Origin: Chryseobacterium sp. KLBC 52
Lineage (GTDB): Bacteria > Bacteroidota > Bacteroidia > Flavobacteriales > Weeksellaceae
Direction: 5' to 3'
Length of the DNA stretch: 64,000 nt
NCBI RefSeq assembly: GCF_003347605.1
Contig: NZ_QDFZ01000019.1
Location: 55,096-119,095 of the forward strand
Made by a program: the position numbers and the translations under genes. The notes beneath the pieces are model-generated. The model searched no databases and was not told the origin of the DNA. It was given only the letters and a program-made list of their open reading frames with translations. This document shows, one piece after another, positions 1 to 64,000 of this stretch (positions are counted from its first letter, which is position 1; every line of letters begins with the position of its first letter).

Positions 1-344
1 AATGCCAAAGCCCATTGCGGGAAAGTTCCAAGATCAGCAAACTGACTGGCAAATAATAGGGAACCGGCAACAGTTGCCATAGGGATGGAAACCGTATCCA
101 GTAAATGATCAACGAAAGGGATATAATAAGCGAGGATCTCAATAATAGTTGCTATTCCCGTGGTAATAAGCGTAGGAAGTCCCGCAAGCCATTCAAAATG
201 CTCATTCATAGGAATCCAGTTGAAGTAAGACGCAAGACTTACCATAAACATGGGAAGAAATACCCGGAAGCCTGTAGCCGCTGCCAATCCGATACCAATA
301 AATGCACTGATTATATAAGAAAAGTAGGGAATATTGTCTAACAT
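1..344 (-). CDS. DUF4126 family membrane protein (3' end outside window)
   Basis: A reading frame on the minus strand starts at ATG 344-342 and runs off the left edge of the window, giving 114 codons without a stop. The translation begins MLDNIPYFSYIISAFIGIGL and is very hydrophobic. It has small-residue-rich helices and the Gly/Ala-rich opening helix with a following Arg (ATGFRVFLP) typical of DUF4126 proteins. These are integral membrane proteins of unknown biochemical role. The family call rests on pattern recognition of the N-terminal part only. The plus-strand frame over the same DNA is basic and low-complexity and looks like a shadow. Confidence 0.7.
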   Translation of the reverse strand, partial: MLDNIPYFSYIISAFIGIGLAAATGFRVFLPMFMVSLASYFNWIPMNEHFEWLAGLPTLITTGIATIIEILAYYIPFVDHLLDTVSIPMATVAGSLLFASQFADLGTFPQWALA

Positions 345-535
345 ATTAATTTTCAGATTTATTGTTTTCCCTAAAAATACAAAAACTATATGATATTTGA
401 AGTGTTGTTGATTTCGAAGCTCCAGATACGCGATGCGGGTACGAGGTTTTGAGCTTTACAATGCGTGATTTGTTGTGGAGTAAAAAATATTTTATATCTA
501 CTTATCTGTGACAATCTTGCGATCTATGGAAAATG
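345..535. other. Intergenic stretch without recognisable gene
   Basis: Roughly 190 bases between the DUF4126 start and the terminator after rnpA. It holds a GC-richer patch around 420-460 (GATACGCGATGCGGGTACGA) inside AT-rich DNA. This could be a degenerate intergenic repeat of the kind common in this group. No ORF or RNA gene was recognised. Confidence 0.3.
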
Positions 536-572
536 AAAAGATCTTTAAGAAAATGCCTCACAGATCTTTTTA
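536..572 (-). terminator. Hairpin terminator after rnpA
   Basis: AAAAGATCT (536-544) pairs with AGATCTTTT (562-570) around a 17-nt loop. Runs of A and T on both sides make it usable from either strand. It lies 16 nt beyond the rnpA stop, so it probably ends the minus-strand tatD-tcdA-rnpA unit. Confidence 0.5.
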
Positions 573-587
573 TTTTAAGGAAAAAAA

Positions 588-959
588 TTACTTTTTCTGA
601 GCTTCACAAAGCTTTATAAACTGAGCCTCTACATCCTGAAATTTCGGAGGCATCTCAGGAGAAACCCAAAACAGCATCGCCATCGTTTTTTCTCCAAAGG
701 CTTGCCTGAAAAGATCTTTATTCAGACGATAGCATTCTCTCAGTAATCTTTTGATGCGATTTCTGTGGACGGCTCTTTTGAAATATCTTTTGGAAACAGA
801 AACTCCAAACCTTGGAGCTTCTATCGGAAGGTTGGGTTTGTCTTTCAGAATAATGATTCTAAGATTTCCACTCGTTCTCCATTTGCCTTTTTCAAAAAGC
901 AAACTGATCTCTGTGTTTTTTTTGAGCTTTTCTGCTCTTGGATAAGTAAAGTTCTGCAT
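588..959 (-). CDS. rnpA: Ribonuclease P protein component
   Basis: The protein subunit of RNase P binds the catalytic RNA and helps remove 5' leaders from pre-tRNA. The 123-residue length is normal for the family. The signature basic RNR motif is present at residues 66-68 within HRNRIKRLLREC, preceded by the usual FGVSVSKRYFKRAV strand-helix. Its start codon overlaps the tcdA stop by one base (TAATG on the minus strand), so the two are translationally coupled. In many bacteria rnpA sits next to rpmH near the origin. Here it is the last gene of a tatD-tcdA-rnpA unit instead. Confidence 0.95.
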   Translation of the reverse strand: MQNFTYPRAEKLKKNTEISLLFEKGKWRTSGNLRIIILKDKPNLPIEAPRFGVSVSKRYFKRAVHRNRIKRLLRECYRLNKDLFRQAFGEKTMAMLFWVSPEMPPKFQDVEAQFIKLCEAQKK

Positions 960-1690
960 TAATCTTTTGTCTTTTTCACTAAATGATTAATTACTTCAGC
1001 AGCAGCGTACAGACCAAAAATAGCTGGAATAAAACTAATGGTGCCATAGAAAGACTTTTTGAAGTTACTTCCATCGGTCATTTTAAGACTTTCTTCCTTT
1101 TGAATTTCATTGGAGAATACACACCTGATCCCTTTATTGATTTTTTCTTTCTTCAGCCTTTTTCTCACCTGTTTGGCTAGGAAACAATTGTGGGTTTTGC
1201 TGATATCCCTTACCATCACCATACTCGGATCTATTTTTCCTCCTGCACCCATTGAACTTACAATCTTGATTTTTCTTCTTCTGGCAGCTTTTATTAAACA
1301 GATTTTTGGCGTAACACTGTCGATACAGTCAAGGACATAGTCAAACTTTCCTGAATCAAGGACTTCATCCATTCTTTCCGGATTCAGAAACTCGTTTATT
1401 TTGATTAATTGAAGTTCAGGATTGATATCAAGAAGCCTTTCAGCGACAACCTCTACTTTATGTTTTCCAACAGTAGAATGCAAAGCAGGAAGCTGTCTGT
1501 TGATGTTCGTAATATCTACCGTATCACCATCTACAATAGTCATATTTCCTACGCCGGCTCTTGCAAGAAATTCTGCGGCAAAAGAACCTACTCCGCCTAA
1601 GCCTACTACAAGCACATTGGCTTTGATCAGCTTATCCAATCCATCTTCTTTTATCAAAAGTTCAGTTCTTTCCAGCCAGTATTTATCCAT
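959..1690 (-). CDS. tcdA: tRNA threonylcarbamoyladenosine dehydratase (TcdA/CsdL-type E1-like enzyme)
   Basis: This ThiF/MoeB/E1-like ATPase is expected to cyclise t6A37 of tRNA to ct6A. The 243-residue length fits TcdA, which is shorter at the C-terminus than MoeB. The nucleotide-binding glycine motif GLGGVGS lies at residues 30-36, followed by the acidic patch IVDGDTVDITNINRQ. DCIDSVTPK and SSMGAGGKIDPS follow, as expected for this branch. It overlaps the upstream tatD-like gene by 8 nt and rnpA downstream by 1 nt, so all three are probably one transcript. MoeB/ThiF are less likely because no Cys-rich zinc site or sulfur-carrier gene is present. Confidence 0.88.
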   Translation of the reverse strand: MDKYWLERTELLIKEDGLDKLIKANVLVVGLGGVGSFAAEFLARAGVGNMTIVDGDTVDITNINRQLPALHSTVGKHKVEVVAERLLDINPELQLIKINEFLNPERMDEVLDSGKFDYVLDCIDSVTPKICLIKAARRRKIKIVSSMGAGGKIDPSMVMVRDISKTHNCFLAKQVRKRLKKEKINKGIRCVFSNEIQKEESLKMTDGSNFKKSFYGTISFIPAIFGLYAAAEVINHLVKKTKD

Positions 1691-2315
1691 TTTTTATTCT
1701 GTGTAAATTTTCTAAAATTTGTTCATTAAGTTGCTCCAGAGACATTTCTTTTATTTCGGAAACTTTAAGGTACAATTCTTCGATGTTAAAGTCTTCATTG
1801 TCAGTTTCCAAAAAGATTTTATTGAGTGGAGTGTTTTTCAAAATATCCTGCAAAGATAAATTATACAAAACAGCTTTTCCAAAACTCAGGTAAAAATTAT
1901 TGGCAAGAAGGTCTTCAGCAATTTGACGTTTTTTATTAAAACCATGAATAATCATAGGCTGTTCGGCCTTCTTTTTAAATGAAATCACCTCATAAAATTT
2001 TCTCACACAATGAATGATCATAGGTTTTTTTACCTCATTTGCTATTTTAATCTGTCTTAAAAAAACTTCTTCCTGAATTTTCTGATCAACAGAAACCAGA
2101 GAATCCAAGCCGCATTCACCAATAGCAAAGCAGTTTTGAAACATCATATTTTTCATCCATGAAAATTGCTGTTCAAGATTGTTAACATCAATATCCTGCG
2201 GATGAATTCCAATAGAATAAGGGATGCCGGGCGGATTTTCTTCTTTGTTCAGATTGTAAATCCCGTTTCTTATATAGTTCTTATGATGATGAAAATCAAA
2301 AAATTCCATATTCAA
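1683..2315 (-). CDS. TatD family metal-dependent hydrolase (short form)
   Basis: A TIM-barrel metallohydrolase of the TatD group, probably a DNA/RNA phosphoesterase. Metal ligands are recognisable: His-rich start FFDFHHH (residues 5-11), GECGLD with Glu67, IHCVR, IHGFNK and the C-terminal LETDNED. At 210 residues it is about 40-50 residues shorter than typical TatD, with shortened loops but all ligand motifs kept. It overlaps tcdA by 8 nt. It is divergent from the TetR gene, and the palindromic operator at 2349-2362 lies just upstream of its start, so it may be under TetR control. Confidence 0.8.
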   Translation of the reverse strand: MNMEFFDFHHHKNYIRNGIYNLNKEENPPGIPYSIGIHPQDIDVNNLEQQFSWMKNMMFQNCFAIGECGLDSLVSVDQKIQEEVFLRQIKIANEVKKPMIIHCVRKFYEVISFKKKAEQPMIIHGFNKKRQIAEDLLANNFYLSFGKAVLYNLSLQDILKNTPLNKIFLETDNEDFNIEELYLKVSEIKEMSLEQLNEQILENLHRIKNG

Positions 2316-2348
2316 AAGTAAGTATTTTCAGAATTAATTTAAAATTAT

Positions 2349-2362
2349 TAAACGATCGTTTA
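2349..2362. promoter_or_regulatory. Palindromic operator between tatD-like and tetR genes
   Basis: TAAACGATCGTTTA is a perfect 14-bp palindrome in the 90-bp divergent intergenic region, 34 bp from the tatD-like start and 44 bp from the tetR start. TetR-family operators are often palindromes of this kind, and the neighbouring gene encodes a TetR protein. Binding is inferred. Confidence 0.55.
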
Positions 2363-2405
2363 TAAATGTGTTAAAAATTTCTTAACTTTACTCAAAGTAC
2401 ACTTC

Positions 2406-3035
2406 ATGAAAAAAAAATTTACAGAAAAACAGATTCACATACTGGATATTGCAGAAGAGCTTATCGCGAAGAAAGGATATGAGGGAACTTCTGTAAGAGA
2501 TATTTGTTCTAAAGCAAATATCAACGTCGCCATGATCTCTTATTACTTCGGTTCCAAAGAGAAAATGATGTCTTATCTCTATCAGTACAGAGTACTGAAA
2601 ACCAGAGAGAATTTTTCAGAATTTGCAGATACCATCAAGGAAGGTAAGCCTGAAATGCAATTGCGGGAAATGATAAAGTATATCGTTTCTCAGCTTTTCA
2701 AGTATAATTATTTCCATGGTTTTGTGACCCAGGAACTCCGCCATACAGAGAATCTGAAAGATGAACTGCTGGATTTCTATCAGTTATTTGTGAAAAAACT
2801 GGATGAAGTCATTAAGAAAGGTGTTGCATCAGGAGTTTTCACTTTTACACCCAAACCTGAAGACATTCTTACTATGATCATCGGGTCCACTTTATTTGTT
2901 ATAAGGAATAAAAATTTCTATGAGCTCTATGTTCCGAGCAAAAATGAGGAAACCTATGCCAAAGAAGCGGAAAAAAAGGTGAGAATGAATCTTTTATTAA
3001 GTGTTTTTGCGATTTTGGGATACGTTGCAGACTAA
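2406..3035 (+). CDS. TetR/AcrR family transcriptional regulator
   Basis: A one-component repressor of 209 residues. The N-terminal helix-turn-helix covers about residues 8-55. It has the typical ILDIAEELIAKKGYEGTSVR helix pair and the recognition helix ending in NVAMISYYFGSKEKM, where YYFGSK is the family hallmark. The C-terminal helical domain is ligand-binding and gives no substrate clue. A perfect palindrome lies 44 bp upstream, which suggests autoregulation and possible control of the divergent tatD-tcdA-rnpA unit. No efflux pump is adjacent. Confidence 0.92.
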   Translation: MKKKFTEKQIHILDIAEELIAKKGYEGTSVRDICSKANINVAMISYYFGSKEKMMSYLYQYRVLKTRENFSEFADTIKEGKPEMQLREMIKYIVSQLFKYNYFHGFVTQELRHTENLKDELLDFYQLFVKKLDEVIKKGVASGVFTFTPKPEDILTMIIGSTLFVIRNKNFYELYVPSKNEETYAKEAEKKVRMNLLLSVFAILGYVAD

Positions 3036-3082
3036 AATTACGTTAAATATTCATAAAAAAAAATCTATTGGCAAAAAAGTTA

Positions 3083-3090
3083 TATTTTTG
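3083..3090 (+). promoter_or_regulatory. Bacteroidota -7 promoter element before bamD
   Basis: TATTTTTG matches TAnnTTTG, 49 nt upstream of the bamD start. No well-spaced -33 TTG is visible (the nearest, 3068-3070, is too close), so the call is tentative. Confidence 0.4.
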
Positions 3091-3138
3091 CAAATTAGTA
3101 AATCGGCTGTATAATCCGAAAACTGTTGAATTTTATAT

Positions 3139-4134
3139 ATGAAAAAATATATTTTAGGTCTTTTTGCTGTAGCGGTGGTTACTTCTTGTGTAAGCCAGCA
3201 GGAAAGAGCAATGAGAAGTGCTGATAAAGAATTTATCTTAAAAGCAGCTAATGAAAATTTTGCTAAGAAAAAGTGGAAAAATGCATTGGCTCTTTACGAC
3301 AGGCTTGCCAATCTTGTGGCAGGAACAGATGATTTTCCTAACGTAGGTTTCAACACAGCTTATGCCAACTATTATGACAAAAGTTATAAACTGGCAGGGC
3401 ATCAGTTTAAAAATTTCGCAGTAAGTTTCCCTAAAGATCCGAGAGCAGAAGAAGCAGCTTATATGTCTGCATTATGCTACTATGAAGGGTCAATGGATTA
3501 TAACCTGGATCAGTCAAGTACAGAATTGGCCATTAATGAACTTCAGGAATTCCTGAATAATTATCCCAACTCTGAAAGATCTAAAAATATCAGCCAGTTA
3601 ATTGATGAATTGTCCTATAAGCTTGAATTTAAAGCTTATGAGAATGGAAGACAATACTACAAAATGGGTGAATATAAAGCAGCAACTGTAGCATTTGAAA
3701 ATGTTTTGGAAGATTTTCCAAGTACAAAACTTCGTTCTAAAATTTATGACTATATCATGAAATCACGTTATGAATTAGCGATGAAATCCATATATAATCT
3801 TAAAGATGAGCGTATTGAGAGTGCACTTACCTATACAAAGGTTGTAGAGAAAGAACTTCCCAACACAGAATATTCTAAAACAGCGGTAGATCTTAGAGAA
3901 AAGCTGGAAAAAGAAAAACAGAACTTCGTAGTTGTTAAAAAACAAACGGAGGCAAGAATGGCGGCTTTAACTGCCAGACAGAAAAAAGAAGCTGAAAAAC
4001 TGGCAGATAAAGATAAAACTGAGCAGCAAATCAAAGATCAGATCAGCAACGAAAAGAAAGCAATGCAGTTACAGAGGGACAGTGCAGCACTTAAGACACC
4101 TCCTCCTGCAGCGACTTTCAAAATTCAAAGATAA
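3139..4134 (+). CDS. bamD: Outer membrane protein assembly lipoprotein BamD
   Basis: The TPR-containing lipoprotein of the BAM complex, which inserts beta-barrel proteins into the outer membrane. The signal peptide ends in a lipobox, VVTSC, with Cys17 as lipidation site. It is followed by repeated TPR-like helices (AKKKWKNALALYDRLAN, YKLAGHQFKNFAVSFPKDPRAEEAAYMSALCYYEGS), a typical BamD pattern. The C-terminal ~70 residues are Lys/Glu/Gln-rich coiled coil ending in a Pro-rich tail, an extension relative to proteobacterial BamD (331 residues against ~245). It heads a bamD-rpoZ-coaBC-DUF4835-recN cluster, an order I recognise as usual in flavobacteria. Confidence 0.92.
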   Translation: MKKYILGLFAVAVVTSCVSQQERAMRSADKEFILKAANENFAKKKWKNALALYDRLANLVAGTDDFPNVGFNTAYANYYDKSYKLAGHQFKNFAVSFPKDPRAEEAAYMSALCYYEGSMDYNLDQSSTELAINELQEFLNNYPNSERSKNISQLIDELSYKLEFKAYENGRQYYKMGEYKAATVAFENVLEDFPSTKLRSKIYDYIMKSRYELAMKSIYNLKDERIESALTYTKVVEKELPNTEYSKTAVDLREKLEKEKQNFVVVKKQTEARMAALTARQKKEAEKLADKDKTEQQIKDQISNEKKAMQLQRDSAALKTPPPAATFKIQR

Positions 4135-4176
4135 TTCGTAAATTTGCCATCTTAAAATAAAAATAATTTTCTCAAA

Positions 4177-4500
4177 ATGAGTGTAAAAGATACAAAAGCA
4201 GAAGTAAATACTATTACTTACGACAAAGATAAGATTGAAGATAAAGTAGGTTCAATCTACGAAGCTATTGTTATCATGGGAAAGAGAGCAGAGCAGATCA
4301 ATGCGGAGATCCGTACGGAACTTCACAACAAATTGGATGAATTTGCCGTTCACAATTCTACATTAGAAGAGGTTTTCGAAAACAGAGAACAAATTGAGAT
4401 CTCTAAACATTACGAAAAGCTTCCAAAACCGACTTCAATTGCTATTGAAGAATGGTTAAACGAAGATGTTTATTTCAGAAAAACAGAAGAGAGAAAGTAA
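4177..4500 (+). CDS. rpoZ: DNA-directed RNA polymerase omega subunit (Bacteroidota type)
   Basis: A 107-residue protein matching the omega-like RNA polymerase subunit annotated in Bacteroidota. It has the helical segment GSIYEAIVIMGKRAEQINAEIRTEL (in two parts: GSIYEAIVIMGKRAEQ, INAEIRTEL), equivalent to the conserved RA..I helix of omega. Its C-terminus is acidic with KPTSIAIEEWLN. It follows bamD by 42 nt and precedes coaBC, a conserved neighbourhood. The sequence is divergent from proteobacterial omega, so the call depends partly on context. Confidence 0.85.
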   Translation: MSVKDTKAEVNTITYDKDKIEDKVGSIYEAIVIMGKRAEQINAEIRTELHNKLDEFAVHNSTLEEVFENREQIEISKHYEKLPKPTSIAIEEWLNEDVYFRKTEERK

Positions 4501-4521
4501 TCTTCTGTATTTTAATAAATC

Positions 4522-4560
4522 AAGGTCATAAAGGAATTCACTTCTTTTATGACCTTTGTT
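4522..4560 (+). terminator. Terminator after rpoZ
   Basis: An 11-bp perfect stem, AAGGTCATAAA (4522-4532) with TTTATGACCTT (4546-4556), followed by a T-rich stretch. It separates bamD-rpoZ from coaBC. Confidence 0.7.
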
Positions 4561-4623
4561 GTTTTAAAGCCTCATTGTGTGGGAAAAAATAAGTACTTTA
4601 GTATTTCAAAAAATTAGAACTAA

Positions 4624-5826
4624 ATGAGTGTTTCCGGTAAAAAGATACTTATCGCTGTCTCTGGAGGAATCGCGGCTTACAAAATCCACTTTCTGATCAG
4701 AGACTTTGTGAAGAAAGGTGCCGAAGTACAGGTTATCATGACTCCTGATGCAGAAAACTTTGTAACGAAACTAAGTCTGTCTACCTTATCCAAAAAACCG
4801 GTGTATTCGGATTTTTATAGTGATAACGGAACATGGAACAGTCATGTGGAAATGGCGCTTTGGGCGGATGTGATGATCATTGCCCCATGTACAGCCAATA
4901 CACTGTCAAAAATGGTTCACGGAATGTGTGATAACCTTGTTATTGCCACCTATATGTCTGCAAAATGTCCTGTATTCATTGCGCCTGCCATGGATCTTGA
5001 TATGTATGCACACCCTTCTACAAGAAAAAATCTGGAGCTGGCTGAAAGCTTTGGACATAGGATTATTCCTGCAGAAAACGGAGAGCTGGCCAGCGGACTG
5101 ACCGGACAGGGAAGAATGGCAGAGCCGGCAACAATTTTTAATGATGTTGAACATTATTTTAATTCAAACAATCCCCGAAGCCTTGAAGGAAAAACGGTAT
5201 TAATTACTGCCGGACCTACCTATGAAGCTATAGATCCGGTAAGATTCATCGGAAATCATTCATCTGGAAAAATGGGATTCTCTCTTGCAGAAGAAGCTTC
5301 AAAAAGAGGAGCCAAAGTAATTCTTATATCAGGACCGAGTGTTCAAACCATCAATGATCCGAACGTTGAACTTCATAAAGTGACTTCAGCCAAAGAAATG
5401 CTGACAAAAGTATTTGAATTTTACGACAGTATAGACATAGGAATTGCCAGTGCTGCAGTAGCAGACTATGCTCCCAAAGAAGTTGCGAAGGAAAAAATCA
5501 AAAAGAATGATGAAAACCTCACGATAGAATTGGTTAAAAATCCGGATATTCTTAAAATTATGGGAGAAAAGAAAACCCATCAGTTTTTGGTAGGATTTGC
5601 GCTGGAAACCCAGAATGAAGAAGAAAATGCGAAGGGAAAGCTGGAAAAGAAAAATCTGGATATGATTGTTCTCAATTCTCTACGCGATGAAGGAGCCGGT
5701 TTTAAAAATGATACCAATAAAATCAAGATATTTACCAAAACAGAGAAGAAGGAATTCAATCTGAAATCCAAGGATGATGTAGCAAAAGATATTCTCAATT
5801 TTGTTGAGTCTCAACTTTTAAAATAA
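4624..5826 (+). CDS. coaBC: Bifunctional phosphopantothenoylcysteine decarboxylase/phosphopantothenate-cysteine ligase
   Basis: It carries out two steps of coenzyme A synthesis. The N-terminal flavodoxin-like CoaC half (about residues 1-185) has GGIAAYK, the active-site His in NSHVEMALWAD (about residue 73), PCTANTLSKMVHGMCDNL and the substrate motif PAMDLDMY. The C-terminal CoaB half has the CTP/dinucleotide motif ITAGPTYEAIDPVRFIGNHS, the SSGKMG turn, ASAAVADYAP and the KIKK lysine loop. Length 400 is standard. It lies between a terminator and DUF4835. A TACTTTAG element at 4594-4601 may be its -7 promoter box. Confidence 0.96.
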   Translation: MSVSGKKILIAVSGGIAAYKIHFLIRDFVKKGAEVQVIMTPDAENFVTKLSLSTLSKKPVYSDFYSDNGTWNSHVEMALWADVMIIAPCTANTLSKMVHGMCDNLVIATYMSAKCPVFIAPAMDLDMYAHPSTRKNLELAESFGHRIIPAENGELASGLTGQGRMAEPATIFNDVEHYFNSNNPRSLEGKTVLITAGPTYEAIDPVRFIGNHSSGKMGFSLAEEASKRGAKVILISGPSVQTINDPNVELHKVTSAKEMLTKVFEFYDSIDIGIASAAVADYAPKEVAKEKIKKNDENLTIELVKNPDILKIMGEKKTHQFLVGFALETQNEEENAKGKLEKKNLDMIVLNSLRDEGAGFKNDTNKIKIFTKTEKKEFNLKSKDDVAKDILNFVESQLLK

Positions 5827-5862
5827 TTTTAATAAATTTCCGTTCTCAATTTTTAATAGACA

Positions 5863-6768
5863 ATGAAAAAAATTATAAGTTTATTTTTTCTGTTTTTTCT
5901 ATATACCCAAAGTTTTTCTCAGGAGCTGCTGGCAACAGTGCAGGTAAACTCCAATCAGCTGGGAGGAAGTAACCAGCAGGCCTATAAAGCGTTGGAGAAA
6001 AGTCTCAGGGATTTTATCAATAATACCAGCTGGACAGGTAAAAGACTTCAGAATTTTGAAAAAATAAAATGTGCTTTTTCTATTGTTATTGCGGAAAGAG
6101 ATGTTAATAAATTCAAGGGATCTATTGTGATTCAGGCAGTACGACCTGTGTACAATACGACCTACGAATCTCCTTTAATTAATCTTCAGGATCAAAGGTT
6201 TGCTTTCGAATATATTGAAAATGAGAGTCTTATTTTTAATGAAAGACAATTCTCCGGAAAGAATCTTACCGATGTGATCAGTTTCTATATTTATGTTGTT
6301 TTGGGTCTGGATGCGGATAGTTTCCAGTCTCTGGGAGGATCACAGTGGTATGCAAAAGCGCAGCAGATTGCCCAGAATTCCCAAAACAGAAACTATGAGG
6401 GCTGGAATACCATCAATGAACCAAGAAGCCGCTCTATTTTGATTAACGAGATTATGAATCCTAACTGGAGCCAGTTACGTTCTACCATTTATACTTATCA
6501 TAGAGCAGGATTAGACAACCTTTTCAACCAGGATCAGACTGCCGGGAAAAAAGTTATTTTTGATGCCCTGATGCAATTAAAAATGTACGAAAATAATTTC
6601 CAGCAGGCATTTTTCTTTAACCTCTTCATGGATACTAAAAGCGATGAGATTTTTAATATTTTCAATTCCGGAAATAATGGAGGGCTGATTCTTAATGATC
6701 TTAAACAAACAATGATCATCCTCTCACCAAAGAATATAGAGAATAAATGGAATAAATGGAAAGTCTAA
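5863..6768 (+). CDS. DUF4835 family secreted protein
   Basis: 301 residues with an N-terminal signal peptide (KKIISLFFLFFLYTQSFSQE). The mature part begins with the family-typical pattern LLATVQVNSNQLGGSNQQAY, KALEKSLRDFINNTSW. No catalytic motif was recognised. DUF4835 genes commonly lie between coaBC and recN in this lineage, as here (36 nt after coaBC). The role is unknown; the location suggests a periplasmic or outer-membrane-associated protein. Confidence 0.82.
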   Translation: MKKIISLFFLFFLYTQSFSQELLATVQVNSNQLGGSNQQAYKALEKSLRDFINNTSWTGKRLQNFEKIKCAFSIVIAERDVNKFKGSIVIQAVRPVYNTTYESPLINLQDQRFAFEYIENESLIFNERQFSGKNLTDVISFYIYVVLGLDADSFQSLGGSQWYAKAQQIAQNSQNRNYEGWNTINEPRSRSILINEIMNPNWSQLRSTIYTYHRAGLDNLFNQDQTAGKKVIFDALMQLKMYENNFQQAFFFNLFMDTKSDEIFNIFNSGNNGGLILNDLKQTMIILSPKNIENKWNKWKV

Positions 6769-6891
6769 AAATTGGTGGATAAAGCCTGATTATTAAAGGA
6801 TTATCAAAAAACATTTTCTTGCTTCAATAAGAAGCATTACTGTCCGATAAAAAGTATTCATACATTTGAAAATATCAAGGTCTGGCTACAT

Positions 6892-7050
6892 GAATTAACA
6901 GGTCGCTCCTACGGAGCTATACTTTTAAAACAAATAAGTCCTATTAACAGTCAGCTCCCACAGGAGCTGGATTTGATCCCATCGGGATCTGCTGTCAGCA
7001 GGAGAAAATGAAATCCCCATAAAAAAGCTCAGAGGAGTGATGTGGGAATT
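6892..7050 (+). repeat. Structured dispersed repeat, copy 1
   Basis: A ~159-bp element in the 365-bp gap before recN. It starts GAATTAACAGGTCGCTCC and contains nested hairpins around CAGCTCCCACAGGAGCTG and GATCCCATCGGGATC, then GAAATCCCCATAAAA. Along its whole length it aligns with the reverse complement of the element at 12144-12305. Its left arm is nearly intact. Its right arm (about 7026-7050) has decayed. The rest of the gap (6769-6891 and 7051-7133) shows no gene. Confidence 0.8.
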
Positions 7051-7133
7051 ATGCTTTAATTTAGTCGGACAAGAATGAAAAAAAACTTATTTTTACAGTT
7101 CAAACTCAAATTGGATTATAACCCGGATTATCA

Positions 7134-8783
7134 ATGCTTTCGAGAATTTACATTAAAAACTTTGCCCTGATTGATACCCTTGAAGTATCGTTGAAAAATG
7201 GTTTACAGGTTATTACCGGTGAAACGGGGGCAGGGAAATCTATTATCCTAGGTGCTCTTCGGCTTATTTTAGGCGAAAGAGCAGATGTAAAATCAATCGC
7301 CAAAGCTGAAGAGAAAAGTGTGGTGGAAACCGAGTTTTCGCTCAACAATCAGTTTAAGAAATTCTTTATTGAGAATGATCTGGACTATGAACTTCAGACT
7401 ATTATCCGAAGAGAAATACTTCCCTCAGGGAAATCCCGTGCATTTATCAACGATGTGCCGGTAACATTAGATGTCCTTAGAGAGCTTTCCTCACAACTGA
7501 TTGATATCCATTCTCAATTTGAAACATCTAATCTTTTTACCTCAGAATATCAGTTTAAAATTATCGACGGGCTTTCTGAGAATAAAAAAATCATTGAAGA
7601 TTATCAGCAGGAGTTTTCTGAATTTCAAACGCTGAAGTTATTGTTGAAAAAATTAAAAACCCAACTTTCGGAATCTAATAAAGAAAGCGATTATAAAGAA
7701 TTTTTACTCAACGAATTGGAAGAGCTGAAGCTTGACGATGTTGATTTTGAGGATGTTCAGAACCAGCTTTCCATTCAGGAAAATGCGGGAATGATTTCCG
7801 AAAATGTAGGGCAGATCCTATCTAGATTTCATCAGGAGGAAATAGGAATTCTGTCGTTCTTTAATGAAGCGACCAGTAAACTTTCGAAAATCTCCGAAGT
7901 TTCTACCAGTTTTGCTGAACTTGATTCAAGGCTGGAAACCTCTTTTGTAGAGCTTAAAGACATCATCTCTGAGCTGGAACATGAAGCGGAAAGAGTTGAA
8001 ATCAATCCTGAAAACCTGATATATCTTACCGATCTTAACAATAAAATCAACGCTTTATTCCTTAAACATAATGTTTCAGATCTTAATGAACTCATTGAGA
8101 TCAGAAATCAGCTGGCCGGAGATCAGAAAGGAGCTTCAGATCTGGAATTACAGATTGAAGAAACAGAAGAGAATATCTCTCAAAAAGAAAAAACACTTCT
8201 GAGCCTTGCTTCAAAACTTTCAAAGAACAGACATAAGAATGTTCCTGTTTTCATCAAAAAAGCAGAAAGTCTTCTCAAGAAACTAGGACTTGAAAAAGCA
8301 AAGGTAGATATAGAATTACAGGATGCTGATGAGTTTAACCATTTTGGAAAAGAAAATATCCAATTGTTGTTTCAGGCCAATTCAGGCTTCCCTTTAAAAC
8401 CGATTCAGACTGCTATCTCCGGAGGAGAAAGATCAAGAGTAATGCTTGCTGTAAAGAAAATTATTGCAGAAAGCGATGAACTGCCAACCCTTATTCTGGA
8501 CGAAATTGATACCGGAGTTTCAGGAAAAGTAGCTGAAGAAATAGGAAACCTGATGAGAGAAATGTCTGAAGACATGCAGTTGATCGTTATTTCCCACCTT
8601 GCACAGGTGGCAGCTAAAGGAAATGATAATTATAAGGTAGTAAAACAAGACATTTCCGGCAGAACACAATCTACCATTATTCCATTAAGCAGTGAAGAAA
8701 AACTGAACGAAATCGCCCAGTTACTTTCCGGAAGTAAAATTACGGAAGCAGCCTTGGCGCAGGCAAAAGAGCTTATTGGATAA
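7134..8783 (+). CDS. recN: DNA repair protein RecN
   Basis: An SMC-like ATPase acting in double-strand break repair. The N-terminal half-ATPase has Walker A GETGAGKS at about residues 29-36. A long coiled-coil middle (about 150-390) is rich in Glu, Lys and Leu. The C-terminal half carries the ABC signature AISGGERSRVM near residue 427 and Walker B LILDEIDTGVSG near 453. Full length (549 against ~550). The start is chosen at ATG 7134, which gives MLSRIYIKNFALID, the canonical RecN beginning. It follows DUF4835 but is separated from it by the repeat. Confidence 0.96.
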   Translation: MLSRIYIKNFALIDTLEVSLKNGLQVITGETGAGKSIILGALRLILGERADVKSIAKAEEKSVVETEFSLNNQFKKFFIENDLDYELQTIIRREILPSGKSRAFINDVPVTLDVLRELSSQLIDIHSQFETSNLFTSEYQFKIIDGLSENKKIIEDYQQEFSEFQTLKLLLKKLKTQLSESNKESDYKEFLLNELEELKLDDVDFEDVQNQLSIQENAGMISENVGQILSRFHQEEIGILSFFNEATSKLSKISEVSTSFAELDSRLETSFVELKDIISELEHEAERVEINPENLIYLTDLNNKINALFLKHNVSDLNELIEIRNQLAGDQKGASDLELQIEETEENISQKEKTLLSLASKLSKNRHKNVPVFIKKAESLLKKLGLEKAKVDIELQDADEFNHFGKENIQLLFQANSGFPLKPIQTAISGGERSRVMLAVKKIIAESDELPTLILDEIDTGVSGKVAEEIGNLMREMSEDMQLIVISHLAQVAAKGNDNYKVVKQDISGRTQSTIIPLSSEEKLNEIAQLLSGSKITEAALAQAKELIG

Positions 8784-8822
8784 TTAAATAAATCCACTTT
8801 TTTCTTAAAAACTTGTAACATA

Positions 8823-8849
8823 TTTTACATTATATTGACTAATGTAAAA
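8823..8849. promoter_or_regulatory. 27-bp palindromic site before the ABC exporter operon
   Basis: TTTTACATTA (8823-8832) and TAATGTAAAA (8840-8849) form a perfect 10-bp inverted repeat with a 7-nt centre. It ends 9 bp before the start of the DUF5687 gene. Size and position suit a dimeric repressor operator overlapping the promoter or the ribosome landing site. No cognate regulator gene is adjacent. Confidence 0.5.
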
Positions 8850-8858
8850 AACTAATAT

Positions 8859-10325
8859 ATGTTTCTAAAGTTCCTTAGGCTTGAAATAAAAAGCTTTTTT
8901 CGTGGTACATCTTTAGGGATCAATCTGACCATGAAAATTCTCCGTTTTATAGGAATCCTTTACTTTATTGGATCCCTTTTAGGAGGAGCATTTATCGCCT
9001 TTTTCTACATTCAGGAGGAAATGCGCCAGGATCCTTTAAAGGTGGTTTCAAAATTCATGATCGTTGCCTGGATTATTGATCTTGTTATTAAATATCTCTG
9101 GCAGGAAATTCCTACACAGAATATTAAGCCGTTTCTTACCATGAATATCAGGAAGAATACATTGGTCAATTATATGCTGGCTAAGACATTTCTTTCAGCA
9201 TTCAGTTGGCTGAGTTCTTTATTCTTTATTACATTTTCACTCATTGCCTTATTCAATGGATACAGCATTCCAGGAGTATTGTTATGGCTTACGGGGGCGG
9301 TTTCACTGCTTTACATGAATAATTTTATCAACATCTTTTTCAACGGTAAAGAAACCCTGGCAGTTATCATAGGAGTATGCTTTTTGGGTATAGGAGCGCT
9401 GGCGTATTATAATATTGTTCCGGTTTTATCTTATTCTGAGTCGGTTTTCTTCAGCTTTTATGAAAAACCCTACTTTGCACTGATTCCTGTTCTATTGTTT
9501 GTAATACTTTGGTGGGTATGTTTCCGCTACCTTCGCAATGAATTTTATCTTGATCAGGGGCTTGAAGCCAAGAAAACAGTCGGGAAAACAGAAAATATTG
9601 CTTTCCTGAATAAATATGGTGTGATAGGAGCATTTATCAATAATGATATCAGAATGCTGAGACGCAATAAAGTAACCAAAGGAATCCTGTTTGGAAGCTT
9701 TATGTTTCTGTTCTATGGATTGCTGATGTTTAGCTCGTCTCTCTACAAAACTCCTGCAATGATGATGATTATGGGACTTTTTGTAACAGGAGGTTTTCAG
9801 TTTCTGTTTGGGCAACGGGTACCTGCATTTGACAGTTCCTATTTTCCATTGATGATGACCCTGAACGTTCCTTACAAAGAATATCTGAAAGCGAAATGGT
9901 GGCTGATGAATATTGTAACAGCTGCTTCTGTGATTATTGCTCTCTGTTATGCCTATTTTGGCTGGGAGATCTACATCACATTCTTTGCAGCAGGATTATA
10001 CAATATAGGGGTTAACTCTCAATTTACGCTTTGGTCCGGAGCTTTTAATAAAAATCAGATTGACCTGAATTCAAAAGAGAAAAGAATGGGACAAAAAGGA
10101 AGTTTCAGTTTAGCGTCAATGCTTCTGTTGATTCCTAAAATGCTTCTTCCAATGGGAGTATTTGCCCTGACAAAATATCTATGGGGAATTACCGGTGGAG
10201 TGATAAGTATTGCAATTATAGGAATTATCGGCTTTTTTCTGAGAGAGAAAATCTTCGATATCATTGTAAAACAATATAAAAGAGAGAAATACAGCACATT
10301 GGATGCATTTAAAAAAATTAATTAA
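8859..10325 (+). CDS. DUF5687 family membrane protein, ABC exporter permease
   Basis: 488 residues with roughly a dozen hydrophobic segments, for example ILRFIGILYFIGSLLGGAFI, LAVIIGVCFLGIGALAYYN and GGVISIAIIGIIGFFL. It begins MFLKFLRLEIKSFFRG, the usual N-terminus of DUF5687 proteins. The next gene, 3 nt downstream, is an ABC ATPase, so this is most likely the membrane subunit of a two-gene ABC transporter. The substrate is unknown. The palindrome at 8823-8849 is a candidate operator. Confidence 0.8.
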   Translation: MFLKFLRLEIKSFFRGTSLGINLTMKILRFIGILYFIGSLLGGAFIAFFYIQEEMRQDPLKVVSKFMIVAWIIDLVIKYLWQEIPTQNIKPFLTMNIRKNTLVNYMLAKTFLSAFSWLSSLFFITFSLIALFNGYSIPGVLLWLTGAVSLLYMNNFINIFFNGKETLAVIIGVCFLGIGALAYYNIVPVLSYSESVFFSFYEKPYFALIPVLLFVILWWVCFRYLRNEFYLDQGLEAKKTVGKTENIAFLNKYGVIGAFINNDIRMLRRNKVTKGILFGSFMFLFYGLLMFSSSLYKTPAMMMIMGLFVTGGFQFLFGQRVPAFDSSYFPLMMTLNVPYKEYLKAKWWLMNIVTAASVIIALCYAYFGWEIYITFFAAGLYNIGVNSQFTLWSGAFNKNQIDLNSKEKRMGQKGSFSLASMLLLIPKMLLPMGVFALTKYLWGITGGVISIAIIGIIGFFLREKIFDIIVKQYKREKYSTLDAFKKIN

Positions 10326-10328
10326 GCC

Positions 10329-11045
10329 ATGATCAATATACATAATCTATCAAAAACATACGGTACAGCAACGGTTCTTAATATCGAACATCTTGACATT
10401 CCTAAAGGGGAAACATTTGGCCTTGTAGGAAATAACGGAGCAGGAAAAACAACCCTTTTCAGCCTGATGCTGGATTTAATTCAGGCGACAACGGGATTTG
10501 TAAGCATTGATGGCATTAAAGTCAATGAATCTGAAGCCTGGAAAAATAAAGTATCAGCATTTGTAGATGATACCTTTCTCATTGGATATCTTACTCCGGA
10601 GGAATATTTTTATTTCTTAGGCGAGTTAAGAGGTCAGAACAAATCGTCAGTTGATGAATTCCTGAAACCCTTTCATGATTTTTTCAATGGTGAAATCCTA
10701 AAATCCGGAAAGTATGTCCGTGATCTTTCAAAAGGAAATCAGAAAAAAGTGGGAATTGTGGGAGCTATCATCGGGAATCCCGAAATTATTATTCTGGATG
10801 AGCCTTTTGCCAACCTCGATCCCTCTACCCAGATCAAACTTAAAAACCTGATCAAGGAATTATCAAAACAGGATGGTGTTACTTTCCTTATTTCCAGCCA
10901 CGATCTTTCCCATACCACAGAAGTCTGCAACAGAATTGTGGTGGTAAACAAAGGACTTCTGGTAAAAGATATTCAGACCAATCCGGAAACATTGAAAGAT
11001 CTGGAACAATATTTTGCAGATCAGGTTTCTGTTTCGGATATTTAA
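10329..11045 (+). CDS. ABC transporter ATP-binding protein
   Basis: A 238-residue ATPase subunit. Walker A GNNGAGKTT lies at residues 34-42, the signature-region motif LSKGNQKKVGIVGA replaces the usual LSGGQ, Walker B IIILDEPFANLDP is near residue 153, and the switch His is in ISSHDLSH. The KGN signature and short length resemble exporter-type ATPases paired with ABC-2-like permeases. It lies 3 nt after the DUF5687 permease and is likely co-translated with it. Confidence 0.93.
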   Translation: MINIHNLSKTYGTATVLNIEHLDIPKGETFGLVGNNGAGKTTLFSLMLDLIQATTGFVSIDGIKVNESEAWKNKVSAFVDDTFLIGYLTPEEYFYFLGELRGQNKSSVDEFLKPFHDFFNGEILKSGKYVRDLSKGNQKKVGIVGAIIGNPEIIILDEPFANLDPSTQIKLKNLIKELSKQDGVTFLISSHDLSHTTEVCNRIVVVNKGLLVKDIQTNPETLKDLEQYFADQVSVSDI

Positions 11046-11064
11046 TACCTCAAAAAACAGAGGT

Positions 11065-12000
11065 ATGAATACGACAGAATCACAGAATGTAACAGATTAT
11101 CCAAATAGCAATACTATTTTTATGGTCTGGAAGCTTAATGACAGTCCACAGCTGAAAAATGTTTTTCAGGAATTATGCGCATTGGTGTTAAATCTTAATA
11201 ATTCGGTGTTTAACCGTTTTCCGGACAGCAGAGCAAGTTGTGTCATGGGAATTGGAGCAGAGGCATGGCGTAAACTGGAGCTGCCAAAGCCTCCGCCTAA
11301 AGAATTAGTCAATTTTGAAGAAATAAAGGGAATAAAGCATACCGCTGTTGCTACTCCCGGAGATCTTCATTTTCATCTGAGAGCAGATAATAAAAGCCTG
11401 ATTTTTGATATGGCTGTCGAGATCTCCCGATTATTAAGTTCAGTGGCCGTAAGTATTCTGGAGGTTCATGGATTTAAATATTGGGATGCACGCTCTATTC
11501 TTGGTTTTGTAGACGGAACGGAAAATCCTCATGGAGACGACCGTGATTATTTTGGTAAAATAGGTGATGAAGACCCTCAGTATAAAGGAGGAAGTTACCT
11601 TTTTGTTCAGAAATACCTTCACAATATGGATGCCTGGAAGAGTTTGTCAACAGAAGATCAGGAGAAAGTAATTGGAAGATCAAAAGAAAGTGATATTGAA
11701 ATGTCTGATGATGTGAAACCTTCAAATTCACACATTGCCTTAGCCAATATCGAAGGCGAGAATGGAGAAGAATTGAAAATCGTCAGAGATAACATGCCTT
11801 TTGGGAATCCTTCTACCAATGAGTTTGGAACTTACTTTATTGCCTATTCAAGTACATTTTCCACCACAAAAAAAATGTTGACGAATATGTTTATTGGTGA
11901 TCCTCCGGGAAATTATGACAGAATTTTAGATTTCAGTACAGCAGTTACCGGAACACTTTTCTTTGTTCCTACCAGAAATATGCTTGATGAATTCTCATGA
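11065..12000 (+). CDS. Dyp-type heme peroxidase
   Basis: A dye-decolorising peroxidase family enzyme of 311 residues, using heme and H2O2. The hallmark GxxDG motif is present as GFVDGTENP (about residue 147). The candidate proximal heme His lies in SNSHIALAN (about 221), and a distal Arg precedes NMPFGNPSTNEFGTYFIAY (about 240). No signal peptide or Tat motif is visible, so a cytoplasmic YfeX-like enzyme is likely. The ATG at 11065 is preferred. The in-frame ATG at 11014 would overlap the ATPase gene and add 17 residues unlike the family. Confidence 0.9.
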   Translation: MNTTESQNVTDYPNSNTIFMVWKLNDSPQLKNVFQELCALVLNLNNSVFNRFPDSRASCVMGIGAEAWRKLELPKPPPKELVNFEEIKGIKHTAVATPGDLHFHLRADNKSLIFDMAVEISRLLSSVAVSILEVHGFKYWDARSILGFVDGTENPHGDDRDYFGKIGDEDPQYKGGSYLFVQKYLHNMDAWKSLSTEDQEKVIGRSKESDIEMSDDVKPSNSHIALANIEGENGEELKIVRDNMPFGNPSTNEFGTYFIAYSSTFSTTKKMLTNMFIGDPPGNYDRILDFSTAVTGTLFFVPTRNMLDEFS

Positions 12001-12008
12001 TAAAATGT

Positions 12009-12038
12009 AAGGCTGCCTCATTCAAGGCAGTCTTTTTT
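12009..12038 (+). terminator. Terminator after the Dyp peroxidase gene
   Basis: AAGGCTGCCT (12009-12018) pairs with AGGCAGTCTT (12025-12034) with one G-T pair, followed by a run of T. Confidence 0.75.
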
Positions 12039-12143
12039 TATGCGTCCGATTAGATGAGTTTGAGAGTCATATAAATATCTTGAATCAACTTTAGATCTGA
12101 CACTTTATATAAAAAACCATTCTTGTTTGATAAAATTTAAATA

Positions 12144-12305
12144 GAATTAACAGGTCGCTCCTCCGGAGCTTTATTTTATGGGGATTTCATTTTTTCTACT
12201 AACAGTTGATCCCGACGGGATCAAATTTAGCTCTAATGGGAGCTGACTGTTAATGGAATGTATTTTTTTTAAAATTAGAGCTCCGGAGGAGCGACCTGTT
12301 AATTC
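12144..12305 (-). repeat. Structured dispersed repeat, copy 2 (intact)
   Basis: A 162-bp element bounded by a perfect 27-bp inverted repeat (12144-12170 and 12279-12305), whose arms begin GAATTAACAGGTCGCTCC. Inside are TTGATCCCGACGGGATCAA (12206-12224) and AGCTCTAATGGGAGCT. It matches the element at 6892-7050 in opposite orientation. It lies in the 443-bp gap before the ECF sigma gene. It encodes no protein and resembles a non-autonomous mobile or REP-like palindromic element. Confidence 0.85.
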
Positions 12306-12339
12306 ATAGCGTAAATATTAATATTTTTATATTATTAAT

Positions 12340-12350
12340 CTGTAACGATT
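12340..12350 (+). promoter_or_regulatory. CTGTAACGATT motif upstream of ECF sigma operon
   Basis: This 11-mer occurs 94 nt before the sigma-factor gene. The identical 11-mer occurs on the minus strand at 59100-59110, before the other sigma-factor operon of the window. TGTAAC resembles ECF -35 elements of this phylum. Function is inferred. Confidence 0.35.
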
Positions 12351-12394
12351 ATTTAGGACTAGTCAAGCACAAAAAATAAATTTTTTTTAAATGT

Positions 12395-12422
12395 TGTAAC
12401 CTTTTTTTGTTTTGATTGTCTT
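12395..12422 (+). promoter_or_regulatory. Candidate ECF-type promoter for the sigma operon
   Basis: TGTAAC (12395-12400) is followed by a 16-nt T-rich spacer and TGTCTT (12417-12422), 22 nt before the start codon. The pair resembles a TGTAAC/cGTCT ECF promoter, so the sigma factor may transcribe its own operon. Confidence 0.5.
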
Positions 12423-12443
12423 TAGTATAGAAACAGCATAAAC

Positions 12444-13004
12444 ATGAAACTCCTCTTCGGAAATAAAAAAAATGATTTGTTAAGCCTCCTGAAGAAACAG
12501 GATCCCGCTGCACAGAAGATTTTCTATGAACAGAATGTCAGGAAATTTCTGAGTGTAAGTAAAAGCTATGTGAGCGATTTGTATCAGGCCGAAGATTGTC
12601 TCATTAAAGCATTTTGTAAAATTTTTAAGCACATAGAAAGCTTCAGAGGAGAGTCGAACCTGGAAAGCTGGGCAAGAAGAATTGTTGTAAATGAATGCCT
12701 GAATTTTATCAAGAGTCATAAAACTGTTTTCTATCTGGACGAAATTAATCCATCTTTTCATGAAGATATCCATGACGCAGAGATTGATTGTGATTTTAAT
12801 GCACAAGAGCTTTTGGATCAGCTTCCTGATGCCTATAGAATGGTTTTTAACCTGTATGTGCTGGAAGAATATTCTCATCAGGAAATTGCGGATACTTTGC
12901 AGATTTCAGTGGCTGTCAGCAAAACACAGCTGTTCAGAGCAAAAGAAAAATTAAGAAAGATCTACTTTCAACAACAAAAAAAAGTGAAAAATGAAAACGT
13001 CTAA
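12444..13004 (+). CDS. ECF-family RNA polymerase sigma factor
   Basis: 186 residues. The region 2-like segment contains YVSDLYQAEDCLIKAFCKIF and the -10 recognition stretch FRGESNLESWARRIVVNECL. Region 4 (about 125-180) has ELLDQLPDAYRMVFNLYVLE and the helix-turn-helix YSHQEIADTLQISVAVSKTQ. The stop overlaps the next gene by 14 nt, and that gene encodes a single-pass membrane protein, the usual ECF sigma/anti-sigma arrangement. A beta-barrel gene follows, which suggests an envelope-stress or envelope-remodelling circuit. Confidence 0.93.
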   Translation: MKLLFGNKKNDLLSLLKKQDPAAQKIFYEQNVRKFLSVSKSYVSDLYQAEDCLIKAFCKIFKHIESFRGESNLESWARRIVVNECLNFIKSHKTVFYLDEINPSFHEDIHDAEIDCDFNAQELLDQLPDAYRMVFNLYVLEEYSHQEIADTLQISVAVSKTQLFRAKEKLRKIYFQQQKKVKNENV

Positions 13005-13605
13005 AGATACTATTGAATTTCAGATCAAAAAGCAGATTGAGGAAAGAGAAATTGTTCCATCACGGGATCTGTGGTCCGAAATTGAGCTTAAGAATAACAA
13101 TGATCACCGTTCCAAATCAAAGAGGAACTGGTTTTTAGTAGCAGCATGTTTGATGTTGACATTCAGCTTGGGAAGTGTTCTGTACTTTCTTAATCAGTCT
13201 TCGGAGGCTCAACCGAAAATGGTAAAACAAACAGAAAAAAAAGCTGCGGAAAAAGAAATTGTAAAAGGTCCGGTACAGAATACAATTCCGCTGGCCGTTG
13301 AAAATATTGATAAAAAGGAAGTAAGGCAAACTCTTTCTCAGGATAAAACAGAAGTTATTTCTCCAATGGCTGCACATCAGAATACATTAATTCCTAAAGA
13401 AACTCTTCCCCTGAAAAAACCGGAATTTCCTCAGATTTCTAATCCTAAACTCATGGCAAAAGCCGATTCTATAAAAACTCCGGTTAAAAAGAAAAAATAT
13501 GTAGACCCATCCACACTTCTTTTCTCAGTAGAGCATAAAGATGTTATCGAAAAAACAAAGGATGGAAGTAATGTGGCTACTACTATTGATTTGAATGCCA
13601 GATAA
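12991..13605 (+). CDS. Putative membrane anti-sigma factor
   Basis: 204 residues. The cytoplasmic N-terminus (1-45) is highly charged and contains PSRDLWSEIELK, a segment seen in short anti-sigma-like proteins. One transmembrane helix follows (about 47-66, WFLVAACLMLTFSLGSVLYF), then a ~135-residue Lys/Pro-rich periplasmic tail with no enzyme motif. It overlaps the sigma gene by 14 nt. Sequestration of the sigma factor is inferred from the layout, as no anti-sigma domain is unequivocal. Confidence 0.65.
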   Translation: MKTSKDTIEFQIKKQIEEREIVPSRDLWSEIELKNNNDHRSKSKRNWFLVAACLMLTFSLGSVLYFLNQSSEAQPKMVKQTEKKAAEKEIVKGPVQNTIPLAVENIDKKEVRQTLSQDKTEVISPMAAHQNTLIPKETLPLKKPEFPQISNPKLMAKADSIKTPVKKKKYVDPSTLLFSVEHKDVIEKTKDGSNVATTIDLNAR

Positions 13606-13635
13606 TTTATCCGTAAAAATTTAAAAATTAATAAT

Positions 13636-14676
13636 ATGATCAAGAAATTAATCGTAATGGGATTGCTGTGCTCTTTTTCAGCATCATTCTATGCACAAAA
13701 GACATTCAATATTAACCTGTCTTCTAAAAAAGATACAGAGGTAAGCCCTATTGTAAAAGAAAAAGTAGAAGAATATGCTGCAAAGATCAATACCATCATT
13801 CAGGAAGAAAAAAAGCTGATGGAAGATGAATTGGTCGTTTTACAGGCCAGAAACCTTGATAAAGCAGATTTCGACAGAGAAAAAGCTCAGATTGCAGACC
13901 GTTATTCGGAGAAAATGGATAAAAGAATTGAGGAACTTGGATTTGATCTGGATGATGTTATTCAAAAGCAGGTAAGATATTCTCTTTTGAATACCGATGT
14001 GACCTCAAAAGAAGAGCTTAAAGAAAAACTATTGAAAAAATTCCGTCCCAGCAGAAGTTTTACAGGATATTTCTCTTATGGAATCATGACACTTACAAAC
14101 AGTGAACCCGATAATGTCCTGGATAAAAACATTGGATACGCCAATAATCTGGAGTTTGGCCTGAAACTGAACTATCAGCTTAGCAGAACAAGTCCGTGGG
14201 CAATTACTTCAGGACTAGGATTCTCCTGGAGAACGGTACGGGCAGATAATAATATGCTGTTTACAAGAAGTGCAGATCAGGGAGTCGCTTTGGCACAATA
14301 CAACGGAAACCTTGATAAAAGCAAACTGAGAACCGGATATATCATGGTTCCCCTTGGGATGCAGTATAATTTCTCCAAACTTAAAAATGCCGGAATGGAT
14401 ATCCAGTACAGAAGTTATTATACAGGCTTTAAAATTGGAGCCAATGTGTATGGAGGGGTAAAAATGTCTACCAACAATATTGTAAAAGGAAATGACGGTG
14501 AAACCAGAGACCGCGGAAACTATCAGGTGAATCCTTTTGTATATGGAGCACAGATTACATTTTCGTACAACAGTTTCAGCGTGTTTGTTAAAAAAGATTT
14601 CAGCAATTTCTTTAAAGACAGTTATTTCAAAAATGACAAAGCACTGTTATTTGGCTTGGCCATTGGATTAGATTAA
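13636..14676 (+). CDS. Outer membrane beta-barrel protein with N-terminal coiled coil
   Basis: 346 residues with a signal peptide (IVMGLLCSFSASFYAQ). A charged helical segment follows (about 30-135, many Glu/Lys heptads). The C-terminal ~210 residues alternate strands and turns (SFTGYFSYGIMTL, NLEFGLKLNYQLS, YIMVPLGMQYNFSK, VFVKKDFSNFFKD) as in outer-membrane barrels, ending in a strand-like LFGLAIGLD. It is 30 nt after the anti-sigma candidate, so probably in the same operon. A terminator follows at once. Confidence 0.7.
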   Translation: MIKKLIVMGLLCSFSASFYAQKTFNINLSSKKDTEVSPIVKEKVEEYAAKINTIIQEEKKLMEDELVVLQARNLDKADFDREKAQIADRYSEKMDKRIEELGFDLDDVIQKQVRYSLLNTDVTSKEELKEKLLKKFRPSRSFTGYFSYGIMTLTNSEPDNVLDKNIGYANNLEFGLKLNYQLSRTSPWAITSGLGFSWRTVRADNNMLFTRSADQGVALAQYNGNLDKSKLRTGYIMVPLGMQYNFSKLKNAGMDIQYRSYYTGFKIGANVYGGVKMSTNNIVKGNDGETRDRGNYQVNPFVYGAQITFSYNSFSVFVKKDFSNFFKDSYFKNDKALLFGLAIGLD

Positions 14677-14697
14677 ATACATTTTGACAGTAAAATG

Positions 14698-14729
14698 AAA
14701 AACTCCGGGAACTATTCCCGGAGTTTTTG
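14698..14729. terminator. Terminator between barrel gene and fumC
   Basis: ACTCCGGGAA and TTCCCGGAGT form a GC-rich stem with a 3-nt loop, flanked by A and T runs. It can serve the plus-strand barrel operon and the convergent fumC. Confidence 0.85.
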
Positions 14730-14751
14730 CGTTGTATCAGTTATAGAATCA

Positions 14752-16146
14752 TTATTTTAAACTTCCTACCATATCTTCAGGTTTTACCCATTCGTCAAAC
14801 TGTTCAGCAGTCAACAAGCCAAGATTAATAGCTTCTTCTTTTAATGTTGTCCCATTTTTATGGGCTGTTTTTGCAATCTTAGCCGCATTTTCATATCCGA
14901 TATGAGTATTTAAAGCCGTTACAAGCATTAAAGATTTATCTACCAGTTCTTTAATTCTCTCATGATTTGGTTCAATACCTACCGCACAATGATCGTTGAA
15001 GGAAATACATGCATCAGCAATCAGTTGGGCAGACTGTAAGAAATTATAAGCCATTACCGGTTTGAAAACATTCAGTTCGTAATTCCCCTGAGTTCCGGCA
15101 AATGAAATGGTAGTGTCATTTCCTAAAACCTGTGCACAAACCATGGTCATCGCTTCATTCTGAGTAGGATTTACTTTCCCTGGCATAATAGATGATCCAG
15201 GCTCATTTTCAGGAATATGAATTTCCCCGATTCCGGAACGTGGACCAGAGGCCAGTAATCTTATATCCTGAGCAATTTTATATAAAGAAACTGCCAGTTG
15301 CTTTAATGCACCGTGAGATTCTACAATCGCATCATGAGCAGCAAGGGCTTCAAATTTATTTTCTGCAGTAACGAAAGGATGATTCGTAAATTGTGCAATA
15401 TATTCTGCCACTTTTACATCATAACCGTTGGGTGTATTCAAACCTGTACCTACAGCAGTTCCTCCCAATGCCAGTTCAGAAAGGTGAGGTAATGTATTTT
15501 TCAAAGCTCTCAATCCGAATTCCAACTGAGCCACATATCCTGAAAATTCCTGTCCGAGAGTAAGTGGAGTAGCATCCATTAAATGGGTTCTACCAATTTT
15601 TACCACATCTTTGAATGCTTTTGACTTTTCAGCCAACGTATTTTTTAGTTTTTCTACAGCGGGAATAGTTACTTCCACCACTTTTGTATAGGCAGCAATG
15701 TGCATCGCAGTAGGATAAGTATCATTCGAAGACTGGGATTTATTCACATCATCATTCGGGTGAATTTCAGATTTTTCGCCTAATGTCCCTCCGTTATTCA
15801 CATGAGCTCTGTTGGAAACTACTTCATTCACATTCATGTTCGATTGCGTTCCGGAACCTGTCTGCCAGATCACCAACGGAAACTGGTCATTCAATTTTCC
15901 TTCCAGAATTTCATCACATACCTTGGCAATCATATCTCTTTTTTCTGCAGAAAGGACTCCCAGATCAGTGTTAGTGTAAGCCGCAGCCTTTTTCAGATAA
16001 GCAAATGCTTCGATAATTTCATGTGGCATTGAACCCTCAGGTCCTATTTTAAAATTGTTTCTGGAACGTTCCGTCTGTGCACCCCAAAGCTTATCTGCAG
16101 GTACCTGCACTTCTCCCATGGTGTCTTTTTCAATTCTGTAATTCAT
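14752..16146 (-). CDS. fumC: Class II fumarate hydratase
   Basis: An iron-independent TCA-cycle fumarase interconverting fumarate and malate. 464 residues, as in FumC. Superfamily signatures: [37 protein letters not shown] with the catalytic region His, and the [17 protein letters not shown] loop near residue 318. The start is placed at ATG 16146, giving [16 protein letters not shown]. The upstream in-frame ATG at 16200 would add 18 residues unlike the family. It is divergent from a second, unrelated class I fumarase gene. Confidence 0.95.
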
Positions 16147-16348
16147 AGTAGTTGTAATTTGTATGATCTTTTTACTGCAAGCCATAAAAATTGTAAACAT
16201 TATTTATGTTTAATGAAAAAAATAATGTTTTGGCTTTGTTTATTTTGCTTCTATAAAGGTACTTATAAACTCAGAAACCTCCAATTTATAATCATTATAA
16301 ATATCAATTTAAATGACTGATTTTACTCATATTTTTTTAAAGGAGGCG

Positions 16349-16356
16349 TATTTTTG
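16349..16356 (+). promoter_or_regulatory. -7 promoter element before class I fumarase
   Basis: TATTTTTG matches TAnnTTTG and lies 16 nt before the start codon. No clear -33 TTG was seen at the usual distance. Confidence 0.45.
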
Positions 16357-16372
16357 TAGAAACAAAAATTGA

Positions 16373-17980
16373 ATGGATTTTAGATATCAGGATCCGTATC
16401 CTATTCAGAAAGATGATACGGTGTACAAGAAGCTTACATCAGACTATGTAAAGGTTGAAAAACTGGGTGACAGAGAAATTTTAACAATAGATCCTAAAGG
16501 ATTGGAACTGTTAGCTGAAGAAGCGATGGCAGATGTGTCTTTCATGCTTCGTTCTTCACACTTAGAAAGCCTTAGAAGAATTATTGATGATCCTGAAGCT
16601 ACAGATAATGACAGATTCGTTGCATATAACCTTTTACAGAATGCTGCCGTAGCAGTTGAGGGAGCTCTTCCTTCATGCCAGGATACGGGAACAGCTATCG
16701 TAATGGGGAAGAAAGGGGAAAATGTATACACGGGAGTAGAAGATGGAGAATACCTGAGCAAAGGAATTTACAATACCTATCAGAAAAGAAACCTAAGATA
16801 TTCTCAGGTAGTTCCTTTAACGATGTTTGATGAGAAGAATTCCGGGTCTAACCTTCCAGCACAGATTGATATCTATGCTAAAAAAGGAGATTATTATGAA
16901 TTCTTATTCTTAACAAAAGGAGGTGGTTCTGCCAACAAAACATTCTTATATCAAAAGACGAAATCTTTATTGAACGAAAAATCTCTCGAAGAATTCATTA
17001 AAGAAAAGATTTCAGACCTTGGAACAGCTGCCTGCCCACCTTACCACTTAGCATTGGTAATCGGAGGAACTTCAGCAGAAGCGAATCTTGCCGCAGTAAA
17101 AAAAGCATCTGCAAAATATTACGATAATCTTCCGACAGAAGGAAATGAGGCCGGACAGGCTTTCAGAGACCTTGAATGGGAAGCAAAAGTTCAGAAAATC
17201 TGCCAGGAAAGTGCCATTGGAGCTCAGTTTGGAGGGAAATACCTTACACACGACGTAAGAGTGATCAGACTTCCGAGACATGCTGCATCTTGCCCGGTAG
17301 GAATGGGTGTTTCCTGTTCTGCAGACAGAAATATCAAAGGGAAAATTACAAAAGAAGGAATCTTCCTGGAGCAATTAGAGCAGGATCCGAAAAGATTCTT
17401 ACCTGATACTCCTCCACATCTGGAAGAAGCTGTTGAGGTTAACCTGAACAAGCCAATGCCGGAAATTCTTGCCGAGCTTTCCAAATATCCGATCAAAACC
17501 AGATTAAAACTGAACGGAACATTAATCGTAGCAAGAGATATTGCTCACGCAAAAATCAAAGAAATTATCGACAGCGGGAAACCAATGCCTGAATATTTCA
17601 AAAATCACCCAATCTATTACGCTGGACCTGCAAAAACTCCGGAAGGAATGGCTTCAGGAAGTTTCGGACCTACTACTGCCGGAAGAATGGATGTTTACGT
17701 AGACGAGTTCCAGAGCCATGGTGGAAGTATGATTATGCTGGCAAAAGGAAACAGAAGTAAAGATGTTACCAATGCATGTCACAAATACGGAGGTTTCTAT
17801 CTTGGGTCTATCGGAGGACCGGCTGCTATTCTTGCGAAAGACAATATTGTGTCTGTAGATGTAGTAGACTTCCCGGAATTAGGAATGGAAGCGGTAAGAA
17901 AAATTGAAGTAAAAGACTTCCCTGCATTCATCATTTCCGATGATAAAGGCAATGATTTTTTCGCAAATCTGGCTCACTAA
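16373..17980 (+). CDS. fumA: Class I fumarate hydratase ([4Fe-4S])
   Basis: An oxygen-sensitive iron-sulfur fumarase, 535 residues, single-chain FumA/FumB type. The three cluster cysteines are recognisable in PSCQDTGTA (about 102), [15 protein letters not shown] (about 220) and AASCPVGMG (about 307). The C-terminal domain has the usual [28 protein letters not shown] and [11 protein letters not shown]. It is transcribed divergently from fumC, 226 bp apart. Having both classes would allow fumarase activity with or without intact Fe-S clusters, an inference from known family behaviour. Confidence 0.93.
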
Positions 17981-18024
17981 TTAGTTTAAAATTAAAATAA
18001 ATAAGAAAATAGAACGCTGATCTT

Positions 18025-18055
18025 TTGTGTAAAAAGGAAAAAAGTTCTATTTTTG
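18025..18055 (+). promoter_or_regulatory. Promoter of small membrane protein gene
   Basis: TTG (18025-18027), 20-nt spacer, TATTTTTG (18048-18055): a close match to the Bacteroidota TTG/TAnnTTTG consensus. It rules out the TTG codon at 18053 as a start and supports ATG 18074 with a short leader. Confidence 0.75.
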
Positions 18056-18073
18056 CCTAAAATCTTTAAGAGA

Positions 18074-18358
18074 ATGATAACGATATTATCAGCATTTTGG
18101 CCGTTCTACCAGTTCCTTTGGACTATATTCTTCATTACTATGTTCTTAGTAGGATTCTGGTGTATTTTTATGTTCTTCGGATTAGTAATCCCAATGTGGC
18201 TAACTGAAGGTTTGAAAGAGTATTTCGGAAAAGTAAAGCCTTTCGATCCTGAAGATATCAGAAGAAAGCTTATTTCTGAGCAGGAAGGTGTAGAAGTTAT
18301 CTATAGCGAGCCTAAAGGAAACGGACCTTTCCTTCACGATCACGGACATCATCATTAA
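18074..18358 (+). CDS. Small membrane protein of unknown function
   Basis: 94 residues starting MITILSAFWPFYQFLWTIFF. Two closely spaced hydrophobic helices (about 5-25 and 30-48) are followed by a soluble C-terminus (LKEYFGKVKPFDPEDIRRKL) and a His-rich tail (HDHGHHH) that might bind metal. It has its own consensus promoter and a terminator 65 nt downstream, so it is a monocistronic transcription unit. No function recognised. Confidence 0.75.
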   Translation: MITILSAFWPFYQFLWTIFFITMFLVGFWCIFMFFGLVIPMWLTEGLKEYFGKVKPFDPEDIRRKLISEQEGVEVIYSEPKGNGPFLHDHGHHH

Positions 18359-18422
18359 TTGATTGTCATTGCTTTTTCACCTGAATTCTGAAAAAGTAAT
18401 ATCAAAGCAAAACAACATATAT

Positions 18423-18449
18423 AAACCGCTTAAGCAATTAAGCGGTTTT
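18423..18449. terminator. Bidirectional terminator
   Basis: AACCGCTTAA and TTAAGCGGTT form a stem with a 5-nt loop between two convergent genes, ending one base before the AraC gene stop. Confidence 0.75.
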
Positions 18450-19343
18450 CTATTTATTATTCCTCAGACTTTCAGGAGATACCCCAAATTTCTTTTTAAA
18501 AGCCCGTGTAAAGTTCTGCAGGTACTCATAGCCGCATTCAATAGCAATCTCTTTGATCATAATTTCTTTATTAGTGATCAGTTTCCTGGCTTTCAGCATT
18601 CTGAGTTCTGAAATATAATGAGCAATCGTTGTATGGTACTGAGTTTTAAATTCCTTTCTGATGATATTCTGGTTCAGCCCAAAATATTTTCCTATTTCTT
18701 CCGCTTTTATATTCCTGTGATAATTTTCATCAATGAATTTCCTAATCATTTCGGGAATCTTTGGAGTATCCTCGAGAATGTTTTTCTCATTAAATTGCTC
18801 AAAGATCAGGATAAGAAGTTTGATAATCTTTGCTTCTATAAATAACTTCTGCATGATTCCTTTCTTATTATAATCCAGAATCTCTTTTACAATCATATGC
18901 ATTTCAACTGTCATATCCGGCGGAGTTTCTTTATGAAGGAATATAAAATTATTATGAATCATGTTTTCCAGAATCTCAGCATTCTCACGATTAAGTTCCG
19001 GATTGATAAGGTTAAAAATATATTGATAATTGATCTGAATCTGCAGATACCTCAGAATTTCCTGATTTTCTGTCCATAGTTCCGCAACACTTTCTTTAGG
19101 AGAATAATGAAGTATATATTGATTTTTCTTGAATAAAAACTGGGTGCCACAATCATGACCTTCTAAATTAATGCCCTCACTCAACAGAAAAATCAGATTA
19201 AAACTTGACTTCCCCTCCAGCATATGAGACTTGAAGGATTGATCAGGACACAGGTCTTCCTGCATGATGATTTTGATGTCTTCGGATATGAACAAATGTC
19301 CACTTTTTGATTGACTCCTCATACAACACATTTTTACAGCCAT
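18450..19343 (-). CDS. AraC family transcriptional regulator
   Basis: 297 residues from ATG 19343. The two C-terminal helix-turn-helix motifs are clear: IKAEEIGKYFGLNQNIIRKE and NKEIMIKEIAIECGYEYLQN, followed by FTRAFKKKFGVSPESLR, the AraC signature end. The N-terminal ~190 residues form the ligand or dimerisation domain and begin with a Cys-containing stretch (AVKMCCMRSQ). An upstream in-frame ATG at 19436 exists but adds low-complexity basic sequence. The neighbouring T9SS protein gene is divergent, so it could be a target; no direct evidence. Confidence 0.9.
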   Translation of the reverse strand: MAVKMCCMRSQSKSGHLFISEDIKIIMQEDLCPDQSFKSHMLEGKSSFNLIFLLSEGINLEGHDCGTQFLFKKNQYILHYSPKESVAELWTENQEILRYLQIQINYQYIFNLINPELNRENAEILENMIHNNFIFLHKETPPDMTVEMHMIVKEILDYNKKGIMQKLFIEAKIIKLLILIFEQFNEKNILEDTPKIPEMIRKFIDENYHRNIKAEEIGKYFGLNQNIIRKEFKTQYHTTIAHYISELRMLKARKLITNKEIMIKEIAIECGYEYLQNFTRAFKKKFGVSPESLRNNK

Positions 19344-19476
19344 GGTACAACTTCTTAAGGTAAAAGTCCTTCGCAGGATAACCAAAAGTTCGGAAATGAT
19401 AACTCGGGGTTGATGATGTGAAGTACTTTTGCGCAAAATTAAATTAAATTTAGAATAATTAAAAATAATATTTCAT

Positions 19477-21555
19477 ATGTTTAAAGATTTACATTTTGCA
19501 ATACGGAAAATCAGAACAGGATTAGCATTGCTAACCGTTGCTGGAAGCTATATGTATGCCCAGCAATGGGAAAATGTAGGAGGCGTTCAGGATGTATCTG
19601 CAGGAGGAAGCAGTTTTAATAATGTTGTTATTGATAACTCGGGAAACTATTATCTATCCTATTATGATGTTTCAGTAGCTAAAGGCTCCGTTCAGAAATT
19701 TAACGGGAACTCATGGTCTTACTTAGGGGGAACACCCGGAGTTACTACAGGAACTGCCACTTACAACTCATTGTCTATAAGTCCAAACGGAAACAGTATT
19801 TATTATACCAATCAGCTTGGTTATCCGGGCTCCGGGATGGAAGTACGTTTATTTACAGGCTCTTTATGGTCCCAGCTTCCGAATGCTACGGACAGCCCGG
19901 TAAATTATCAGGCTTCTGCAGTATCCTCCGATAATATTATATTTACTTATGGATCTTACGGTTCCGGAACTGTAAAAAAATATTCCGGAGGTGTGTGGGA
20001 ACAGGTAGGAAATGCTGGTTTTTCCGGAGGTGCGGAATTTGCTGAAATGGTCATAGGAACCAATAATATGGTGTATACCTGCAATGTTTCCGGAGGGATA
20101 AAAGTATATCAGAACAGTACAGATGCCAGTTCAGCACAAAACTGGAGTTTGGTAGGAGGAGCGGCAGCTGATGCTTCTTCGTCAGGGGAACAGTACAATG
20201 CTGATATTGCTTTAGACGGCGCGAATACAATCTATGTAGCATATGTATCCAACTCTTCAGGAGGAAAAAAAGTGAACGTCAGGAAATTTGACGGCAACTC
20301 CTGGGTACAGGTTGGAAATGCCAACTTCTCAGAGGGAAGAGTACAGCATGTTGCGTTAGCCGTAACAGAATCCGGAAAACCTTACGTGGTGGCCAGCCGT
20401 TTTGAAAATGATGACTTTCTGAGAAATACAGTTTATAAACTAGATGACACTCAGAATTGGGTTCCATTTGGAGGAGATTTTGTTTCAGATGGGGAAGCAA
20501 AATACAATGATTTAGCGATAGATAAGGCACAGAATTATTTGGTGCTGGCTTATTCCGACAATACAACAAAGGTGAAAAGAATTTCTCTGAACCTTAATCC
20601 ACAAACATGCAGCAACACAGACCCTGGAGCAAATGTAGGTGATGTTGGCTGCGTAAGTTTTATTTATCGTGGACAGCAGGTTGCTTATACCACCGTAAGA
20701 GGAGCAGACGGAAAAATCTGGCTTCAGCAGAACCTGGGAAGTACACAGGTGGCTTCGTCAGTAGCGGATGCGAATTCTTATGGAGATCTTTTCCAATGGG
20801 GAAGATGGGATGACGGACACCAGCTTAGAAATTCTCAGATTGTACCAGCGCCATCTCCTAATACTCCGGAAGGAGCAAGTACCACTGTGGGAGCTTATGT
20901 TGCAGGATCTCCGGCATGGTGGGCAAATTTTGCAAGTGGAGATACATGGAATGGGACATCCCTTGCAGATGTAAATGCCTCTGTAGGGATAGATCCTTGT
21001 AAAGCAATAGGAGCAGACTGGAAAATACCTTCTCAGGCAGAGTGGACAACTTTAATAGGAGCTGAAAGTATTTCTAACCCGACCACTGCTTATAACAGCC
21101 ATCTTAAATTACCTGCGGGAGGCTACAGAAGCTCCAGTGACGGGAACTTTACTTTTGTAGGGCAACGAGGGTATTTCTGGAGCTCAGATACATCAAGTTT
21201 AGGAGGGAAATATCTGTATATCGGATCAACGATTGCCAATCCGTCTGCTGGTGCTATGAGAGGGCAGGGATCATCAGTAAGATGCATCAAGCCTACCTCT
21301 TCTTTGGGTACTTCAGAAACCAAACTGAATCAATCTGTCATTGGAATGTATCCTAATCCTACAAAAGGAATTCTTATAGTTAAAGCTGATTCAGGGATTG
21401 AAAAAGTAAACGTTGTGAACGCTGTAGGACAAAGAATGAATGTACAGTTCTCGGATAATCAGATCAACATGGCTGAACTTCCTTCAGGATTGTATATAGT
21501 AGAATTGAAATTAAAGAATGGACAATCCATTTCTAAAAAGATTATAAAAAATTAA
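19477..21555 (+). CDS. Secreted FISUMP-domain protein with T9SS sorting domain
   Basis: 692 residues, N-terminal signal peptide (GLALLTVAGSYMYAQQ). Residues ~25-365 hold repeated beta units around the motif NGNSW..vG (NGNSWSYLGG, SGGVWEQVGN, DGNSWVQVGN), suggesting a beta-propeller. Residues ~380-605 form a Fibrobacter succinogenes major paralogous (FISUMP) domain: GADGKIWLQQNLG, GDLFQWGRWDDGHQ, WKIPSQAEWTTLIG, LPAGGYRS, GYFWSS, SSVRCIK. Residues ~615-692 are a type A T9SS sorting domain (GMYPNPTKGIL..., LPSGLYIVELK). Predicted cell-surface or secreted; ligand unknown. Confidence 0.88.
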   Translation: MFKDLHFAIRKIRTGLALLTVAGSYMYAQQWENVGGVQDVSAGGSSFNNVVIDNSGNYYLSYYDVSVAKGSVQKFNGNSWSYLGGTPGVTTGTATYNSLSISPNGNSIYYTNQLGYPGSGMEVRLFTGSLWSQLPNATDSPVNYQASAVSSDNIIFTYGSYGSGTVKKYSGGVWEQVGNAGFSGGAEFAEMVIGTNNMVYTCNVSGGIKVYQNSTDASSAQNWSLVGGAAADASSSGEQYNADIALDGANTIYVAYVSNSSGGKKVNVRKFDGNSWVQVGNANFSEGRVQHVALAVTESGKPYVVASRFENDDFLRNTVYKLDDTQNWVPFGGDFVSDGEAKYNDLAIDKAQNYLVLAYSDNTTKVKRISLNLNPQTCSNTDPGANVGDVGCVSFIYRGQQVAYTTVRGADGKIWLQQNLGSTQVASSVADANSYGDLFQWGRWDDGHQLRNSQIVPAPSPNTPEGASTTVGAYVAGSPAWWANFASGDTWNGTSLADVNASVGIDPCKAIGADWKIPSQAEWTTLIGAESISNPTTAYNSHLKLPAGGYRSSSDGNFTFVGQRGYFWSSDTSSLGGKYLYIGSTIANPSAGAMRGQGSSVRCIKPTSSLGTSETKLNQSVIGMYPNPTKGILIVKADSGIEKVNVVNAVGQRMNVQFSDNQINMAELPSGLYIVELKLKNGQSISKKIIKN

Positions 21556-21616
21556 GCGAAATTCAATACAAAGATTTTTGCCCAAAAGAATTAGTTCATT
21601 ACAATTACTTTTATTG

Positions 21617-21648
21617 GAAGGCTCATGAAATTTCATGAGTCTTTTTTT
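21617..21648 (+). terminator. Terminator after FISUMP gene
   Basis: The palindrome CTCATGAAATTTCATGAG extended by AG/CT pairs is followed by a 7-nt T run. Confidence 0.8.
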
Positions 21649-21747
21649 ATTTGATTTTTTTCAAAAAAAATGAAATATTTCCCGAAAACTGATTCAAAAT
21701 GATGGTTATGAATAAAAAATAACACTATATTCGATAAAAAATAAGAC

Positions 21748-24585
21748 ATGAGAAAATTTTATTCCGTTGTTTTTCTGCTGATTACAATGTACGTTTTTGG
21801 GCAGATTAATTATACAATTTCTCCTAATCCGTTCAATGAAACAGATGCTATTACGCTTACGGTTCCGGGCGATCAGATAGACGAAACGGCCTGGGGAGTT
21901 TCCAATAATGCCATTTATATGTGGACCTGGTCGTTTGACACCAATTATCAGAACAGCCAGGATTGTCCTACCAATGGCAGCTGGAATAATTCCAATGATC
22001 TGAATAAGCTGAATTATAATCCCATAACAGACAGCTATTCAATAACATTTACTCCAACTTCATTTTTCGGAAGAACAGGAATCGGAAGATTTGGATTTTT
22101 ATTAAAAGATAAAACAGGATCGCATCAGACTTCACCCGATATTTTTGTAAACGTAGGGACTTTAAACTTGACGCTTACAAATCCATTGGCGAACAGCCTC
22201 ACTTCAGTTCCTACGGGAAATTCCATTACTATTACGGCGACGGCAAGTACCAATGCTACATTCCAGTTAAAAGCCAACGGAACTGTTGTCAATTCAGCAA
22301 CAACGCCTTCACAATCTTATTCTTACAGTTATACGGTTACTCAGGATGCAAATATGGAACTTGTGGCAACACAGGGGACCAATTCTAAAACAGCAACATT
22401 TATCTTACAGGTTCCTAGAAATGTAGTTTCTGAAGCAATACCCAACTGGATCAGGCAGGGAATCAATTACCACCCGACAGATCCTACCAAAGTAGGGCTG
22501 GCTTTATATGCCCCGGGGAAAAGCTTTATCCATGTCATCGGAAGTTTCAATAACTGGGCGGTGAATGATACCTATTTAATGAAAAAAGATATTGCAAATC
22601 CTGATCTGTACTGGATAGAACTTAATGGAATCACTCCTCAGCAGCTTTATACCTTCCAATACAGAACAAACGATTTGAGAAAAGTAGCAGATCCTTATTC
22701 ACCACAAATTTTATCTTCTTATGATGACCAGTGGATTTCAGCTTCTACTTATCCAAACTTACCAGCATTTCCTGCCGGACAGGGTTTTGAAGTTTCAACA
22801 TTTAAAACAGGACAGACCGCTTATAACTGGCAGGTTACCAATTTTCAAAGACCTGCGAAACAGGATCTTATAGTGTATGAATTATTATTGCGAGATTTCA
22901 CACAGGAAAAGAACTGGCAGTCGCTGATTAATAAAATTTCCTATTTAAAGAATCTGAAAATCAATGCTATAGAGCTGCTTCCGATTATGGAATTTGACGG
23001 AAATCTTTCGTGGGGATATAATACTTCTTTCCATTATGCACTGGACAAAGCCTACGGTACTCCCGAAAAATTCAAAGAATTTGTAGATTTATGCCATCAG
23101 AACGGAATTGCAGTCATTCTGGATGTAGCGTTTAATCATGCTACAGGACGTTCTCCATTAGTTAGGCTTTGGAATATTGATCCTGATGGTGACGGCTATG
23201 GCGATGTTGCACCGAACAATCCTTACTTTAACCAGGTACCGAAACATTCATATAATGTATTCAATGATTTTAACCATACAAGCCTTTCAACGCAATATTA
23301 CGTTGAAAGATGCCTTAAGCAATGGCTTACAGAATTTCGCATAGATGGCTTCCGTTGGGATTTAACCAAAGGATTTACGCAAAGCTGTTCTGAAAACGAT
23401 GAGGCCTGTACCAATGCCTACCAGCAGGACAGAGTGGATATCATGAAAAATTATGCTGATAAACAATGGGCCATTGATCCCAATTCTTACATGATCTTCG
23501 AACATTTGGGAACAGATGCAGAAGAACAGCAATGGGCGAACTACAGAATCGCAGAAGGAAAGGGCGTTATGCTTTGGAATAAACAGACCGATCCTTACAA
23601 CCAGAATACGATGGGCTATCAGGAAAACAGCAATTATGACCGCATGAATCACAGCCTTCACGGCTTCACCAATATGAGTGCCGTAGGCTATGGAGAAAGC
23701 CATGATGAAGAGAGACTGATGTTTAAAAACCTTGCCTATGGCGCAGTTAACGGAAGTTATAATGTAAAAGACCTGAATACCGCTCTTGAAAGAATGAAAA
23801 CTTTCGGGGCAACTTTCTTTACCATTCCAGGTCCGAAGATGATCTGGCAGTTTGGTGAATTAGGATATGAATTCAGCATCAACAGATGTGCGAATGGCAC
23901 CATAGACAGCGGATGCAGAACCGATGAAAAACCTGTTGCATTTACTTTAGGGTATGATACCAATGTGAACAGAAAGGCAGTATATGATACATGGGCTAAA
24001 ATCATCAATATCAGAAATACCTACCCGGTTTTTAAATCTAAAACCTACAGTATAGAATCCAATAACCTTACGAACGATCCTACCGGACTGATCACAAGAA
24101 TTTATGTGTATGATGCGGCTATTACAACAGGAATAAAGAATGTGGTAGTGTTGGCCAATTATACGACTTCCGCGCAGAATGTTGTTCCTTATTTCCCTTA
24201 CACAGGTCAATGGCAGAATCTGATGGACAACAGTATTTCAAATGTAGCTTCCACAACAGCGCCAATCACTTTACAGCCTGGGGAATTCAGAATCTTTGGA
24301 AATTATGCAGGTGCTTTGTCAACAGCAGATGTCAATGCCGCCAACAAATTATCTCTTCAGATTGCAGATAATCCAATCCGAAACGGAATAGCTAAACTCG
24401 TTTTCAGTAAGGCCAAAAACGGAGAGATTTTAATTTTTGATATGACTGGTAAAAGAATGGATTCTTTAAAACTGGATAAAGAAAATGGCATCTATGAAGC
24501 GAAAGTCAGTTATCCGGCAGGAACCTATCTGGTGCAGCTGAAATCGGATACAGGAATAGCCATTCAAAAGATGATGATTCAATAA
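21748..24585 (+). CDS. Secreted GH13 alpha-amylase family protein with T9SS sorting domain
   Basis: 945 residues. Signal peptide (YSVVFLLITMYVFGQ), two beta-sandwich modules (about 20-225, likely starch-binding or Ig-like), an E-set-like N domain of branching/pullulanase type (FIHVIGSFNNWAVND), then the GH13 barrel from about 365. Barrel motifs: DVAFNHA, DGFRWD with nucleophile Asp538, FEHLG with acid/base Glu585, and GESHDEERL with Asp653. A C-terminal T9SS domain ends GTYLVQLKSD...KMMIQ. It should cut or rearrange alpha-glucans outside the cell. No SusCD pair or other polysaccharide genes are adjacent, so it looks stand-alone. Confidence 0.92.
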   Translation: MRKFYSVVFLLITMYVFGQINYTISPNPFNETDAITLTVPGDQIDETAWGVSNNAIYMWTWSFDTNYQNSQDCPTNGSWNNSNDLNKLNYNPITDSYSITFTPTSFFGRTGIGRFGFLLKDKTGSHQTSPDIFVNVGTLNLTLTNPLANSLTSVPTGNSITITATASTNATFQLKANGTVVNSATTPSQSYSYSYTVTQDANMELVATQGTNSKTATFILQVPRNVVSEAIPNWIRQGINYHPTDPTKVGLALYAPGKSFIHVIGSFNNWAVNDTYLMKKDIANPDLYWIELNGITPQQLYTFQYRTNDLRKVADPYSPQILSSYDDQWISASTYPNLPAFPAGQGFEVSTFKTGQTAYNWQVTNFQRPAKQDLIVYELLLRDFTQEKNWQSLINKISYLKNLKINAIELLPIMEFDGNLSWGYNTSFHYALDKAYGTPEKFKEFVDLCHQNGIAVILDVAFNHATGRSPLVRLWNIDPDGDGYGDVAPNNPYFNQVPKHSYNVFNDFNHTSLSTQYYVERCLKQWLTEFRIDGFRWDLTKGFTQSCSENDEACTNAYQQDRVDIMKNYADKQWAIDPNSYMIFEHLGTDAEEQQWANYRIAEGKGVMLWNKQTDPYNQNTMGYQENSNYDRMNHSLHGFTNMSAVGYGESHDEERLMFKNLAYGAVNGSYNVKDLNTALERMKTFGATFFTIPGPKMIWQFGELGYEFSINRCANGTIDSGCRTDEKPVAFTLGYDTNVNRKAVYDTWAKIINIRNTYPVFKSKTYSIESNNLTNDPTGLITRIYVYDAAITTGIKNVVVLANYTTSAQNVVPYFPYTGQWQNLMDNSISNVASTTAPITLQPGEFRIFGNYAGALSTADVNAANKLSLQIADNPIRNGIAKLVFSKAKNGEILIFDMTGKRMDSLKLDKENGIYEAKVSYPAGTYLVQLKSDTGIAIQKMMIQ

Positions 24586-24772
24586 AAACAAATTATGAAG
24601 TTGTTGATTTGTAATATTTTGAACCATTAAGGGCTATTTAAGAAGTAAAGTACCGTTAAGATAGATCATTTTGATTTTTAAGCTCAAAGCGAAGCTAATC
24701 TTAATACTCTTAAACTCTTATTACATCTTAATGGTTCGAAAATAAAATTGTAAACAGGTTCTATAAAAAATC

Positions 24773-24810
24773 AAAGGCAAATTTGCAGATCAGCAGGTTT
24801 GCCTTTTTTT
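24773..24810 (+). terminator. Terminator downstream of amylase region
   Basis: GGCAAA (24776-24781) pairs with TTTGCC (24798-24803), with an inner TGC/GCA pairing, followed by seven T. The 24586-24772 stretch before it holds no recognisable gene. Confidence 0.65.
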
Positions 24811-24838
24811 GTAAGTTCAAAAAAATAGTCTACTTTTG
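24809..24838 (+). promoter_or_regulatory. Promoter for SAM-riboswitch transcript
   Basis: TTG (24809-24811), 19-nt spacer, TACTTTTG (24831-24838) fits the Bacteroidota promoter consensus. The predicted transcript would begin almost exactly at the riboswitch. Confidence 0.75.
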
Positions 24839-24842
24839 CAGT

Positions 24843-24950
24843 AGATTTATCAAGAAAGGTGGAGGGATTTGGCCCGTTGAAACCTTAGCAACCTACACGT
24901 TTCCAATAGTGTAAAGGTGCTAATTCCAACCCTTAGGGGGAGATAAGTGA
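24843..24950 (+). promoter_or_regulatory. SAM-I (S-box) riboswitch
   Basis: All conserved S-box blocks are present in order: TTATCAAGAAAGGTGGAGGG, GGCCC, GAAACC, GCAACC, AAGGTGCTAATTCCA and the closing GATAAG (24942-24947), which pairs with TTTATC at 24846-24851. A P4 hairpin is visible at CCCTTAGGGGG. It senses S-adenosylmethionine. TTTCTTGA (24975-24982) can pair with TCAAGAAA (24850-24857) inside the aptamer and could form the alternative state. No poly-U terminator follows, so control may be at translation. It precedes a TonB receptor and amino-acid permease. Confidence 0.93.
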
Positions 24951-25042
24951 AATCCATACTCTATATGAATTCCATTTCTTGAAGTCTTGTGTATCTGTGG
25001 AAAGATCCGTCAGATTGGTAGTATTAATTGGCAAGAACAAAA

Positions 25043-27496
25043 ATGAAAAAATTAAGCACAGCTGTATTATTGCTTGGAGCAATTCTGGTCGCTGCTCAGG
25101 AAAGTGAGGAAAAAGGAAAACAGATCGAAGATATCATCATCGTCGGAAACCGTAATGTCAAAAGAACAAAGCTGGAGACCCCTGTTCCTGTAGATGTAAT
25201 CAACATCGATAAAATCCAGAGAAGTTCTCCGCAAATGACGGCTCAGGATCTTCTGAACTATGTGATTCCATCGTTCAATGCAGTGAGACAGTCTGCTTCT
25301 GATGGGACAGAACATATTGACCCTGTTACTTTGAGAGGTATGGGACCCGATCAGGTTTTGGTGCTGCTTAACGGAAAAAGAAGACATTCTACCTCTTTGG
25401 TAAATTATCAGAATACCGTAGGAAATGGCTCTGTAGGAACAGATTTGAGTACCATTCCCGTAATTGCAATTGATAGAATAGAAGTGTTAAGAGATGGAGC
25501 TGCTGCACAATATGGTTCTGATGCCATTGCAGGAGTGATCAATATAATTCTTAAGAAAAATGCCGGAGCTTCAGCAAGTCTTACCTATGGACTGACGGGA
25601 AGAAATGATGGTGATACTTACCAGGCAGGAGTTAACTATGGTGCTTCATTAGGAAAAAAAGATGGTTATATCAATCTATCCCTGCAATTAAGCCACAGAG
25701 GAAAAACCACTAGAACGCAAAATCACGATCTGGATATTTTCGGAGATAATTTTGCGTATGAATTTGCTGGTGATGCAGAAGCCGTAAAAGCTGCCAGAGC
25801 CGCAGATGATGCAGAAATTGCAAAAAGAGGATTAACGCGTGATGACTTTAATTTTCAGATCGGAGATGCCCAGATCAGACAGGGACAGCTGTTTTTCAAT
25901 TCAGAATATCCTTTTAATGACAATTTTAAGCTGTATTCTTTTGGAGGGTTCAGCATCAAAGAAGGAAATGGCTTTGGTTTCAGAAGACTTCCGAGCGAAA
26001 AATCTAATGTGGTTTCATCCCTTTATCCGAACGGATTTCAGGCTATTCTGGCCTCCCAGGTATATGATGTTTCGTATGCTGTAGGAGCAAAATATAATGT
26101 TAACGACTGGTTTTTTGACCTTAGCAATACCTTTGGAAACAACACTTTCAATTATAATGTAAACAATACGAATAATGCTTCTTTGGGCGCAAAATCTCCA
26201 ACCCGTTTTTATGCCGGAGCGCATAGCTTTCTTCAAAATACCATTAATCTTGATGTTTCCAAAAATATAAACCGTTTCAATATTGCTTTCGGTGGTGAGT
26301 TCAGGTTTGAACAATACCAGATCAAAGCTGGTGATGAAGCTTCTTATACCCAATATGACATCAATGGAAATGTAGCCACTGAAGGATCAACAGTGCTTGG
26401 TGCGGGTGGATCCCAATCCTTTATCGGATTTTCTCCAAATAATGCATTGAAGAACGACAGACATTCCACCGCAGTGTATGCAGATGTTTCCTATGATTTA
26501 GATAAAAAATTGAATATTGATGCAGCAGCAAGATTTGAAAACTATTCAGATTTCGGAAATACACTGAACGGAAAACTTGCGGTACGGTATGAATTTGTAA
26601 AAAACTATGCGGTAAGAGCTGCGGTGGGAACAGGATTCAGAGCACCATCATTGCAACAGCAGTATTTTAATAACTCTTATGCCGATATTTCTACTTCAGG
26701 CGAGAAGATTGTCACCAAGGGAATTTTTAGCAATGACAGCAAAGCCGCTGAAATTCTTGGATTTGATAAACTCAAACAGGAAACCTCTGTAAACGGAAGT
26801 GCCGGATTTACTTTAAAACCTGTAAAAGGACTGTTGATAACCGTAGATGGATATATCATTAAAGTAAAAGACAGAATCGTTATTACGGGTAATATAACAG
26901 ATCCAAGATTGTCAGATCCAGCGGTAGTAGGACAGGGAAATGAGGTAGAGAGCGGAAGATTTTTTGCAAATGCTATCGATACCGAAACCAAAGGAGTTGA
27001 TGTCGTAGTAACCTATGACTGGATTCTTGGCAAGGGAAAATTAAATATCAATCTTGCCGGAAACTATACGGAAACTAAAATCACAGATTTCCACTTTCCG
27101 GAAAACTTAGGAACACCTCAGGAACAGTTTTTTGGTCCGGATCAGATCAATATCATTGAAACCCTGTCTCCAAAAACAAAAGCTTCATTAGGATTAAATT
27201 ATGGAATCGGGAAGTTCAGTTTTCTCGTAAGAAATACCTATTTTGGTAAGGTAATAAGAGATGGCTATCCGTTTGGAGATGTGCAAGAGTTTTCCCCAAA
27301 AGTAGTAACCGACATCAGTGTTGGGTATGATATCACCAAAAGTATCAATTTTACAGTAGGAGCCAACAATGTATTTGATGTTTTCCCGGATCGCCAGATT
27401 TATAAGAATTCGTATTATGGAGTATTCAAATATGCACCGGTTCAGATGGGAACGCTGGGGAATTATTTCTTCGGAAGGGTTAATTTTAATTTTTAA
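25043..27496 (+). CDS. TonB-dependent outer membrane receptor
   Basis: 817 residues from ATG 25043 (MKKLSTAVLLLGAILVAAQE, signal peptide). The TonB-box-like EDIIIVGNRN is followed by a plug domain (about 40-165) with TLRGMGPDQVLVLLNGKRRH and RIEVLRDGAAAQYGSDAIAG, then a 22-strand-type barrel ending in FFGRVNFNF, with a terminal Phe. No N-terminal SusC carboxypeptidase-like domain is present. The SAM-I riboswitch in its leader and the permease 7 nt downstream indicate import of methionine or a related sulfur compound. An upstream TTG at 25028 is a less likely start. Confidence 0.92.
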   Translation: MKKLSTAVLLLGAILVAAQESEEKGKQIEDIIIVGNRNVKRTKLETPVPVDVINIDKIQRSSPQMTAQDLLNYVIPSFNAVRQSASDGTEHIDPVTLRGMGPDQVLVLLNGKRRHSTSLVNYQNTVGNGSVGTDLSTIPVIAIDRIEVLRDGAAAQYGSDAIAGVINIILKKNAGASASLTYGLTGRNDGDTYQAGVNYGASLGKKDGYINLSLQLSHRGKTTRTQNHDLDIFGDNFAYEFAGDAEAVKAARAADDAEIAKRGLTRDDFNFQIGDAQIRQGQLFFNSEYPFNDNFKLYSFGGFSIKEGNGFGFRRLPSEKSNVVSSLYPNGFQAILASQVYDVSYAVGAKYNVNDWFFDLSNTFGNNTFNYNVNNTNNASLGAKSPTRFYAGAHSFLQNTINLDVSKNINRFNIAFGGEFRFEQYQIKAGDEASYTQYDINGNVATEGSTVLGAGGSQSFIGFSPNNALKNDRHSTAVYADVSYDLDKKLNIDAAARFENYSDFGNTLNGKLAVRYEFVKNYAVRAAVGTGFRAPSLQQQYFNNSYADISTSGEKIVTKGIFSNDSKAAEILGFDKLKQETSVNGSAGFTLKPVKGLLITVDGYIIKVKDRIVITGNITDPRLSDPAVVGQGNEVESGRFFANAIDTETKGVDVVVTYDWILGKGKLNINLAGNYTETKITDFHFPENLGTPQEQFFGPDQINIIETLSPKTKASLGLNYGIGKFSFLVRNTYFGKVIRDGYPFGDVQEFSPKVVTDISVGYDITKSINFTVGANNVFDVFPDRQIYKNSYYGVFKYAPVQMGTLGNYFFGRVNFNF

Positions 27497-27503
27497 TCAG
27501 TAA

Positions 27504-28814
27504 ATGAGTACTATCTCACATCAGATTGGCTGGAAAACAGCCGCAGCCATTGTAGTTTCCAATATGATCGGAACAGGGATTTTTACCACCCTGGGATTTC
27601 AGCTTTCCGATATTACCAACACCTACAGTATTTTCCTGCTATGGAGTATCGGAGGAGTTCTTGCATTATTCGGGGCATTTTGCTACGCAGAATTAGGTTC
27701 ACATTTTAAAGGAAACGGAGGTGATTTTATTTATCTTAAAGAAACCTATCATCCGATTTTCGGATATCTCATAAGCTGGATCTCACTCATCATCGGATTT
27801 TCCTCTCCGGTAGCTTTGGCTGCTTTGGCTATGTCGAAATATCTTTCTGTATTTGAGTATTCTTTTGGAAACGGATTTGCGATTGCTGCTATTTTTCTGG
27901 TTGCCATTGCGTTATCGTTCAGTCTGAAAACATCCAGTAGATTTCATAACTTTTTTACATTCATTAAGATCACTTTCATTATTGTACTGGTAATTCTTGG
28001 GGTAGGAATTTCAGATTCACCGCAGATAGGCAACAGTCTCAATTTCAGTAACAGCTGGCAGAATGAGATCATGCTTCCTGCATTTGCTACCTCTCTGGTA
28101 TTTGTAACGTATTCTTACACAGGCTGGAATTCAGCATCTTATATCGCAGGAGAAATAAAAGATGTTCAGAAAAACCTTCCCAAATCACTCATCATCGGAA
28201 CTGTTTTCGTAACAGTAAGCTATATTTTAGTGAATTATATTATGCTGAAACATGCTCCGGTAAGTCAATTGGCAGGAAAAGAAGATGTGATGGGAGAAGC
28301 GGCTGTTAATATGCTGGGACCTGCTTTTGGAAAGATCGTCAATATTTTTATTGCCCTGCAGCTTATTGCAACCATCAGTGGTTATCTGTGGGTAGGATCA
28401 AGATTAACGCAGGCTTTTGCAAAGCATACCTCCATTTGGAGACCATTGTCAGTGGGTAATAAAAAAGGAATTCCGGTAAGAGCTATTTTCGCTCATGCCA
28501 TCATTGCAGCTATTATTATTCTTACAGGAAGCTTTAAAGAGATTTTTGTCTATACAGCCTTTATTTTACAGCTTTTTGCAAGTTTGGCGATTTCTACTGT
28601 ATTCTTCCTGAAGAAAAAAGACAGAAAAATCTTTAAGTCGAATGCATTCCATATTTTTCCGGCTGTTTTTTTACTATTTAGTTTTTATATTCTCTATTTT
28701 ACATTCATTCATAACCCTAAAGAAAGTTTGATAGGATTGGGAATTATCGCGGTAGGAATTATTTTATATCTGATAGACAAAAGACTTTCTAAAGGATCTC
28801 AGACCAAGTCTTAA
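27504..28814 (+). CDS. APC family amino acid permease
   Basis: 436 residues with about 12 transmembrane helices. The first-helix motif VVSNMIGTGIFTTLGFQ carries the unwound GTGIF substrate site of APC/LAT carriers. GALFGAFCYAELGS-like sequence (LALFGAFCYAELGSHFKGNG) and SYTGWNSASYIAGEIKD follow, both typical. It starts 7 nt after the TonB receptor gene and so lies under the same SAM riboswitch. This makes methionine or a derivative the likely cargo; substrate specificity is inferred from regulation only. Confidence 0.88.
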   Translation: MSTISHQIGWKTAAAIVVSNMIGTGIFTTLGFQLSDITNTYSIFLLWSIGGVLALFGAFCYAELGSHFKGNGGDFIYLKETYHPIFGYLISWISLIIGFSSPVALAALAMSKYLSVFEYSFGNGFAIAAIFLVAIALSFSLKTSSRFHNFFTFIKITFIIVLVILGVGISDSPQIGNSLNFSNSWQNEIMLPAFATSLVFVTYSYTGWNSASYIAGEIKDVQKNLPKSLIIGTVFVTVSYILVNYIMLKHAPVSQLAGKEDVMGEAAVNMLGPAFGKIVNIFIALQLIATISGYLWVGSRLTQAFAKHTSIWRPLSVGNKKGIPVRAIFAHAIIAAIIILTGSFKEIFVYTAFILQLFASLAISTVFFLKKKDRKIFKSNAFHIFPAVFLLFSFYILYFTFIHNPKESLIGLGIIAVGIILYLIDKRLSKGSQTKS

Positions 28815-28934
28815 CGACGCGGAAAGGTGAATAAACAAATTCTCAAATAAGCCTTTTTGTGCTTTTGCACCCTTTATCCCTAATGCTCAAAAATTTATGA
28901 TGATTCGGAATTTTAATTTTGAATTAATAATCCT

Positions 28935-28942
28935 TATCTTTG
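28935..28942 (+). promoter_or_regulatory. -7 promoter element before prfA
   Basis: TATCTTTG fits TAnnTTTG, 19 nt before the prfA start. The nearest TTG (28919-28921) is only 13 nt away, so the -33 element is unclear. Confidence 0.45.
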
Positions 28943-28961
28943 CACCCACAAAATTTCTACA

Positions 28962-30047
28962 ATGTCTAAATCATTAATTCCAAAATTAGAAGCTATAAAA
29001 CAAAGATATAATGAGGTTGCAGACCTTATTATACAGCCTGATGTCATTTCAGACCAAAAAAGATATTCTTCTTTGAACAAAGAATATAGTGATTTGGGAA
29101 AAATTGTAAGAGTTTACGATCAGTATAAAGGCGCTTTGGATAGTATTGCAGAATCTGACGAAATCATAGCTGATGGTTCAGACAGAGATCTGGTAGATCT
29201 GGCTAAAGAAGAAAAACTGGAAGCGCAATCCAGAATTCCTGGTCTTGAAGAAGAGCTGAAAGTATTACTGATTCCTAAAGATCCTGCAGATGACAAAAAC
29301 GTTATCGTGGAATTACGTGCTGGTACAGGTGGTGATGAAGCAGCGATCTTTGTAGAAGATGTGTACAGAATGTATACCATGTATTTCAAGACAAAAGGAT
29401 GGAGACATGAAGTAACAGATTCTAACGAAGCCGCAAAAGGATACAAGGAACTGATCATGAAAGTGGAAGGAGAAGGCGTTTACGGAATCATGAAGTTCGA
29501 ATCCGGAGTTCACCGTGTACAACGTGTACCTGAAACTGAATCTCAGGGAAGAGTTCATACTTCTGCCATCACGATTGCTGTTCTTCCGGAAGCTGAAGAA
29601 GTAGATTTTGAACTGAATCCTGCAGATATCGAAATGCAGACTTCCCGTTCAGGAGGTGCCGGTGGTCAGAACGTAAACAAGGTTGAAACTAAAGTTCAGC
29701 TTACCCACAAACCTTCAGGACTTGTTGTAGTTTGTCAACAGGCTCGTTCTCAGCTTGCTAACCGTGAGTTGGCAATGGAAATGCTAAGAACAAAACTATA
29801 CGATATTGAATTACAGAAAGTACAGGGAGATATCGCGGCACAACGTAAATCTATGGTATCTACAGGAGACCGTTCTGCAAAAATTAAAACGTACAACTAT
29901 CCACAGGGTAGAGTTACAGATCACAGAATCAATAAGTCTATGTACAATCTTGATGCTTATATGAATGGTGATATTTCTGAAATGATTGACGCTGTAATCA
30001 TGGCAGAAAATGCAGAGAAGATGAAAGGGGAAGAAGAGAATTATTAA
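28962..30047 (+). CDS. prfA: Peptide chain release factor 1
   Basis: It recognises UAA/UAG stop codons and triggers peptide release. 361 residues. The codon-recognition tripeptide region is [14 protein letters not shown] (PET in place of the usual PAT). The catalytic GGQ is in [16 protein letters not shown], around residue 234. The N-terminal coiled-coil domain and acidic linker are normal. It is monocistronic, with a promoter element upstream and a strong terminator 14 nt downstream. Confidence 0.97.
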
Positions 30048-30060
30048 AATAAAAATAAAT

Positions 30061-30098
30061 AAAAACAAAGCCTCTGACTGTTCAGGGGCTTTGTTTTT
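30061..30098 (+). terminator. Terminator after prfA
   Basis: AAAAACAAAGCCTCTGA pairs with TTCAGGGGCTTTGTTTTT, a long stem closed by A/T tracts. Confidence 0.85.
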
Positions 30099-30124
30099 CC
30101 CAATAACAAAACAAAATATCAACT

Positions 30125-30802
30125 ATGAAAAACTACAAAATTATTTTCCTGCTGTTGCTTACCGTGATGGGACAGCAACTGATGGCTCAGACAGAAGTAA
30201 AGAAACCTAAAGAAGCCTTTGAACTCTTTTTTGGTACTTTTGTGAGTAATGATGATGCAGCATTGAATAAACTCAATGATTATTTAAAACCCACCGTAGA
30301 CGGACAGATTGCTTATCAGGTAGATTTTAAAGAAACTTCACAGGAAATGATCAATGGCAGTGTAGAGAATTTTCTTGCCGCTTTTCCTAAAGCTACGGCA
30401 GCAGCATGTAAAAAAGAAGCTGAAGATTATTTCAGAGCTATGTTTGGAAACTTTAAAACGGGAAAACTTACTGTTAAAGACGTAAAAGTAGTCCCGAATG
30501 AACATGTGGAAGGACAAAAAATTGCTGAAATAAGCTATTCTGTAAGCTTCCTGGTGCCATCAAAACTGACTTCCGGACCGAAAGGAGATCTGAACAAAAT
30601 AAAAACGGAAGACCTTAAAAAATATTTAATTCAGGCAGTTCAGGATTTTAAAAATGCCAATAAGACTGTAACAACAGATCAGAACTTTAGTTTGTATGAA
30701 CTGAAAGAAGGAGATAAAATATATTATTGGAATGGCAGTCCGGATGAGATTGTTTCCAATCTTACCGACTTCTATTTTGAAAGCTTCGGAGCAAATGAAT
30801 AG
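30125..30802 (+). CDS. Secreted protein of unknown function
   Basis: 225 residues with a signal peptide (IIFLLLLTVMGQQLMAQT). The mature part is mixed alpha/beta with the pattern KEAFELFFGTFVSNDDAALNKL and a later GDKIYYWNGSPDEIV. It resembles a small NTF2-like or lumazine-type fold but no catalytic residues stand out. It is flanked by terminators, hence a single-gene unit. No family recognised with confidence. Confidence 0.7.
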   Translation: MKNYKIIFLLLLTVMGQQLMAQTEVKKPKEAFELFFGTFVSNDDAALNKLNDYLKPTVDGQIAYQVDFKETSQEMINGSVENFLAAFPKATAAACKKEAEDYFRAMFGNFKTGKLTVKDVKVVPNEHVEGQKIAEISYSVSFLVPSKLTSGPKGDLNKIKTEDLKKYLIQAVQDFKNANKTVTTDQNFSLYELKEGDKIYYWNGSPDEIVSNLTDFYFESFGANE

Positions 30803-30830
30803 GCGAAAAGTACGATTATAAAGAATAAAG

Positions 30831-30857
30831 AAGTCCCAATATAACGGGGCTTTTTTT
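30831..30857 (+). terminator. Terminator after secreted protein gene
   Basis: AAGTCCC pairs with GGGGCTT (one G-T pair) across an 8-nt loop, then seven T. Confidence 0.7.
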
Positions 30858-30898
30858 ATTTCATATACTTTGCGTATTTTTGAGAAAAACCGATCAGT

Positions 30899-33001
30899 AT
30901 GAATTTTAAACCTGTATTGTTAACCGCTGGAGTGTTGTTTTCAGCATCTTTTTATTCTCAGAAAATGATTTATCCTAAAGCATTAAAAGGCAGCCAGACA
31001 GATACCTATTTCGGAACAGCCGTTTCTGATCCTTTCAGAGATCTGGAAAACGATTCCGAACCTACAAAAAAATGGGTAGATGAAGAAGTCGCTTACAGCC
31101 AGAATTACCTTTCTAAAATTCCGTTCAGGGATAAAATCAAAAGCCAGTTGAAAGATATCTGGAACTATGAGAAAATTTCAGCACCTTTCAAAGAAGGAGA
31201 TTATACCTACTATTATAAAAATGATGGTTTGCAGGCGCAATCTGTTTTGTACAGAACCAACAATAAGACCAATGCTACAGAAGTATTTTTAGATCCTAAT
31301 AAATTTTCAGAAAAAGGAACGACTTCTCTTTCCAATCTTTCATTCAATAAAAAAGGAAACCTTGCAGCTTACTCTATTTCCGAAGGAGGAAGTGACTGGA
31401 ATAAGATTGTCATCATTGATGCTGTGACTAAAAAACAGATTGATGAAACTTTACTAGATGTAAAATTCAGTGGAATTTCATGGCAGGGAGACGAAGGGTT
31501 TTATTATTCAAGCTACGACAAACCGAAAGAAGGAACAGTACTTTCCGGAATGACGGATAAGCACAAAGTATATTTTCATAAACTGGGAACAAAGCAGTCT
31601 CAGGATAAATTGATTTTCGGTGGAGATAAAACTCCAAGAAGATATTTGAGCGCCGGAGTTTCTGAAGATCAGAGATATCTTATCATTTCTGCAGCTAATG
31701 CCACAAATGGTAATGAATTGTATATAAAAGATCTTAAAAAAGGAGGAGACTTTGTACAAATTATGAGCGGATTTGATATCAATGCCAGTATCGTAGACAC
31801 TCAGGGAGATGATCTTTTCATTTTTACAGATAAAGATGCCCCGAATATGCGTCTTGTAAAAACTACCATTGCTAATCCGGCACCTTCAACGTGGAAAGAC
31901 GTGATTCCACAGACAGAAAACGTATTGGGAATCTCTTCCGGAGGAGGATATTTCTTTGCAACTTATATGATTGATGCTATAGATCAGGTAAAACAGTTTG
32001 ATAAAGCTGGAAAACTGGTTAGGGAAATCACCCTTCCAGGCAAAGGAAATATCTCAGGATTCGGAGGAAAAGAAAAAGAGAAAGATGTTTACTTCTCTTT
32101 CAGCAATTATATTACACCGGGAACTACTTATAAATTCAATGTAGACTCAGGAAAATCTGAAGTCTATCAAAAACCGAAAGTGAAATTTAATCCGGATGAT
32201 TATGTTTCAGAGCAGGTATTTTACACTTCAAAAGACGGTACAAAAGTTCCTATGATGATCAATTATAAGAAAGGAACTAAACTGGATGGTAAAAATCCTA
32301 CGATTCTTTACTCTTACGGAGGTTTCAACATCAGCCTGCAGCCGTCATTCTCTGTAGTTAACGCTATCTGGATGGAAAATGGTGGTATTTACGCTGTTCC
32401 GAACATCCGTGGTGGTGGAGAATATGGTAAAAAATGGCATGATGCCGGGACTAAGCAGCAGAAGAAAAATGTTTTTGAAGACTTTATCGCCGCCGGAGAA
32501 TACCTTCAAAGTAAAGGATATACTTCAAAAGAATACATGGCACTGTCAGGAAGATCAAACGGAGGATTATTAGTAGGAGCAACAATGACAATGAGGCCAG
32601 ATCTTGCGAGAGTAGCCTTCCCTGGAGTTGGAGTTTTGGACATGTTGAGGTATAATAAATTTACTGCCGGAGCAGGATGGTCTTACGACTATGGTACTGC
32701 CGAGGACAGCAAAGAAATGTTCGAATATCTGAAATCCTATTCTCCTGTACATAATGTAAAAGCAGGAACTTGCTACCCATCTACCATGATCATTACCAGC
32801 GATCATGATGACAGGGTGGTTCCGGCACATTCATTCAAATTTGGAGCAGAACTTCAGGAAAAACAAGCATGTAAAAATCCTATTCTTTTAAGAATTGAAA
32901 AAAATGCAGGCCACGGAGCAGGAAGGTCAACAGATCAGGTGATCAGTGAAAATGCAGATCTTATATCATTTGCATTGTTTGAGATGGGAATAAAGAAATA
33001 A
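30899..33001 (+). CDS. Prolyl oligopeptidase family serine peptidase (S9A)
   Basis: 700 residues with a signal peptide (VLLTAGVLFSASFYSQ), so likely periplasmic. The N-terminal beta-propeller (about 75-425) precedes an alpha/beta-hydrolase domain. The catalytic Ser is in SGRSNGG (about residue 553), Asp in SDHDDRVV (about 637) and His in NAGHGAGRS (about 672). The N-terminal YPKALKGSQTDTYFGTAVSD and PFRDLENDSEPTKKWV are typical of the family. A TATTTTTG element at 30875-30882 is a plausible -7 box. It cleaves small Pro-containing peptides. Confidence 0.95.
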   Translation: MNFKPVLLTAGVLFSASFYSQKMIYPKALKGSQTDTYFGTAVSDPFRDLENDSEPTKKWVDEEVAYSQNYLSKIPFRDKIKSQLKDIWNYEKISAPFKEGDYTYYYKNDGLQAQSVLYRTNNKTNATEVFLDPNKFSEKGTTSLSNLSFNKKGNLAAYSISEGGSDWNKIVIIDAVTKKQIDETLLDVKFSGISWQGDEGFYYSSYDKPKEGTVLSGMTDKHKVYFHKLGTKQSQDKLIFGGDKTPRRYLSAGVSEDQRYLIISAANATNGNELYIKDLKKGGDFVQIMSGFDINASIVDTQGDDLFIFTDKDAPNMRLVKTTIANPAPSTWKDVIPQTENVLGISSGGGYFFATYMIDAIDQVKQFDKAGKLVREITLPGKGNISGFGGKEKEKDVYFSFSNYITPGTTYKFNVDSGKSEVYQKPKVKFNPDDYVSEQVFYTSKDGTKVPMMINYKKGTKLDGKNPTILYSYGGFNISLQPSFSVVNAIWMENGGIYAVPNIRGGGEYGKKWHDAGTKQQKKNVFEDFIAAGEYLQSKGYTSKEYMALSGRSNGGLLVGATMTMRPDLARVAFPGVGVLDMLRYNKFTAGAGWSYDYGTAEDSKEMFEYLKSYSPVHNVKAGTCYPSTMIITSDHDDRVVPAHSFKFGAELQEKQACKNPILLRIEKNAGHGAGRSTDQVISENADLISFALFEMGIKK

Positions 33002-33026
33002 CTCTAAAAAAGCAAAATATTTAAAC

Positions 33027-33062
33027 AAACAGTCGATTTTATTTAAAATTGACTGTTTTTTT
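33027..33062 (+). terminator. Terminator after prolyl oligopeptidase gene
   Basis: AAACAGTC (33027-33034) pairs with GACTGTTT (33051-33058), with ATTTT/AAAAT continuing inside; T-tract follows. Confidence 0.75.
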
Positions 33063-33138
33063 TATGTTGTTATGTTTATAATTCTTATTTTTAGGGCGGA
33101 TATTTAAAGTTTATTAATTCTAAACTATTTAGGTAATT

Positions 33139-36100
33139 ATGAAAAAAAGAATTTTACTCGTTTGTGCGTTGGCTGCTGGGCTATCCAGCTTTCATGCACA
33201 GAGGTGGGAACCGGCCTCACAAAGAACATCAGAGATCAGAAAAGAAGTAGAAGTTCAGTATGCTTACAAATTTGATTTGCAGTCTCTTAGGAATATTCTG
33301 AAAGATGCTGTAGAAACAGGTAAAGGAGCTCAGGCGGTGATCGTATCTCTGCCTACAGCAGAAGGGAAAATTGAAAAATTTGCTGTTTATAGTGATCCTG
33401 TGATGGAAAAATCCATGGCAGAAAGATATCAGCTGGGATCTTATGTGGGAGTAGGGGTTGATGATCCTGGCAAATATGTAAGATTCAGTACTGCACCTAC
33501 TGAAATGCAGTCGATGATTATCAAAGACGGAAAATTCCAGTTTATAGAGCCTATTACTACAGATAAGCAGGTTTATGGGGTTTTCTATAAAACGAAAAGA
33601 GCTGAGGGAGACCATGGTTTTGAATGTACTACGGAAGAAAAGAACCTTAAAGATATCAAGGTATTGGAATCCAACGGAAAAAAAAATCTTTCTAATGTAG
33701 GGATTACAAACAGACCGGCAAGTACAAAATACAGAACGTACAGATTAGCGCTTTCAACAACAGGAGAATATACAAAGAAATTTGATCCTTCCGGAGGAAT
33801 AACCAATACGGTTACTCAGATGAACGCTACGATGACCCGTGTAAATGGTATTTTCGAGAAAGATTTTGCTATTAAGCTTATTATTCAGGATCTTCCAAAT
33901 ATCATTTTTACAGATCCTGCAGCAGATCCTTATACCGGCAATTTAAATTTACAACTTCAGCAAACTTTAACAGCTCAAGTAGGAAATGCTAATTATGATA
34001 TGGGGCATGTCTTCAATGCTTCCGGAGGTAACGGAAACGCCGGGTCTATAGGATCTACATGCGTTGACCCTGCAACAAATACTTCACTGGCAAAAGGATC
34101 CGCATTTACACAGAATACAAACCCGGTAGGAGATTCTTTCGATATAGACTATGTTGCTCATGAAATGGGACATCAGCTGGGAGGTAACCATACATTCTCT
34201 CATGTTTCTGAAGGTTCCGGAGTAAATATAGAACCAGGAGGAGGAACTACTATTATGGGGTATGCAGGAATTACAGGAGATAATGTTCAGAATTTTACTG
34301 ATGCTTATTTCCATTATTCTTCCATTAATCAGGTTCTTAACAGTTTGGACAGTAAGCCCGGATGTGGAACATCAGAAAATATAACAACAAATACAGCTCC
34401 GGTAATTTCAGCGCTTCCTGCTTACAGTATTCCAAAAGGAACCGCATATTATCTGGATGCTACAGCTACAGATAGTGATCCTATTAAATATACATGGGAA
34501 CAGTATGATAGTGTAGATTCTTACAACTCAATCTCAGGAGACAGCGGTTGGGGATACAATGCACAAGGAGCTATAACAAGATCTTATTTTGGAGTAGCAA
34601 GCGGAAGAAGATATTTCCCAAGCCTTCCTATTGTAATGGGAGGATCTTTAACGGATAAAACGAAATGGGAAACAGTTTCTTATATTCCAAGAACACTTAA
34701 ATATGCGGTAACTGTAAGAGATGAGAATGCTTCTAGACCAATGCTCGTATCTGCGGAAACTACCGTAACAGTTACCAATGACGGACCTTTCAAATTTACC
34801 GGTCTTATTGATAATACAACATTATACAATAACGCAGCCAATACAATCTCATGGGATGTAGCTAATACCAACGGTGCACCATATAATGCTGCTAATGTTA
34901 AAATTGAATATACCACTGATCTGGTTAACGGATCAACATGGACAGAACTTGTAGCTTCTACTCCGAACACAGGAAGCTATACCGCTCAAATGCCTTCTGG
35001 TTTGACAGGAGCTATCAAATTGAGAATTTCTGCCATCGGAAATGTATTTTATGCTGTTTCTCCTAAGATTATCGTTGGAACTGCTCCTACTTCAACAACG
35101 GATGCTCCTACAGGGGTAGGATCAATAGCTACAGAAATCTTGAAAACGTCTGCTACTATTGGGTGGAATGCCGTTCCGGGAGCGACATATGCCGTTAAAT
35201 ATAGAAAATTGGGAGAATCTAACTGGACAAATGCTACCAGCACTACCAATTTTGTAGTATTGAACTCCCTTGAAGATGAAACAAATTATGAAGCTCAGGT
35301 AGCTGCAGTAGTGAATACAGTTCCTGGAGCGTTCTCTTCTACCTATGCATTCAAAACAAAAGGATTAAGAACAGGTTCAGATTACTGTTTAATGACAACA
35401 GGTGGAAACAGCTTTGCAAGCTTTAGCTTTAACAGTGGTTTAGCTCAATTAAACTTAGCGAATCTGGCTTACTCTCAGTTAACTTACAAAACTATTTTCA
35501 GTACTTATCAGGACTTTACTGAAGATGCAACTAAACAAATTAATTTAACCAAAGGAACACAATATACATTGTCTTATTTCAATGTTGGTAACACAGCAGG
35601 TTATAATGACAAAATGGAAGTGTGGATTGACTTTAACAGAAACGGAGTTTTTGAAGCTTCAGAAAAAGTAGGTACTAAAACAACTGTTCCTCCTGCAAAT
35701 GGACAATATACAGGAACTATGGTATTCACTGTGCCAGCTACTGCATACGCTGGGGATAAACTCCTGAGAATGAGAGTGGCAAATACTTTCTTTAATGCTG
35801 CTACAGGACCATGTGGAAGCCCATCGGTTCCGGTACAGGGAGGAGGAGTTATTTCACAAGGTTCATTCAAAGACTTTTCTGTGAAAATTTCAGAAACCCT
35901 TGCGGTAAATGAAACCAAAGATGTAAAATCAACTGAAATTTCAATTTATCCTAACCCTGCAGATACTTTTGTAGAAGTGAAAAATCTTAAAGGTAAAGCA
36001 GATTACAAAATCTATACTGCGGACGGAAGATTAGCTCAGGAAGGTCAGATTGACGGACAACGAATCAATGTAGCTTCATTGATCAAAGGGATGTATGTCA

Positions 36101-36153
36101 TCACCATTAAAGATGATAAAAATACGTACAATACGAAGCTTATCAAAAAATAA
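33139..36153 (+). CDS. Secreted reprolysin-like metallopeptidase with T9SS sorting domain
   Basis: 1004 residues. Signal peptide (RILLVCALAAGLSSFHAQ), propeptide to about 190, then a metzincin domain with zinc motif HEMGHQLGGNH (His341, Glu342, His345, His351) and a downstream Met-turn candidate TIMGYAGI. Then Ig-like repeats, a fibronectin type III-like module (about 655-745, WNAVPGATYAVKYRK), a GEVED-type domain (about 830-920, KMEVWIDFNRNGVFEASE) and a type A T9SS domain (SIYPNPADTFVEVKN). It is an extracellular protease in organisation. Confidence 0.92.
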   Translation: MKKRILLVCALAAGLSSFHAQRWEPASQRTSEIRKEVEVQYAYKFDLQSLRNILKDAVETGKGAQAVIVSLPTAEGKIEKFAVYSDPVMEKSMAERYQLGSYVGVGVDDPGKYVRFSTAPTEMQSMIIKDGKFQFIEPITTDKQVYGVFYKTKRAEGDHGFECTTEEKNLKDIKVLESNGKKNLSNVGITNRPASTKYRTYRLALSTTGEYTKKFDPSGGITNTVTQMNATMTRVNGIFEKDFAIKLIIQDLPNIIFTDPAADPYTGNLNLQLQQTLTAQVGNANYDMGHVFNASGGNGNAGSIGSTCVDPATNTSLAKGSAFTQNTNPVGDSFDIDYVAHEMGHQLGGNHTFSHVSEGSGVNIEPGGGTTIMGYAGITGDNVQNFTDAYFHYSSINQVLNSLDSKPGCGTSENITTNTAPVISALPAYSIPKGTAYYLDATATDSDPIKYTWEQYDSVDSYNSISGDSGWGYNAQGAITRSYFGVASGRRYFPSLPIVMGGSLTDKTKWETVSYIPRTLKYAVTVRDENASRPMLVSAETTVTVTNDGPFKFTGLIDNTTLYNNAANTISWDVANTNGAPYNAANVKIEYTTDLVNGSTWTELVASTPNTGSYTAQMPSGLTGAIKLRISAIGNVFYAVSPKIIVGTAPTSTTDAPTGVGSIATEILKTSATIGWNAVPGATYAVKYRKLGESNWTNATSTTNFVVLNSLEDETNYEAQVAAVVNTVPGAFSSTYAFKTKGLRTGSDYCLMTTGGNSFASFSFNSGLAQLNLANLAYSQLTYKTIFSTYQDFTEDATKQINLTKGTQYTLSYFNVGNTAGYNDKMEVWIDFNRNGVFEASEKVGTKTTVPPANGQYTGTMVFTVPATAYAGDKLLRMRVANTFFNAATGPCGSPSVPVQGGGVISQGSFKDFSVKISETLAVNETKDVKSTEISIYPNPADTFVEVKNLKGKADYKIYTADGRLAQEGQIDGQRINVASLIKGMYVITIKDDKNTYNTKLIKK

Positions 36154-36173
36154 GCAGACCATATACCCATAAG

Positions 36174-36200
36174 AATGACCGGACATTTGTCCGGTCATTT
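36174..36200 (+). terminator. Terminator after metallopeptidase gene
   Basis: A perfect 12-bp stem AATGACCGGACA/TGTCCGGTCATT with a 2-nt loop, then TTCTTTT. Confidence 0.85.
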
Positions 36201-36291
36201 TCTTTTACTAAAATCAAGAAAAACAGAATATTAACAGAAGTTTCATGTTTCGCTCAAAAAAATTAACTTTACGGGGACAAAAATAATTGGA

Positions 36292-38409
36292 ATGCGAAAG
36301 ACAATTTCTGTGAAAAAACCGGATTTTAGTGTATCATCTCAGGAAAGAGAGATTTACAATTTTGAAAAAGACGGCCTTGAACTTAAATCATCTTATGAAA
36401 AAAAAGATGTAAAAGATGAATCATTAACGCAGACTTCTCCAGGAATTGGGCCCTATCTGAGAGGACCGTATTCCACCATGTATGTTCAGAAACCGTGGAC
36501 AATCCGCCAGTATGCCGGGTTTTCTACAGCTGAAGAATCCAATGCTTTCTACAGAAGAAACCTTGCCGCAGGTCAGAAAGGACTTTCCGTAGCATTTGAC
36601 CTTGCAACACACAGAGGTTATGATTCTGACCACTCACGAGTAGTAGGAGACGTAGGAAAAGCAGGAGTTGCCATAGACTCTGTGGAAGACATGAAAATCC
36701 TTTTCAATGAAATTCCATTAGATCAGATTTCAGTCTCCATGACAATGAACGGAGCGGTACTTCCAATTTTGTCTTTCTACATCGTAGCGGCAGAAGAACA
36801 GGGTGTAAAACAGGATTTGCTTTCCGGAACTATTCAGAATGATATTTTGAAAGAGTTCATGGTTAGAAATACATACATCTATCCGCCGGCACCCTCCATG
36901 AAGATTATCGCAGATATTTTTGAATATACTTCGCAAAACATTCCGAAATTCAATTCCATTTCCATTTCCGGATACCATATGCAGGAAGCTGGTGCAACAC
37001 CCGTACTTGAAATGGCTTACACACTGGCAGATGGTCTTGAATATGTAAGAACAGGAATCAAAGCAGGAATGAACGTAGACGATTTTGCACCAAGACTCTC
37101 TTTCTTCTGGGCAATCGGAATGAATCATTTCATGGAAATTGCGAAAATGCGTGCCGCAAGATATATCTGGGCAACCCTTTTAAAACAGTTTAATCCTCAG
37201 AATCCAAAATCTCTGGCGCTAAGAACCCATTCGCAAACTTCAGGTTGGTCTTTAACGGAACAGGAACCTTTCAATAATATCACAAGAACAGCTATTGAAG
37301 CATTATCTTCAGCATTAGGAGGAACACAGTCCCTTCATACCAATGCACTGGATGAAGCCATCGCCCTTCCCACCGACTATTCCGCAAAAATTGCAAGAAA
37401 TACACAGATCATCCTTCAGCAGGAAAGCGGAATATGTGATGTGGTAGATCCGATGGGAGGAAGCAATCTTGTGGAAAGCCTTACTCAGCAGATGATTGAA
37501 GAAGCGATGAGGTATATTGATGAGGTAGAGCAGGAAGGAGGAATGACCAAAGCTATCGAAGCCGGAATTCCAAAGATGAGAATTGAAGAAGCCGCGGCAA
37601 AAAAGCAAGCTAAGATCGATAGTGGTGAGGAATTCATTATCGGAGTTAATTCATTCAAATCCTCATTGAAACAGGATCAGATAGAAATCCTGGACATTGA
37701 CAATACCGAAGTTCGTAGAAAACAGATTGAAAGACTGAATACCATCAAAGCAGAAAGAAATACAGAAGCTGTCGAGCAAATCCTGAATGACATCCGCCAA
37801 AGCGCTCAGACTGGAAAAGGAAACCTTCTTGCATTATGTATTGAAGCAGCAAGAAGAAGAGTTACACTTGGCGAAATGAGTGATGCGATGGAAGAAACCT
37901 TTGGAAGATATAAAGCAAATATTAAAACAATCTCTGGTGTATACGCAATGAATGCCGGTAAAAACGAATATTTTGAAAAAGCCCTTAATCTGACTCAAAA
38001 GTTTGAAGAAGAAGAAGGACGACGTCCAAGACTAATGGTTGCTAAAATGGGACAGGATGGGCACGACAGAGGCGCAAAAGTAGTAGCCACAGCATTTGCC
38101 GATATGGGATTTGACGTAGACGTTGCTCCATTGTTCCAGACACCGGAAGAAGTAGCCAAGCAAGCGGTAGAAAATGATATTCACATCTTAGGAGTTTCTT
38201 CATTGGCTGCAGGACACAAAACATTAGTTCCGCAGGTAGTGGAAGAATTATCAAAGCTGGGAGCAGACGATATTACCATCGTTGTAGGAGGAGTAATTCC
38301 TCAACAGGATTATGAATTCCTGTATGCCAACGGTGCCGATTTTATTTTCGGACCCGGAACCAATCTTCCGAAATGTGCCGTCGAAATTCTGGAAAAATTT
38401 CTAAATTAA
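36292..38409 (+). CDS. mcmA: Methylmalonyl-CoA mutase, large (catalytic) subunit
   Basis: A B12-dependent isomerase of methylmalonyl-CoA and succinyl-CoA. 705 residues. The TIM-barrel part has [20 protein letters not shown] and [11 protein letters not shown]. The cobalamin-binding domain has [11 protein letters not shown] (DxHxxG, about 587) and the [12 protein letters not shown] segment. The small partner subunit gene usually found next to it in Bacteroidota is not in the flanks, which are a protease gene and a small ORF. The chaperone GTPase meaB is ~8.7 kb downstream in this window. It may work as a homodimer or the partner may be elsewhere. Confidence 0.95.
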
Positions 38410-38466
38410 TTCTTTGTAGAGATTAACTTGCATGGCTTTTGTATAGTTTAATGAAAAAATTTCATT

Positions 38467-38967
38467 ATGGCTTATACAGTAGTTTCAGTATTTCCGGTGA
38501 CTGTAAATACAGAGGAAATTAAAAAAGGATTAAAAGAAAAAGGCTTTTACGAAGCAAACATCATTATTTCAAAGTCCAGAGTAGAAAGTGGTATGTCTGC
38601 TGATCAGTATCAGGAAGATAAACAGACGCAGGATTTTTTCGACTATGTTTTTGCTCACGATGCAGAAATGTTGGATGCTTACCGCAAACACAGCATAGGA
38701 AGAAGCAATGTTATCGTTTATACCGATAATCTCGAACAGGCAAAAGCTGCCAAAGAAGTATTAAATGAATATGGAGCTCTTGAAGTCTACCGAAAACCTT
38801 CAGAAAAAAGAGACCCTATTCCGGAGGGTATGACTGAGGATGAATATAATGGTATCATTGCCAAAGCAAGACATAATCTTTACTTTCTCGGCTCAGAAAG
38901 AGTCTATCATTCCAATCAGGTAAAAGGAATGGATGACGAAATGGATAGTCTGGGTTCAAAAGATTAA
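38467..38967 (+). CDS. General-stress-protein-like protein of unknown function
   Basis: 166 residues, cytoplasmic, no signal peptide. The pattern MAYTVVSVFPVTVNTEEIKK, then RSNVIVYTDNLEQAKAAKEV, resembles stress proteins with an N-terminal alpha/beta fold (YflT-like), but similarity is weak. The C-terminus has EGMTEDEYNGIIAKAR. It lies 57 nt after the mutase gene and ends in its own terminator, so it may be co-transcribed with the mutase. Confidence 0.6.
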   Translation: MAYTVVSVFPVTVNTEEIKKGLKEKGFYEANIIISKSRVESGMSADQYQEDKQTQDFFDYVFAHDAEMLDAYRKHSIGRSNVIVYTDNLEQAKAAKEVLNEYGALEVYRKPSEKRDPIPEGMTEDEYNGIIAKARHNLYFLGSERVYHSNQVKGMDDEMDSLGSKD

Positions 38968-38980
38968 TTTCACAATAAAT

Positions 38981-39014
38981 AAAAGACTGGTTATTTTTTT
39001 TACCAGTCTTTTTT
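38981..39014 (+). terminator. Terminator before the leader-peptide attenuator
   Basis: AAAAGACTGGT pairs with ACCAGTCTTTT across a T-rich loop, followed by more T. It isolates the upstream transcript from the promoter at 39028. Confidence 0.85.
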
Positions 39015-39027
39015 ATTAAAAAATATT

Positions 39028-39055
39028 TTGATTTTCAGAAAAATGTATATATTTG
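39028..39055 (+). promoter_or_regulatory. Promoter of the leader RNA upstream of the rtcB-prfH operon
   Basis: TTG (39028-39030), 17-nt spacer, TATATTTG (39048-39055): a full match to TAnnTTTG with an acceptable spacing. The transcript should begin near 39061, about 36 nt before the leader ORF. Confidence 0.7.
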
Positions 39056-39096
39056 CACCTGAAAATCAAGTTTAACCAATAAAAAACAACGAAGCA

Positions 39097-39174
39097 ATGT
39101 TCAGAACTAAACAGAATTCTACAGTTGGATTGCCACTTATGGTGGTAAGGCTTCGCGGTTTGGTACATTCTTAG
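39097..39174 (+). CDS. Leader peptide of attenuator (25 residues)
   Basis: ATG 39097 to TAG 39172-39174. The peptide starts MFRTKQNSTVG and continues LPLMVVRLRGLVHS. Residues 10-23 contain four Leu, four Val and two Arg, like amino-acid operon leader peptides. Leu12 and Leu14 codons lie far enough upstream that a ribosome stalled there would leave the antiterminator segment (39150-39160) free, while one reaching the stop would cover it. A second tiny ORF (39187-39213) runs through the terminator 5' arm. Expression is inferred. Confidence 0.55.
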   Translation: MFRTKQNSTVGLPLMVVRLRGLVHS

Positions 39175-39198
39175 AATAACAGTACAATGAAATATCAG

Positions 39199-39231
39199 AA
39201 CCCGAAGTCGTAGAGATTTCGGGTTTTTTTA
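39199..39231 (+). terminator. Attenuator terminator
   Basis: AACCCGAA (39199-39206) pairs with TTCGGGTT (39218-39225), extended by G-T pairs, followed by a T run. Confidence 0.85.
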
Positions 39232-39289
39232 TTGCGCAATATTTCAAACTTCAAGTTTTCCCGAAATCTTTTTTAGTGTCATCAAGGGC

Positions 39290-39410
39290 AAAATAGGATG
39301 AGGTATATTCCTCAGAACTATTTCGTCTATTATTAATCCATTCAACTAGTGTTTTAGTTGATTAAAAGCTGTGTGAGATAAAAAAACATTAAGGTTTTCA
39401 ACATCTCACA
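39290..39410 (+). other. Three consecutive hairpins in the leader before the rtcB operon
   Basis: Hairpin A: AAATAG (39291-39296) with CTATTT (39318-39323) outside TGAGG/CCTCA. Hairpin B: TCAACTA (39342-39348) with TAGTTGA (39355-39361). Hairpin C: TGTGAGAT (39372-39379) with ATCTCACA (39403-39410), with AAAAC/GTTTT nested. None has a T-tract. They fill the ~200 nt between the attenuator terminator and the first operon gene and may be a structured leader RNA. Chance pairing in AT-rich DNA cannot be excluded. Confidence 0.45.
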
Positions 39411-39427
39411 TCAGACTTCTGTTCACA

Positions 39428-40162
39428 ATGGAAAATGATAACCTTCTGCATTCCCGGCTGAGAAGTGTGAGAAGCAGAAAAAGAGCAATTAGAAAAGATG
39501 TAGAAAAGCAGATAAGAACAAAATACAAACGTAGTAGAGAACTCTGGAAAATAAGAAGAAATCTTCCGTTGATACCATTGGATAAACCCTATCAAAAAGG
39601 ATTTGTAAGATTCTTTGTTGTAAGAGAGGATGTAAAACAATCCAAAGACGGAGATTTTTTCGAAGGAATTTTAAAGAAGATAAATACCTATATGTATTCT
39701 GATAACCGAAAATTTTTAAAAAAGAAAAGAAAGTTCGGAAGAAAGATATATGTAGAAAGAGAGCAGAAGCTCAGGTATATTACTTCATATTCATGGAATT
39801 ATCCAAAATGGGAACTTACCGACAGAGAAAGACAATACTTTGAAAAGAAAGAAGACTATTGCCCTGTCCGTAAGATATTCGGAACCTACTACAAATTTAC
39901 CGAACCATGGCGATTTACTTTAAGGGTAAGACCCAACATGATTACCCATTACAAACCCCTTGATTTGGAGCTGGAAAAAGAATATGCAGCACTGGATTCC
40001 TATTTGGGACAGTATAAGGTAATAGGGATTATGAATAAGACAATTCTATGTAAATCGAATCCATGGAAAGAAACGTATCAAAGAAAACTTATCAAAAGCA
40101 GGAAATATATTACCTGCACAATGTCTGCAACAGAGATTGCAGAAAGCTTACTGGACGAATAA
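39428..40162 (+). CDS. Basic protein of unknown function, first gene of rtcB-prfH operon
   Basis: 244 residues, cytoplasmic, very basic. The N-terminus is dense in Arg/Lys (LRSVRSRKRAIRKDVEKQIR), the middle is Tyr/Trp-rich (YITSYSWNYPKWELTDRERQ) and a Cys pair is loosely spaced. No catalytic motif or known domain was recognised. The charge suggests RNA or ribosome binding. It lies 27 nt before the rtcB gene and 18 nt after hairpin C, so it is probably co-transcribed with the RNA-repair genes. A function in rRNA handling is inference from context only. Confidence 0.75.
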   Translation: MENDNLLHSRLRSVRSRKRAIRKDVEKQIRTKYKRSRELWKIRRNLPLIPLDKPYQKGFVRFFVVREDVKQSKDGDFFEGILKKINTYMYSDNRKFLKKKRKFGRKIYVEREQKLRYITSYSWNYPKWELTDRERQYFEKKEDYCPVRKIFGTYYKFTEPWRFTLRVRPNMITHYKPLDLELEKEYAALDSYLGQYKVIGIMNKTILCKSNPWKETYQRKLIKSRKYITCTMSATEIAESLLDE

Positions 40163-40189
40163 GTCCGGCTGTTATTTAAAACAAAAACA

Positions 40190-41581
40190 ATGGGAAATTT
40201 AAAACTAAAAGGAAAAGATATATTAAAACTGGGCTATCCAAATAACCAAAGTGTAAACGTAGCATTGGAAGTCATGAAAAGAAATTTTGCAACAAAGAAT
40301 ATTCACCACGTAAAATCTCTTTTAAAGGAAATCCTGCTGAATCCGGAAGAATTTGAAAAAGATCTGACTTTCGGACAAATCGCAGAAACCCTGCTTTCAT
40401 CCAAAAAAACAGAAAAAAGAATGCTGAATTCACAGCGGGCTTCCTTTCAGATTTTTGGAAACAATATTTCAGAAGAGGCAAAAAATCAGTTATACACTGC
40501 TTTGAAACTGCCTGTTTCTACTCAGGGAGCATTAATGCCAGATGCCCACAGCGGGTACGGACTTCCCATAGGAGGAGTTCTGGCAGTAGAAAATGCGGTA
40601 ATTCCTTACGGAGTAGGCATGGATATTGGCTGTAGAATGAGCCTCAGTATTTTGGATACACCCGTTTCATATCTTGAAGGAGCAAGAGATAAATATGAAA
40701 AAGCCCTTGCTGAACATACAAAATTTGGAATGTATGAAACGCATAAATCTCACATAGATCATGAGATTTTTGACAGAGATACATTTGATATGATCCCGAT
40801 CTTAAGAAGATTAAAGGGAAAAGCCATCAAACAGATGGGATCCTCAGGCGGAGGAAATCACTTTGTAGAATTCGGAGAAGTGGAAATCACTGAAGAAGAC
40901 GAACAAATTGGTCTGCCAAAAGGAAAATATCTGGGAATACTTTCTCACAGCGGTTCCAGAGGGTTGGGAGCAGAAATCGCACAGTATTATTCAAGAATGG
41001 CCACAGAACAGTGTCCGTTACCGAAAGAAGCACAAAACTTCGCATGGCTGGATTTGAGTACCCATCTTGGACTGGAATACTGGACGGCCATGAATCTTGC
41101 CGGAGATTACGCTTCAGCCTGTCACGATGATATTCACAGAAGGCTGGTAAAAGCAGTCGGTGGAAGGGTAAAAGCCAGAATTGAGAACCATCACAACTTT
41201 GCATGGAAGGAAATTCATAACGGTAAAGAAGTGATTGTTCACCGAAAAGGAGCTACACCTGCCAATGAAAACGAATTGGGGATGATCCCGGGATCCATGA
41301 CTGCAAAAGGATTTATCGTTCGCGGAAAAGGAAATCCGGAATCTTTGAATTCAGCATCACATGGTGCAGGAAGAGCCCATTCAAGAGGAGAATGCAGAAG
41401 TCTTTTCACTCAGCATGATATCAAAAAAGAACTCAAACTGAAAAATGTCACATTGATGGGCGGAAATGCAGAAGAAGCACCAATGGCCTACAAAGACATC
41501 AATGAGGTGATGAATGCACAGAGTGAACTGGTAGATATTCTGGGAACATTCCAGCCGAGAATTGTAAGAATGGACAAATAA
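40190..41581 (+). CDS. rtcB: RtcB-family RNA ligase (RtcB2-like)
   Basis: A GTP-dependent ligase joining 2',3'-cyclic phosphate or 3'-phosphate and 5'-OH RNA ends. 463 residues. Metal and catalytic motifs: MPDAHSGYGLPIGGVL, GVGMDIGCRM with the metal Cys, GGGNHFVEFGEV, LSHSGSRGLG, ARIENHHNFAWKE, HRKGATPA and the guanylylation His in SASHGAGRAHSR (about residue 390). The partner gene prfH two genes downstream places it with the RtcB2-PrfH pairing, reported to mend 16S rRNA cut in the decoding centre. No archease gene is adjacent. Confidence 0.92.
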   Translation: MGNLKLKGKDILKLGYPNNQSVNVALEVMKRNFATKNIHHVKSLLKEILLNPEEFEKDLTFGQIAETLLSSKKTEKRMLNSQRASFQIFGNNISEEAKNQLYTALKLPVSTQGALMPDAHSGYGLPIGGVLAVENAVIPYGVGMDIGCRMSLSILDTPVSYLEGARDKYEKALAEHTKFGMYETHKSHIDHEIFDRDTFDMIPILRRLKGKAIKQMGSSGGGNHFVEFGEVEITEEDEQIGLPKGKYLGILSHSGSRGLGAEIAQYYSRMATEQCPLPKEAQNFAWLDLSTHLGLEYWTAMNLAGDYASACHDDIHRRLVKAVGGRVKARIENHHNFAWKEIHNGKEVIVHRKGATPANENELGMIPGSMTAKGFIVRGKGNPESLNSASHGAGRAHSRGECRSLFTQHDIKKELKLKNVTLMGGNAEEAPMAYKDINEVMNAQSELVDILGTFQPRIVRMDK

Positions 41582-41598
41582 TTAATCTCATACTTTAC

Positions 41599-41629
41599 AA
41601 CCTTATAGGTTTCAAAAACCTATAAGGTT
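41599..41629 (+). other. Very stable 14-bp hairpin between rtcB and nucleotidyltransferase gene
   Basis: AACCTTATAGGTTT (41599-41612) and AAACCTATAAGGTT (41616-41629) are perfectly complementary with a 3-nt loop. It follows the rtcB stop by 17 nt. A T-tract is missing, so it may be a processing or stability element rather than a terminator. It might also be a small dispersed palindrome. Confidence 0.6.
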
Positions 41630-41658
41630 TAATAAAGAATTATTTTAAAATTAAAGAA

Positions 41659-42204
41659 ATGGGAGCCCCACACAATATAAAAAGATACGGTGAAGTCTGG
41701 CCGGAATTCAGAATTCAGTCAGGACTCGAAATTTTAGACAAATTAAAACACAAAGTGATTATATCAGGCGGCTGGGCATGGCATTTCATGTCTGAAACAG
41801 GACATACCGAATACAAGCATGCCCATGACCACAAGGATATTGATGTTTTTGTAAAAAAAGAAAATGTAGCAGAAGTAGTTATTATTCTTCAGCAGGAAGG
41901 ATTCCGGAAAGTCTGGACCCGATATGACTATCTGCCAAGTGAAGAAAACTTTCGCAGGTATGAAAAAACCGTCGAGCTGGAAAATGAAAAATTTCACAGA
42001 GTTACCATAGATTTCTTTGAAAGAGATGATCTTGAAACAATTGAAACTAATGGTTTTACTGTTGTGAAACCTGATGTTTTACTTTCCTTTTACAGAAATA
42101 TTCATTCCAGTGACAAATGCTGGGCAGTGATGGCCGCAAAAGAATTATTACAAAAGGGAATAAATCCGGTAGGAAACCCTTTATTAAGCAAAATGCCAAT
42201 ATAA
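41659..42204 (+). CDS. Nucleotidyltransferase-fold protein
   Basis: 181 residues. The pol-beta-type nucleotidyltransferase signature is visible: Gly-Gly turn in IISGGWAWHF (Gly37-Gly38), acidic pair in HDHKDIDVFV (Asp60, Asp62) and a third acid in TIDFFER (about 118). The GGWA...H.DID pattern is close to ANT(2'')/LinA-like small-molecule adenylyltransferases, but here it sits between an RNA ligase and a release factor. This raises the possibility of nucleotide addition to damaged RNA. Only 3 nt separate it from prfH. Confidence 0.7.
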   Translation: MGAPHNIKRYGEVWPEFRIQSGLEILDKLKHKVIISGGWAWHFMSETGHTEYKHAHDHKDIDVFVKKENVAEVVIILQQEGFRKVWTRYDYLPSEENFRRYEKTVELENEKFHRVTIDFFERDDLETIETNGFTVVKPDVLLSFYRNIHSSDKCWAVMAAKELLQKGINPVGNPLLSKMPI

Positions 42205-42207
42205 AAA

Positions 42208-42906
42208 ATGGAAAAATTAATACAGATCACTTCGGGAAGAGGTCCTTTAGAATGCCAGTGGGTAGTAGCCAAGGTTCTGAAGACCTTTCTTGAAGAGGCA
42301 AAACACAATACAATAGAATATGAAATCATTCATCGTGAAAACGGGGATGAAAACCTGACATTAAAATCAGTAACCCTGCTTTTGAAAGGAAAAGATCTAA
42401 GCTTGTTTTTAAAAAGCTGGCTGGGAAGTATTTGCTGGATAGGAAAAAGTACATTCAGAAAGCTCCATAAAAGAAGCAATTGGTTCATCGGAATTTTCGA
42501 ATTGGAAAATGTAAAAATGATTGATTTCCACGAAAAAGATATCCGGTTTCAGACTACAAGAAGTCAGGGAAGCGGAGGACAAAATGTAAATAAGGTGAAT
42601 ACAGCTGTCCGTGCCATTCATATTCCCACCAATGAAACTGTTTTTGTACAAGATTCCCGTTCGCAGCTGGAGAATAAAAAACTGTCTGTAACCAGACTCA
42701 AAGAAAAGGTGATGGCAGTTTATATCCAACAACTGGAAAGAAAATTGAAAGAAACCTGGTCTCTCCAGATGCAGGTAGAACGCGGAAGTCCGGTTCGTAC
42801 ATTCTCGGGGACGGATTTTAAAAAGAATTACGAAGACAAGACATTCAAAAAACAAAGGAATGCCTTGAAAAATGACTTAAAAAACTACAGAAATGACCTT
42901 AACTAA
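42208..42906 (+). CDS. prfH: Peptide chain release factor H
   Basis: 232 residues, much shorter than RF1/RF2 (~360). The N-terminal coiled-coil domain 1 is absent. The peptidyl-tRNA hydrolysis motif GGQ lies in [20 protein letters not shown] (about 122-124). A C-terminal Lys-rich tail follows. Neither the PxT nor SPF stop-codon motif of RF1/RF2 was found. PrfH with RtcB2 is known to act on ribosomes whose decoding centre is cleaved, releasing the stalled peptide so the rRNA can be resealed. It lies 3 nt after the nucleotidyltransferase gene and overlaps the TPR gene by 14 nt. Confidence 0.93.
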   Translation: MEKLIQITSGRGPLECQWVVAKVLKTFLEEAKHNTIEYEIIHRENGDENLTLKSVTLLLKGKDLSLFLKSWLGSICWIGKSTFRKLHKRSNWFIGIFELENVKMIDFHEKDIRFQTTRSQGSGGQNVNKVNTAVRAIHIPTNETVFVQDSRSQLENKKLSVTRLKEKVMAVYIQQLERKLKETWSLQMQVERGSPVRTFSGTDFKKNYEDKTFKKQRNALKNDLKNYRNDLN

Positions 42907-43405
42907 AAGTAAATATTATTTTGAAGCGCTGGACTACTTTCCGTTCAACCTTGCCGAGTGCATGGATGCATTGAACTACGCTCTGTCCTATGAACCGGAA
43001 GATGCAGACAGTCTTTGTCTCATGGGAAGAATATATTCAGAAGAACTGAAAGATTATGAAACCGCAAAAAAATACTTCGATGAAGCCATGCAGAGTAATA
43101 TCGGGAATATTAATACTCCCAAATATTATATTGAATGTCTACTGAGTAATGAAGATTACAAAGAAGCAGAAAAACTGATTGAATTTGCCTTGAAACTCAA
43201 AGGAATTGATAAGTCGGAAATCCTCACCTGTCTTTCTCTTCTGCAGGAGAAAAACTTTGAGTACAAACAGGCTTTGGCGACCCTGAAAGAAGCTAAAAAA
43301 TTTGCTTACAACCGTGCAGCCCTCGAAATTATTGAAGACAGAGAAAAAATGATTAAAGGTAAAATGCCGGTAACAAGAATTAAAAAGAAAGTGGAGACCC
43401 AATAA
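42893..43405 (+). CDS. TPR-repeat protein, last gene of rtcB-prfH operon
   Basis: 170 residues, cytoplasmic, with three to four tetratricopeptide-like helix pairs: LAECMDALNYALSYEPEDAD, SLCLMGRIYSEELKDYETAK, KYFDEAMQSNIGN, YKEAEKLIEFALKLKGID, YKQALATLKEAKKFAYNR. The tail is basic (RIKKKVE). It overlaps prfH by 14 nt, so translation is coupled, and an immediate terminator ends the operon. It probably acts as a scaffold for protein contacts in the same pathway; this is inference. Confidence 0.8.
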   Translation: MTLTKSKYYFEALDYFPFNLAECMDALNYALSYEPEDADSLCLMGRIYSEELKDYETAKKYFDEAMQSNIGNINTPKYYIECLLSNEDYKEAEKLIEFALKLKGIDKSEILTCLSLLQEKNFEYKQALATLKEAKKFAYNRAALEIIEDREKMIKGKMPVTRIKKKVETQ

Positions 43406-43420
43406 GTCTCCTTTTTTTTT
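43393..43420 (+). terminator. Terminator of the rtcB-prfH operon
   Basis: GGAGAC (43393-43398) pairs with GTCTCC (43406-43411) and nine T follow. The TPR gene stop codon lies in the loop. Confidence 0.85.
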
Positions 43421-43621
43421 GAAAAAGGCAGTTCTGCATACATTTATCAAAAAATGATCCTCTGTGAAAGTTAAAATTGTAAAACAAAAACTTTAAAAGA
43501 ATAAATAATATGACTAAAATAAATCAAAAATATAGAGATATCAGTGGTTTTTTTGATTTTAATTTTTTTTTAAGTTGCTAGCAGGTAGTCTTTTATATAT
43601 TTATCTACCTAAAAAAACAAT

Positions 43622-46201
43622 ATGAATAAAAAATTTTTTCTAGTGCCGTTTTCGATAGCAGCATTTTTTGCTTTCGAAAATGTTTGTGCTCAAAATTCTG
43701 CGGAACTTATTCACGACTACTATCACAAGAACGGGCAGATAGCACAAAAGAGTAAAAATGATGCATCAGGAATTATTATTCTCAACGAAGACCTTTCCAG
43801 AAGTCTTGCAGCCAGAATTGTGGATGTGCAACAAACCTATAATGGTCTTAGAGTCTATAATGCCCTGGGAAAAGTTGTTATCAGAGACAATAAAATTATT
43901 TCTGAGAAAAATGATTTTAAAAGAGATATTGTTGTGGATGACCATAAAAATAGTACTGCAAAATTGTCAGATGATCTTATCAAAAATAAGCTTGGGCTAA
44001 AAGATATTGCTGAAATCAATTATTCTGATGATGTTTACTTTGAGCATAATAAAGTATATAGACTTGCAAAAGAATTATTTGTTTCTGACAGGAATTCTTC
44101 TGATATATGGCATGTAATAGCTGATGCAGATACAGGTGAAATACTTACCAAAGATAATATGACCATCAGCTGTAGTTATGAGGATACCGGATACGACAAC
44201 AATGATTCTAAAGAACCGGAAATGTCCAGCCTGGCATATGCAAAACCCGACGAAAGAAAAACAAAAATAAATATACCGGGGAAGCTGACCCCGGCCAATG
44301 CATCCTATAACGTATTTCCGTTACCGGTAGAAGCACCTACATTTGGATCCCGCTCCATAATCAGTAATCCCTGGGATCTTACTGCATCTCCAGAAGGCTG
44401 GCATTCTGATGGAACCAATAGCTATACCATAACACGGGGAAATAATGTTTATGCTTATTCTGATCAGGATAATACCAATACACCGGGATATTCTCCGGAT
44501 GGCGGAAGCTCACGTATTTTTGATTTTCCTTTTGCCGACGGAAGATATGATAATCCCTTCTCGTATAAAGATGCCGCAATCACGAGTTTATTTTATATGA
44601 ATAATAAAATGCATGATCTGTTTTATAAATTCGGATTTACAGAAACTGCCAGAAATCTTCAGACCAATAATTTTGGAAATGGCGGTATGGGAGGAGATGC
44701 TGTTAATGCAGAAGCTTTTGACGGAAGCGGTCTTAATAATGCCAATTTTAGCCCTGGATATGAAAAAATTGTCAACGGGCAGCCACAGGTGAAGGAGGGT
44801 AGAATGCAGATGTATCTATATGACAGGCAGCAAACAGCAGATGACCCGGTAGTAAGGTATCAGTACAATTCTCCTGCTTCTGTTGCTAGCAGACCAAAAG
44901 TAATGACAGCAGGAGCGTCTTTTGGACCGTTGTATGGAGCTCCTGTAACAGCGGACCTGGCAGTTCCCGTGCCAGCCGATGCATGTACCGCACCTGCAGC
45001 TGGAAGCCTGACTAATAAAATTGCAGTCATAACCACTGCTAATTGTGAATTTAGTCTTAAAGCGCTCAACGCACAGAATGCAGGAGCTATAGGGGTAATT
45101 ATGTATAAACCTTCTTCCGATATACCATCCTCATTGGGGGCAGGTACGTATGGAGCACAGGTGACCATTCCTGTCATGAGTATGGGGCAATCGGAAGGCT
45201 TATTTCTGACTGGACAATTGAATAGCGGAAATACAATCAATACAACCCTAAATTTTGATTATAGTGGTTTCAAGAATGCATGTTTTGATAATGGTACTAT
45301 GGCTCATGAGTACGGACACGGAATATCCAACAGGCTTACCGCGCAGGGATACAGTTGTCTATCATCTACCAACAGTACAGAACAGATGGGAGAAGGCTGG
45401 TCAGACTTCTTTGGACTTATGGTGACAGCCAGACCCGGAGATACTGCAGATGTTCCCAGAGGACATTCAACGTATACGAAAAGTGAACCTACAACTGGGA
45501 ATGGTAACAGACTGGCTAAATACTCCCCTGACTTCAGCATCAATAATTATACTTACGGAAAAACAAATACCAATACAGAAGTTCATCAGATAGGTTTCAT
45601 ATGGGCAACAATGCTTTGGGATCTGGCCTGGAAGTACATCGAAAAATATGGATATAATAATGATGTACTGGCAAGCAGTACTTCAGGAAATGCAAAAGTT
45701 TTTCAGCTTGTCATTGACGGACTGAAACTGCAGCCTTGCAGCCCTACTTTTATTGATGGAAGGGATGCCATTCTGCAAGCTGATGTAATAGGAAATGGAG
45801 GAATTGATAAATGCTTGATCTGGAATGTGTTTGCAAGAAGAGGACTTGGTGTGAACGCATCTGCCGGTTCCAAAACGGTTGCTACGGATCAGGTAGAAGA
45901 CTTTACGGTACCTGCGGAGTGCAGTACAGCTTTGGCGACTCAGGAAAATAGAAAAACAGAGTCCAGGTTTATTGTTTTCCCTAATCCTGCTTATGATGAA
46001 TTTTTCGTAGGAAATATCGATAAATCTCCAAAAGAGGTTAAAATTATAATGTTTGACATGTCTGGTAAATTAGTATTGACAGATTCCAGAGAATCAGGAT
46101 CGAAGAAGGCTGTTTCTACAAAAGGACTTCAGAAAGGAGTGTATATGGTTCATATTCAGCAGGGAGATAAAGTGCAGGTTGAAAAACTGATTCTAAGATA
46201 A
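43622..46201 (+). CDS. Secreted M36 (fungalysin-type) metallopeptidase with PA and T9SS domains
   Basis: 859 residues. Signal peptide (PFSIAAFFAFENVCAQN), an FTP-like propeptide (to ~250), then the M36 domain interrupted by a PA domain (about 435-545, IAVITTANCEFSLKALNAQN). Zinc motif HEYGHGISNR (His562, Glu563, His566) with the third ligand in GEGWSDFFGLM. The C-terminal type A T9SS domain (about 785-859) ends GVYMVHIQQGD...KLILR. It is an exported endopeptidase, flanked by terminators and thus a single-gene unit. The 216-bp gap before it is AT-rich with no recognised feature. Confidence 0.94.
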   Translation: MNKKFFLVPFSIAAFFAFENVCAQNSAELIHDYYHKNGQIAQKSKNDASGIIILNEDLSRSLAARIVDVQQTYNGLRVYNALGKVVIRDNKIISEKNDFKRDIVVDDHKNSTAKLSDDLIKNKLGLKDIAEINYSDDVYFEHNKVYRLAKELFVSDRNSSDIWHVIADADTGEILTKDNMTISCSYEDTGYDNNDSKEPEMSSLAYAKPDERKTKINIPGKLTPANASYNVFPLPVEAPTFGSRSIISNPWDLTASPEGWHSDGTNSYTITRGNNVYAYSDQDNTNTPGYSPDGGSSRIFDFPFADGRYDNPFSYKDAAITSLFYMNNKMHDLFYKFGFTETARNLQTNNFGNGGMGGDAVNAEAFDGSGLNNANFSPGYEKIVNGQPQVKEGRMQMYLYDRQQTADDPVVRYQYNSPASVASRPKVMTAGASFGPLYGAPVTADLAVPVPADACTAPAAGSLTNKIAVITTANCEFSLKALNAQNAGAIGVIMYKPSSDIPSSLGAGTYGAQVTIPVMSMGQSEGLFLTGQLNSGNTINTTLNFDYSGFKNACFDNGTMAHEYGHGISNRLTAQGYSCLSSTNSTEQMGEGWSDFFGLMVTARPGDTADVPRGHSTYTKSEPTTGNGNRLAKYSPDFSINNYTYGKTNTNTEVHQIGFIWATMLWDLAWKYIEKYGYNNDVLASSTSGNAKVFQLVIDGLKLQPCSPTFIDGRDAILQADVIGNGGIDKCLIWNVFARRGLGVNASAGSKTVATDQVEDFTVPAECSTALATQENRKTESRFIVFPNPAYDEFFVGNIDKSPKEVKIIMFDMSGKLVLTDSRESGSKKAVSTKGLQKGVYMVHIQQGDKVQVEKLILR

Positions 46202-46228
46202 AAGGGTTAAGTAATATTTTTGACTCAA

Positions 46229-46260
46229 AAAAGAAGGCCTCAGAAATGAGGCCTTCTTTT
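46229..46260. terminator. Bidirectional terminator
   Basis: AAAAGAAGGCCTCA (46229-46242) and TGAGGCCTTCTTTT (46247-46260) form a 14-bp stem with a GAAA loop, shared by the convergent protease and cytochrome genes. Confidence 0.9.
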
Positions 46261-46546
46261 ATTTCTTATTTACGGAAATCAGATAATCATATACCATTTG
46301 ATGCTGGTCATCAGTAAGTTTGGCCCTTGGAGCCATTCTGCTTAAAGTGTTGATCCATCCTTTGTCGTCATGCTTCGTCGGTTCCGGCAGCTTATGACAT
46401 TTTGCACAGGAATTTTCAAAAATGGTTTTTCCCTGCGCCAACTGCTCAGATGAGGTGTACTTTGGCCCGGTAACAGCCACACTTTTCGGTCCGCAGGATA
46501 CCAGAAATGCCGATGCTGCAATACCTGTTAAAATGAATTTTTTCAT
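46259..46546 (-). CDS. Small monoheme cytochrome c lipoprotein (second of tandem pair)
   Basis: 95 residues. Lipobox ending at Cys18 (AFLVSC), heme site CAKCH (Cys47, Cys50, His51) and an axial Met candidate in SRMAPRAKL (about 71). It shares the block QGKTIFENSC.(K/R)CHKLP with the gene 22 bp upstream, so the two arose by tandem duplication. It is probably anchored in the periplasm or outer membrane as an electron carrier; the redox partner is unknown. Confidence 0.88.
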   Translation of the reverse strand: MKKFILTGIAASAFLVSCGPKSVAVTGPKYTSSEQLAQGKTIFENSCAKCHKLPEPTKHDDKGWINTLSRMAPRAKLTDDQHQMVYDYLISVNKK

Positions 46547-46568
46547 ATCCTATATTTTTGTTTGATGA

Positions 46569-46862
46569 TTACTTCTTCACAGAAACAATATAATCATAAA
46601 CCCATTGGTGCTGTTCATCCGTCAGTTTTGCTTTTGGAGCCATAGAATTCATGATTCCCACCCATTGTACAGGATTGTGTGAAGCAGGATCAGGTAATTT
46701 ATGACATCTTCCGCAAGAGTTTTCAAAAATGGTTTTCCCCTGAGCAATCTGTTCTGCAGTAGAAGTAGATGTTCCTGCAGTAGCAGTAGATGTAGCAGCT
46801 TTCGGCGTACAGGATACCAGCAAAATAGCAGTAAACGAAGCCGCAGCGATGAGTTTTTTCAT
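46569..46862 (-). CDS. Small monoheme cytochrome c lipoprotein (first of tandem pair)
   Basis: 97 residues. Lipobox ending at Cys18 (ILLVSC), a Thr/Ala/Ser-rich linker (residues 19-38), heme site CGRCH (Cys50, Cys53, His54) and a Met in NSMAPKAKL. It is a paralogue of the following gene with conserved C-terminus (LTD.QHQ.VYDY..SV). The two are separated by 22 bp and are likely co-transcribed. Confidence 0.88.
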   Translation of the reverse strand: MKKLIAAASFTAILLVSCTPKAATSTATAGTSTSTAEQIAQGKTIFENSCGRCHKLPDPASHNPVQWVGIMNSMAPKAKLTDEQHQWVYDYIVSVKK

Positions 46863-47060
46863 GTTTCTTCTTTTTGAAATATAACAAATGTAATAAATTC
46901 CTTAAGCCGTTGATACAAGGCTTTCTAGTTTTAATTTAGAAGAAATAAAATTAAGTTCATGCAAAATTGAGTATTCAAAAATGAAATCAATTGTGCTTTT
47001 TGTTTCACCTTTATAAATTGTCTATTGACCATTCCCATTTTAATTATTAATTTTGAATTA

Positions 47061-48053
47061 ATGAAATTTTCTACAGAAGAGCTAATAGAGGGAATACAGT
47101 CAGGAAACAAACGCCTGATTGCAAAAGCTATTACATTGGTTGAAAGTAAGAAAGCAGAGCACAGAGTACAGGCAGAAGAACTTTTGAAGAAGATTATGCC
47201 TCTTACCGGAAACTCTGTGAGGGTAGGAGTAACGGGAGTTCCCGGAGCAGGAAAATCCACTTTTATAGAAAACTTTGGCCGGCTGGTTATTGCTCAGGGA
47301 AAAAAGGTTGCTGTTTTGGCTATTGATCCAAGTTCAGCTATCAATAAAGGAAGTATTTTGGGGGATAAAACCAGAATGGAGGAACTTGCCAAAGAAGAAA
47401 ACGCATTCATACGGCCTTCCCCCAGCTCAGGTTTTCTGGGAGGAGTAGCCAATACTACTTTTGAGACCATGATGATCTGCGAAGCTGCAGGCTATGACTA
47501 TATTTTAATTGAAACTGTAGGAGTAGGGCAGTCAGAGGTTCTTGTGGCTGACATTACCGATGTTTTTTTGTTTCTTAAAATCATTGGAGGAGGAGATGAA
47601 CTTCAGGGTATCAAAAGAGGGATCATGGAAATGGTTGACGTTATTTTTATCAATAAAGTAGATCAGGATAACCTTCAGAAAGCAAAAAATACCAGGCTTG
47701 AATTAAAAAGAGCTTTGGACTTTATTCCACCTAAAGAAAAAGGATGGAAGATTCCTGTTTTACTAGGTTCTGCACTTCATAATCAAGGATTACAGGAAGT
47801 CTATGATTCAATATCCGAATTTATTGATCTGAAAAAGAAAAGTGGCCGCTTTGACGAAATCCGCGTTCAGCAGGCCGAAAAACGATTTGAATATTGGGTT
47901 CAGGAATATATTTTATCCCTCATGAAAAAGAGTAATGTTGTGGAAGAAGCTTATCATATGCACAAAAAAAATGCTTCAGCCATGGTTTCCAATCCAAGTA
48001 CTGAAGCAAAATTATTTGTTGAAAAATTTTTATCTAATGGAAACAGGGACTAA
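47061..48053 (+). CDS. meaB: Methylmalonyl-CoA mutase-associated GTPase MeaB
   Basis: A G3E-type P-loop GTPase that gates B12 cofactor loading and protects the mutase. 330 residues from ATG 47061. Walker A GVPGAGKST near residue 58, then AIDPSS, METVGVGQSEV-like sequence (ETVGVGQSEV) and INKVD for guanine recognition. An upstream in-frame ATG (47025) adds 12 hydrophobic residues and is unlikely. Its partner mutase is encoded at 36292-38409 rather than next door. Its stop overlaps the convergent DUF4251 gene stop by 4 bp. Confidence 0.95.
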   Translation: MKFSTEELIEGIQSGNKRLIAKAITLVESKKAEHRVQAEELLKKIMPLTGNSVRVGVTGVPGAGKSTFIENFGRLVIAQGKKVAVLAIDPSSAINKGSILGDKTRMEELAKEENAFIRPSPSSGFLGGVANTTFETMMICEAAGYDYILIETVGVGQSEVLVADITDVFLFLKIIGGGDELQGIKRGIMEMVDVIFINKVDQDNLQKAKNTRLELKRALDFIPPKEKGWKIPVLLGSALHNQGLQEVYDSISEFIDLKKKSGRFDEIRVQQAEKRFEYWVQEYILSLMKKSNVVEEAYHMHKKNASAMVSNPSTEAKLFVEKFLSNGNRD

Positions 48054-48598
48054 GGTTTTTCTTTTTCCTGTTTCACCTCAGTTTTAGAAATATATCCGTC
48101 ATAGGTAATTGGCTGTCTGTCATTGCTTCTCATAGAAACGAAAGCTTTTCCGTTTTTAAAAATCTCAATATTCACTTCGTCTACATTTCTTACATCTTTA
48201 GGTTTGAATTTTAAAGTCCAGGTTCCTTTTTTATTCTGAGTTTTATTTACGGTAAAATCTTTTGAAGTAAATCTGTAGCTGTTATCACTAGTATTTCCAT
48301 ATGTTGGATTGAAAAGTCTTCCAAAATAAGGCAGCACTACATCCAGTGTATTTTTACTTACATCAATGGTATAATCCCCATTCAGGTTAAGTATTCTTGT
48401 GGCAGTAGCGTTAGGCATAGAATTCATGACATTAATAACATCATAATTGGTAGGATTAGCTCTTTGGGCATAAAAAGTAAACTCCTGAGAATCTACCAAA
48501 GTATTCACTGTTTTAGGATCTGATGACCCCTGAGATGCGCAACTCTGAAAGAAGAACAGGAATCCAAAAATCATCAGTAAAGAAATATACTTTTTCAT
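48050..48598 (-). CDS. DUF4251 family lipoprotein
   Basis: 182 residues from ATG 48598 (MKKYISLLMIFGFLFFFQSC), a lipoprotein signal with Cys20. The mature part is beta-rich with family-typical patterns: VDSQEFTFYAQRANPT, VLPYFGRLFNPTYGN and TWTLKFKPKDVRNVDEV. No enzymatic motif; function unknown. A longer frame upstream lacks a signal-compatible start and was not used. It converges on meaB with a 4-bp overlap and no room for a terminator. Confidence 0.85.
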   Translation of the reverse strand: MKKYISLLMIFGFLFFFQSCASQGSSDPKTVNTLVDSQEFTFYAQRANPTNYDVINVMNSMPNATATRILNLNGDYTIDVSKNTLDVVLPYFGRLFNPTYGNTSDNSYRFTSKDFTVNKTQNKKGTWTLKFKPKDVRNVDEVNIEIFKNGKAFVSMRSNDRQPITYDGYISKTEVKQEKEKP

Positions 48599-48703
48599 AA
48601 CGGGATAATTATTAAATTTAGATAGCAAAATGTATGCAAATATATTCTTTAAGAAATATTTTGGAATAAAAATTGTTAAGGTTGAATTATTAACACTCAA
48701 ACT

Positions 48704-49510
48704 ATGAAAGTTACACATCTATTAGGAATGGGAGCTATTGCTCTGTCGGCTGCTGCCTGTACTACAAACCCGATTACGGGGAGGTCTTCTTTACAGCTGG
48801 CCAACAATTCGGAAATTTTAACAATGTCTTCACAGGAATATAGAACGACATTGTCTAAAGGTAAAGTGATTACCGGTACGGCAGATGCAAAGAGAGTGGT
48901 AAATGTAGGAAACAGAATTAAAAATGCAGCAGAAAGATATTATCAGAGTATTGGAAGATCTGCAGATCTTGCAAGCTACAGCTGGGAATTTAATCTTTTG
49001 CAGAGCAATGAGCTGAACGCATGGTGTATGCCTGGCGGAAAAGTGGCAGTCTATACCGGAATATTGCCGGTAACCAAAGACGATAACGGACTGGCCGTTG
49101 TAATGGGACATGAAGTTTCCCACGCATTGGCAGGCCACGGAAATGAAAGAATTTCTCAGGCAATGGTAGCTCAGTATGGAGGGGCAATCCTGGGAGGAAC
49201 AATCTCAAATTCGCAATGGGCAAGTGTTTTCCAGAAGGTTTACCCTATCGGTTCACAGGTTGCTTTATTGAAATATGGAAGAGGTCAGGAATCTGAGGCA
49301 GATGAAATGGGACTTTACCTGATGTCTATGGCAGGATATGACCCGAGAGCGGCAATTCCTTTCTGGAACAGAATGGAAGCGGCATCTACTGGAGCAAGAC
49401 AACCTGAGTTCTTATCTACCCACCCGAATCCGGAAACAAGAATTTCAGATATCAACAAAGATCTCCCGAAAGCTTTAGAATATTATAAGGCTGCGGGAGG
49501 AAAATTATAA
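48704..49510 (+). CDS. M48 family zinc metalloprotease lipoprotein (LoiP-like)
   Basis: 268 residues. Lipobox with Cys19 (LSAAAC), followed by TTNPITGRSSLQL, the usual post-lipobox motif of periplasmic M48 proteins. Zinc motif HEVSHALAGHGNE (His136, Glu137, His140) and the distal ligand in GQESEADEMGLYLM. No C-terminal TPR domain, so closer to LoiP/YggG than BepA. It probably degrades or processes misfolded envelope proteins. Confidence 0.93.
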   Translation: MKVTHLLGMGAIALSAAACTTNPITGRSSLQLANNSEILTMSSQEYRTTLSKGKVITGTADAKRVVNVGNRIKNAAERYYQSIGRSADLASYSWEFNLLQSNELNAWCMPGGKVAVYTGILPVTKDDNGLAVVMGHEVSHALAGHGNERISQAMVAQYGGAILGGTISNSQWASVFQKVYPIGSQVALLKYGRGQESEADEMGLYLMSMAGYDPRAAIPFWNRMEAASTGARQPEFLSTHPNPETRISDINKDLPKALEYYKAAGGKL

Positions 49511-49596
49511 TTAGAATTTTAATCTTGAATATAGCCTTATTAAATTTTTAGTAAATTTGGTAAGGCTTTTTTATATAATCACCTAAACACAATATT

Positions 49597-49908
49597 ATGA
49601 AGAGTTTATCAATTACCGGACTTATCCTTTTAGCTGTATCTGCATTACTTTTCTATTTAACAACCGATTTTGCCGTAGAACAAATAAAAATCTCTCACAT
49701 TATGGGAATCATGGCAGGCGTTGGAATAGGACTTATCATTGGAGGAATGGTGGGCTATGTAAGCAAAGGAAGTGCTATAAAGGAAGAACAGAAGAAAAAA
49801 GAATTCAAGCAGTTACAAAAAGACAAAGAAGATCTTGAAAAACAGGCAGCAGAAATCGCAAAACGCCAGGCTGAGCTTGAAGCACAAAATAAAAACCCTC
49901 AAATTTAA
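49597..49908 (+). CDS. Small membrane protein with coiled-coil tail
   Basis: 103 residues. Two transmembrane helices (about 5-24, LSITGLILLAVSALLFYLTT, and 37-57, IMGIMAGVGIGLIIGGMVGY) are followed by a ~45-residue Lys/Glu/Gln coiled coil (QLQKDKEDLEKQAAEIAKRQ). No known family recognised. It lies 86 nt after the M48 gene and its stop codon is inside the terminator stem. Confidence 0.75.
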   Translation: MKSLSITGLILLAVSALLFYLTTDFAVEQIKISHIMGIMAGVGIGLIIGGMVGYVSKGSAIKEEQKKKEFKQLQKDKEDLEKQAAEIAKRQAELEAQNKNPQI

Positions 49909-49921
49909 ATTTGAGGGTTTC
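49893..49921. terminator. Bidirectional terminator
   Basis: A near-perfect 28-bp palindrome, AAACCCTCAAATTT and AAATTTGAGGGTTT, overlapping the upstream stop codon and lying between convergent genes. Confidence 0.8.
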
Positions 49922-49944
49922 AAGTTGTTATTTTCGATAATTCA

Positions 49945-50556
49945 TTAGAATTTATATCCTAAACCTACCATAAACAGATTAGGTCTGTTATCATATCTGA
50001 TTTCCGAGCCGGAAACCCTGTTGATAAAATTTCTTTCGTCTTTGCTGAAAGCGCCTTCATATCTTGCATTTACAATAAGCTTTTTAATTTCAAGCTGTGC
50101 CCCAAACTGGTATCCTACTGTAAAATCATTTTTCGCATTTTCTTTGAAATCGTTGTAAGTATTGTCTTTATTTAAGTTAAAACTTCCTACAGGACCTACA
50201 AAAACGCCCAGCATATTCCCTAAAAGATTATATCCTAAAAGAACCGGAACATCAATACGGTTGCTTTTTACATCAAAAGTAGTGTTCTCTGTAGTAAACT
50301 CATTTTTGAAGTGAGTATAATAGATTTCCGGCATCACAAACAAAGAAGTAGGAAGACCCACTTTTAGTGAAAGCCCAACATTGAAACCTACATTATTTTT
50401 ACCTGTTCCTGCAATGGCATCATTCACTGTTCCTTTAATATTGGACCATGAAGGTGAGCCTGTCGGAAAAATTAAGTTAGCTTTACCTGCCAGTGAAATC
50501 TGTGCAGAAGCCCACATTGAAAATCCTAATAACGCTATACTAAGTGCCTTTTTCAT
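49945..50556 (-). CDS. Outer membrane beta-barrel (porin-like) protein
   Basis: 203 residues with a signal peptide (ALSIALLGFSMWASAQ). Alternating strands such as NVGFNVGLSLKVGLP, RIDVPVLLGYNLLG and FTVGYQFGAQLEIKK, with a C-terminal strand LFMVGLGYKF ending in Phe, make it an OmpX/PorT-like 8-strand barrel. Its start overlaps the end of the mlaF gene by 17 nt on the same strand, so it may be the outer-membrane end of the same lipid-transport operon; this is inference. Confidence 0.8.
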   Translation of the reverse strand: MKKALSIALLGFSMWASAQISLAGKANLIFPTGSPSWSNIKGTVNDAIAGTGKNNVGFNVGLSLKVGLPTSLFVMPEIYYTHFKNEFTTENTTFDVKSNRIDVPVLLGYNLLGNMLGVFVGPVGSFNLNKDNTYNDFKENAKNDFTVGYQFGAQLEIKKLIVNARYEGAFSKDERNFINRVSGSEIRYDNRPNLFMVGLGYKF

Positions 50557-51355
50557 TATCGTCTATTTTTGTATTTGTCGTTTCAATCGTTTTATTATTC
50601 TCAAGTAAATATTCTCTCAGCTCTTTAAACAGTTCTGAAGAATAAACGAAGTCAATCAGATTTTTATTGCCTGCTGTAATCAGAATGTCTTTGTTACCTT
50701 CCCATTCTTTAATTCCCAGTCTCAGATATACAATTTTCTCGCCAATCGTCATTACAGAGTTCATATCATGGGTATTGATGATGGTGGTCGTATTATATTC
50801 TTTTGTGATTTCGTAGAGAAGATCATCAATAATCTTAGAAGTATAGGGATCCAGTCCGGAATTGGGCTCATCACAGAACAGATACTTTGGATTGTTGACA
50901 ATGGCTCTTGCAATAGCCACCCTTTTCTGCATACCTCCTGAAATTTCGGAAGGATATTTTTTTTCTGCTTTATCAAGATGTACTCTTCCGATTACTTCAA
51001 AAACCCTTTTCTTTTTTTCTCTGTAGGTAAGATTGGTAAACATGTCAAGAGGGAACATGATATTTTCTTCCACAGTAAGAGAGTCAAATAAGGCACTTCC
51101 CTGGAAAACAGTTCCGATTTCTGAACGGAGATGCTGTTTTTCATCTCTGGTCATGGTATTGATATCTTTCCCGTCAAACAGAATTTCTCCTGATGAAGGC
51201 ATATAAACATTCAATAAACTTTTTAGAAAAACGGTTTTTCCGGAACCACTCTGCCCAATGATTAAGTTTACTTTTCCTTTATCAAATGAAGTTGAAATTC
51301 CCTTAAGCACTTCAACATCATCAAAACTTTTCTTAAGATCTTTTACCTCAATCAT
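50540..51355 (-). CDS. mlaF: ABC transporter ATP-binding protein, MlaF-type
   Basis: The ATPase of an MCE-type phospholipid transporter. 271 residues from ATG 51355 (MIEVKDLKKSFDDVEVLKGI). Walker A GQSGSGKT, signature ISGGMQKRVAIARAI, Walker B LFCDEPNSGLDP and His in INTHDMNSV. The SGLDP and GGMQKR forms are typical of MlaF. It overlaps mlaE by 1 nt (TGATG). The C-terminal ~20 residues are Asn/Thr-rich and overlap the barrel gene. No mlaD (MCE) gene follows. Confidence 0.9.
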   Translation of the reverse strand: MIEVKDLKKSFDDVEVLKGISTSFDKGKVNLIIGQSGSGKTVFLKSLLNVYMPSSGEILFDGKDINTMTRDEKQHLRSEIGTVFQGSALFDSLTVEENIMFPLDMFTNLTYREKKKRVFEVIGRVHLDKAEKKYPSEISGGMQKRVAIARAIVNNPKYLFCDEPNSGLDPYTSKIIDDLLYEITKEYNTTTIINTHDMNSVMTIGEKIVYLRLGIKEWEGNKDILITAGNKNLIDFVYSSELFKELREYLLENNKTIETTNTKIDDNEKGT

Positions 51356-52107
51356 CAGCTTAATATTAATTGGGTTAAAATTAATTCGGAGATAATAATG
51401 AACACCATTGTCCATACCACGGCCTGTGTACTGGCTCTACCAACCTCCAATGATCCTCCTTTTACATTATATCCGAAATAAGAAGGAACTGTAGCAATAA
51501 TGAAAGCGAAAACAGTTGTTTTGGTAAATGCATAGTAAATGAATAAATTCGGCATATACATTTGAATACCAACAATATAGTCGTTTTCTGTCCAGTTTCC
51601 TGTTAAAATTCCGGCAATATATCCTCCGAGAATACCAAATACAATACTGATGGCGATAAGCAGAGGATTAAAAATCATACAAGCGATAATTTTCGGAAAT
51701 ATGAGGAAGTTGGGTGAATTTACTCCCATAATGTCCAATGCATCAATTTGTTCTGACACCCTCATCGTTCCGATACTGGAAGCAATATATGATCCTACTT
51801 TACCCGCCAGAATAAGGCTGATGATGGTAGGGGCAAATTCCAATACCAATACTGCTTTTGTAGCGTATCCTACGAATGATGGAGGAATAGGAAAGGAAGA
51901 GGCGTCAAAGTTGTTGAACATCTGAATAGCAACTACAGCCCCCACAAAGATTGATGTGAAGACTACAAGCCCGAAAGAATTTACTCCCAAATCATTAATT
52001 TCTCTCATGAACAGCTTCCAGAACACTCTCATTTTCTGAGGTTTCTGCAGGGATTTTCCCAAGAGGATAATGTATTCCCCTATCGCTGTGAAAAACTTTT
52101 TTAACAT
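51355..52107 (-). CDS. mlaE: MlaE family phospholipid ABC transporter permease
   Basis: 250 residues with about five membrane segments. Family motifs: FVGAVVAIQMFNNFDASSFP, EFAPTIISLILAGKVGSYIA, SSIGTMRVSEQIDALDIMGV and FPKIIACMIFNPLL. These match the conserved MlaE core (GxVGSxxAxELGxMxVxEQIDAL). It is first in a minus-strand mlaE-mlaF-barrel unit. It moves phospholipids between inner membrane and periplasmic MCE carrier; direction is not fixed by sequence. Confidence 0.93.
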   Translation of the reverse strand: MLKKFFTAIGEYIILLGKSLQKPQKMRVFWKLFMREINDLGVNSFGLVVFTSIFVGAVVAIQMFNNFDASSFPIPPSFVGYATKAVLVLEFAPTIISLILAGKVGSYIASSIGTMRVSEQIDALDIMGVNSPNFLIFPKIIACMIFNPLLIAISIVFGILGGYIAGILTGNWTENDYIVGIQMYMPNLFIYYAFTKTTVFAFIIATVPSYFGYNVKGGSLEVGRASTQAVVWTMVFIIISELILTQLILS

Positions 52108-52210
52108 ACTGCTAAATTAGACTTTTTTATTTAATTGGGCTAGGGTCAAGAATAAGACCAAAGCCTGGTTTTGTGTTAAAATTATTTCAATATTTATGTT
52201 ATTCCGTTCT

Positions 52211-53581
52211 TTATTTTGCATTTTTATCTCCTCCAATCACCAATAAAACGGTTTTTAAAATAATAACCAGATCAAGTACGAAACTCCAGTTTCTTACATA
52301 GAAAGCATCTGCCAGAACTCTTTTTTTCATTTCTACTTCCACATCTCCGAAGTCGCCACGAAGGCCATTCACCTGTGCCAATCCGGTAATTCCCGGACTA
52401 ACCATACTTCTCAGGCTGTATCTTCCGATCTTTGGTTTGTAATAATTGTCAACAGACAGCATATGAGGGCGCGGACCCACTACAGACATTTCCCCTCTCA
52501 GTACATTAATAAACTGCGGAAGCTCATCAAGGCTTGTTTTTCTTAAAAATTTACCTACTTTGGTAATTCTGGAGTCATTTATAGATGTGGTTTTGGTTGT
52601 GGATTCATCATTCACCACCATTGTTCTGAATTTAATACAACTAAAAACCTCTTCATGAAAACCATATCTCTTCTGAAGGAAAAAAACAGGACCTTTAGAG
52701 GTAGTTTTGATTAAAATGGCAATGATTGGAAATACCCATGAACAGATGAAGACCAATATAAAGACAGAAAAGAAAATATCAAATGTCCTTTTCATAAGGA
52801 AATTAGAATAATAATCTAATGGATACCTGGCCTGATTAAGTACCGGCTGGGTTTGTATATATCCAAGGTCATAAAGGAAAAAATCACTTTGGGTAATGCT
52901 TGGAATCAGTGAAATATGAATCTTATGATCTTCGGCCAGGCTGAAAATTTCATTTTTCATGGCCTCATCATAAGAGTTTTCCATCGATAAAAACAAGGTG
53001 TGAATTCCGTTTTTTTTCCAGAAAGATACCAGTTCAGTGATCTTTACCTCGGTATTTTCATATTCAAATATCCTGTATCCATAGTCTTTACGTTCTGTAA
53101 AGATATTCTTAAGAATTTCTGTAGAATTGATGTCCCCTAAAAACATTACATTTCTGTAATTCGCTCCCAGGGACCGCAAATACTTAATCGCAAAATATAC
53201 CAATGATTTCGCCAGAAAGATAGAAATAAAAAGGTAAAGAGAAAGCCAGTAAATATCCGAATTGAAAAATACATTCTTACTTACCTTTCCTATAAGCAGT
53301 ACTCCCAGTATAAAAAACAGGAAATGGATCAGAAGGCGTTCAAGAAACAGGGTATAGGTAAGGTTCCTCGGAATATTGTATATTTTTGTCCTACCACTTA
53401 ACAGTACCCAGAACAAAAACAACAGAACCAGAGAAAAGCTATTCTGATACCAGGTTTCTTTATTGTATTTTAAACTTTCGTTTCTGCTTATAAAAAAGAA
53501 TATGAAGATAGATGCAATAACCATGAGGTCAAGCAACATAATGATTGATTTCAGGTATCTAGAGTATCGAATTCTCTGCAT
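52211..53581 (-). CDS. Polyprenyl-phosphate sugar-1-phosphate transferase (WcaJ-like)
   Basis: 456 residues. Four N-terminal membrane helices (to ~140), a Rossmann-like middle domain (FLGDINSTEILKNIF) and a C-terminal bacterial sugar transferase domain: RTFDIFFSVF helix, GPVFFLQKRYGFHEEVFSCIKFRTM, RKTSLDELPQFINVLRGEMS, VGPRPHML and SVSPGITGLAQVNGLRG-like sequence. This is the initiating enzyme of exopolysaccharide or O-antigen units, loading sugar-phosphate on undecaprenyl phosphate. No other polysaccharide genes are near, which is unusual. Confidence 0.92.
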   Translation of the reverse strand: MQRIRYSRYLKSIIMLLDLMVIASIFIFFFISRNESLKYNKETWYQNSFSLVLLFLFWVLLSGRTKIYNIPRNLTYTLFLERLLIHFLFFILGVLLIGKVSKNVFFNSDIYWLSLYLFISIFLAKSLVYFAIKYLRSLGANYRNVMFLGDINSTEILKNIFTERKDYGYRIFEYENTEVKITELVSFWKKNGIHTLFLSMENSYDEAMKNEIFSLAEDHKIHISLIPSITQSDFFLYDLGYIQTQPVLNQARYPLDYYSNFLMKRTFDIFFSVFILVFICSWVFPIIAILIKTTSKGPVFFLQKRYGFHEEVFSCIKFRTMVVNDESTTKTTSINDSRITKVGKFLRKTSLDELPQFINVLRGEMSVVGPRPHMLSVDNYYKPKIGRYSLRSMVSPGITGLAQVNGLRGDFGDVEVEMKKRVLADAFYVRNWSFVLDLVIILKTVLLVIGGDKNAK

Positions 53582-53624
53582 CTATCGGTATTATAGCGGA
53601 TAAGCACGGCTAATTTACACTTTT

Positions 53625-54254
53625 TTACGGGATATTCAGATATTTGTGAGTCTGAACAGATGCCTGCCACTCAGGGTTTTCCAGAATAAAATCCGTGATC
53701 TTAGGATACATGTCGTTTCTTTTGCTCCATTCACTCTGAAGATAAAGCTTACAATTTTCAGAAACTTTTGCTGCCTGTTCCTGAGCAAACGTAAAATCAT
53801 GCTGGTTGAAGATAATCACTTTAAGCTCATTGGCCTTTTGATAAATCTCTTCTTTAGGAAGCCCTGTTTTCTTTGGTGAAAGGGTTATCCAGTCCAGTTG
53901 GCCGCTCATAGGATAAGCTCCGGAAGTTTCAATATGTACTGTACACCCTAATTCTTTTAGTTTGGATGTCAGGATATCTAAATTCCACATTAAAGGTTCA
54001 CCGCCAGTCAGCACTATTGTTTTACAGTGTTTGGCTGCAGTTTCTGCAATTTCCTCAGCATTCATCAGCGGATGAAGTTCCGGGTCCCAGCTTTCTTTTA
54101 CATCACACCAGTGACAGCCTACATCACAACCTCCCAGCCTGATAAAGTATGCGGCTTTTCCGGTGTGTGCTCCTTCTCCCTGTAAAGTGTAAAAATGCTC
54201 CATCACAGGGAGCATTTTACCTTCTTTTAATAAAATATCTTCTTCTTTATTCAT
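53625..54254 (-). CDS. queE: 7-carboxy-7-deazaguanine synthase
   Basis: A radical SAM enzyme of queuosine precursor synthesis, converting carboxy-tetrahydropterin to CDG. 209 residues. The [4Fe-4S] cysteines are in GGCDVGCHWCDV (Cys43, Cys47, Cys50), a CX3CX2C spacing as in radical SAM proteins. EHFYTLQGEGAHTGKAA precedes it and VLTGGEPLMWNL binds SAM. It lies 6 nt before the minus-strand folD in the same orientation, so the two are co-transcribed. Other que genes are not in the window. Confidence 0.93.
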   Translation of the reverse strand: MNKEEDILLKEGKMLPVMEHFYTLQGEGAHTGKAAYFIRLGGCDVGCHWCDVKESWDPELHPLMNAEEIAETAAKHCKTIVLTGGEPLMWNLDILTSKLKELGCTVHIETSGAYPMSGQLDWITLSPKKTGLPKEEIYQKANELKVIIFNQHDFTFAQEQAAKVSENCKLYLQSEWSKRNDMYPKITDFILENPEWQASVQTHKYLNIP

Positions 54255-54260
54255 TTTAAA

Positions 54261-55145
54261 TTAGTCGTTATAGACCGAAGTTTTATAAGCAATGATGGTG
54301 TTTTTCATCAACATCGCTCTTGTCATTGGGCCTACTCCTCCAGGTACCGGAGTGATCCAGCTTGCTTTTGCTGCACAGCTGTCAAAATCTACATCACCTG
54401 CAAGGTAATATCCTTTTGGAGAGTCATTATCTACTCTTGTAATACCCACGTCCACGATTACTGCTCCTTCCTTGATCATATCTCCTTTTAAGAAATGGGG
54501 ATCTCCCAAAGCGGTAATAACGATGTCTGCTTTTCTTGTGTATTCTTCGATGTCTTTTGTGTATGAGTGTGTAAGGGTAACAGTAGAGTTTCCAGGGAAA
54601 TCTTTTCTTCCCATCAAAATACTCATTGGTCTTCCTACAATTTTACTTCTTCCGATAATTACACAGTCTTTTCCTTTCGTTTCAATATTATATCTTTCCA
54701 ATAATGTTAAAATTCCAAAAGGCGTTGCCGGTAAGAAAGTATCCATTTCAAGAGCCATTTTTCCGAAGTTTTCAGGGTGGAAACCATCCACGTCTTTTCT
54801 AGGGTCAATAGCATTGATGATTTTTTCCTGATCAATCTGATCTGGCAAAGGAAGCTGAACGATAAATCCGTCTACTGCTTTAGACTTATTAAGCTCGTCA
54901 ATTTTTTCCAATAGTTCAGATTCAGAAACAGTGCTTGGAAATTTAATTAAGCTGGATTGAAATCCTACTTCCTCACAGTCTTTCACTTTAGAGTTTACAT
55001 AGGCCTTGCTAGCTCCATTATTTCCTACAAGAATAGCCACCAAATGCGGAGCTCTTCTTTTGCTTGCGAGAATCTTTTCTACTTCAACCTTGATCTCTGC
55101 TTTAATTTCCTTGGATACTTTAAGTCCGTCAAGAATTTCTGCCAT
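54261..55145 (-). CDS. folD: Methylenetetrahydrofolate dehydrogenase/cyclohydrolase
   Basis: A bifunctional one-carbon enzyme making 10-formyl-THF with NADP. 294 residues. Signatures: PHLVAILVGNNGASKAYVNS with catalytic Lys in KVKDCEEVG, GFIVQLPLPDQID, DVDGFHPENFG, CVIIGRSKIVGRPMS and the C-terminal TPVPGGVGPMTRAML. It is upstream of queE on the minus strand, 6 nt apart. pgi lies 47 bp further upstream. Confidence 0.96.
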   Translation of the reverse strand: MAEILDGLKVSKEIKAEIKVEVEKILASKRRAPHLVAILVGNNGASKAYVNSKVKDCEEVGFQSSLIKFPSTVSESELLEKIDELNKSKAVDGFIVQLPLPDQIDQEKIINAIDPRKDVDGFHPENFGKMALEMDTFLPATPFGILTLLERYNIETKGKDCVIIGRSKIVGRPMSILMGRKDFPGNSTVTLTHSYTKDIEEYTRKADIVITALGDPHFLKGDMIKEGAVIVDVGITRVDNDSPKGYYLAGDVDFDSCAAKASWITPVPGGVGPMTRAMLMKNTIIAYKTSVYND

Positions 55146-55192
55146 TTTTACTTTTTTACTTTATAGATTTACTTTTACTTTCTTTTTACTTA

Positions 55193-56833
55193 CTATTTAT
55201 TTTCTTTATAGTAATTGATCAATCCGTTGGTAGAGCTGTCATGAGAGCTTATTGCTTCATTATTTTCAAGCTCAGGAAGGATTTTGTTGGCTAATACTTT
55301 TCCTAATTCCACTCCAAACTGGTCAAAACTGAAAATATTCCAGATTACTCCCTGGACGAAAATTTTGTGTTCGTAAAGAGCAATCAACTGTCCTAGTGAA
55401 AAAGGAGTTAATTCCTTAAATAATATAGAGTTAGTTGGGGTGTTTCCATGGAAGACTTTGAAATTGATCAGTCTGTCTATTTCTTCATCAGATTTTCCTG
55501 CATTTCTAAGCTCTTCTTCAACTTCTTCTTCCAGTTTTCCGAAAGCAAGCGCTTCAGTCTGAGCGAAAAAGTTAGCTAATAATTTATCCTGATGATCAGA
55601 AACATGGTTTGGGCTTTTTGCATAGGCAATAAAATCTGCCGGAATCAATTCTGTTCCCTGGTGGATTAACTGATAAAATGCGTGCTGGCCGTTTGTTCCA
55701 GGTTCTCCCCAGATGATCGGTCCCGTTTCATATTCTACGAATTCACCGTTTCTGTCTACGCACTTTCCGTTACTTTCCATATCTCCCTGCTGAAGATACG
55801 CTGCAAATCTGTCCAGATATTGAGAATAAGGTAAGATCGCATAAGTGGTTGCTGCATAGAAATTACGGTACCAGATTCCCAAAAGTCCCATTAATACGGG
55901 AACATTTTCAGAGAATTCTGCTGTCTGGAAGTGTTGGTCTGTATCAAAAGCACCTCTTAAAAGCTGCTCAAAGTTTTCATATCCTACAGAAAGTACAATA
56001 CTTAATCCGATAGCACTCCAAAGAGAATATCTTCCGCCTACCCAGTCCCAGAATTCAAAAATATTTTCTTCTGCGATTCCGAACTTCTTAACTTCTTCAA
56101 TATTAGTAGATAAAGCTACAAAATGCTTCGCTACATCTTCCTGTTTTCCCGCTTTCAGGAACCAGTCTTTAGCTGAATTGGCATTCGTCATTGTTTCCTG
56201 AGTCGTAAATGTCTTGGAAGCAATAATGAATAAAGTGGTTTCAGGATTTAAATCTTTTACTACTTCTGCAATATGATTTCCGTCCACATTGGAAACAAAG
56301 TGAGCGTTTAATCTTGTTTTAAAATGCTTTAAAGCTGAACAAACCATTACAGGACCTAAGTCTGATCCTCCGATTCCGATGTTGACTACATCTGTGATCT
56401 CTTTTCCGCTGAAACCTTTATGTTCTCCTGAAATAATCTTTTCAGAAAAAGATTTCATATGTTCAAGAACTCTCTTGATCTGTGGTTTGATATTTTCTCC
56501 ATCTACGATAATTTCACGGTCGGAGAAATCTCTTAAGGCGGTATGAAGAACAGCTCTTCCTTCAGTTTCATTGATTTTATCCCCGGAGAACATTCTGGAA
56601 ATAGCATCTTTTAACTGGCTTTCCTCAGCCAATTGCAATAAAAGATCCTTGGTTCTTGAATCAATCAGGTTTTTAGAATAATCAAAAAGATAGTTATCCT
56701 TTTGTAGAGAAAATTCATTGAAACGATTCGGGTTATACTGGAAAAGAGTTCTAAGATCAAAGTCATTTCCACCGAAGTGTTCATCAAGTGCTTTCCAGCT
56801 GCTAGTTTGTGTTGGATTTATTTTTGATAGCAT
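55193..56833 (-). CDS. pgi: Glucose-6-phosphate isomerase
   Basis: Interconverts glucose-6-P and fructose-6-P. 546 residues, normal for the large PGI form. Motifs: [29 protein letters not shown] for phosphate binding, the catalytic Glu in [10 protein letters not shown] (about 351), His in [15 protein letters not shown] (about 383) and a C-terminal [11 protein letters not shown] with Lys. It is first in a pgi-folD-queE series on the minus strand. Confidence 0.96.
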
Positions 56834-56978
56834 ATTACAGAATTTTTATTGCTCAGAAGATCATGTATTGGATGAGAATCGCTCATAATCCATAATGATT
56901 TATTTCTGATTTGCAAATTTACGGAAAAATAAAACCTCAGATAAATTTGAAGATGATAAATAACGATTTTTTAAAAAA

Positions 56979-57006
56979 CAAAACCTCAGAACAGGCCTGA
57001 GGTTTT
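56979..57006 (-). terminator. Terminator after the sigma/anti-sigma operon
   Basis: AAAACCTCAG and CTGAGGTTTT form a stem with a 7-nt loop. Read leftward it is followed by T-rich DNA, so it closes the TraB-sigma-membrane protein operon. Confidence 0.75.
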
Positions 57007-57038
57007 ATAAAAAATATTTTGTGAAAGGAATTTTACTG

Positions 57039-57644
57039 TTATTCTTCCATTTCGTTCAGGATGTTTTCCAGTTGTCTGGCACTTCTTCCATAGACGTATT
57101 TTGTCCATAGAATGATGCTCGTTATCAGTCCTAAAGTTCCGATAAGCACGGCGATGATTAAACCTTGTTGATGAGCAGTGGTAAGTTCGGTTAAAGATTT
57201 TCCATGTTCTTTCATCGTATTATAAATGACCATACCTATCGTTACAAGGAAATGAGGCAGTAACAGAAATCCGAAAGACTGGTATCTTTCCATATTCAGC
57301 CGAAGTTCATGGTATATTTTCCAAAGACTATTTTTGGTGTTTCCGGTATAAAGTTCCGTCTGTTTGTAGAATTTATAAAACCCTAGCAGATAGTATGATG
57401 AGATAACGACCATCATGGTATAGGAAACATAATAAATAATGTATTGTGAAGAAGGAAATTTAAATTGAAGAGGGAAAAAAGCGATCAGAATGATGGCCAG
57501 AATCTGCATAGGAAATTCTTTCTTCATGTTTTTCTGGATTTTTTCTATAGGATGCTTGCTTTCCCTTAATTGTTCTATCGTGTCAGGAATATGGACGTCG
57601 CTGTCTTCCTTATTCCACTGTTCTTTTAATTGATCAAAATTCAT
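57039..57644 (-). CDS. Multi-pass membrane protein, putative anti-sigma factor
   Basis: 201 residues. A hydrophilic N-terminus (about 1-45, DQLKEQWNKEDSDVHIPDTI) precedes four transmembrane helices (about 48-62, 68-88, 122-140, 163-183) and a short cytoplasmic tail. It overlaps the sigma gene by 11 nt. Multi-pass anti-sigma proteins with short N-terminal cytosolic domains occur with ECF sigmas in Bacteroidota, so this role is inferred from context. Confidence 0.65.
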   Translation of the reverse strand: MNFDQLKEQWNKEDSDVHIPDTIEQLRESKHPIEKIQKNMKKEFPMQILAIILIAFFPLQFKFPSSQYIIYYVSYTMMVVISSYYLLGFYKFYKQTELYTGNTKNSLWKIYHELRLNMERYQSFGFLLLPHFLVTIGMVIYNTMKEHGKSLTELTTAHQQGLIIAVLIGTLGLITSIILWTKYVYGRSARQLENILNEMEE

Positions 57645-58143
57645 AACCTGATTTTTTTATGATTTGCTGTATTTTTTCTTTTGTTCTGTTGAGTTTTACG
57701 CGGGCATTGCCTTCACTGAGACCTAAATTGTTTCCGATTTCTTTATGTGACATCCCTTCCATAAAATAAAATATGACGGCCTTTTCCAGAGGATTCAGTT
57801 CCTGAACGGCACTGTAGAAAATTTCCAGCTGCCTGTCCTTTGTGGGATTATAATCCTCCTGCTGCACTTCAAAATGCGAGGGAGCATCCGTATGGTTATT
57901 GGATCTTTGCTTTTCCTTTTTTAAGTAAGTAATCGCAGTATTGATGGCAACCCGATACATCCACGTGGAAAACTCACTGTTCCCTTTGAAATTCTGGTAG
58001 GACTTCCAAAGCTGGATAAGAATTTCCTGCTGAAGGTCTTCGCGGTCTTCTACAGAATCTGCATAGATCCGTGAGGCTTTGTATAAAATGCCCTTGTGCT
58101 GGTTGACGAGCTTTAAAAAAGCGGTTTCAGTTGGATTGCTCAC
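57634..58143 (-). CDS. ECF-family RNA polymerase sigma factor
   Basis: 169 residues. Region 2: EDREDLQQEILIQLWKSYQN and FKGNSEFSTWMYRVAINTAI. Region 4: LNPLEKAVIFYFMEGMSHKE, IGNNLGLSEGNARVKLNRTK. Between the TraB-like gene (24 nt upstream) and the membrane protein it overlaps by 11 nt. It probably directs transcription of an envelope regulon including its own operon. Confidence 0.93.
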   Translation of the reverse strand: MSNPTETAFLKLVNQHKGILYKASRIYADSVEDREDLQQEILIQLWKSYQNFKGNSEFSTWMYRVAINTAITYLKKEKQRSNNHTDAPSHFEVQQEDYNPTKDRQLEIFYSAVQELNPLEKAVIFYFMEGMSHKEIGNNLGLSEGNARVKLNRTKEKIQQIIKKSGYEF

Positions 58144-58167
58144 AATCGTTTCATGGTTTGGTTATTG

Positions 58168-59043
58168 TTATAAGCTTGATACAGGTTTTACCGTATAACC
58201 TTTTGCCTGTAGAAGAGGGATAATTCCGTTTTCACCCATAAGATGAGAGCCACCAACAGCAAAGAAAGAACTTTCTTTTTTCATCATGTCCGGCATTACT
58301 TTTACCCAGTTTCGATTTCTGTTGGTAAGCATAGCCTTTTCCTGCTGGGCATTCATGAATCTTTCATCCTTAAAAAGACTGTAAAGAGATTGTACATTTT
58401 CATTTTTAAAAGCTTCAATCATCTGTCTGAACAATATTTGATATTCCTTGTCCATTTTAAGCTGAGAGATCGTGCTTTTCAGATCATATGCTTCATTGAT
58501 TGATTTCATTTGATCTTCTACTTTTTCAAGTCCTTTGATGTTTTTTTTATCTTTCATTGCTTTCTGAAGAAGTTCCATTTCGTAAAGTTTTACTTCGGTC
58601 TGAGGGCATGGGATTGCTTTGGTGGAAAGTAGTGCATATAATGCCTGAGGGCTTGAAGAATCTATACTTTTCAGATCTGTTCCATAATTGGCAAGAACAG
58701 TATTCAGTTCTTTAGCTTCTTCAGGAGAAAGCTGATCCGATATTTTTTTATCTGCTTTAAACATTTTCTGTAATGACATCATTTCAGCAGGATCTGTATA
58801 ATTGATTTCCATAACAAAGCTTTCAGATTTCTCAAGAGCTTTCAAAACTTTAGGTTTGAGCTCAAAATCTTTACTGCATAAGATATGAAAAGTTCCGGTA
58901 ATATAAGAAGGCTTCGAAAGTCCGTTACCGGATACTTCCCAAAGCAGGCTGTTGTCCTTGCTGTTGCTTTTACTTTGTGCGTTGGCTGTTATGGAGTTCA
59001 GTGATAATAATGCTGCGAATCCAAGTTTTATTAAATTTTTCAT
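58168..59043 (-). CDS. TraB/GumN family protein
   Basis: 291 residues from ATG 59043 with a signal peptide (LIKLGFAALLSLNSITANAQ). TraB/GumN hallmarks: SGNGLSKPSYITGTFHILCS near the N-terminus (the GT.H motif) and SFFAVGGSHLMGENGIIPLL near the end, which form the proposed metal site. A longer frame would prefix a Cys-rich segment with no signal peptide and is rejected. It heads an operon with an ECF sigma and membrane protein, which is an uncommon partnership. Probable periplasmic metallo-protease/hydrolase; substrate unknown. Confidence 0.88.
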   Translation of the reverse strand: MKNLIKLGFAALLSLNSITANAQSKSNSKDNSLLWEVSGNGLSKPSYITGTFHILCSKDFELKPKVLKALEKSESFVMEINYTDPAEMMSLQKMFKADKKISDQLSPEEAKELNTVLANYGTDLKSIDSSSPQALYALLSTKAIPCPQTEVKLYEMELLQKAMKDKKNIKGLEKVEDQMKSINEAYDLKSTISQLKMDKEYQILFRQMIEAFKNENVQSLYSLFKDERFMNAQQEKAMLTNRNRNWVKVMPDMMKKESSFFAVGGSHLMGENGIIPLLQAKGYTVKPVSSL

Positions 59044-59099
59044 TGTATTAATTTTTTTGATTTTTTGTTCTTTTAAACAGTAGGTAAAGCAGGCATTAC

Positions 59100-59110
59100 A
59101 ATCGTTACAG
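59100..59110 (-). promoter_or_regulatory. CTGTAACGATT motif upstream of TraB-sigma operon
   Basis: On the minus strand, 57 nt before the TraB gene start, the motif CTGTAACGATT is identical to that at 12340-12350 before the other ECF sigma gene. It resembles an ECF -35 element. Confidence 0.4.
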
Positions 59111-59119
59111 TTTTTTTTC

Positions 59120-59151
59120 AAAAAAAATAAAAACCTCCTGAAAACAGGAGG
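59120..59151 (-). terminator. Terminator after DUF4349 gene
   Basis: CCTCCTG and CAGGAGG around a 4-nt loop. Read leftward the stem is followed by a T-rich stretch. Confidence 0.8.
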
Positions 59152-59200
59152 CTGTAAAATCTAAAATTATGATGATAACCAATTGGTTAGGGTGTTTTTT

Positions 59201-60112
59201 TTATTCCTGGCTTTTTGAATACTCAGGTTTTGAAATTTTTCTTCTTCTTAAAAAATAGAGGATTGCAGCAGCAATTAATACAAGAGGCCATACATTGATA
59301 AGAGCAACGATAATTCTCTGAATCAGGTAAAATCCATACACAAAGCCATCTTTTGCATCATAGATGAAATTGTATTTATACTTGTTATCAATACTTGTGG
59401 TGTTGGTAACAGCAATTTCTGCAATGCGCAACTGAGGCTCTTTGATATAAATGTCAATCGTGCTGTATTTCAGATCATCCGTCATGTTCATGCTGGAGAG
59501 CTTTTGAAGATTTGCTTCAGACATATTCTCGTCATCCAGCGTTACTTTATCTTTATTTGTTTTCAGCTTGCTGATGTTCTCAGAAGTTTTTTGATTTCTT
59601 TTCCCTTCTAGTTCAGAATACTTGATGTTGGCCGTAACATCCTCAGCATTGATGGATCTTGAATTAAGAAATAATTTATTGGTATTGATCGCTGTCAATA
59701 ATTCTCCCAGTTTTTCCGTTGGAATACGTACCTGCATTCTGTTCTCTGTCTGGTATTTTTTAACCAGCATCGCTTCTTCATTGGATGTGTTGTAGGTGTT
59801 TTCAGAAACAACGTTACTTTGAAGATTACTATTGGTAACAAAACCACCAAGCTCCTGTACAGATTTTTCAATAGCAATCGTTGCATTATATACATCTTTT
59901 ACTTCCATATTCACATCCGCAGTCTTGATAAACTGCTTGTCTTTTACTTTCATTTCTGCAACAGATGAAATACTGTCGGAAGTAATAGCAGAGGCAGAGT
60001 CCGTTGTAGCGTATGCTTCAAGGTCTGTGGAAGCTACTTCTCCTTTTTTACATGAATAAATTCCTAATAAAAGAACGGCTGACAGAGATAATGTAATGTA
60101 AGTGGTTTTCAT
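59201..60112 (-). CDS. DUF4349 family lipoprotein
   Basis: 303 residues. Lipobox with Cys21 (LLGIYSC). DUF4349 body: FIKTADVNMEVKDVYNATIA, IEKSVQELGGFVTNSN, MQVRIPTEKLGELLTAINTN and a coiled-coil stretch, then one C-terminal transmembrane helix (about 265-288, IIVALINVWPLVLIAAAILY) and a basic tail. Unknown role, likely envelope-anchored at both ends. It is upstream of and in the same direction as the TraB-sigma operon but separated by a terminator. Confidence 0.85.
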   Translation of the reverse strand: MKTTYITLSLSAVLLLGIYSCKKGEVASTDLEAYATTDSASAITSDSISSVAEMKVKDKQFIKTADVNMEVKDVYNATIAIEKSVQELGGFVTNSNLQSNVVSENTYNTSNEEAMLVKKYQTENRMQVRIPTEKLGELLTAINTNKLFLNSRSINAEDVTANIKYSELEGKRNQKTSENISKLKTNKDKVTLDDENMSEANLQKLSSMNMTDDLKYSTIDIYIKEPQLRIAEIAVTNTTSIDNKYKYNFIYDAKDGFVYGFYLIQRIIVALINVWPLVLIAAAILYFLRRRKISKPEYSKSQE

Positions 60113-60320
60113 AGCGTTGATTTTTGTTGTTTTGCTTGAGTCAAAGTTCAGTCAGGATCTTTTGTAACACTTGAAAATCAAAAGTAAAAACCTTGTAAAT
60201 AAAATTTTCGGTTTTAATGAATTGAATTATAGTATTTTGTAAAATAAACTTGAGCTTCAGCCATTGCTTTCGGAGCAGTTTTTGCTTATCTTTTACAAAC
60301 CAAAACTACAATCTATCACT

Positions 60321-61679
60321 ATGTCAAATACTTTTTCCAAAATCAGAAACGCAATAGAATTATTTAGATCCATAGATTTCGATCAGTTGAGCACCATGTC
60401 TCAAAAAGTAGACTTGCCAAAACTGATGCAAAATTTCTCCAAACTGGATGATAAACAGCTTTCAGGGCTTATGAAAATGCTCGATCCCGAAAAGAAAAAG
60501 AAAGAACTTCCTCCCATTGACGGAGATTTTTATGATATCTACCATACTCTTACACCCGAACAGCGTGAAATTCAGCTGAAAGTCAGAGCATTCATGGAAA
60601 AAGAAGTTAAACCTCTGGTCAATCACTACTGGCTCAGAGATGAATTTCCTTTTGAGCTTATTCCCAAATTCCAAAAACTGGATATTTGTGGTGTTACTTA
60701 TGAAGGCTATGGCTGTCCGGGAATGCCTTTCCTGATGGAAGGTGTGATTGCCATGGAAATGGCAAGAGTGGATGCTTCTATTGCCACATTCTTCGGTGTA
60801 CAATCCGGATTGGCAATGGGTTCTATTTATATTTGCGGATCGGAAGAACAGAAGCAAAAATGGCTTCCTCAGATGCAGAAATTTGAAAAAATCGGTGCCT
60901 TTGGACTTACGGAGCCGGAAGTTGGATCCGGAGCAGCAGGCGGACTTACGGTAACCTGTAAAAAAACACCTGAAGGCTGGATTCTTAATGGTCAGAAAAA
61001 ATGGATCGGAAATGCTACTTTCGCTGATCTGATAATTATCTGGGCAAGAGATCTTGATAGCGGAGAGGTAAAAGGATTTATTGTAGAAAAAGATAATCCA
61101 GGCTATTCTGTAGAAAAAATTAAAGGAAAGATGGCGTTAAGGATTGTTCAGAACGGTTTGATTACCTTAAAAGACTGTCTCGTAACTGAAGAAAGCCGTC
61201 TGCAGAATGCTAATTCCTTTAAAGATACAGGAAAAGTACTGAGAATGACCAGAGCAGGAGTAGCATGGATGGCTACAGGCTGTGCACGCGGAGCTTACGA
61301 AAGTGCCTTGGATTATACCCGAAAGAGAGAACAGTTTGGGAGACCAATTGCCTCATTCCAAATGATTCAGGGACATCTGGTGGAAATGTTGTCCAATCTT
61401 ACCGCTATGCAGACAATGGTTTTCAGACTGTCTGAAATGCAGGATGAAGGAATTTTAAAAGATGAACACGCTTCTTTAGCCAAAGTTTTCTGTACTCTCA
61501 GAACAAGAGATATTGTTTCCAGAGCAAGAGAAGTAATGGGAGGAAACGGAATTCTGCTGGAGTATGATGTAGCCAGATTTGTGGCCGATGCAGAAGCCAT
61601 TTATTCTTACGAAGGAACAAAAGAAATCAACTCGCTCATCGTAGGACGATCGATTACAGGTTTCAGTGCTTTTGTATAG
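60321..61679 (+). CDS. Acyl-CoA dehydrogenase (glutaryl-CoA dehydrogenase-like)
   Basis: A flavoprotein oxidising acyl-CoA. 452 residues from ATG 60321. FAD/acyl motifs: FGLTEPEVGSGAAGGLTVTC, GWILNGQKKWIGNATFADLI and KREQFGRPIASFQMIQG. The catalytic Glu is in YSYEGTKEINSLIVGR (about 431), with the GCDH-like C-terminus ITGFSAF. The N-terminal ~70 residues are an extra helical Lys-rich region. The ATG at 60264 is in frame but adds a hydrophobic stretch. No electron-transfer flavoprotein genes adjacent. Confidence 0.9.
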   Translation: MSNTFSKIRNAIELFRSIDFDQLSTMSQKVDLPKLMQNFSKLDDKQLSGLMKMLDPEKKKKELPPIDGDFYDIYHTLTPEQREIQLKVRAFMEKEVKPLVNHYWLRDEFPFELIPKFQKLDICGVTYEGYGCPGMPFLMEGVIAMEMARVDASIATFFGVQSGLAMGSIYICGSEEQKQKWLPQMQKFEKIGAFGLTEPEVGSGAAGGLTVTCKKTPEGWILNGQKKWIGNATFADLIIIWARDLDSGEVKGFIVEKDNPGYSVEKIKGKMALRIVQNGLITLKDCLVTEESRLQNANSFKDTGKVLRMTRAGVAWMATGCARGAYESALDYTRKREQFGRPIASFQMIQGHLVEMLSNLTAMQTMVFRLSEMQDEGILKDEHASLAKVFCTLRTRDIVSRAREVMGGNGILLEYDVARFVADAEAIYSYEGTKEINSLIVGRSITGFSAFV

Positions 61680-61689
61680 GTCGCGGATA

Positions 61690-61774
61690 GCAGATAATAG
61701 GTTACAGGCAGTGAAAAGAAACAATAGACTTCAACTGAAGCTTACTGATGCCGCATCTGCAACCTATTATCTGC
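61690..61774. repeat. Inverted repeat between acyl-CoA dehydrogenase and DoxX genes
   Basis: GCAGATAATAGGTT (61690-61703) and AACCTATTATCTGC (61761-61774) are a perfect 14-bp inverted pair, with a smaller hairpin CTTCAACTGAAG (61729-61740) inside. It lies between convergent genes. It has no T-tract and could be a bidirectional terminator substitute or a small intergenic repeat. Confidence 0.65.
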
Positions 61775-61778
61775 AATC

Positions 61779-62156
61779 TTATGAAACTAAATGTCTATAT
61801 TTTTCCTTGTTGTCAATAATCATCCAAAGATTGATCAGAAACATTACTCCGGCAATACCCATTCCCATAGGAGATTTATCCATTGTGAAAACATGCGTGA
61901 CAATTCCTACCATGACAGGTAAAATAACAATAGCACCTAATGCTCTTGTTTTTGGGAAAATAAATAATAATCCGCCAATGACTTCTACAATGCCCACTAA
62001 AGGCATCAGCCAGCTGATTTCTCCAAAAGCAGCGAAAAGTTTCATCTGTTCAGGCGTAGGTTTCTCCATCGGCATATAATTAAAAAACTTGTTTAATCCG
62101 GCATTAATAAACATAAGCCCGAAAAGTAAGCATAAAATGAATTTTACTATTTTCAT
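61779..62156 (-). CDS. DoxX family membrane protein
   Basis: 125 residues with four transmembrane helices. The family pattern is LLFGLMFINAGLNKFFNYMP, WLMPLVGIVEVIGGLLFIFP, RALGAIVILPVMVGIVTHVF. DoxX proteins are small four-helix membrane proteins of varied or unknown function. It is convergent with the acyl-CoA dehydrogenase gene and stands alone. Confidence 0.88.
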   Translation of the reverse strand: MKIVKFILCLLFGLMFINAGLNKFFNYMPMEKPTPEQMKLFAAFGEISWLMPLVGIVEVIGGLLFIFPKTRALGAIVILPVMVGIVTHVFTMDKSPMGMGIAGVMFLINLWMIIDNKEKYRHLVS

Positions 62157-62257
62157 GATTGATGATTTTATATCAAATGTAAAATAAAAATAGGATTCGT
62201 TGATTGTATTTTTATAAAAAATATGTAATTAATGTTAATGATAGGTTAACGTTGTGT

Positions 62258-62284
62258 TTTGGATAATTTCATTGTTTATATTTG
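62258..62284 (+). promoter_or_regulatory. Promoter of the double-glycine leader peptide gene
   Basis: TATATTTG (62277-62284) matches TAnnTTTG, with TTTG at 62258-62261 or TTG at 62252-62254 as -33 candidates. It lies 25 nt before the start codon. Confidence 0.6.
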
Positions 62285-62309
62285 ATATTCAAACTAAACT
62301 AATACTATT

Positions 62310-62558
62310 ATGTTGAAAAATCTTAAAAAATTAAACCGTACTGATTTGAGAGAAATCCAAGGAGGCGGAGGTGTTGGAAAATGTGATATAGGACCTATAG
62401 GATGTCCGTGTAAAATTCCACCAGGTGATCCTTGTTTAGGTGGCCCGGGTGGAGATCCTAGTGGACCTTCTTATGGATATTGTCCTGACAGCCAATCTTA
62501 TATTCTTTGTACGGAAACTTGTCCAAATGGAATGAGCCCTTTGTGTGCTCTTCCATAA
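62310..62558 (+). CDS. Cys-rich bacteriocin-like peptide precursor (double-glycine leader)
   Basis: 82 residues. The N-terminus LKNLKKLNRTDLREIQGG is the typical Chryseobacterium-type leader ending in a double Gly (Gly18-Gly19), the cleavage site of C39 peptidase ABC exporters. The mature part is small, Gly/Pro-rich and holds eight Cys (25, 32, 34, 42, 58, 67, 71, 79), suggesting disulfide or other crosslinks. No exporter, immunity or modification gene is seen in the window. It has its own promoter and terminator. An IS element begins 53 bp downstream. Killing activity is not established. Confidence 0.8.
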   Translation: MLKNLKKLNRTDLREIQGGGGVGKCDIGPIGCPCKIPPGDPCLGGPGGDPSGPSYGYCPDSQSYILCTETCPNGMSPLCALP

Positions 62559-62567
62559 ATAAAATAA

Positions 62568-62601
62568 AAAAGACTGTCTCGAAAAAGGCAGTCTTTTTTA
62601 T
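62568..62601 (+). terminator. Terminator after peptide gene
   Basis: AAAAAGACTG pairs with CAGTCTTTTT across a 12-nt loop, followed by T. It lies just before the IS left end. Confidence 0.8.
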
Positions 62602-62651
62602 TTAAAGTTTATGTCTCGTCCTGAAATAGCGATACACAAAAAAGAATCGTT

Positions 62652-63086
62652 ATGGAAGAAACATTAACATCCACGTACATTAAACGCACACAGAAGGATT
62701 ACAGTTTAAGTTTAAAACTTCAAATCGTGAAAGAAGTTGAATGTGGAGCATCCACTATTACTAGTTGTCGTAAGAAATATGGTATTCAATCTCATGGTAC
62801 TATTTTAAATTGGCTGAGAAAATATGGTAACTTTGATTGGGAAAACCAAAGACCTTATGCCATGGAAAAAACACCTGAACAACGTATTATGGAATTAGAA
62901 GCCCAGGTAAGGCTTCTTGAAAAGCAAAAGGCTTTTTTAGAAAAGCAGGCTTATATTGCAGATAAGAAGTCCATATTTTTTGATATGATGATTGATCTGG
63001 CTGAGAAAGAATATCACATTGATATTCGAAAAAACTCACCACCCGAACAATCGATTACTTCCGCAGTAAAGAAAAAGAAACTTTGA
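62652..63086 (+). CDS. IS3-family transposase OrfA
   Basis: 144 residues. The helix-turn-helix is in LKLQIVKEVECGASTITSCR, KKYGIQSHGTILNWLRKYGN, typical of IS3 OrfA, followed by a leucine-zipper-like coiled coil (RIMELEAQVRLLEKQKAFLE). Its stop overlaps the start region of orfB. The A-rich tract AAAGAAAAAGAAA just before the stop (63068-63080) is a likely -1 frameshift site, since orfB is in the -1 frame. Confidence 0.9.
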   Translation: MEETLTSTYIKRTQKDYSLSLKLQIVKEVECGASTITSCRKKYGIQSHGTILNWLRKYGNFDWENQRPYAMEKTPEQRIMELEAQVRLLEKQKAFLEKQAYIADKKSIFFDMMIDLAEKEYHIDIRKNSPPEQSITSAVKKKKL

Positions 63087-63952
63087 TTTTTACTTGTGGA
63101 TTGTTAGGGTTAAATAGACAAATCTATTATAGAAGTATCAAGCGTACGAAAGTTTGTAAAGATAAAGCTTCAGAGGTAGTAAAGCTGGTAGAGAATCTTC
63201 GTGTTAAGATGCCCCGGTTAGGAGGCAGGAAATTATATTTTATTTTACAGAGATCCTTAAGCTCCATTAAGGTAGGGAGAGATAAATTCTTTGCCATCTT
63301 AAAAGCTAATCATTTATTGATTGAACCTCGCAAAAGCTATCACATTACAACCAACTCTCATCATCGTTTTAGAAAGCATAAGAACCTGCTCCTTGACTAT
63401 CAGATAACAAAGCCCAACCAGGTATGGGTTGCAGATATTACTTATATAGGGAACCGAAAAAATCCAAGCTATTTAAGTTTAATAACTGATGCGTATTCTA
63501 AGAAAATAATGGGACACTTTGTTGCAGACAATTTAAATACACAGAGTAGTATTATAGCTTTAAAAAGAGCTCTAAAGAAGTATAAAGGTATGAGAGAATC
63601 TTTAATCCATCATTCCGATCGTGGTTTACAATACTGCTCGAATGAGTATCAAAGACTTTTACAGAAACATCAATTAAAATGTAGTATGACACAAAACTCT
63701 GATCCTTATCAAAATGCAGTAGCAGAGAGAATAAATGGTATTTTAAAGCATGAGTTTGATATTGATAAACATGATATAAACAACAATTTAAGGAAAAAGA
63801 TAGTAAATGAATCTATCGAAATCTACAATAATTTACGCCCACATTTTTCAAATCATTATCTAACTCCAAACCAAATGCATAAACAGTCACAAATTAAAAT
63901 GAAAACCTATAAAAACAAAAACCAAAGCAATAGTAAAATTACTCTGGTTTAA
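63083..63952 (+). CDS. IS3-family transposase OrfB (DDE integrase core)
   Basis: 289 residues in the -1 frame relative to orfA, overlapping its stop. The DDE catalytic acids are in WVADITYIG, VTDAYSKKIMGH-like sequence (LITDAYSKKIMGHF) and NAVAERINGILKHEF. The HTH_21 N-terminal part (MPRLGGRKLYFILQRSLSSI) is normal. It is probably made as an OrfAB fusion by frameshifting. The apparent start is a TTG, which fits expression by frameshift rather than independent initiation. Confidence 0.92.
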   Translation: MIFTCGLLGLNRQIYYRSIKRTKVCKDKASEVVKLVENLRVKMPRLGGRKLYFILQRSLSSIKVGRDKFFAILKANHLLIEPRKSYHITTNSHHRFRKHKNLLLDYQITKPNQVWVADITYIGNRKNPSYLSLITDAYSKKIMGHFVADNLNTQSSIIALKRALKKYKGMRESLIHHSDRGLQYCSNEYQRLLQKHQLKCSMTQNSDPYQNAVAERINGILKHEFDIDKHDINNNLRKKIVNESIEIYNNLRPHFSNHYLTPNQMHKQSQIKMKTYKNKNQSNSKITLV

Positions 63953-64000
63953 TTATTTATTTTTGTACTATAATCTGTATCAGATTTTCAGGACTAGTCA

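Follow-up and report, generated by a model that had tools for sequence, protein, structure and literature searches.

A predicted ribosome-mediated transcription attenuator ahead of the rtcB-prfH ribosome-repair operon in Flavobacteriales

Introduction

What controls the transcription of a ribosome-repair operon, and whether the translation of a short leader may decide it, is the question raised by a region ahead of the genes encoding RNA ligase RtcB and release factor H (PrfH) in Chryseobacterium sp. KLBC 52. According to the part of the E. coli study available to us, PrfH releases and RtcB2 reseals ribosomes cut by colicin E3 (PMC9223846). The available portions of open-licence papers state no inducer of the PrfH-RtcB system beyond a Pseudomonas leader, to which we return in the Discussion. 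A preliminary description of the Chryseobacterium region proposed a leader-peptide attenuator, possibly responsive to leucine and valine, and gave a displaced leader of a branched-chain amino acid operon as the alternative. Here, we follow the element through the genus, family, order, and class of its host. The window is the whole 64,000-nt stretch of DNA that was analysed; genomes are labelled with G-numbers and loci with L-numbers.

Results

Anatomy of the element and of the operon behind it

The element is present in a single copy in the 4.86 Mb source genome of the window. Its parts, together with the genes that follow it, are listed in Table 1.

Table 1. Positions in the window of the parts of the element and of the genes downstream
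Feature	Position	Strand	Remarks
Promoter	TTTG 39027-39030, TATATTTGC 39048-39056	+	sole TAnnTTTG in 38961-39440
Arm 1	39089-39095	+	adjoins leader start codon
Leader ORF	39097-39174	+	25 codons, then TAG
Hairpin within leader ORF	39130-39148	+	5 of 8 pairs changed on both sides in genus
Arm 2, 5' arm of antiterminator	39149-39160	+	inside leader ORF
Arm 3	39199-39209	+	common to antiterminator and terminator
Arm 4 and T run, intrinsic terminator	39215-39231	+	
Arm 5	39260-39270	+	complementary to arm 4, past terminator
Gene of 244-aa protein, no known family	39428-40162	+	first gene past attenuator
rtcB, RNA ligase	40190-41581	+	PF01139, 270 bits
Nucleotidyltransferase-like gene	41659-42204	+	PF10706, 24.5 bits, cut-off 21; presence varies
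prfH, release factor H	42208-42906	+	TIGR03072, 203.8 bits, cut-off 166.65
Gene of TPR protein	42893-43405	+	next after prfH

The consensus promoter named in the preliminary description is there: it carries the only match in the scanned region to TAnnTTTG, which we take to be the -7 promoter motif of Bacteroidota. The leader ORF, with its ATG at 39097-39099 and its TAG stop at 39172-39174, encodes the peptide MFRTKQNSTVGLPLMVVRLRGLVHS and has eight Leu/Val codons at residues 10-23, exactly as had been described. The three mutually exclusive pairings proposed earlier were found as well, namely, arm 1 with arm 2 (1:2; CGAAGC 39090-39095 with GCTTCG 39150-39155, -9.6 kcal/mol), arm 2 with arm 3 (2:3; 39149-39160 with 39199-39209, one bulged base, -16.3 kcal/mol), and arm 3 with arm 4 (3:4; 39197-39209 with 39215-39227, followed by the T run, -18.6 kcal/mol). 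The hairpin within the ORF and arm 5 are additions to the preliminary description. The 177-nt RNA folds to an energy not reached by any of 200 dinucleotide shuffles (z = -3.45). Among the 23 terminators that score at least 18 with a simple finder on both strands of the window, the one at 39231 has the best upstream alternative partner (z = -3.7; the next ones have -2.0 and -1.0). Elsewhere in the window, there is a SAM riboswitch (24844-24949, 82.5 bits).

Searches for known RNAs and for mobile copies gave little. The sole Rfam match with E < 0.01, the Bacteroides small RNA family BTnc005 (RF04178), was rejected with its 27.7 bits against a gathering score of 174.8. In a phylum search, BTnc005 matches were scattered over 18 of 198 genomes, all of them short of the cut-off; with stricter filters, the genome of the window gave no match. 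The 6S RNA candidate occupies a separate place in that genome and is itself below its family cut-off. The DNA of the leader had no match in plasmids.

The earlier assignment of an RNA ligase and a release factor to the genes downstream stands; these genes are not the next ones, since a gene encoding a protein of 244 aa precedes them. This protein is basic, and its homologues recur at rtcB-prfH loci within and beyond the order (L163, L173, L184, L205, L209, L215, and others); in the genus, its gene was detected at 54 of 89 loci. Pfam, NCBIfam, and PADLOC assigned it to no family at the thresholds used, and the comparison of its AF2 model (pLDDT 81) and sequence with solved structures gave nothing convincing (best E 0.55 for the fold and 0.079 for the sequence).

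Linkage of the element to prfH

Matches to the element were obtained in 147 of 148 genomes of the genus, including G123, where the match lies at the end of a contig and covers just 58 bases. At all 89 genus loci that were read (29 from the search output and 60 more diverged), rtcB lies downstream on the same strand, at a distance of 240-1649 nt, and the upstream neighbours vary. The frame of the leader ORF is open in 52 of 52 aligned genus sequences (vs. 6 and 30 for the other two frames), and 51 of them have TAG as the stop codon. This alignment (A1) comprises 52 of 90 genus sequences after the exclusion of near-identical ones; it includes the three of the 89 loci (L035, L053, and L067) that a regular expression for the arm pattern missed. 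An alignment of the region upstream of rtcB-prfH across relatives had been suggested in the preliminary description, and both the stems and the ORF proved to be conserved there.

At the level of the family, a covariance model built from the genus sequences (R1) matched 87 of 197 genomes with at least 42 bits, and prfH, called by TIGR03072 scores over the cut-off, was found in 92. The element and prfH occurred together in 83 genomes, the element only in 4, prfH only in 9, and neither in 101 (Fisher p ~1e-39 for the whole family and 5e-23 outside the genus, for genomes that are related and thus not independent trials). The nine genomes with prfH only have a diverged element, recognised by the pattern in seven and by eye in one (L176); in the ninth (L181), which has lost rtcB, the leader immediately precedes prfH. 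All 92 prfH-positive genomes of the family thus carry the element, 83 by the model and nine by inspection. In the four genomes with the element only, the operon has decayed to various degrees: rtcB and a 64-aa prfH match remain behind the element in G493, rtcB is present and prfH absent from the stretch read in G391, and the TPR gene is kept while rtcB and prfH are absent in G348. In G147 (L183, 690-900), there are leader arms 1-4, arm 5 was not seen, and the stretch read contains none of the operon genes; this leader is probably an orphan left after the loss of the operon.

In the order, prfH is present in 62 of 296 genomes. A second model (R2), built from 31 diverse loci, matched all 62 of them with more than 60 bits and none of the 234 genomes without prfH. 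Fifteen of the 62 had served in its building; of the prfH genomes outside the family that had not, 10 of 10 were found. The match lies 1.7-4.1 kb from prfH on one contig in 61 genomes and is split from it over two contigs in the draft genome G004. We inspected 20 of the 23 prfH loci outside the family, of which 19 fit the arm pattern and one (L198) was recognised by eye; the genomes not among these 20 (G605, G609, and G656) are all matched by R2. The next-best R2 match, with 53.9 bits in G621, is a true leader before the TPR gene alone. L156 and L218, from genomes of two different families, have lost rtcB and prfH and keep only the TPR gene after the leader. Low R1 or R2 matches that were opened (L166-L172, L219-L221, and L225; below 48.1 bits, with 47.7 for L170) had no rtcB or prfH in the stretch, and four of them (L219-L221 and L225, at most 48 bits) resemble ordinary gene-end terminators. 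An in-frame ORF is present in all 48 family and order loci matched by the regular expression, which missed three of 51 rtcB loci (L150, L176, and L198, where the element was found by eye or by the model); three further loci are without rtcB (L156, L181, and L183). The tie of the attenuator to the rtcB-prfH operon, first proposed from one locus, therefore holds across the order, in 62 of 62 prfH genomes.

Covariation of the arms

In an arm-swap test of 31 non-redundant family and order loci of 49, arms paired better with their native partners than with those of other loci, none of 5000 permutations being as low in any of the three pairings (2:3, -14.45 vs. -11.65 kcal/mol; 1:2, -9.54 vs. -7.86 kcal/mol; 3:4, -17.48 vs. 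-13.53 kcal/mol). Alignment A3 comprised 31 loci picked for diversity. In an alignment unfitted to structure, the antiterminator is paired in 84.6% of cells vs. 79.0% after shuffling (0/500), and its covariation score in the between-family alignment is 0.201 vs. 0.107 (0/500). The number of double-change pairs was reached by 30 of 500 shuffles, and that of pair types by 342 of 500.

Within the genus, the terminator-state structure is paired in 99.0% of cells vs. 95.2% after shuffling, with 73 vs. 27.7 double-change cells. The main source of this covariation is the in-ORF hairpin, in which some sequences have CCACTTATGGTGG and others CCTTTTGCAAAGG. Within the genus, arms 2 and 3 are near-invariant (96.3% of cells paired, zero double changes), and since they hardly vary, the genus by itself does not prove the antiterminator, the support for which comes from the comparison between families. 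For instance, arm 3 of the genus, AACCCGAAG, goes with CTTCG.GGTT in arm 2; AAGCCCGAAG goes with CTTCG.GGCTT in L184, and GTAATCCGAAG with CTTCG.GATTAC in L196. In L202, AAGTCCGAAG goes with CTTCA.GGACTT, and arm 1 co-changes to TGAAG. The covariation check put forward in the preliminary description thus gives a positive answer for all three stems between families, and a negative one for 2:3 within the genus. What covariation keeps between families is a mutually exclusive antiterminator and terminator that share one arm, the other arm of the antiterminator lying in the ORF.

Promoter position and arm 5

The TAnnTTTG motif occurs at most 60 nt ahead of arm 1 in all 86 genus loci and at most 70 nt ahead of it in 39 of 48 family and order loci, the other nine being without it; by chance, it was found in 72 of 2170 60-nt windows. 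Past the terminator, the motif is absent from all 48 family and order loci (90 nt) and present in one of 86 genus loci (190 nt), which speaks against a separate operon promoter of this type nearby. An operon promoter of another type, or one further downstream, is compatible with this motif search. In the window itself, a separate promoter after 39231 had been named as an observation that would speak against the attenuator, and the scan for TAnnTTTG found none from there to 39440.

Arm 5 pairs with arm 4 at -16.2 kcal/mol. A CCCG[AG]A motif follows the T run by 26-35 nt in 89 of 90 genus sequences, compared with 48 of 1085 random 80-nt windows. At 47 loci, arm 4 paired with its downstream sequence at -10.97 vs. 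-9.64 kcal/mol for permuted partners (0/5000 as low) and -5.14 after shuffling of the 50 downstream nucleotides. Arm 5 is missing in L163 and L165 and borderline in L185 and L191 (p 0.05 and 0.065). As it is present only in read-through RNA, we argue that read-through is part of the design; probably, arm 5 takes arm 4 and holds transcripts that have passed the terminator in the antiterminated state.

Ribosome position and the stop codon of the leader

Results of folding with a ribosome mask of 31 nt, performed on RNA ending at arm 3 for 11 of 48 loci spanning the groups, suggest by computation that the position of a ribosome can switch the fold. Pairing 2:3 forms with a ribosome at codons 1 to about 13 and, in 11 of 11 loci, is almost abolished at some point from codon 15 to codon 21; it is weakened with a ribosome at codons 7-13 in L193 (0.72-1.02 vs. 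1.39) and at codons 10-11 in L161. A ribosome on the stop codon blocks 2:3 near-completely in 8 of 11 loci and partially in the window (0.95 vs. 1.61 unmasked), in L152 (0.61 vs. 1.32), and in L154 (0.75 vs. 1.46 with a ribosome at codon 1). In equilibrium folding with no ribosome, 2:3 is favoured in 8 of 11 loci, and 1:2 competes with it in L154, L190, and L193. Since 2:3 mostly wins without a ribosome, to be in the off state an untranslated RNA would mostly need 1:2 to form first.

The end of the stop codon lies 24 nt past the first C of the arm 2 CTTC in 116 of 134 loci (genus, 85 of 86; family, 14 of 29; order, 17 of 19), a distance that places a terminating ribosome on arm 2. Leaders have 25-29 codons in nearly all loci and 19 in two (L164 and L165), where they end ahead of arm 2. 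In L154, L155, L157, L158, and L159, both the ORF and arm 2 persist, with a one-base offset of the arm relative to the frame. The leader peptide and the hairpin within the ORF vary between families, and again the ORF and the arms stay. Synonymous changes amount to 45 of 141 in the frame of the leader vs. 35 of 163 and 30 of 147 in the other two, a modest excess, so selection on the leader peptide is weakly shown.

Discussion

Taken together, sequence comparisons lead us to propose, with a probability of about 0.83, that the element is a ribosome-mediated transcription attenuator controlling the rtcB-prfH ribosome-repair operon. RNA polymerase would start near 39058. A ribosome moving at normal speed would reach about codon 17 onward and cover arm 2, the 3:4 terminator would form, and the operon would be off. 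A ribosome that stalls or crawls within about the first 13 codons, be it due to decoding-centre damage, a drug block, or starvation, would cover arm 1 or leave it behind with arm 2 free to pair with arm 3, by which termination would be prevented. RtcB, PrfH, and their companions would then be made, stuck ribosomes freed, and 16S rRNA resealed, with arm 5 capturing arm 4. The finding of the element in every examined prfH genome of the order suggests that these cells sense damaged or blocked ribosomes by way of test translation.

Three other explanations deserve consideration, and the one closest to the preliminary description is the least probable of them: starvation for leucine and valine as the signal, or a displaced ilv/leu leader, would have very little chance of being correct. 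The run of Leu/Val codons in the window speaks for it, as do the conservation of two of these codons in the genus (Leu at codon 12 in 51 of 52 rows and Val at codon 23 in 52 of 52) and the Leu+Val share of codons 2-17, which is 0.24 in the genus and similarly high in two nearer groups of the family (0.23 and 0.34). This share falls to 0.09 in a distant group of the family and to 0.16 in the rest of the order, and no such run exists in L173 or in the short leaders of L164 and L165, so the proposed Leu/Val sensing is not borne out. Nor did we see an ilv/leu context in the loci read; the displaced leader is rejected because the element coincides with prfH and goes with rtcB/prfH or with operon remains. 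As the Leu/Val codons are not conserved beyond a part of the family, the signal would be the position of the ribosome in general. Early ribosome failure of any kind, rather than shortage of one amino acid, is the likely trigger, and the action of PrfH and RtcB2 on cut ribosomes fits such a signal.

It is also very improbable, if slightly less so, that the element is an independent small RNA (about 175 nt) acting in trans, located upstream of the operon by chance and with an incidental ORF. The strong promoter and terminator, the high sequence conservation, the weak full-length match to BTnc005, and the orphan copy without the operon in G147 would suit it. Against it, we set the linkage to prfH over the order, the in-frame ORF in every locus matched by the regular expression, the covariation of alternative arms, and the complementarity that extends past the terminator into arm 5; moreover, the BTnc005 matches elsewhere are scattered and weak, and the match in G009 is away from the element. 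A switch independent of translation, in which a protein such as RtcB or RNA ends would choose the fold of the leader, is very unlikely too, though we rate it just above the small RNA. All three pairings can form without a ribosome, and in E. coli, RtcR senses RNA ends by means of its CARF domain, according to the accessible part of the relevant paper (PMC12606134). Against such a switch, we set an ORF whose start adjoins arm 1 and whose stop keeps a near-constant distance from arm 2, and the persistence of the ORF and the arms in families that differ in the peptide and in the hairpin within the ORF.

In the attenuators of the enterobacterial trp and his leaders, pause, antiterminator, and terminator pairings alternate, and the position of the ribosome decides between them. 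The Flavobacteriales element resembles them in its arms 1-4 and in the predicted role of ribosome position; it differs in the location of arm 1 at the start codon, in the extra arm 5, and in having no regulatory amino acid run that is conserved across families. The closest precedent is the 13-codon leader PA5471.1 of P. aeruginosa, located about 250 bp upstream of armZ, an rtcB-like gene co-transcribed with prfH (PA5470); transcription attenuation has been proposed for it, and ribosome-targeting drugs induce it, as described in the available parts of three papers (PMC3516279, PMC12057347, and PMC13041342). In common with our element, this leader ORF precedes an rtcB-like/prfH operon, and stalled ribosomes are proposed to prevent the 3:4 terminator. 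On the side of the differences, which we judge by description only, PA5471.1 has 13 codons vs. 25-29 in nearly all of our leaders, and ArmZ connects it to MexXY efflux; a fifth arm and covariation, features of our element, are unmentioned for PA5471.1 in those parts. The principle of attenuation before prfH operons is, by this precedent, already known.

Two E. coli systems share other traits with the element, again as far as the available parts of the sources go. The toiL uORF of topAI-yjhQ likewise responds to a wide range of translation stresses, among them stalling at the start codon; unlike the element, it acts on translation initiation and Rho termination rather than on an intrinsic terminator (PMC12121999). 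RtcR with sigma-54 regulates the RtcB repair operon rtcBA; RtcR is a protein that detects RNA ends and works at the promoter (PMC12606134).

In Bacteroidota, we found no description of such a leader before rtcB-prfH among the listed matches in the open-licence literature, available in part. A transcriptome study of Flavobacterium psychrophilum reports leader-peptide attenuation ahead of amino acid biosynthesis operons (PMC9723704), and short ORFs reminiscent of leader peptides were noted in long 5' regions of Bacteroides thetaiotaomicron (PMC7366714); in the accessible main text of both papers, rtcB and prfH are unmentioned. What appears new here is arm 5, the nearly fixed spacing between arm 2 and the stop codon, and the two genomes with the TPR gene alone behind the leader.

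If the proposed reading is correct, it offers a concrete, order-wide switch, the start codon, stop distance, and arms 1-5 of which can be mutated separately. The signal that it suggests is any ribosome failing early in elongation, rather than free RNA ends or the lack of an amino acid. It also links the 244-aa and TPR proteins, both unstudied, with the repair of ribosomes; in Bacteroidota, toxins and drugs that target ribosomes may be detected early by a readout built on this logic.

A wider idea, which we put forward tentatively and with more doubt than belief, is that attenuation by a leader ORF is a general bacterial way of controlling PrfH-RtcB, with the five-arm switch as its form in Flavobacteriales, where arm 5 locks the on-state. 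If this were true, ribosomes cut in the decoding centre would still initiate but stall within the first codons, thereby inducing their own repair, and the leaders of other orders, E. coli, alphaproteobacterial plasmids, and Pseudomonas would be either repeated inventions or deep descendants. In the class, prfH is present in 22 of 295 genomes, and 14 loci lie outside the order. The arm pattern of Flavobacteriales was found in none of the 12 loci of other orders that were scored, L205 and L208 being outside these 12. The contig of L204 carries other DNA upstream, and L206 is without a convincing leader. In 5 of 11 class loci (L210, L212, L214, L216, and L217), there is a terminator with an upstream alternative partner 99-185 nt ahead of rtcB (z from -2.0 to -3.4, p 0.00-0.06).

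Shine-Dalgarno-like sites are rare in Bacteroidota, and they are absent from the 48 Flavobacteriales leaders. An ORF of 8-20 codons with such a site occurs within 300 nt in 5 of 13 class loci, compared with 49 of 560 random windows, and in four of five named plasmid records, including one of E. coli, compared with 35 of 500 random ones. Four other named records have short ORFs that show no visible likeness. We treat the leader-like ORFs outside Flavobacteriales as leads only. In other Bacteroidota, such ORFs with Shine-Dalgarno-like sites were observed in L205, L207, L208, L209, L211, and L226, where they precede rtcB-prfH or its companion gene.
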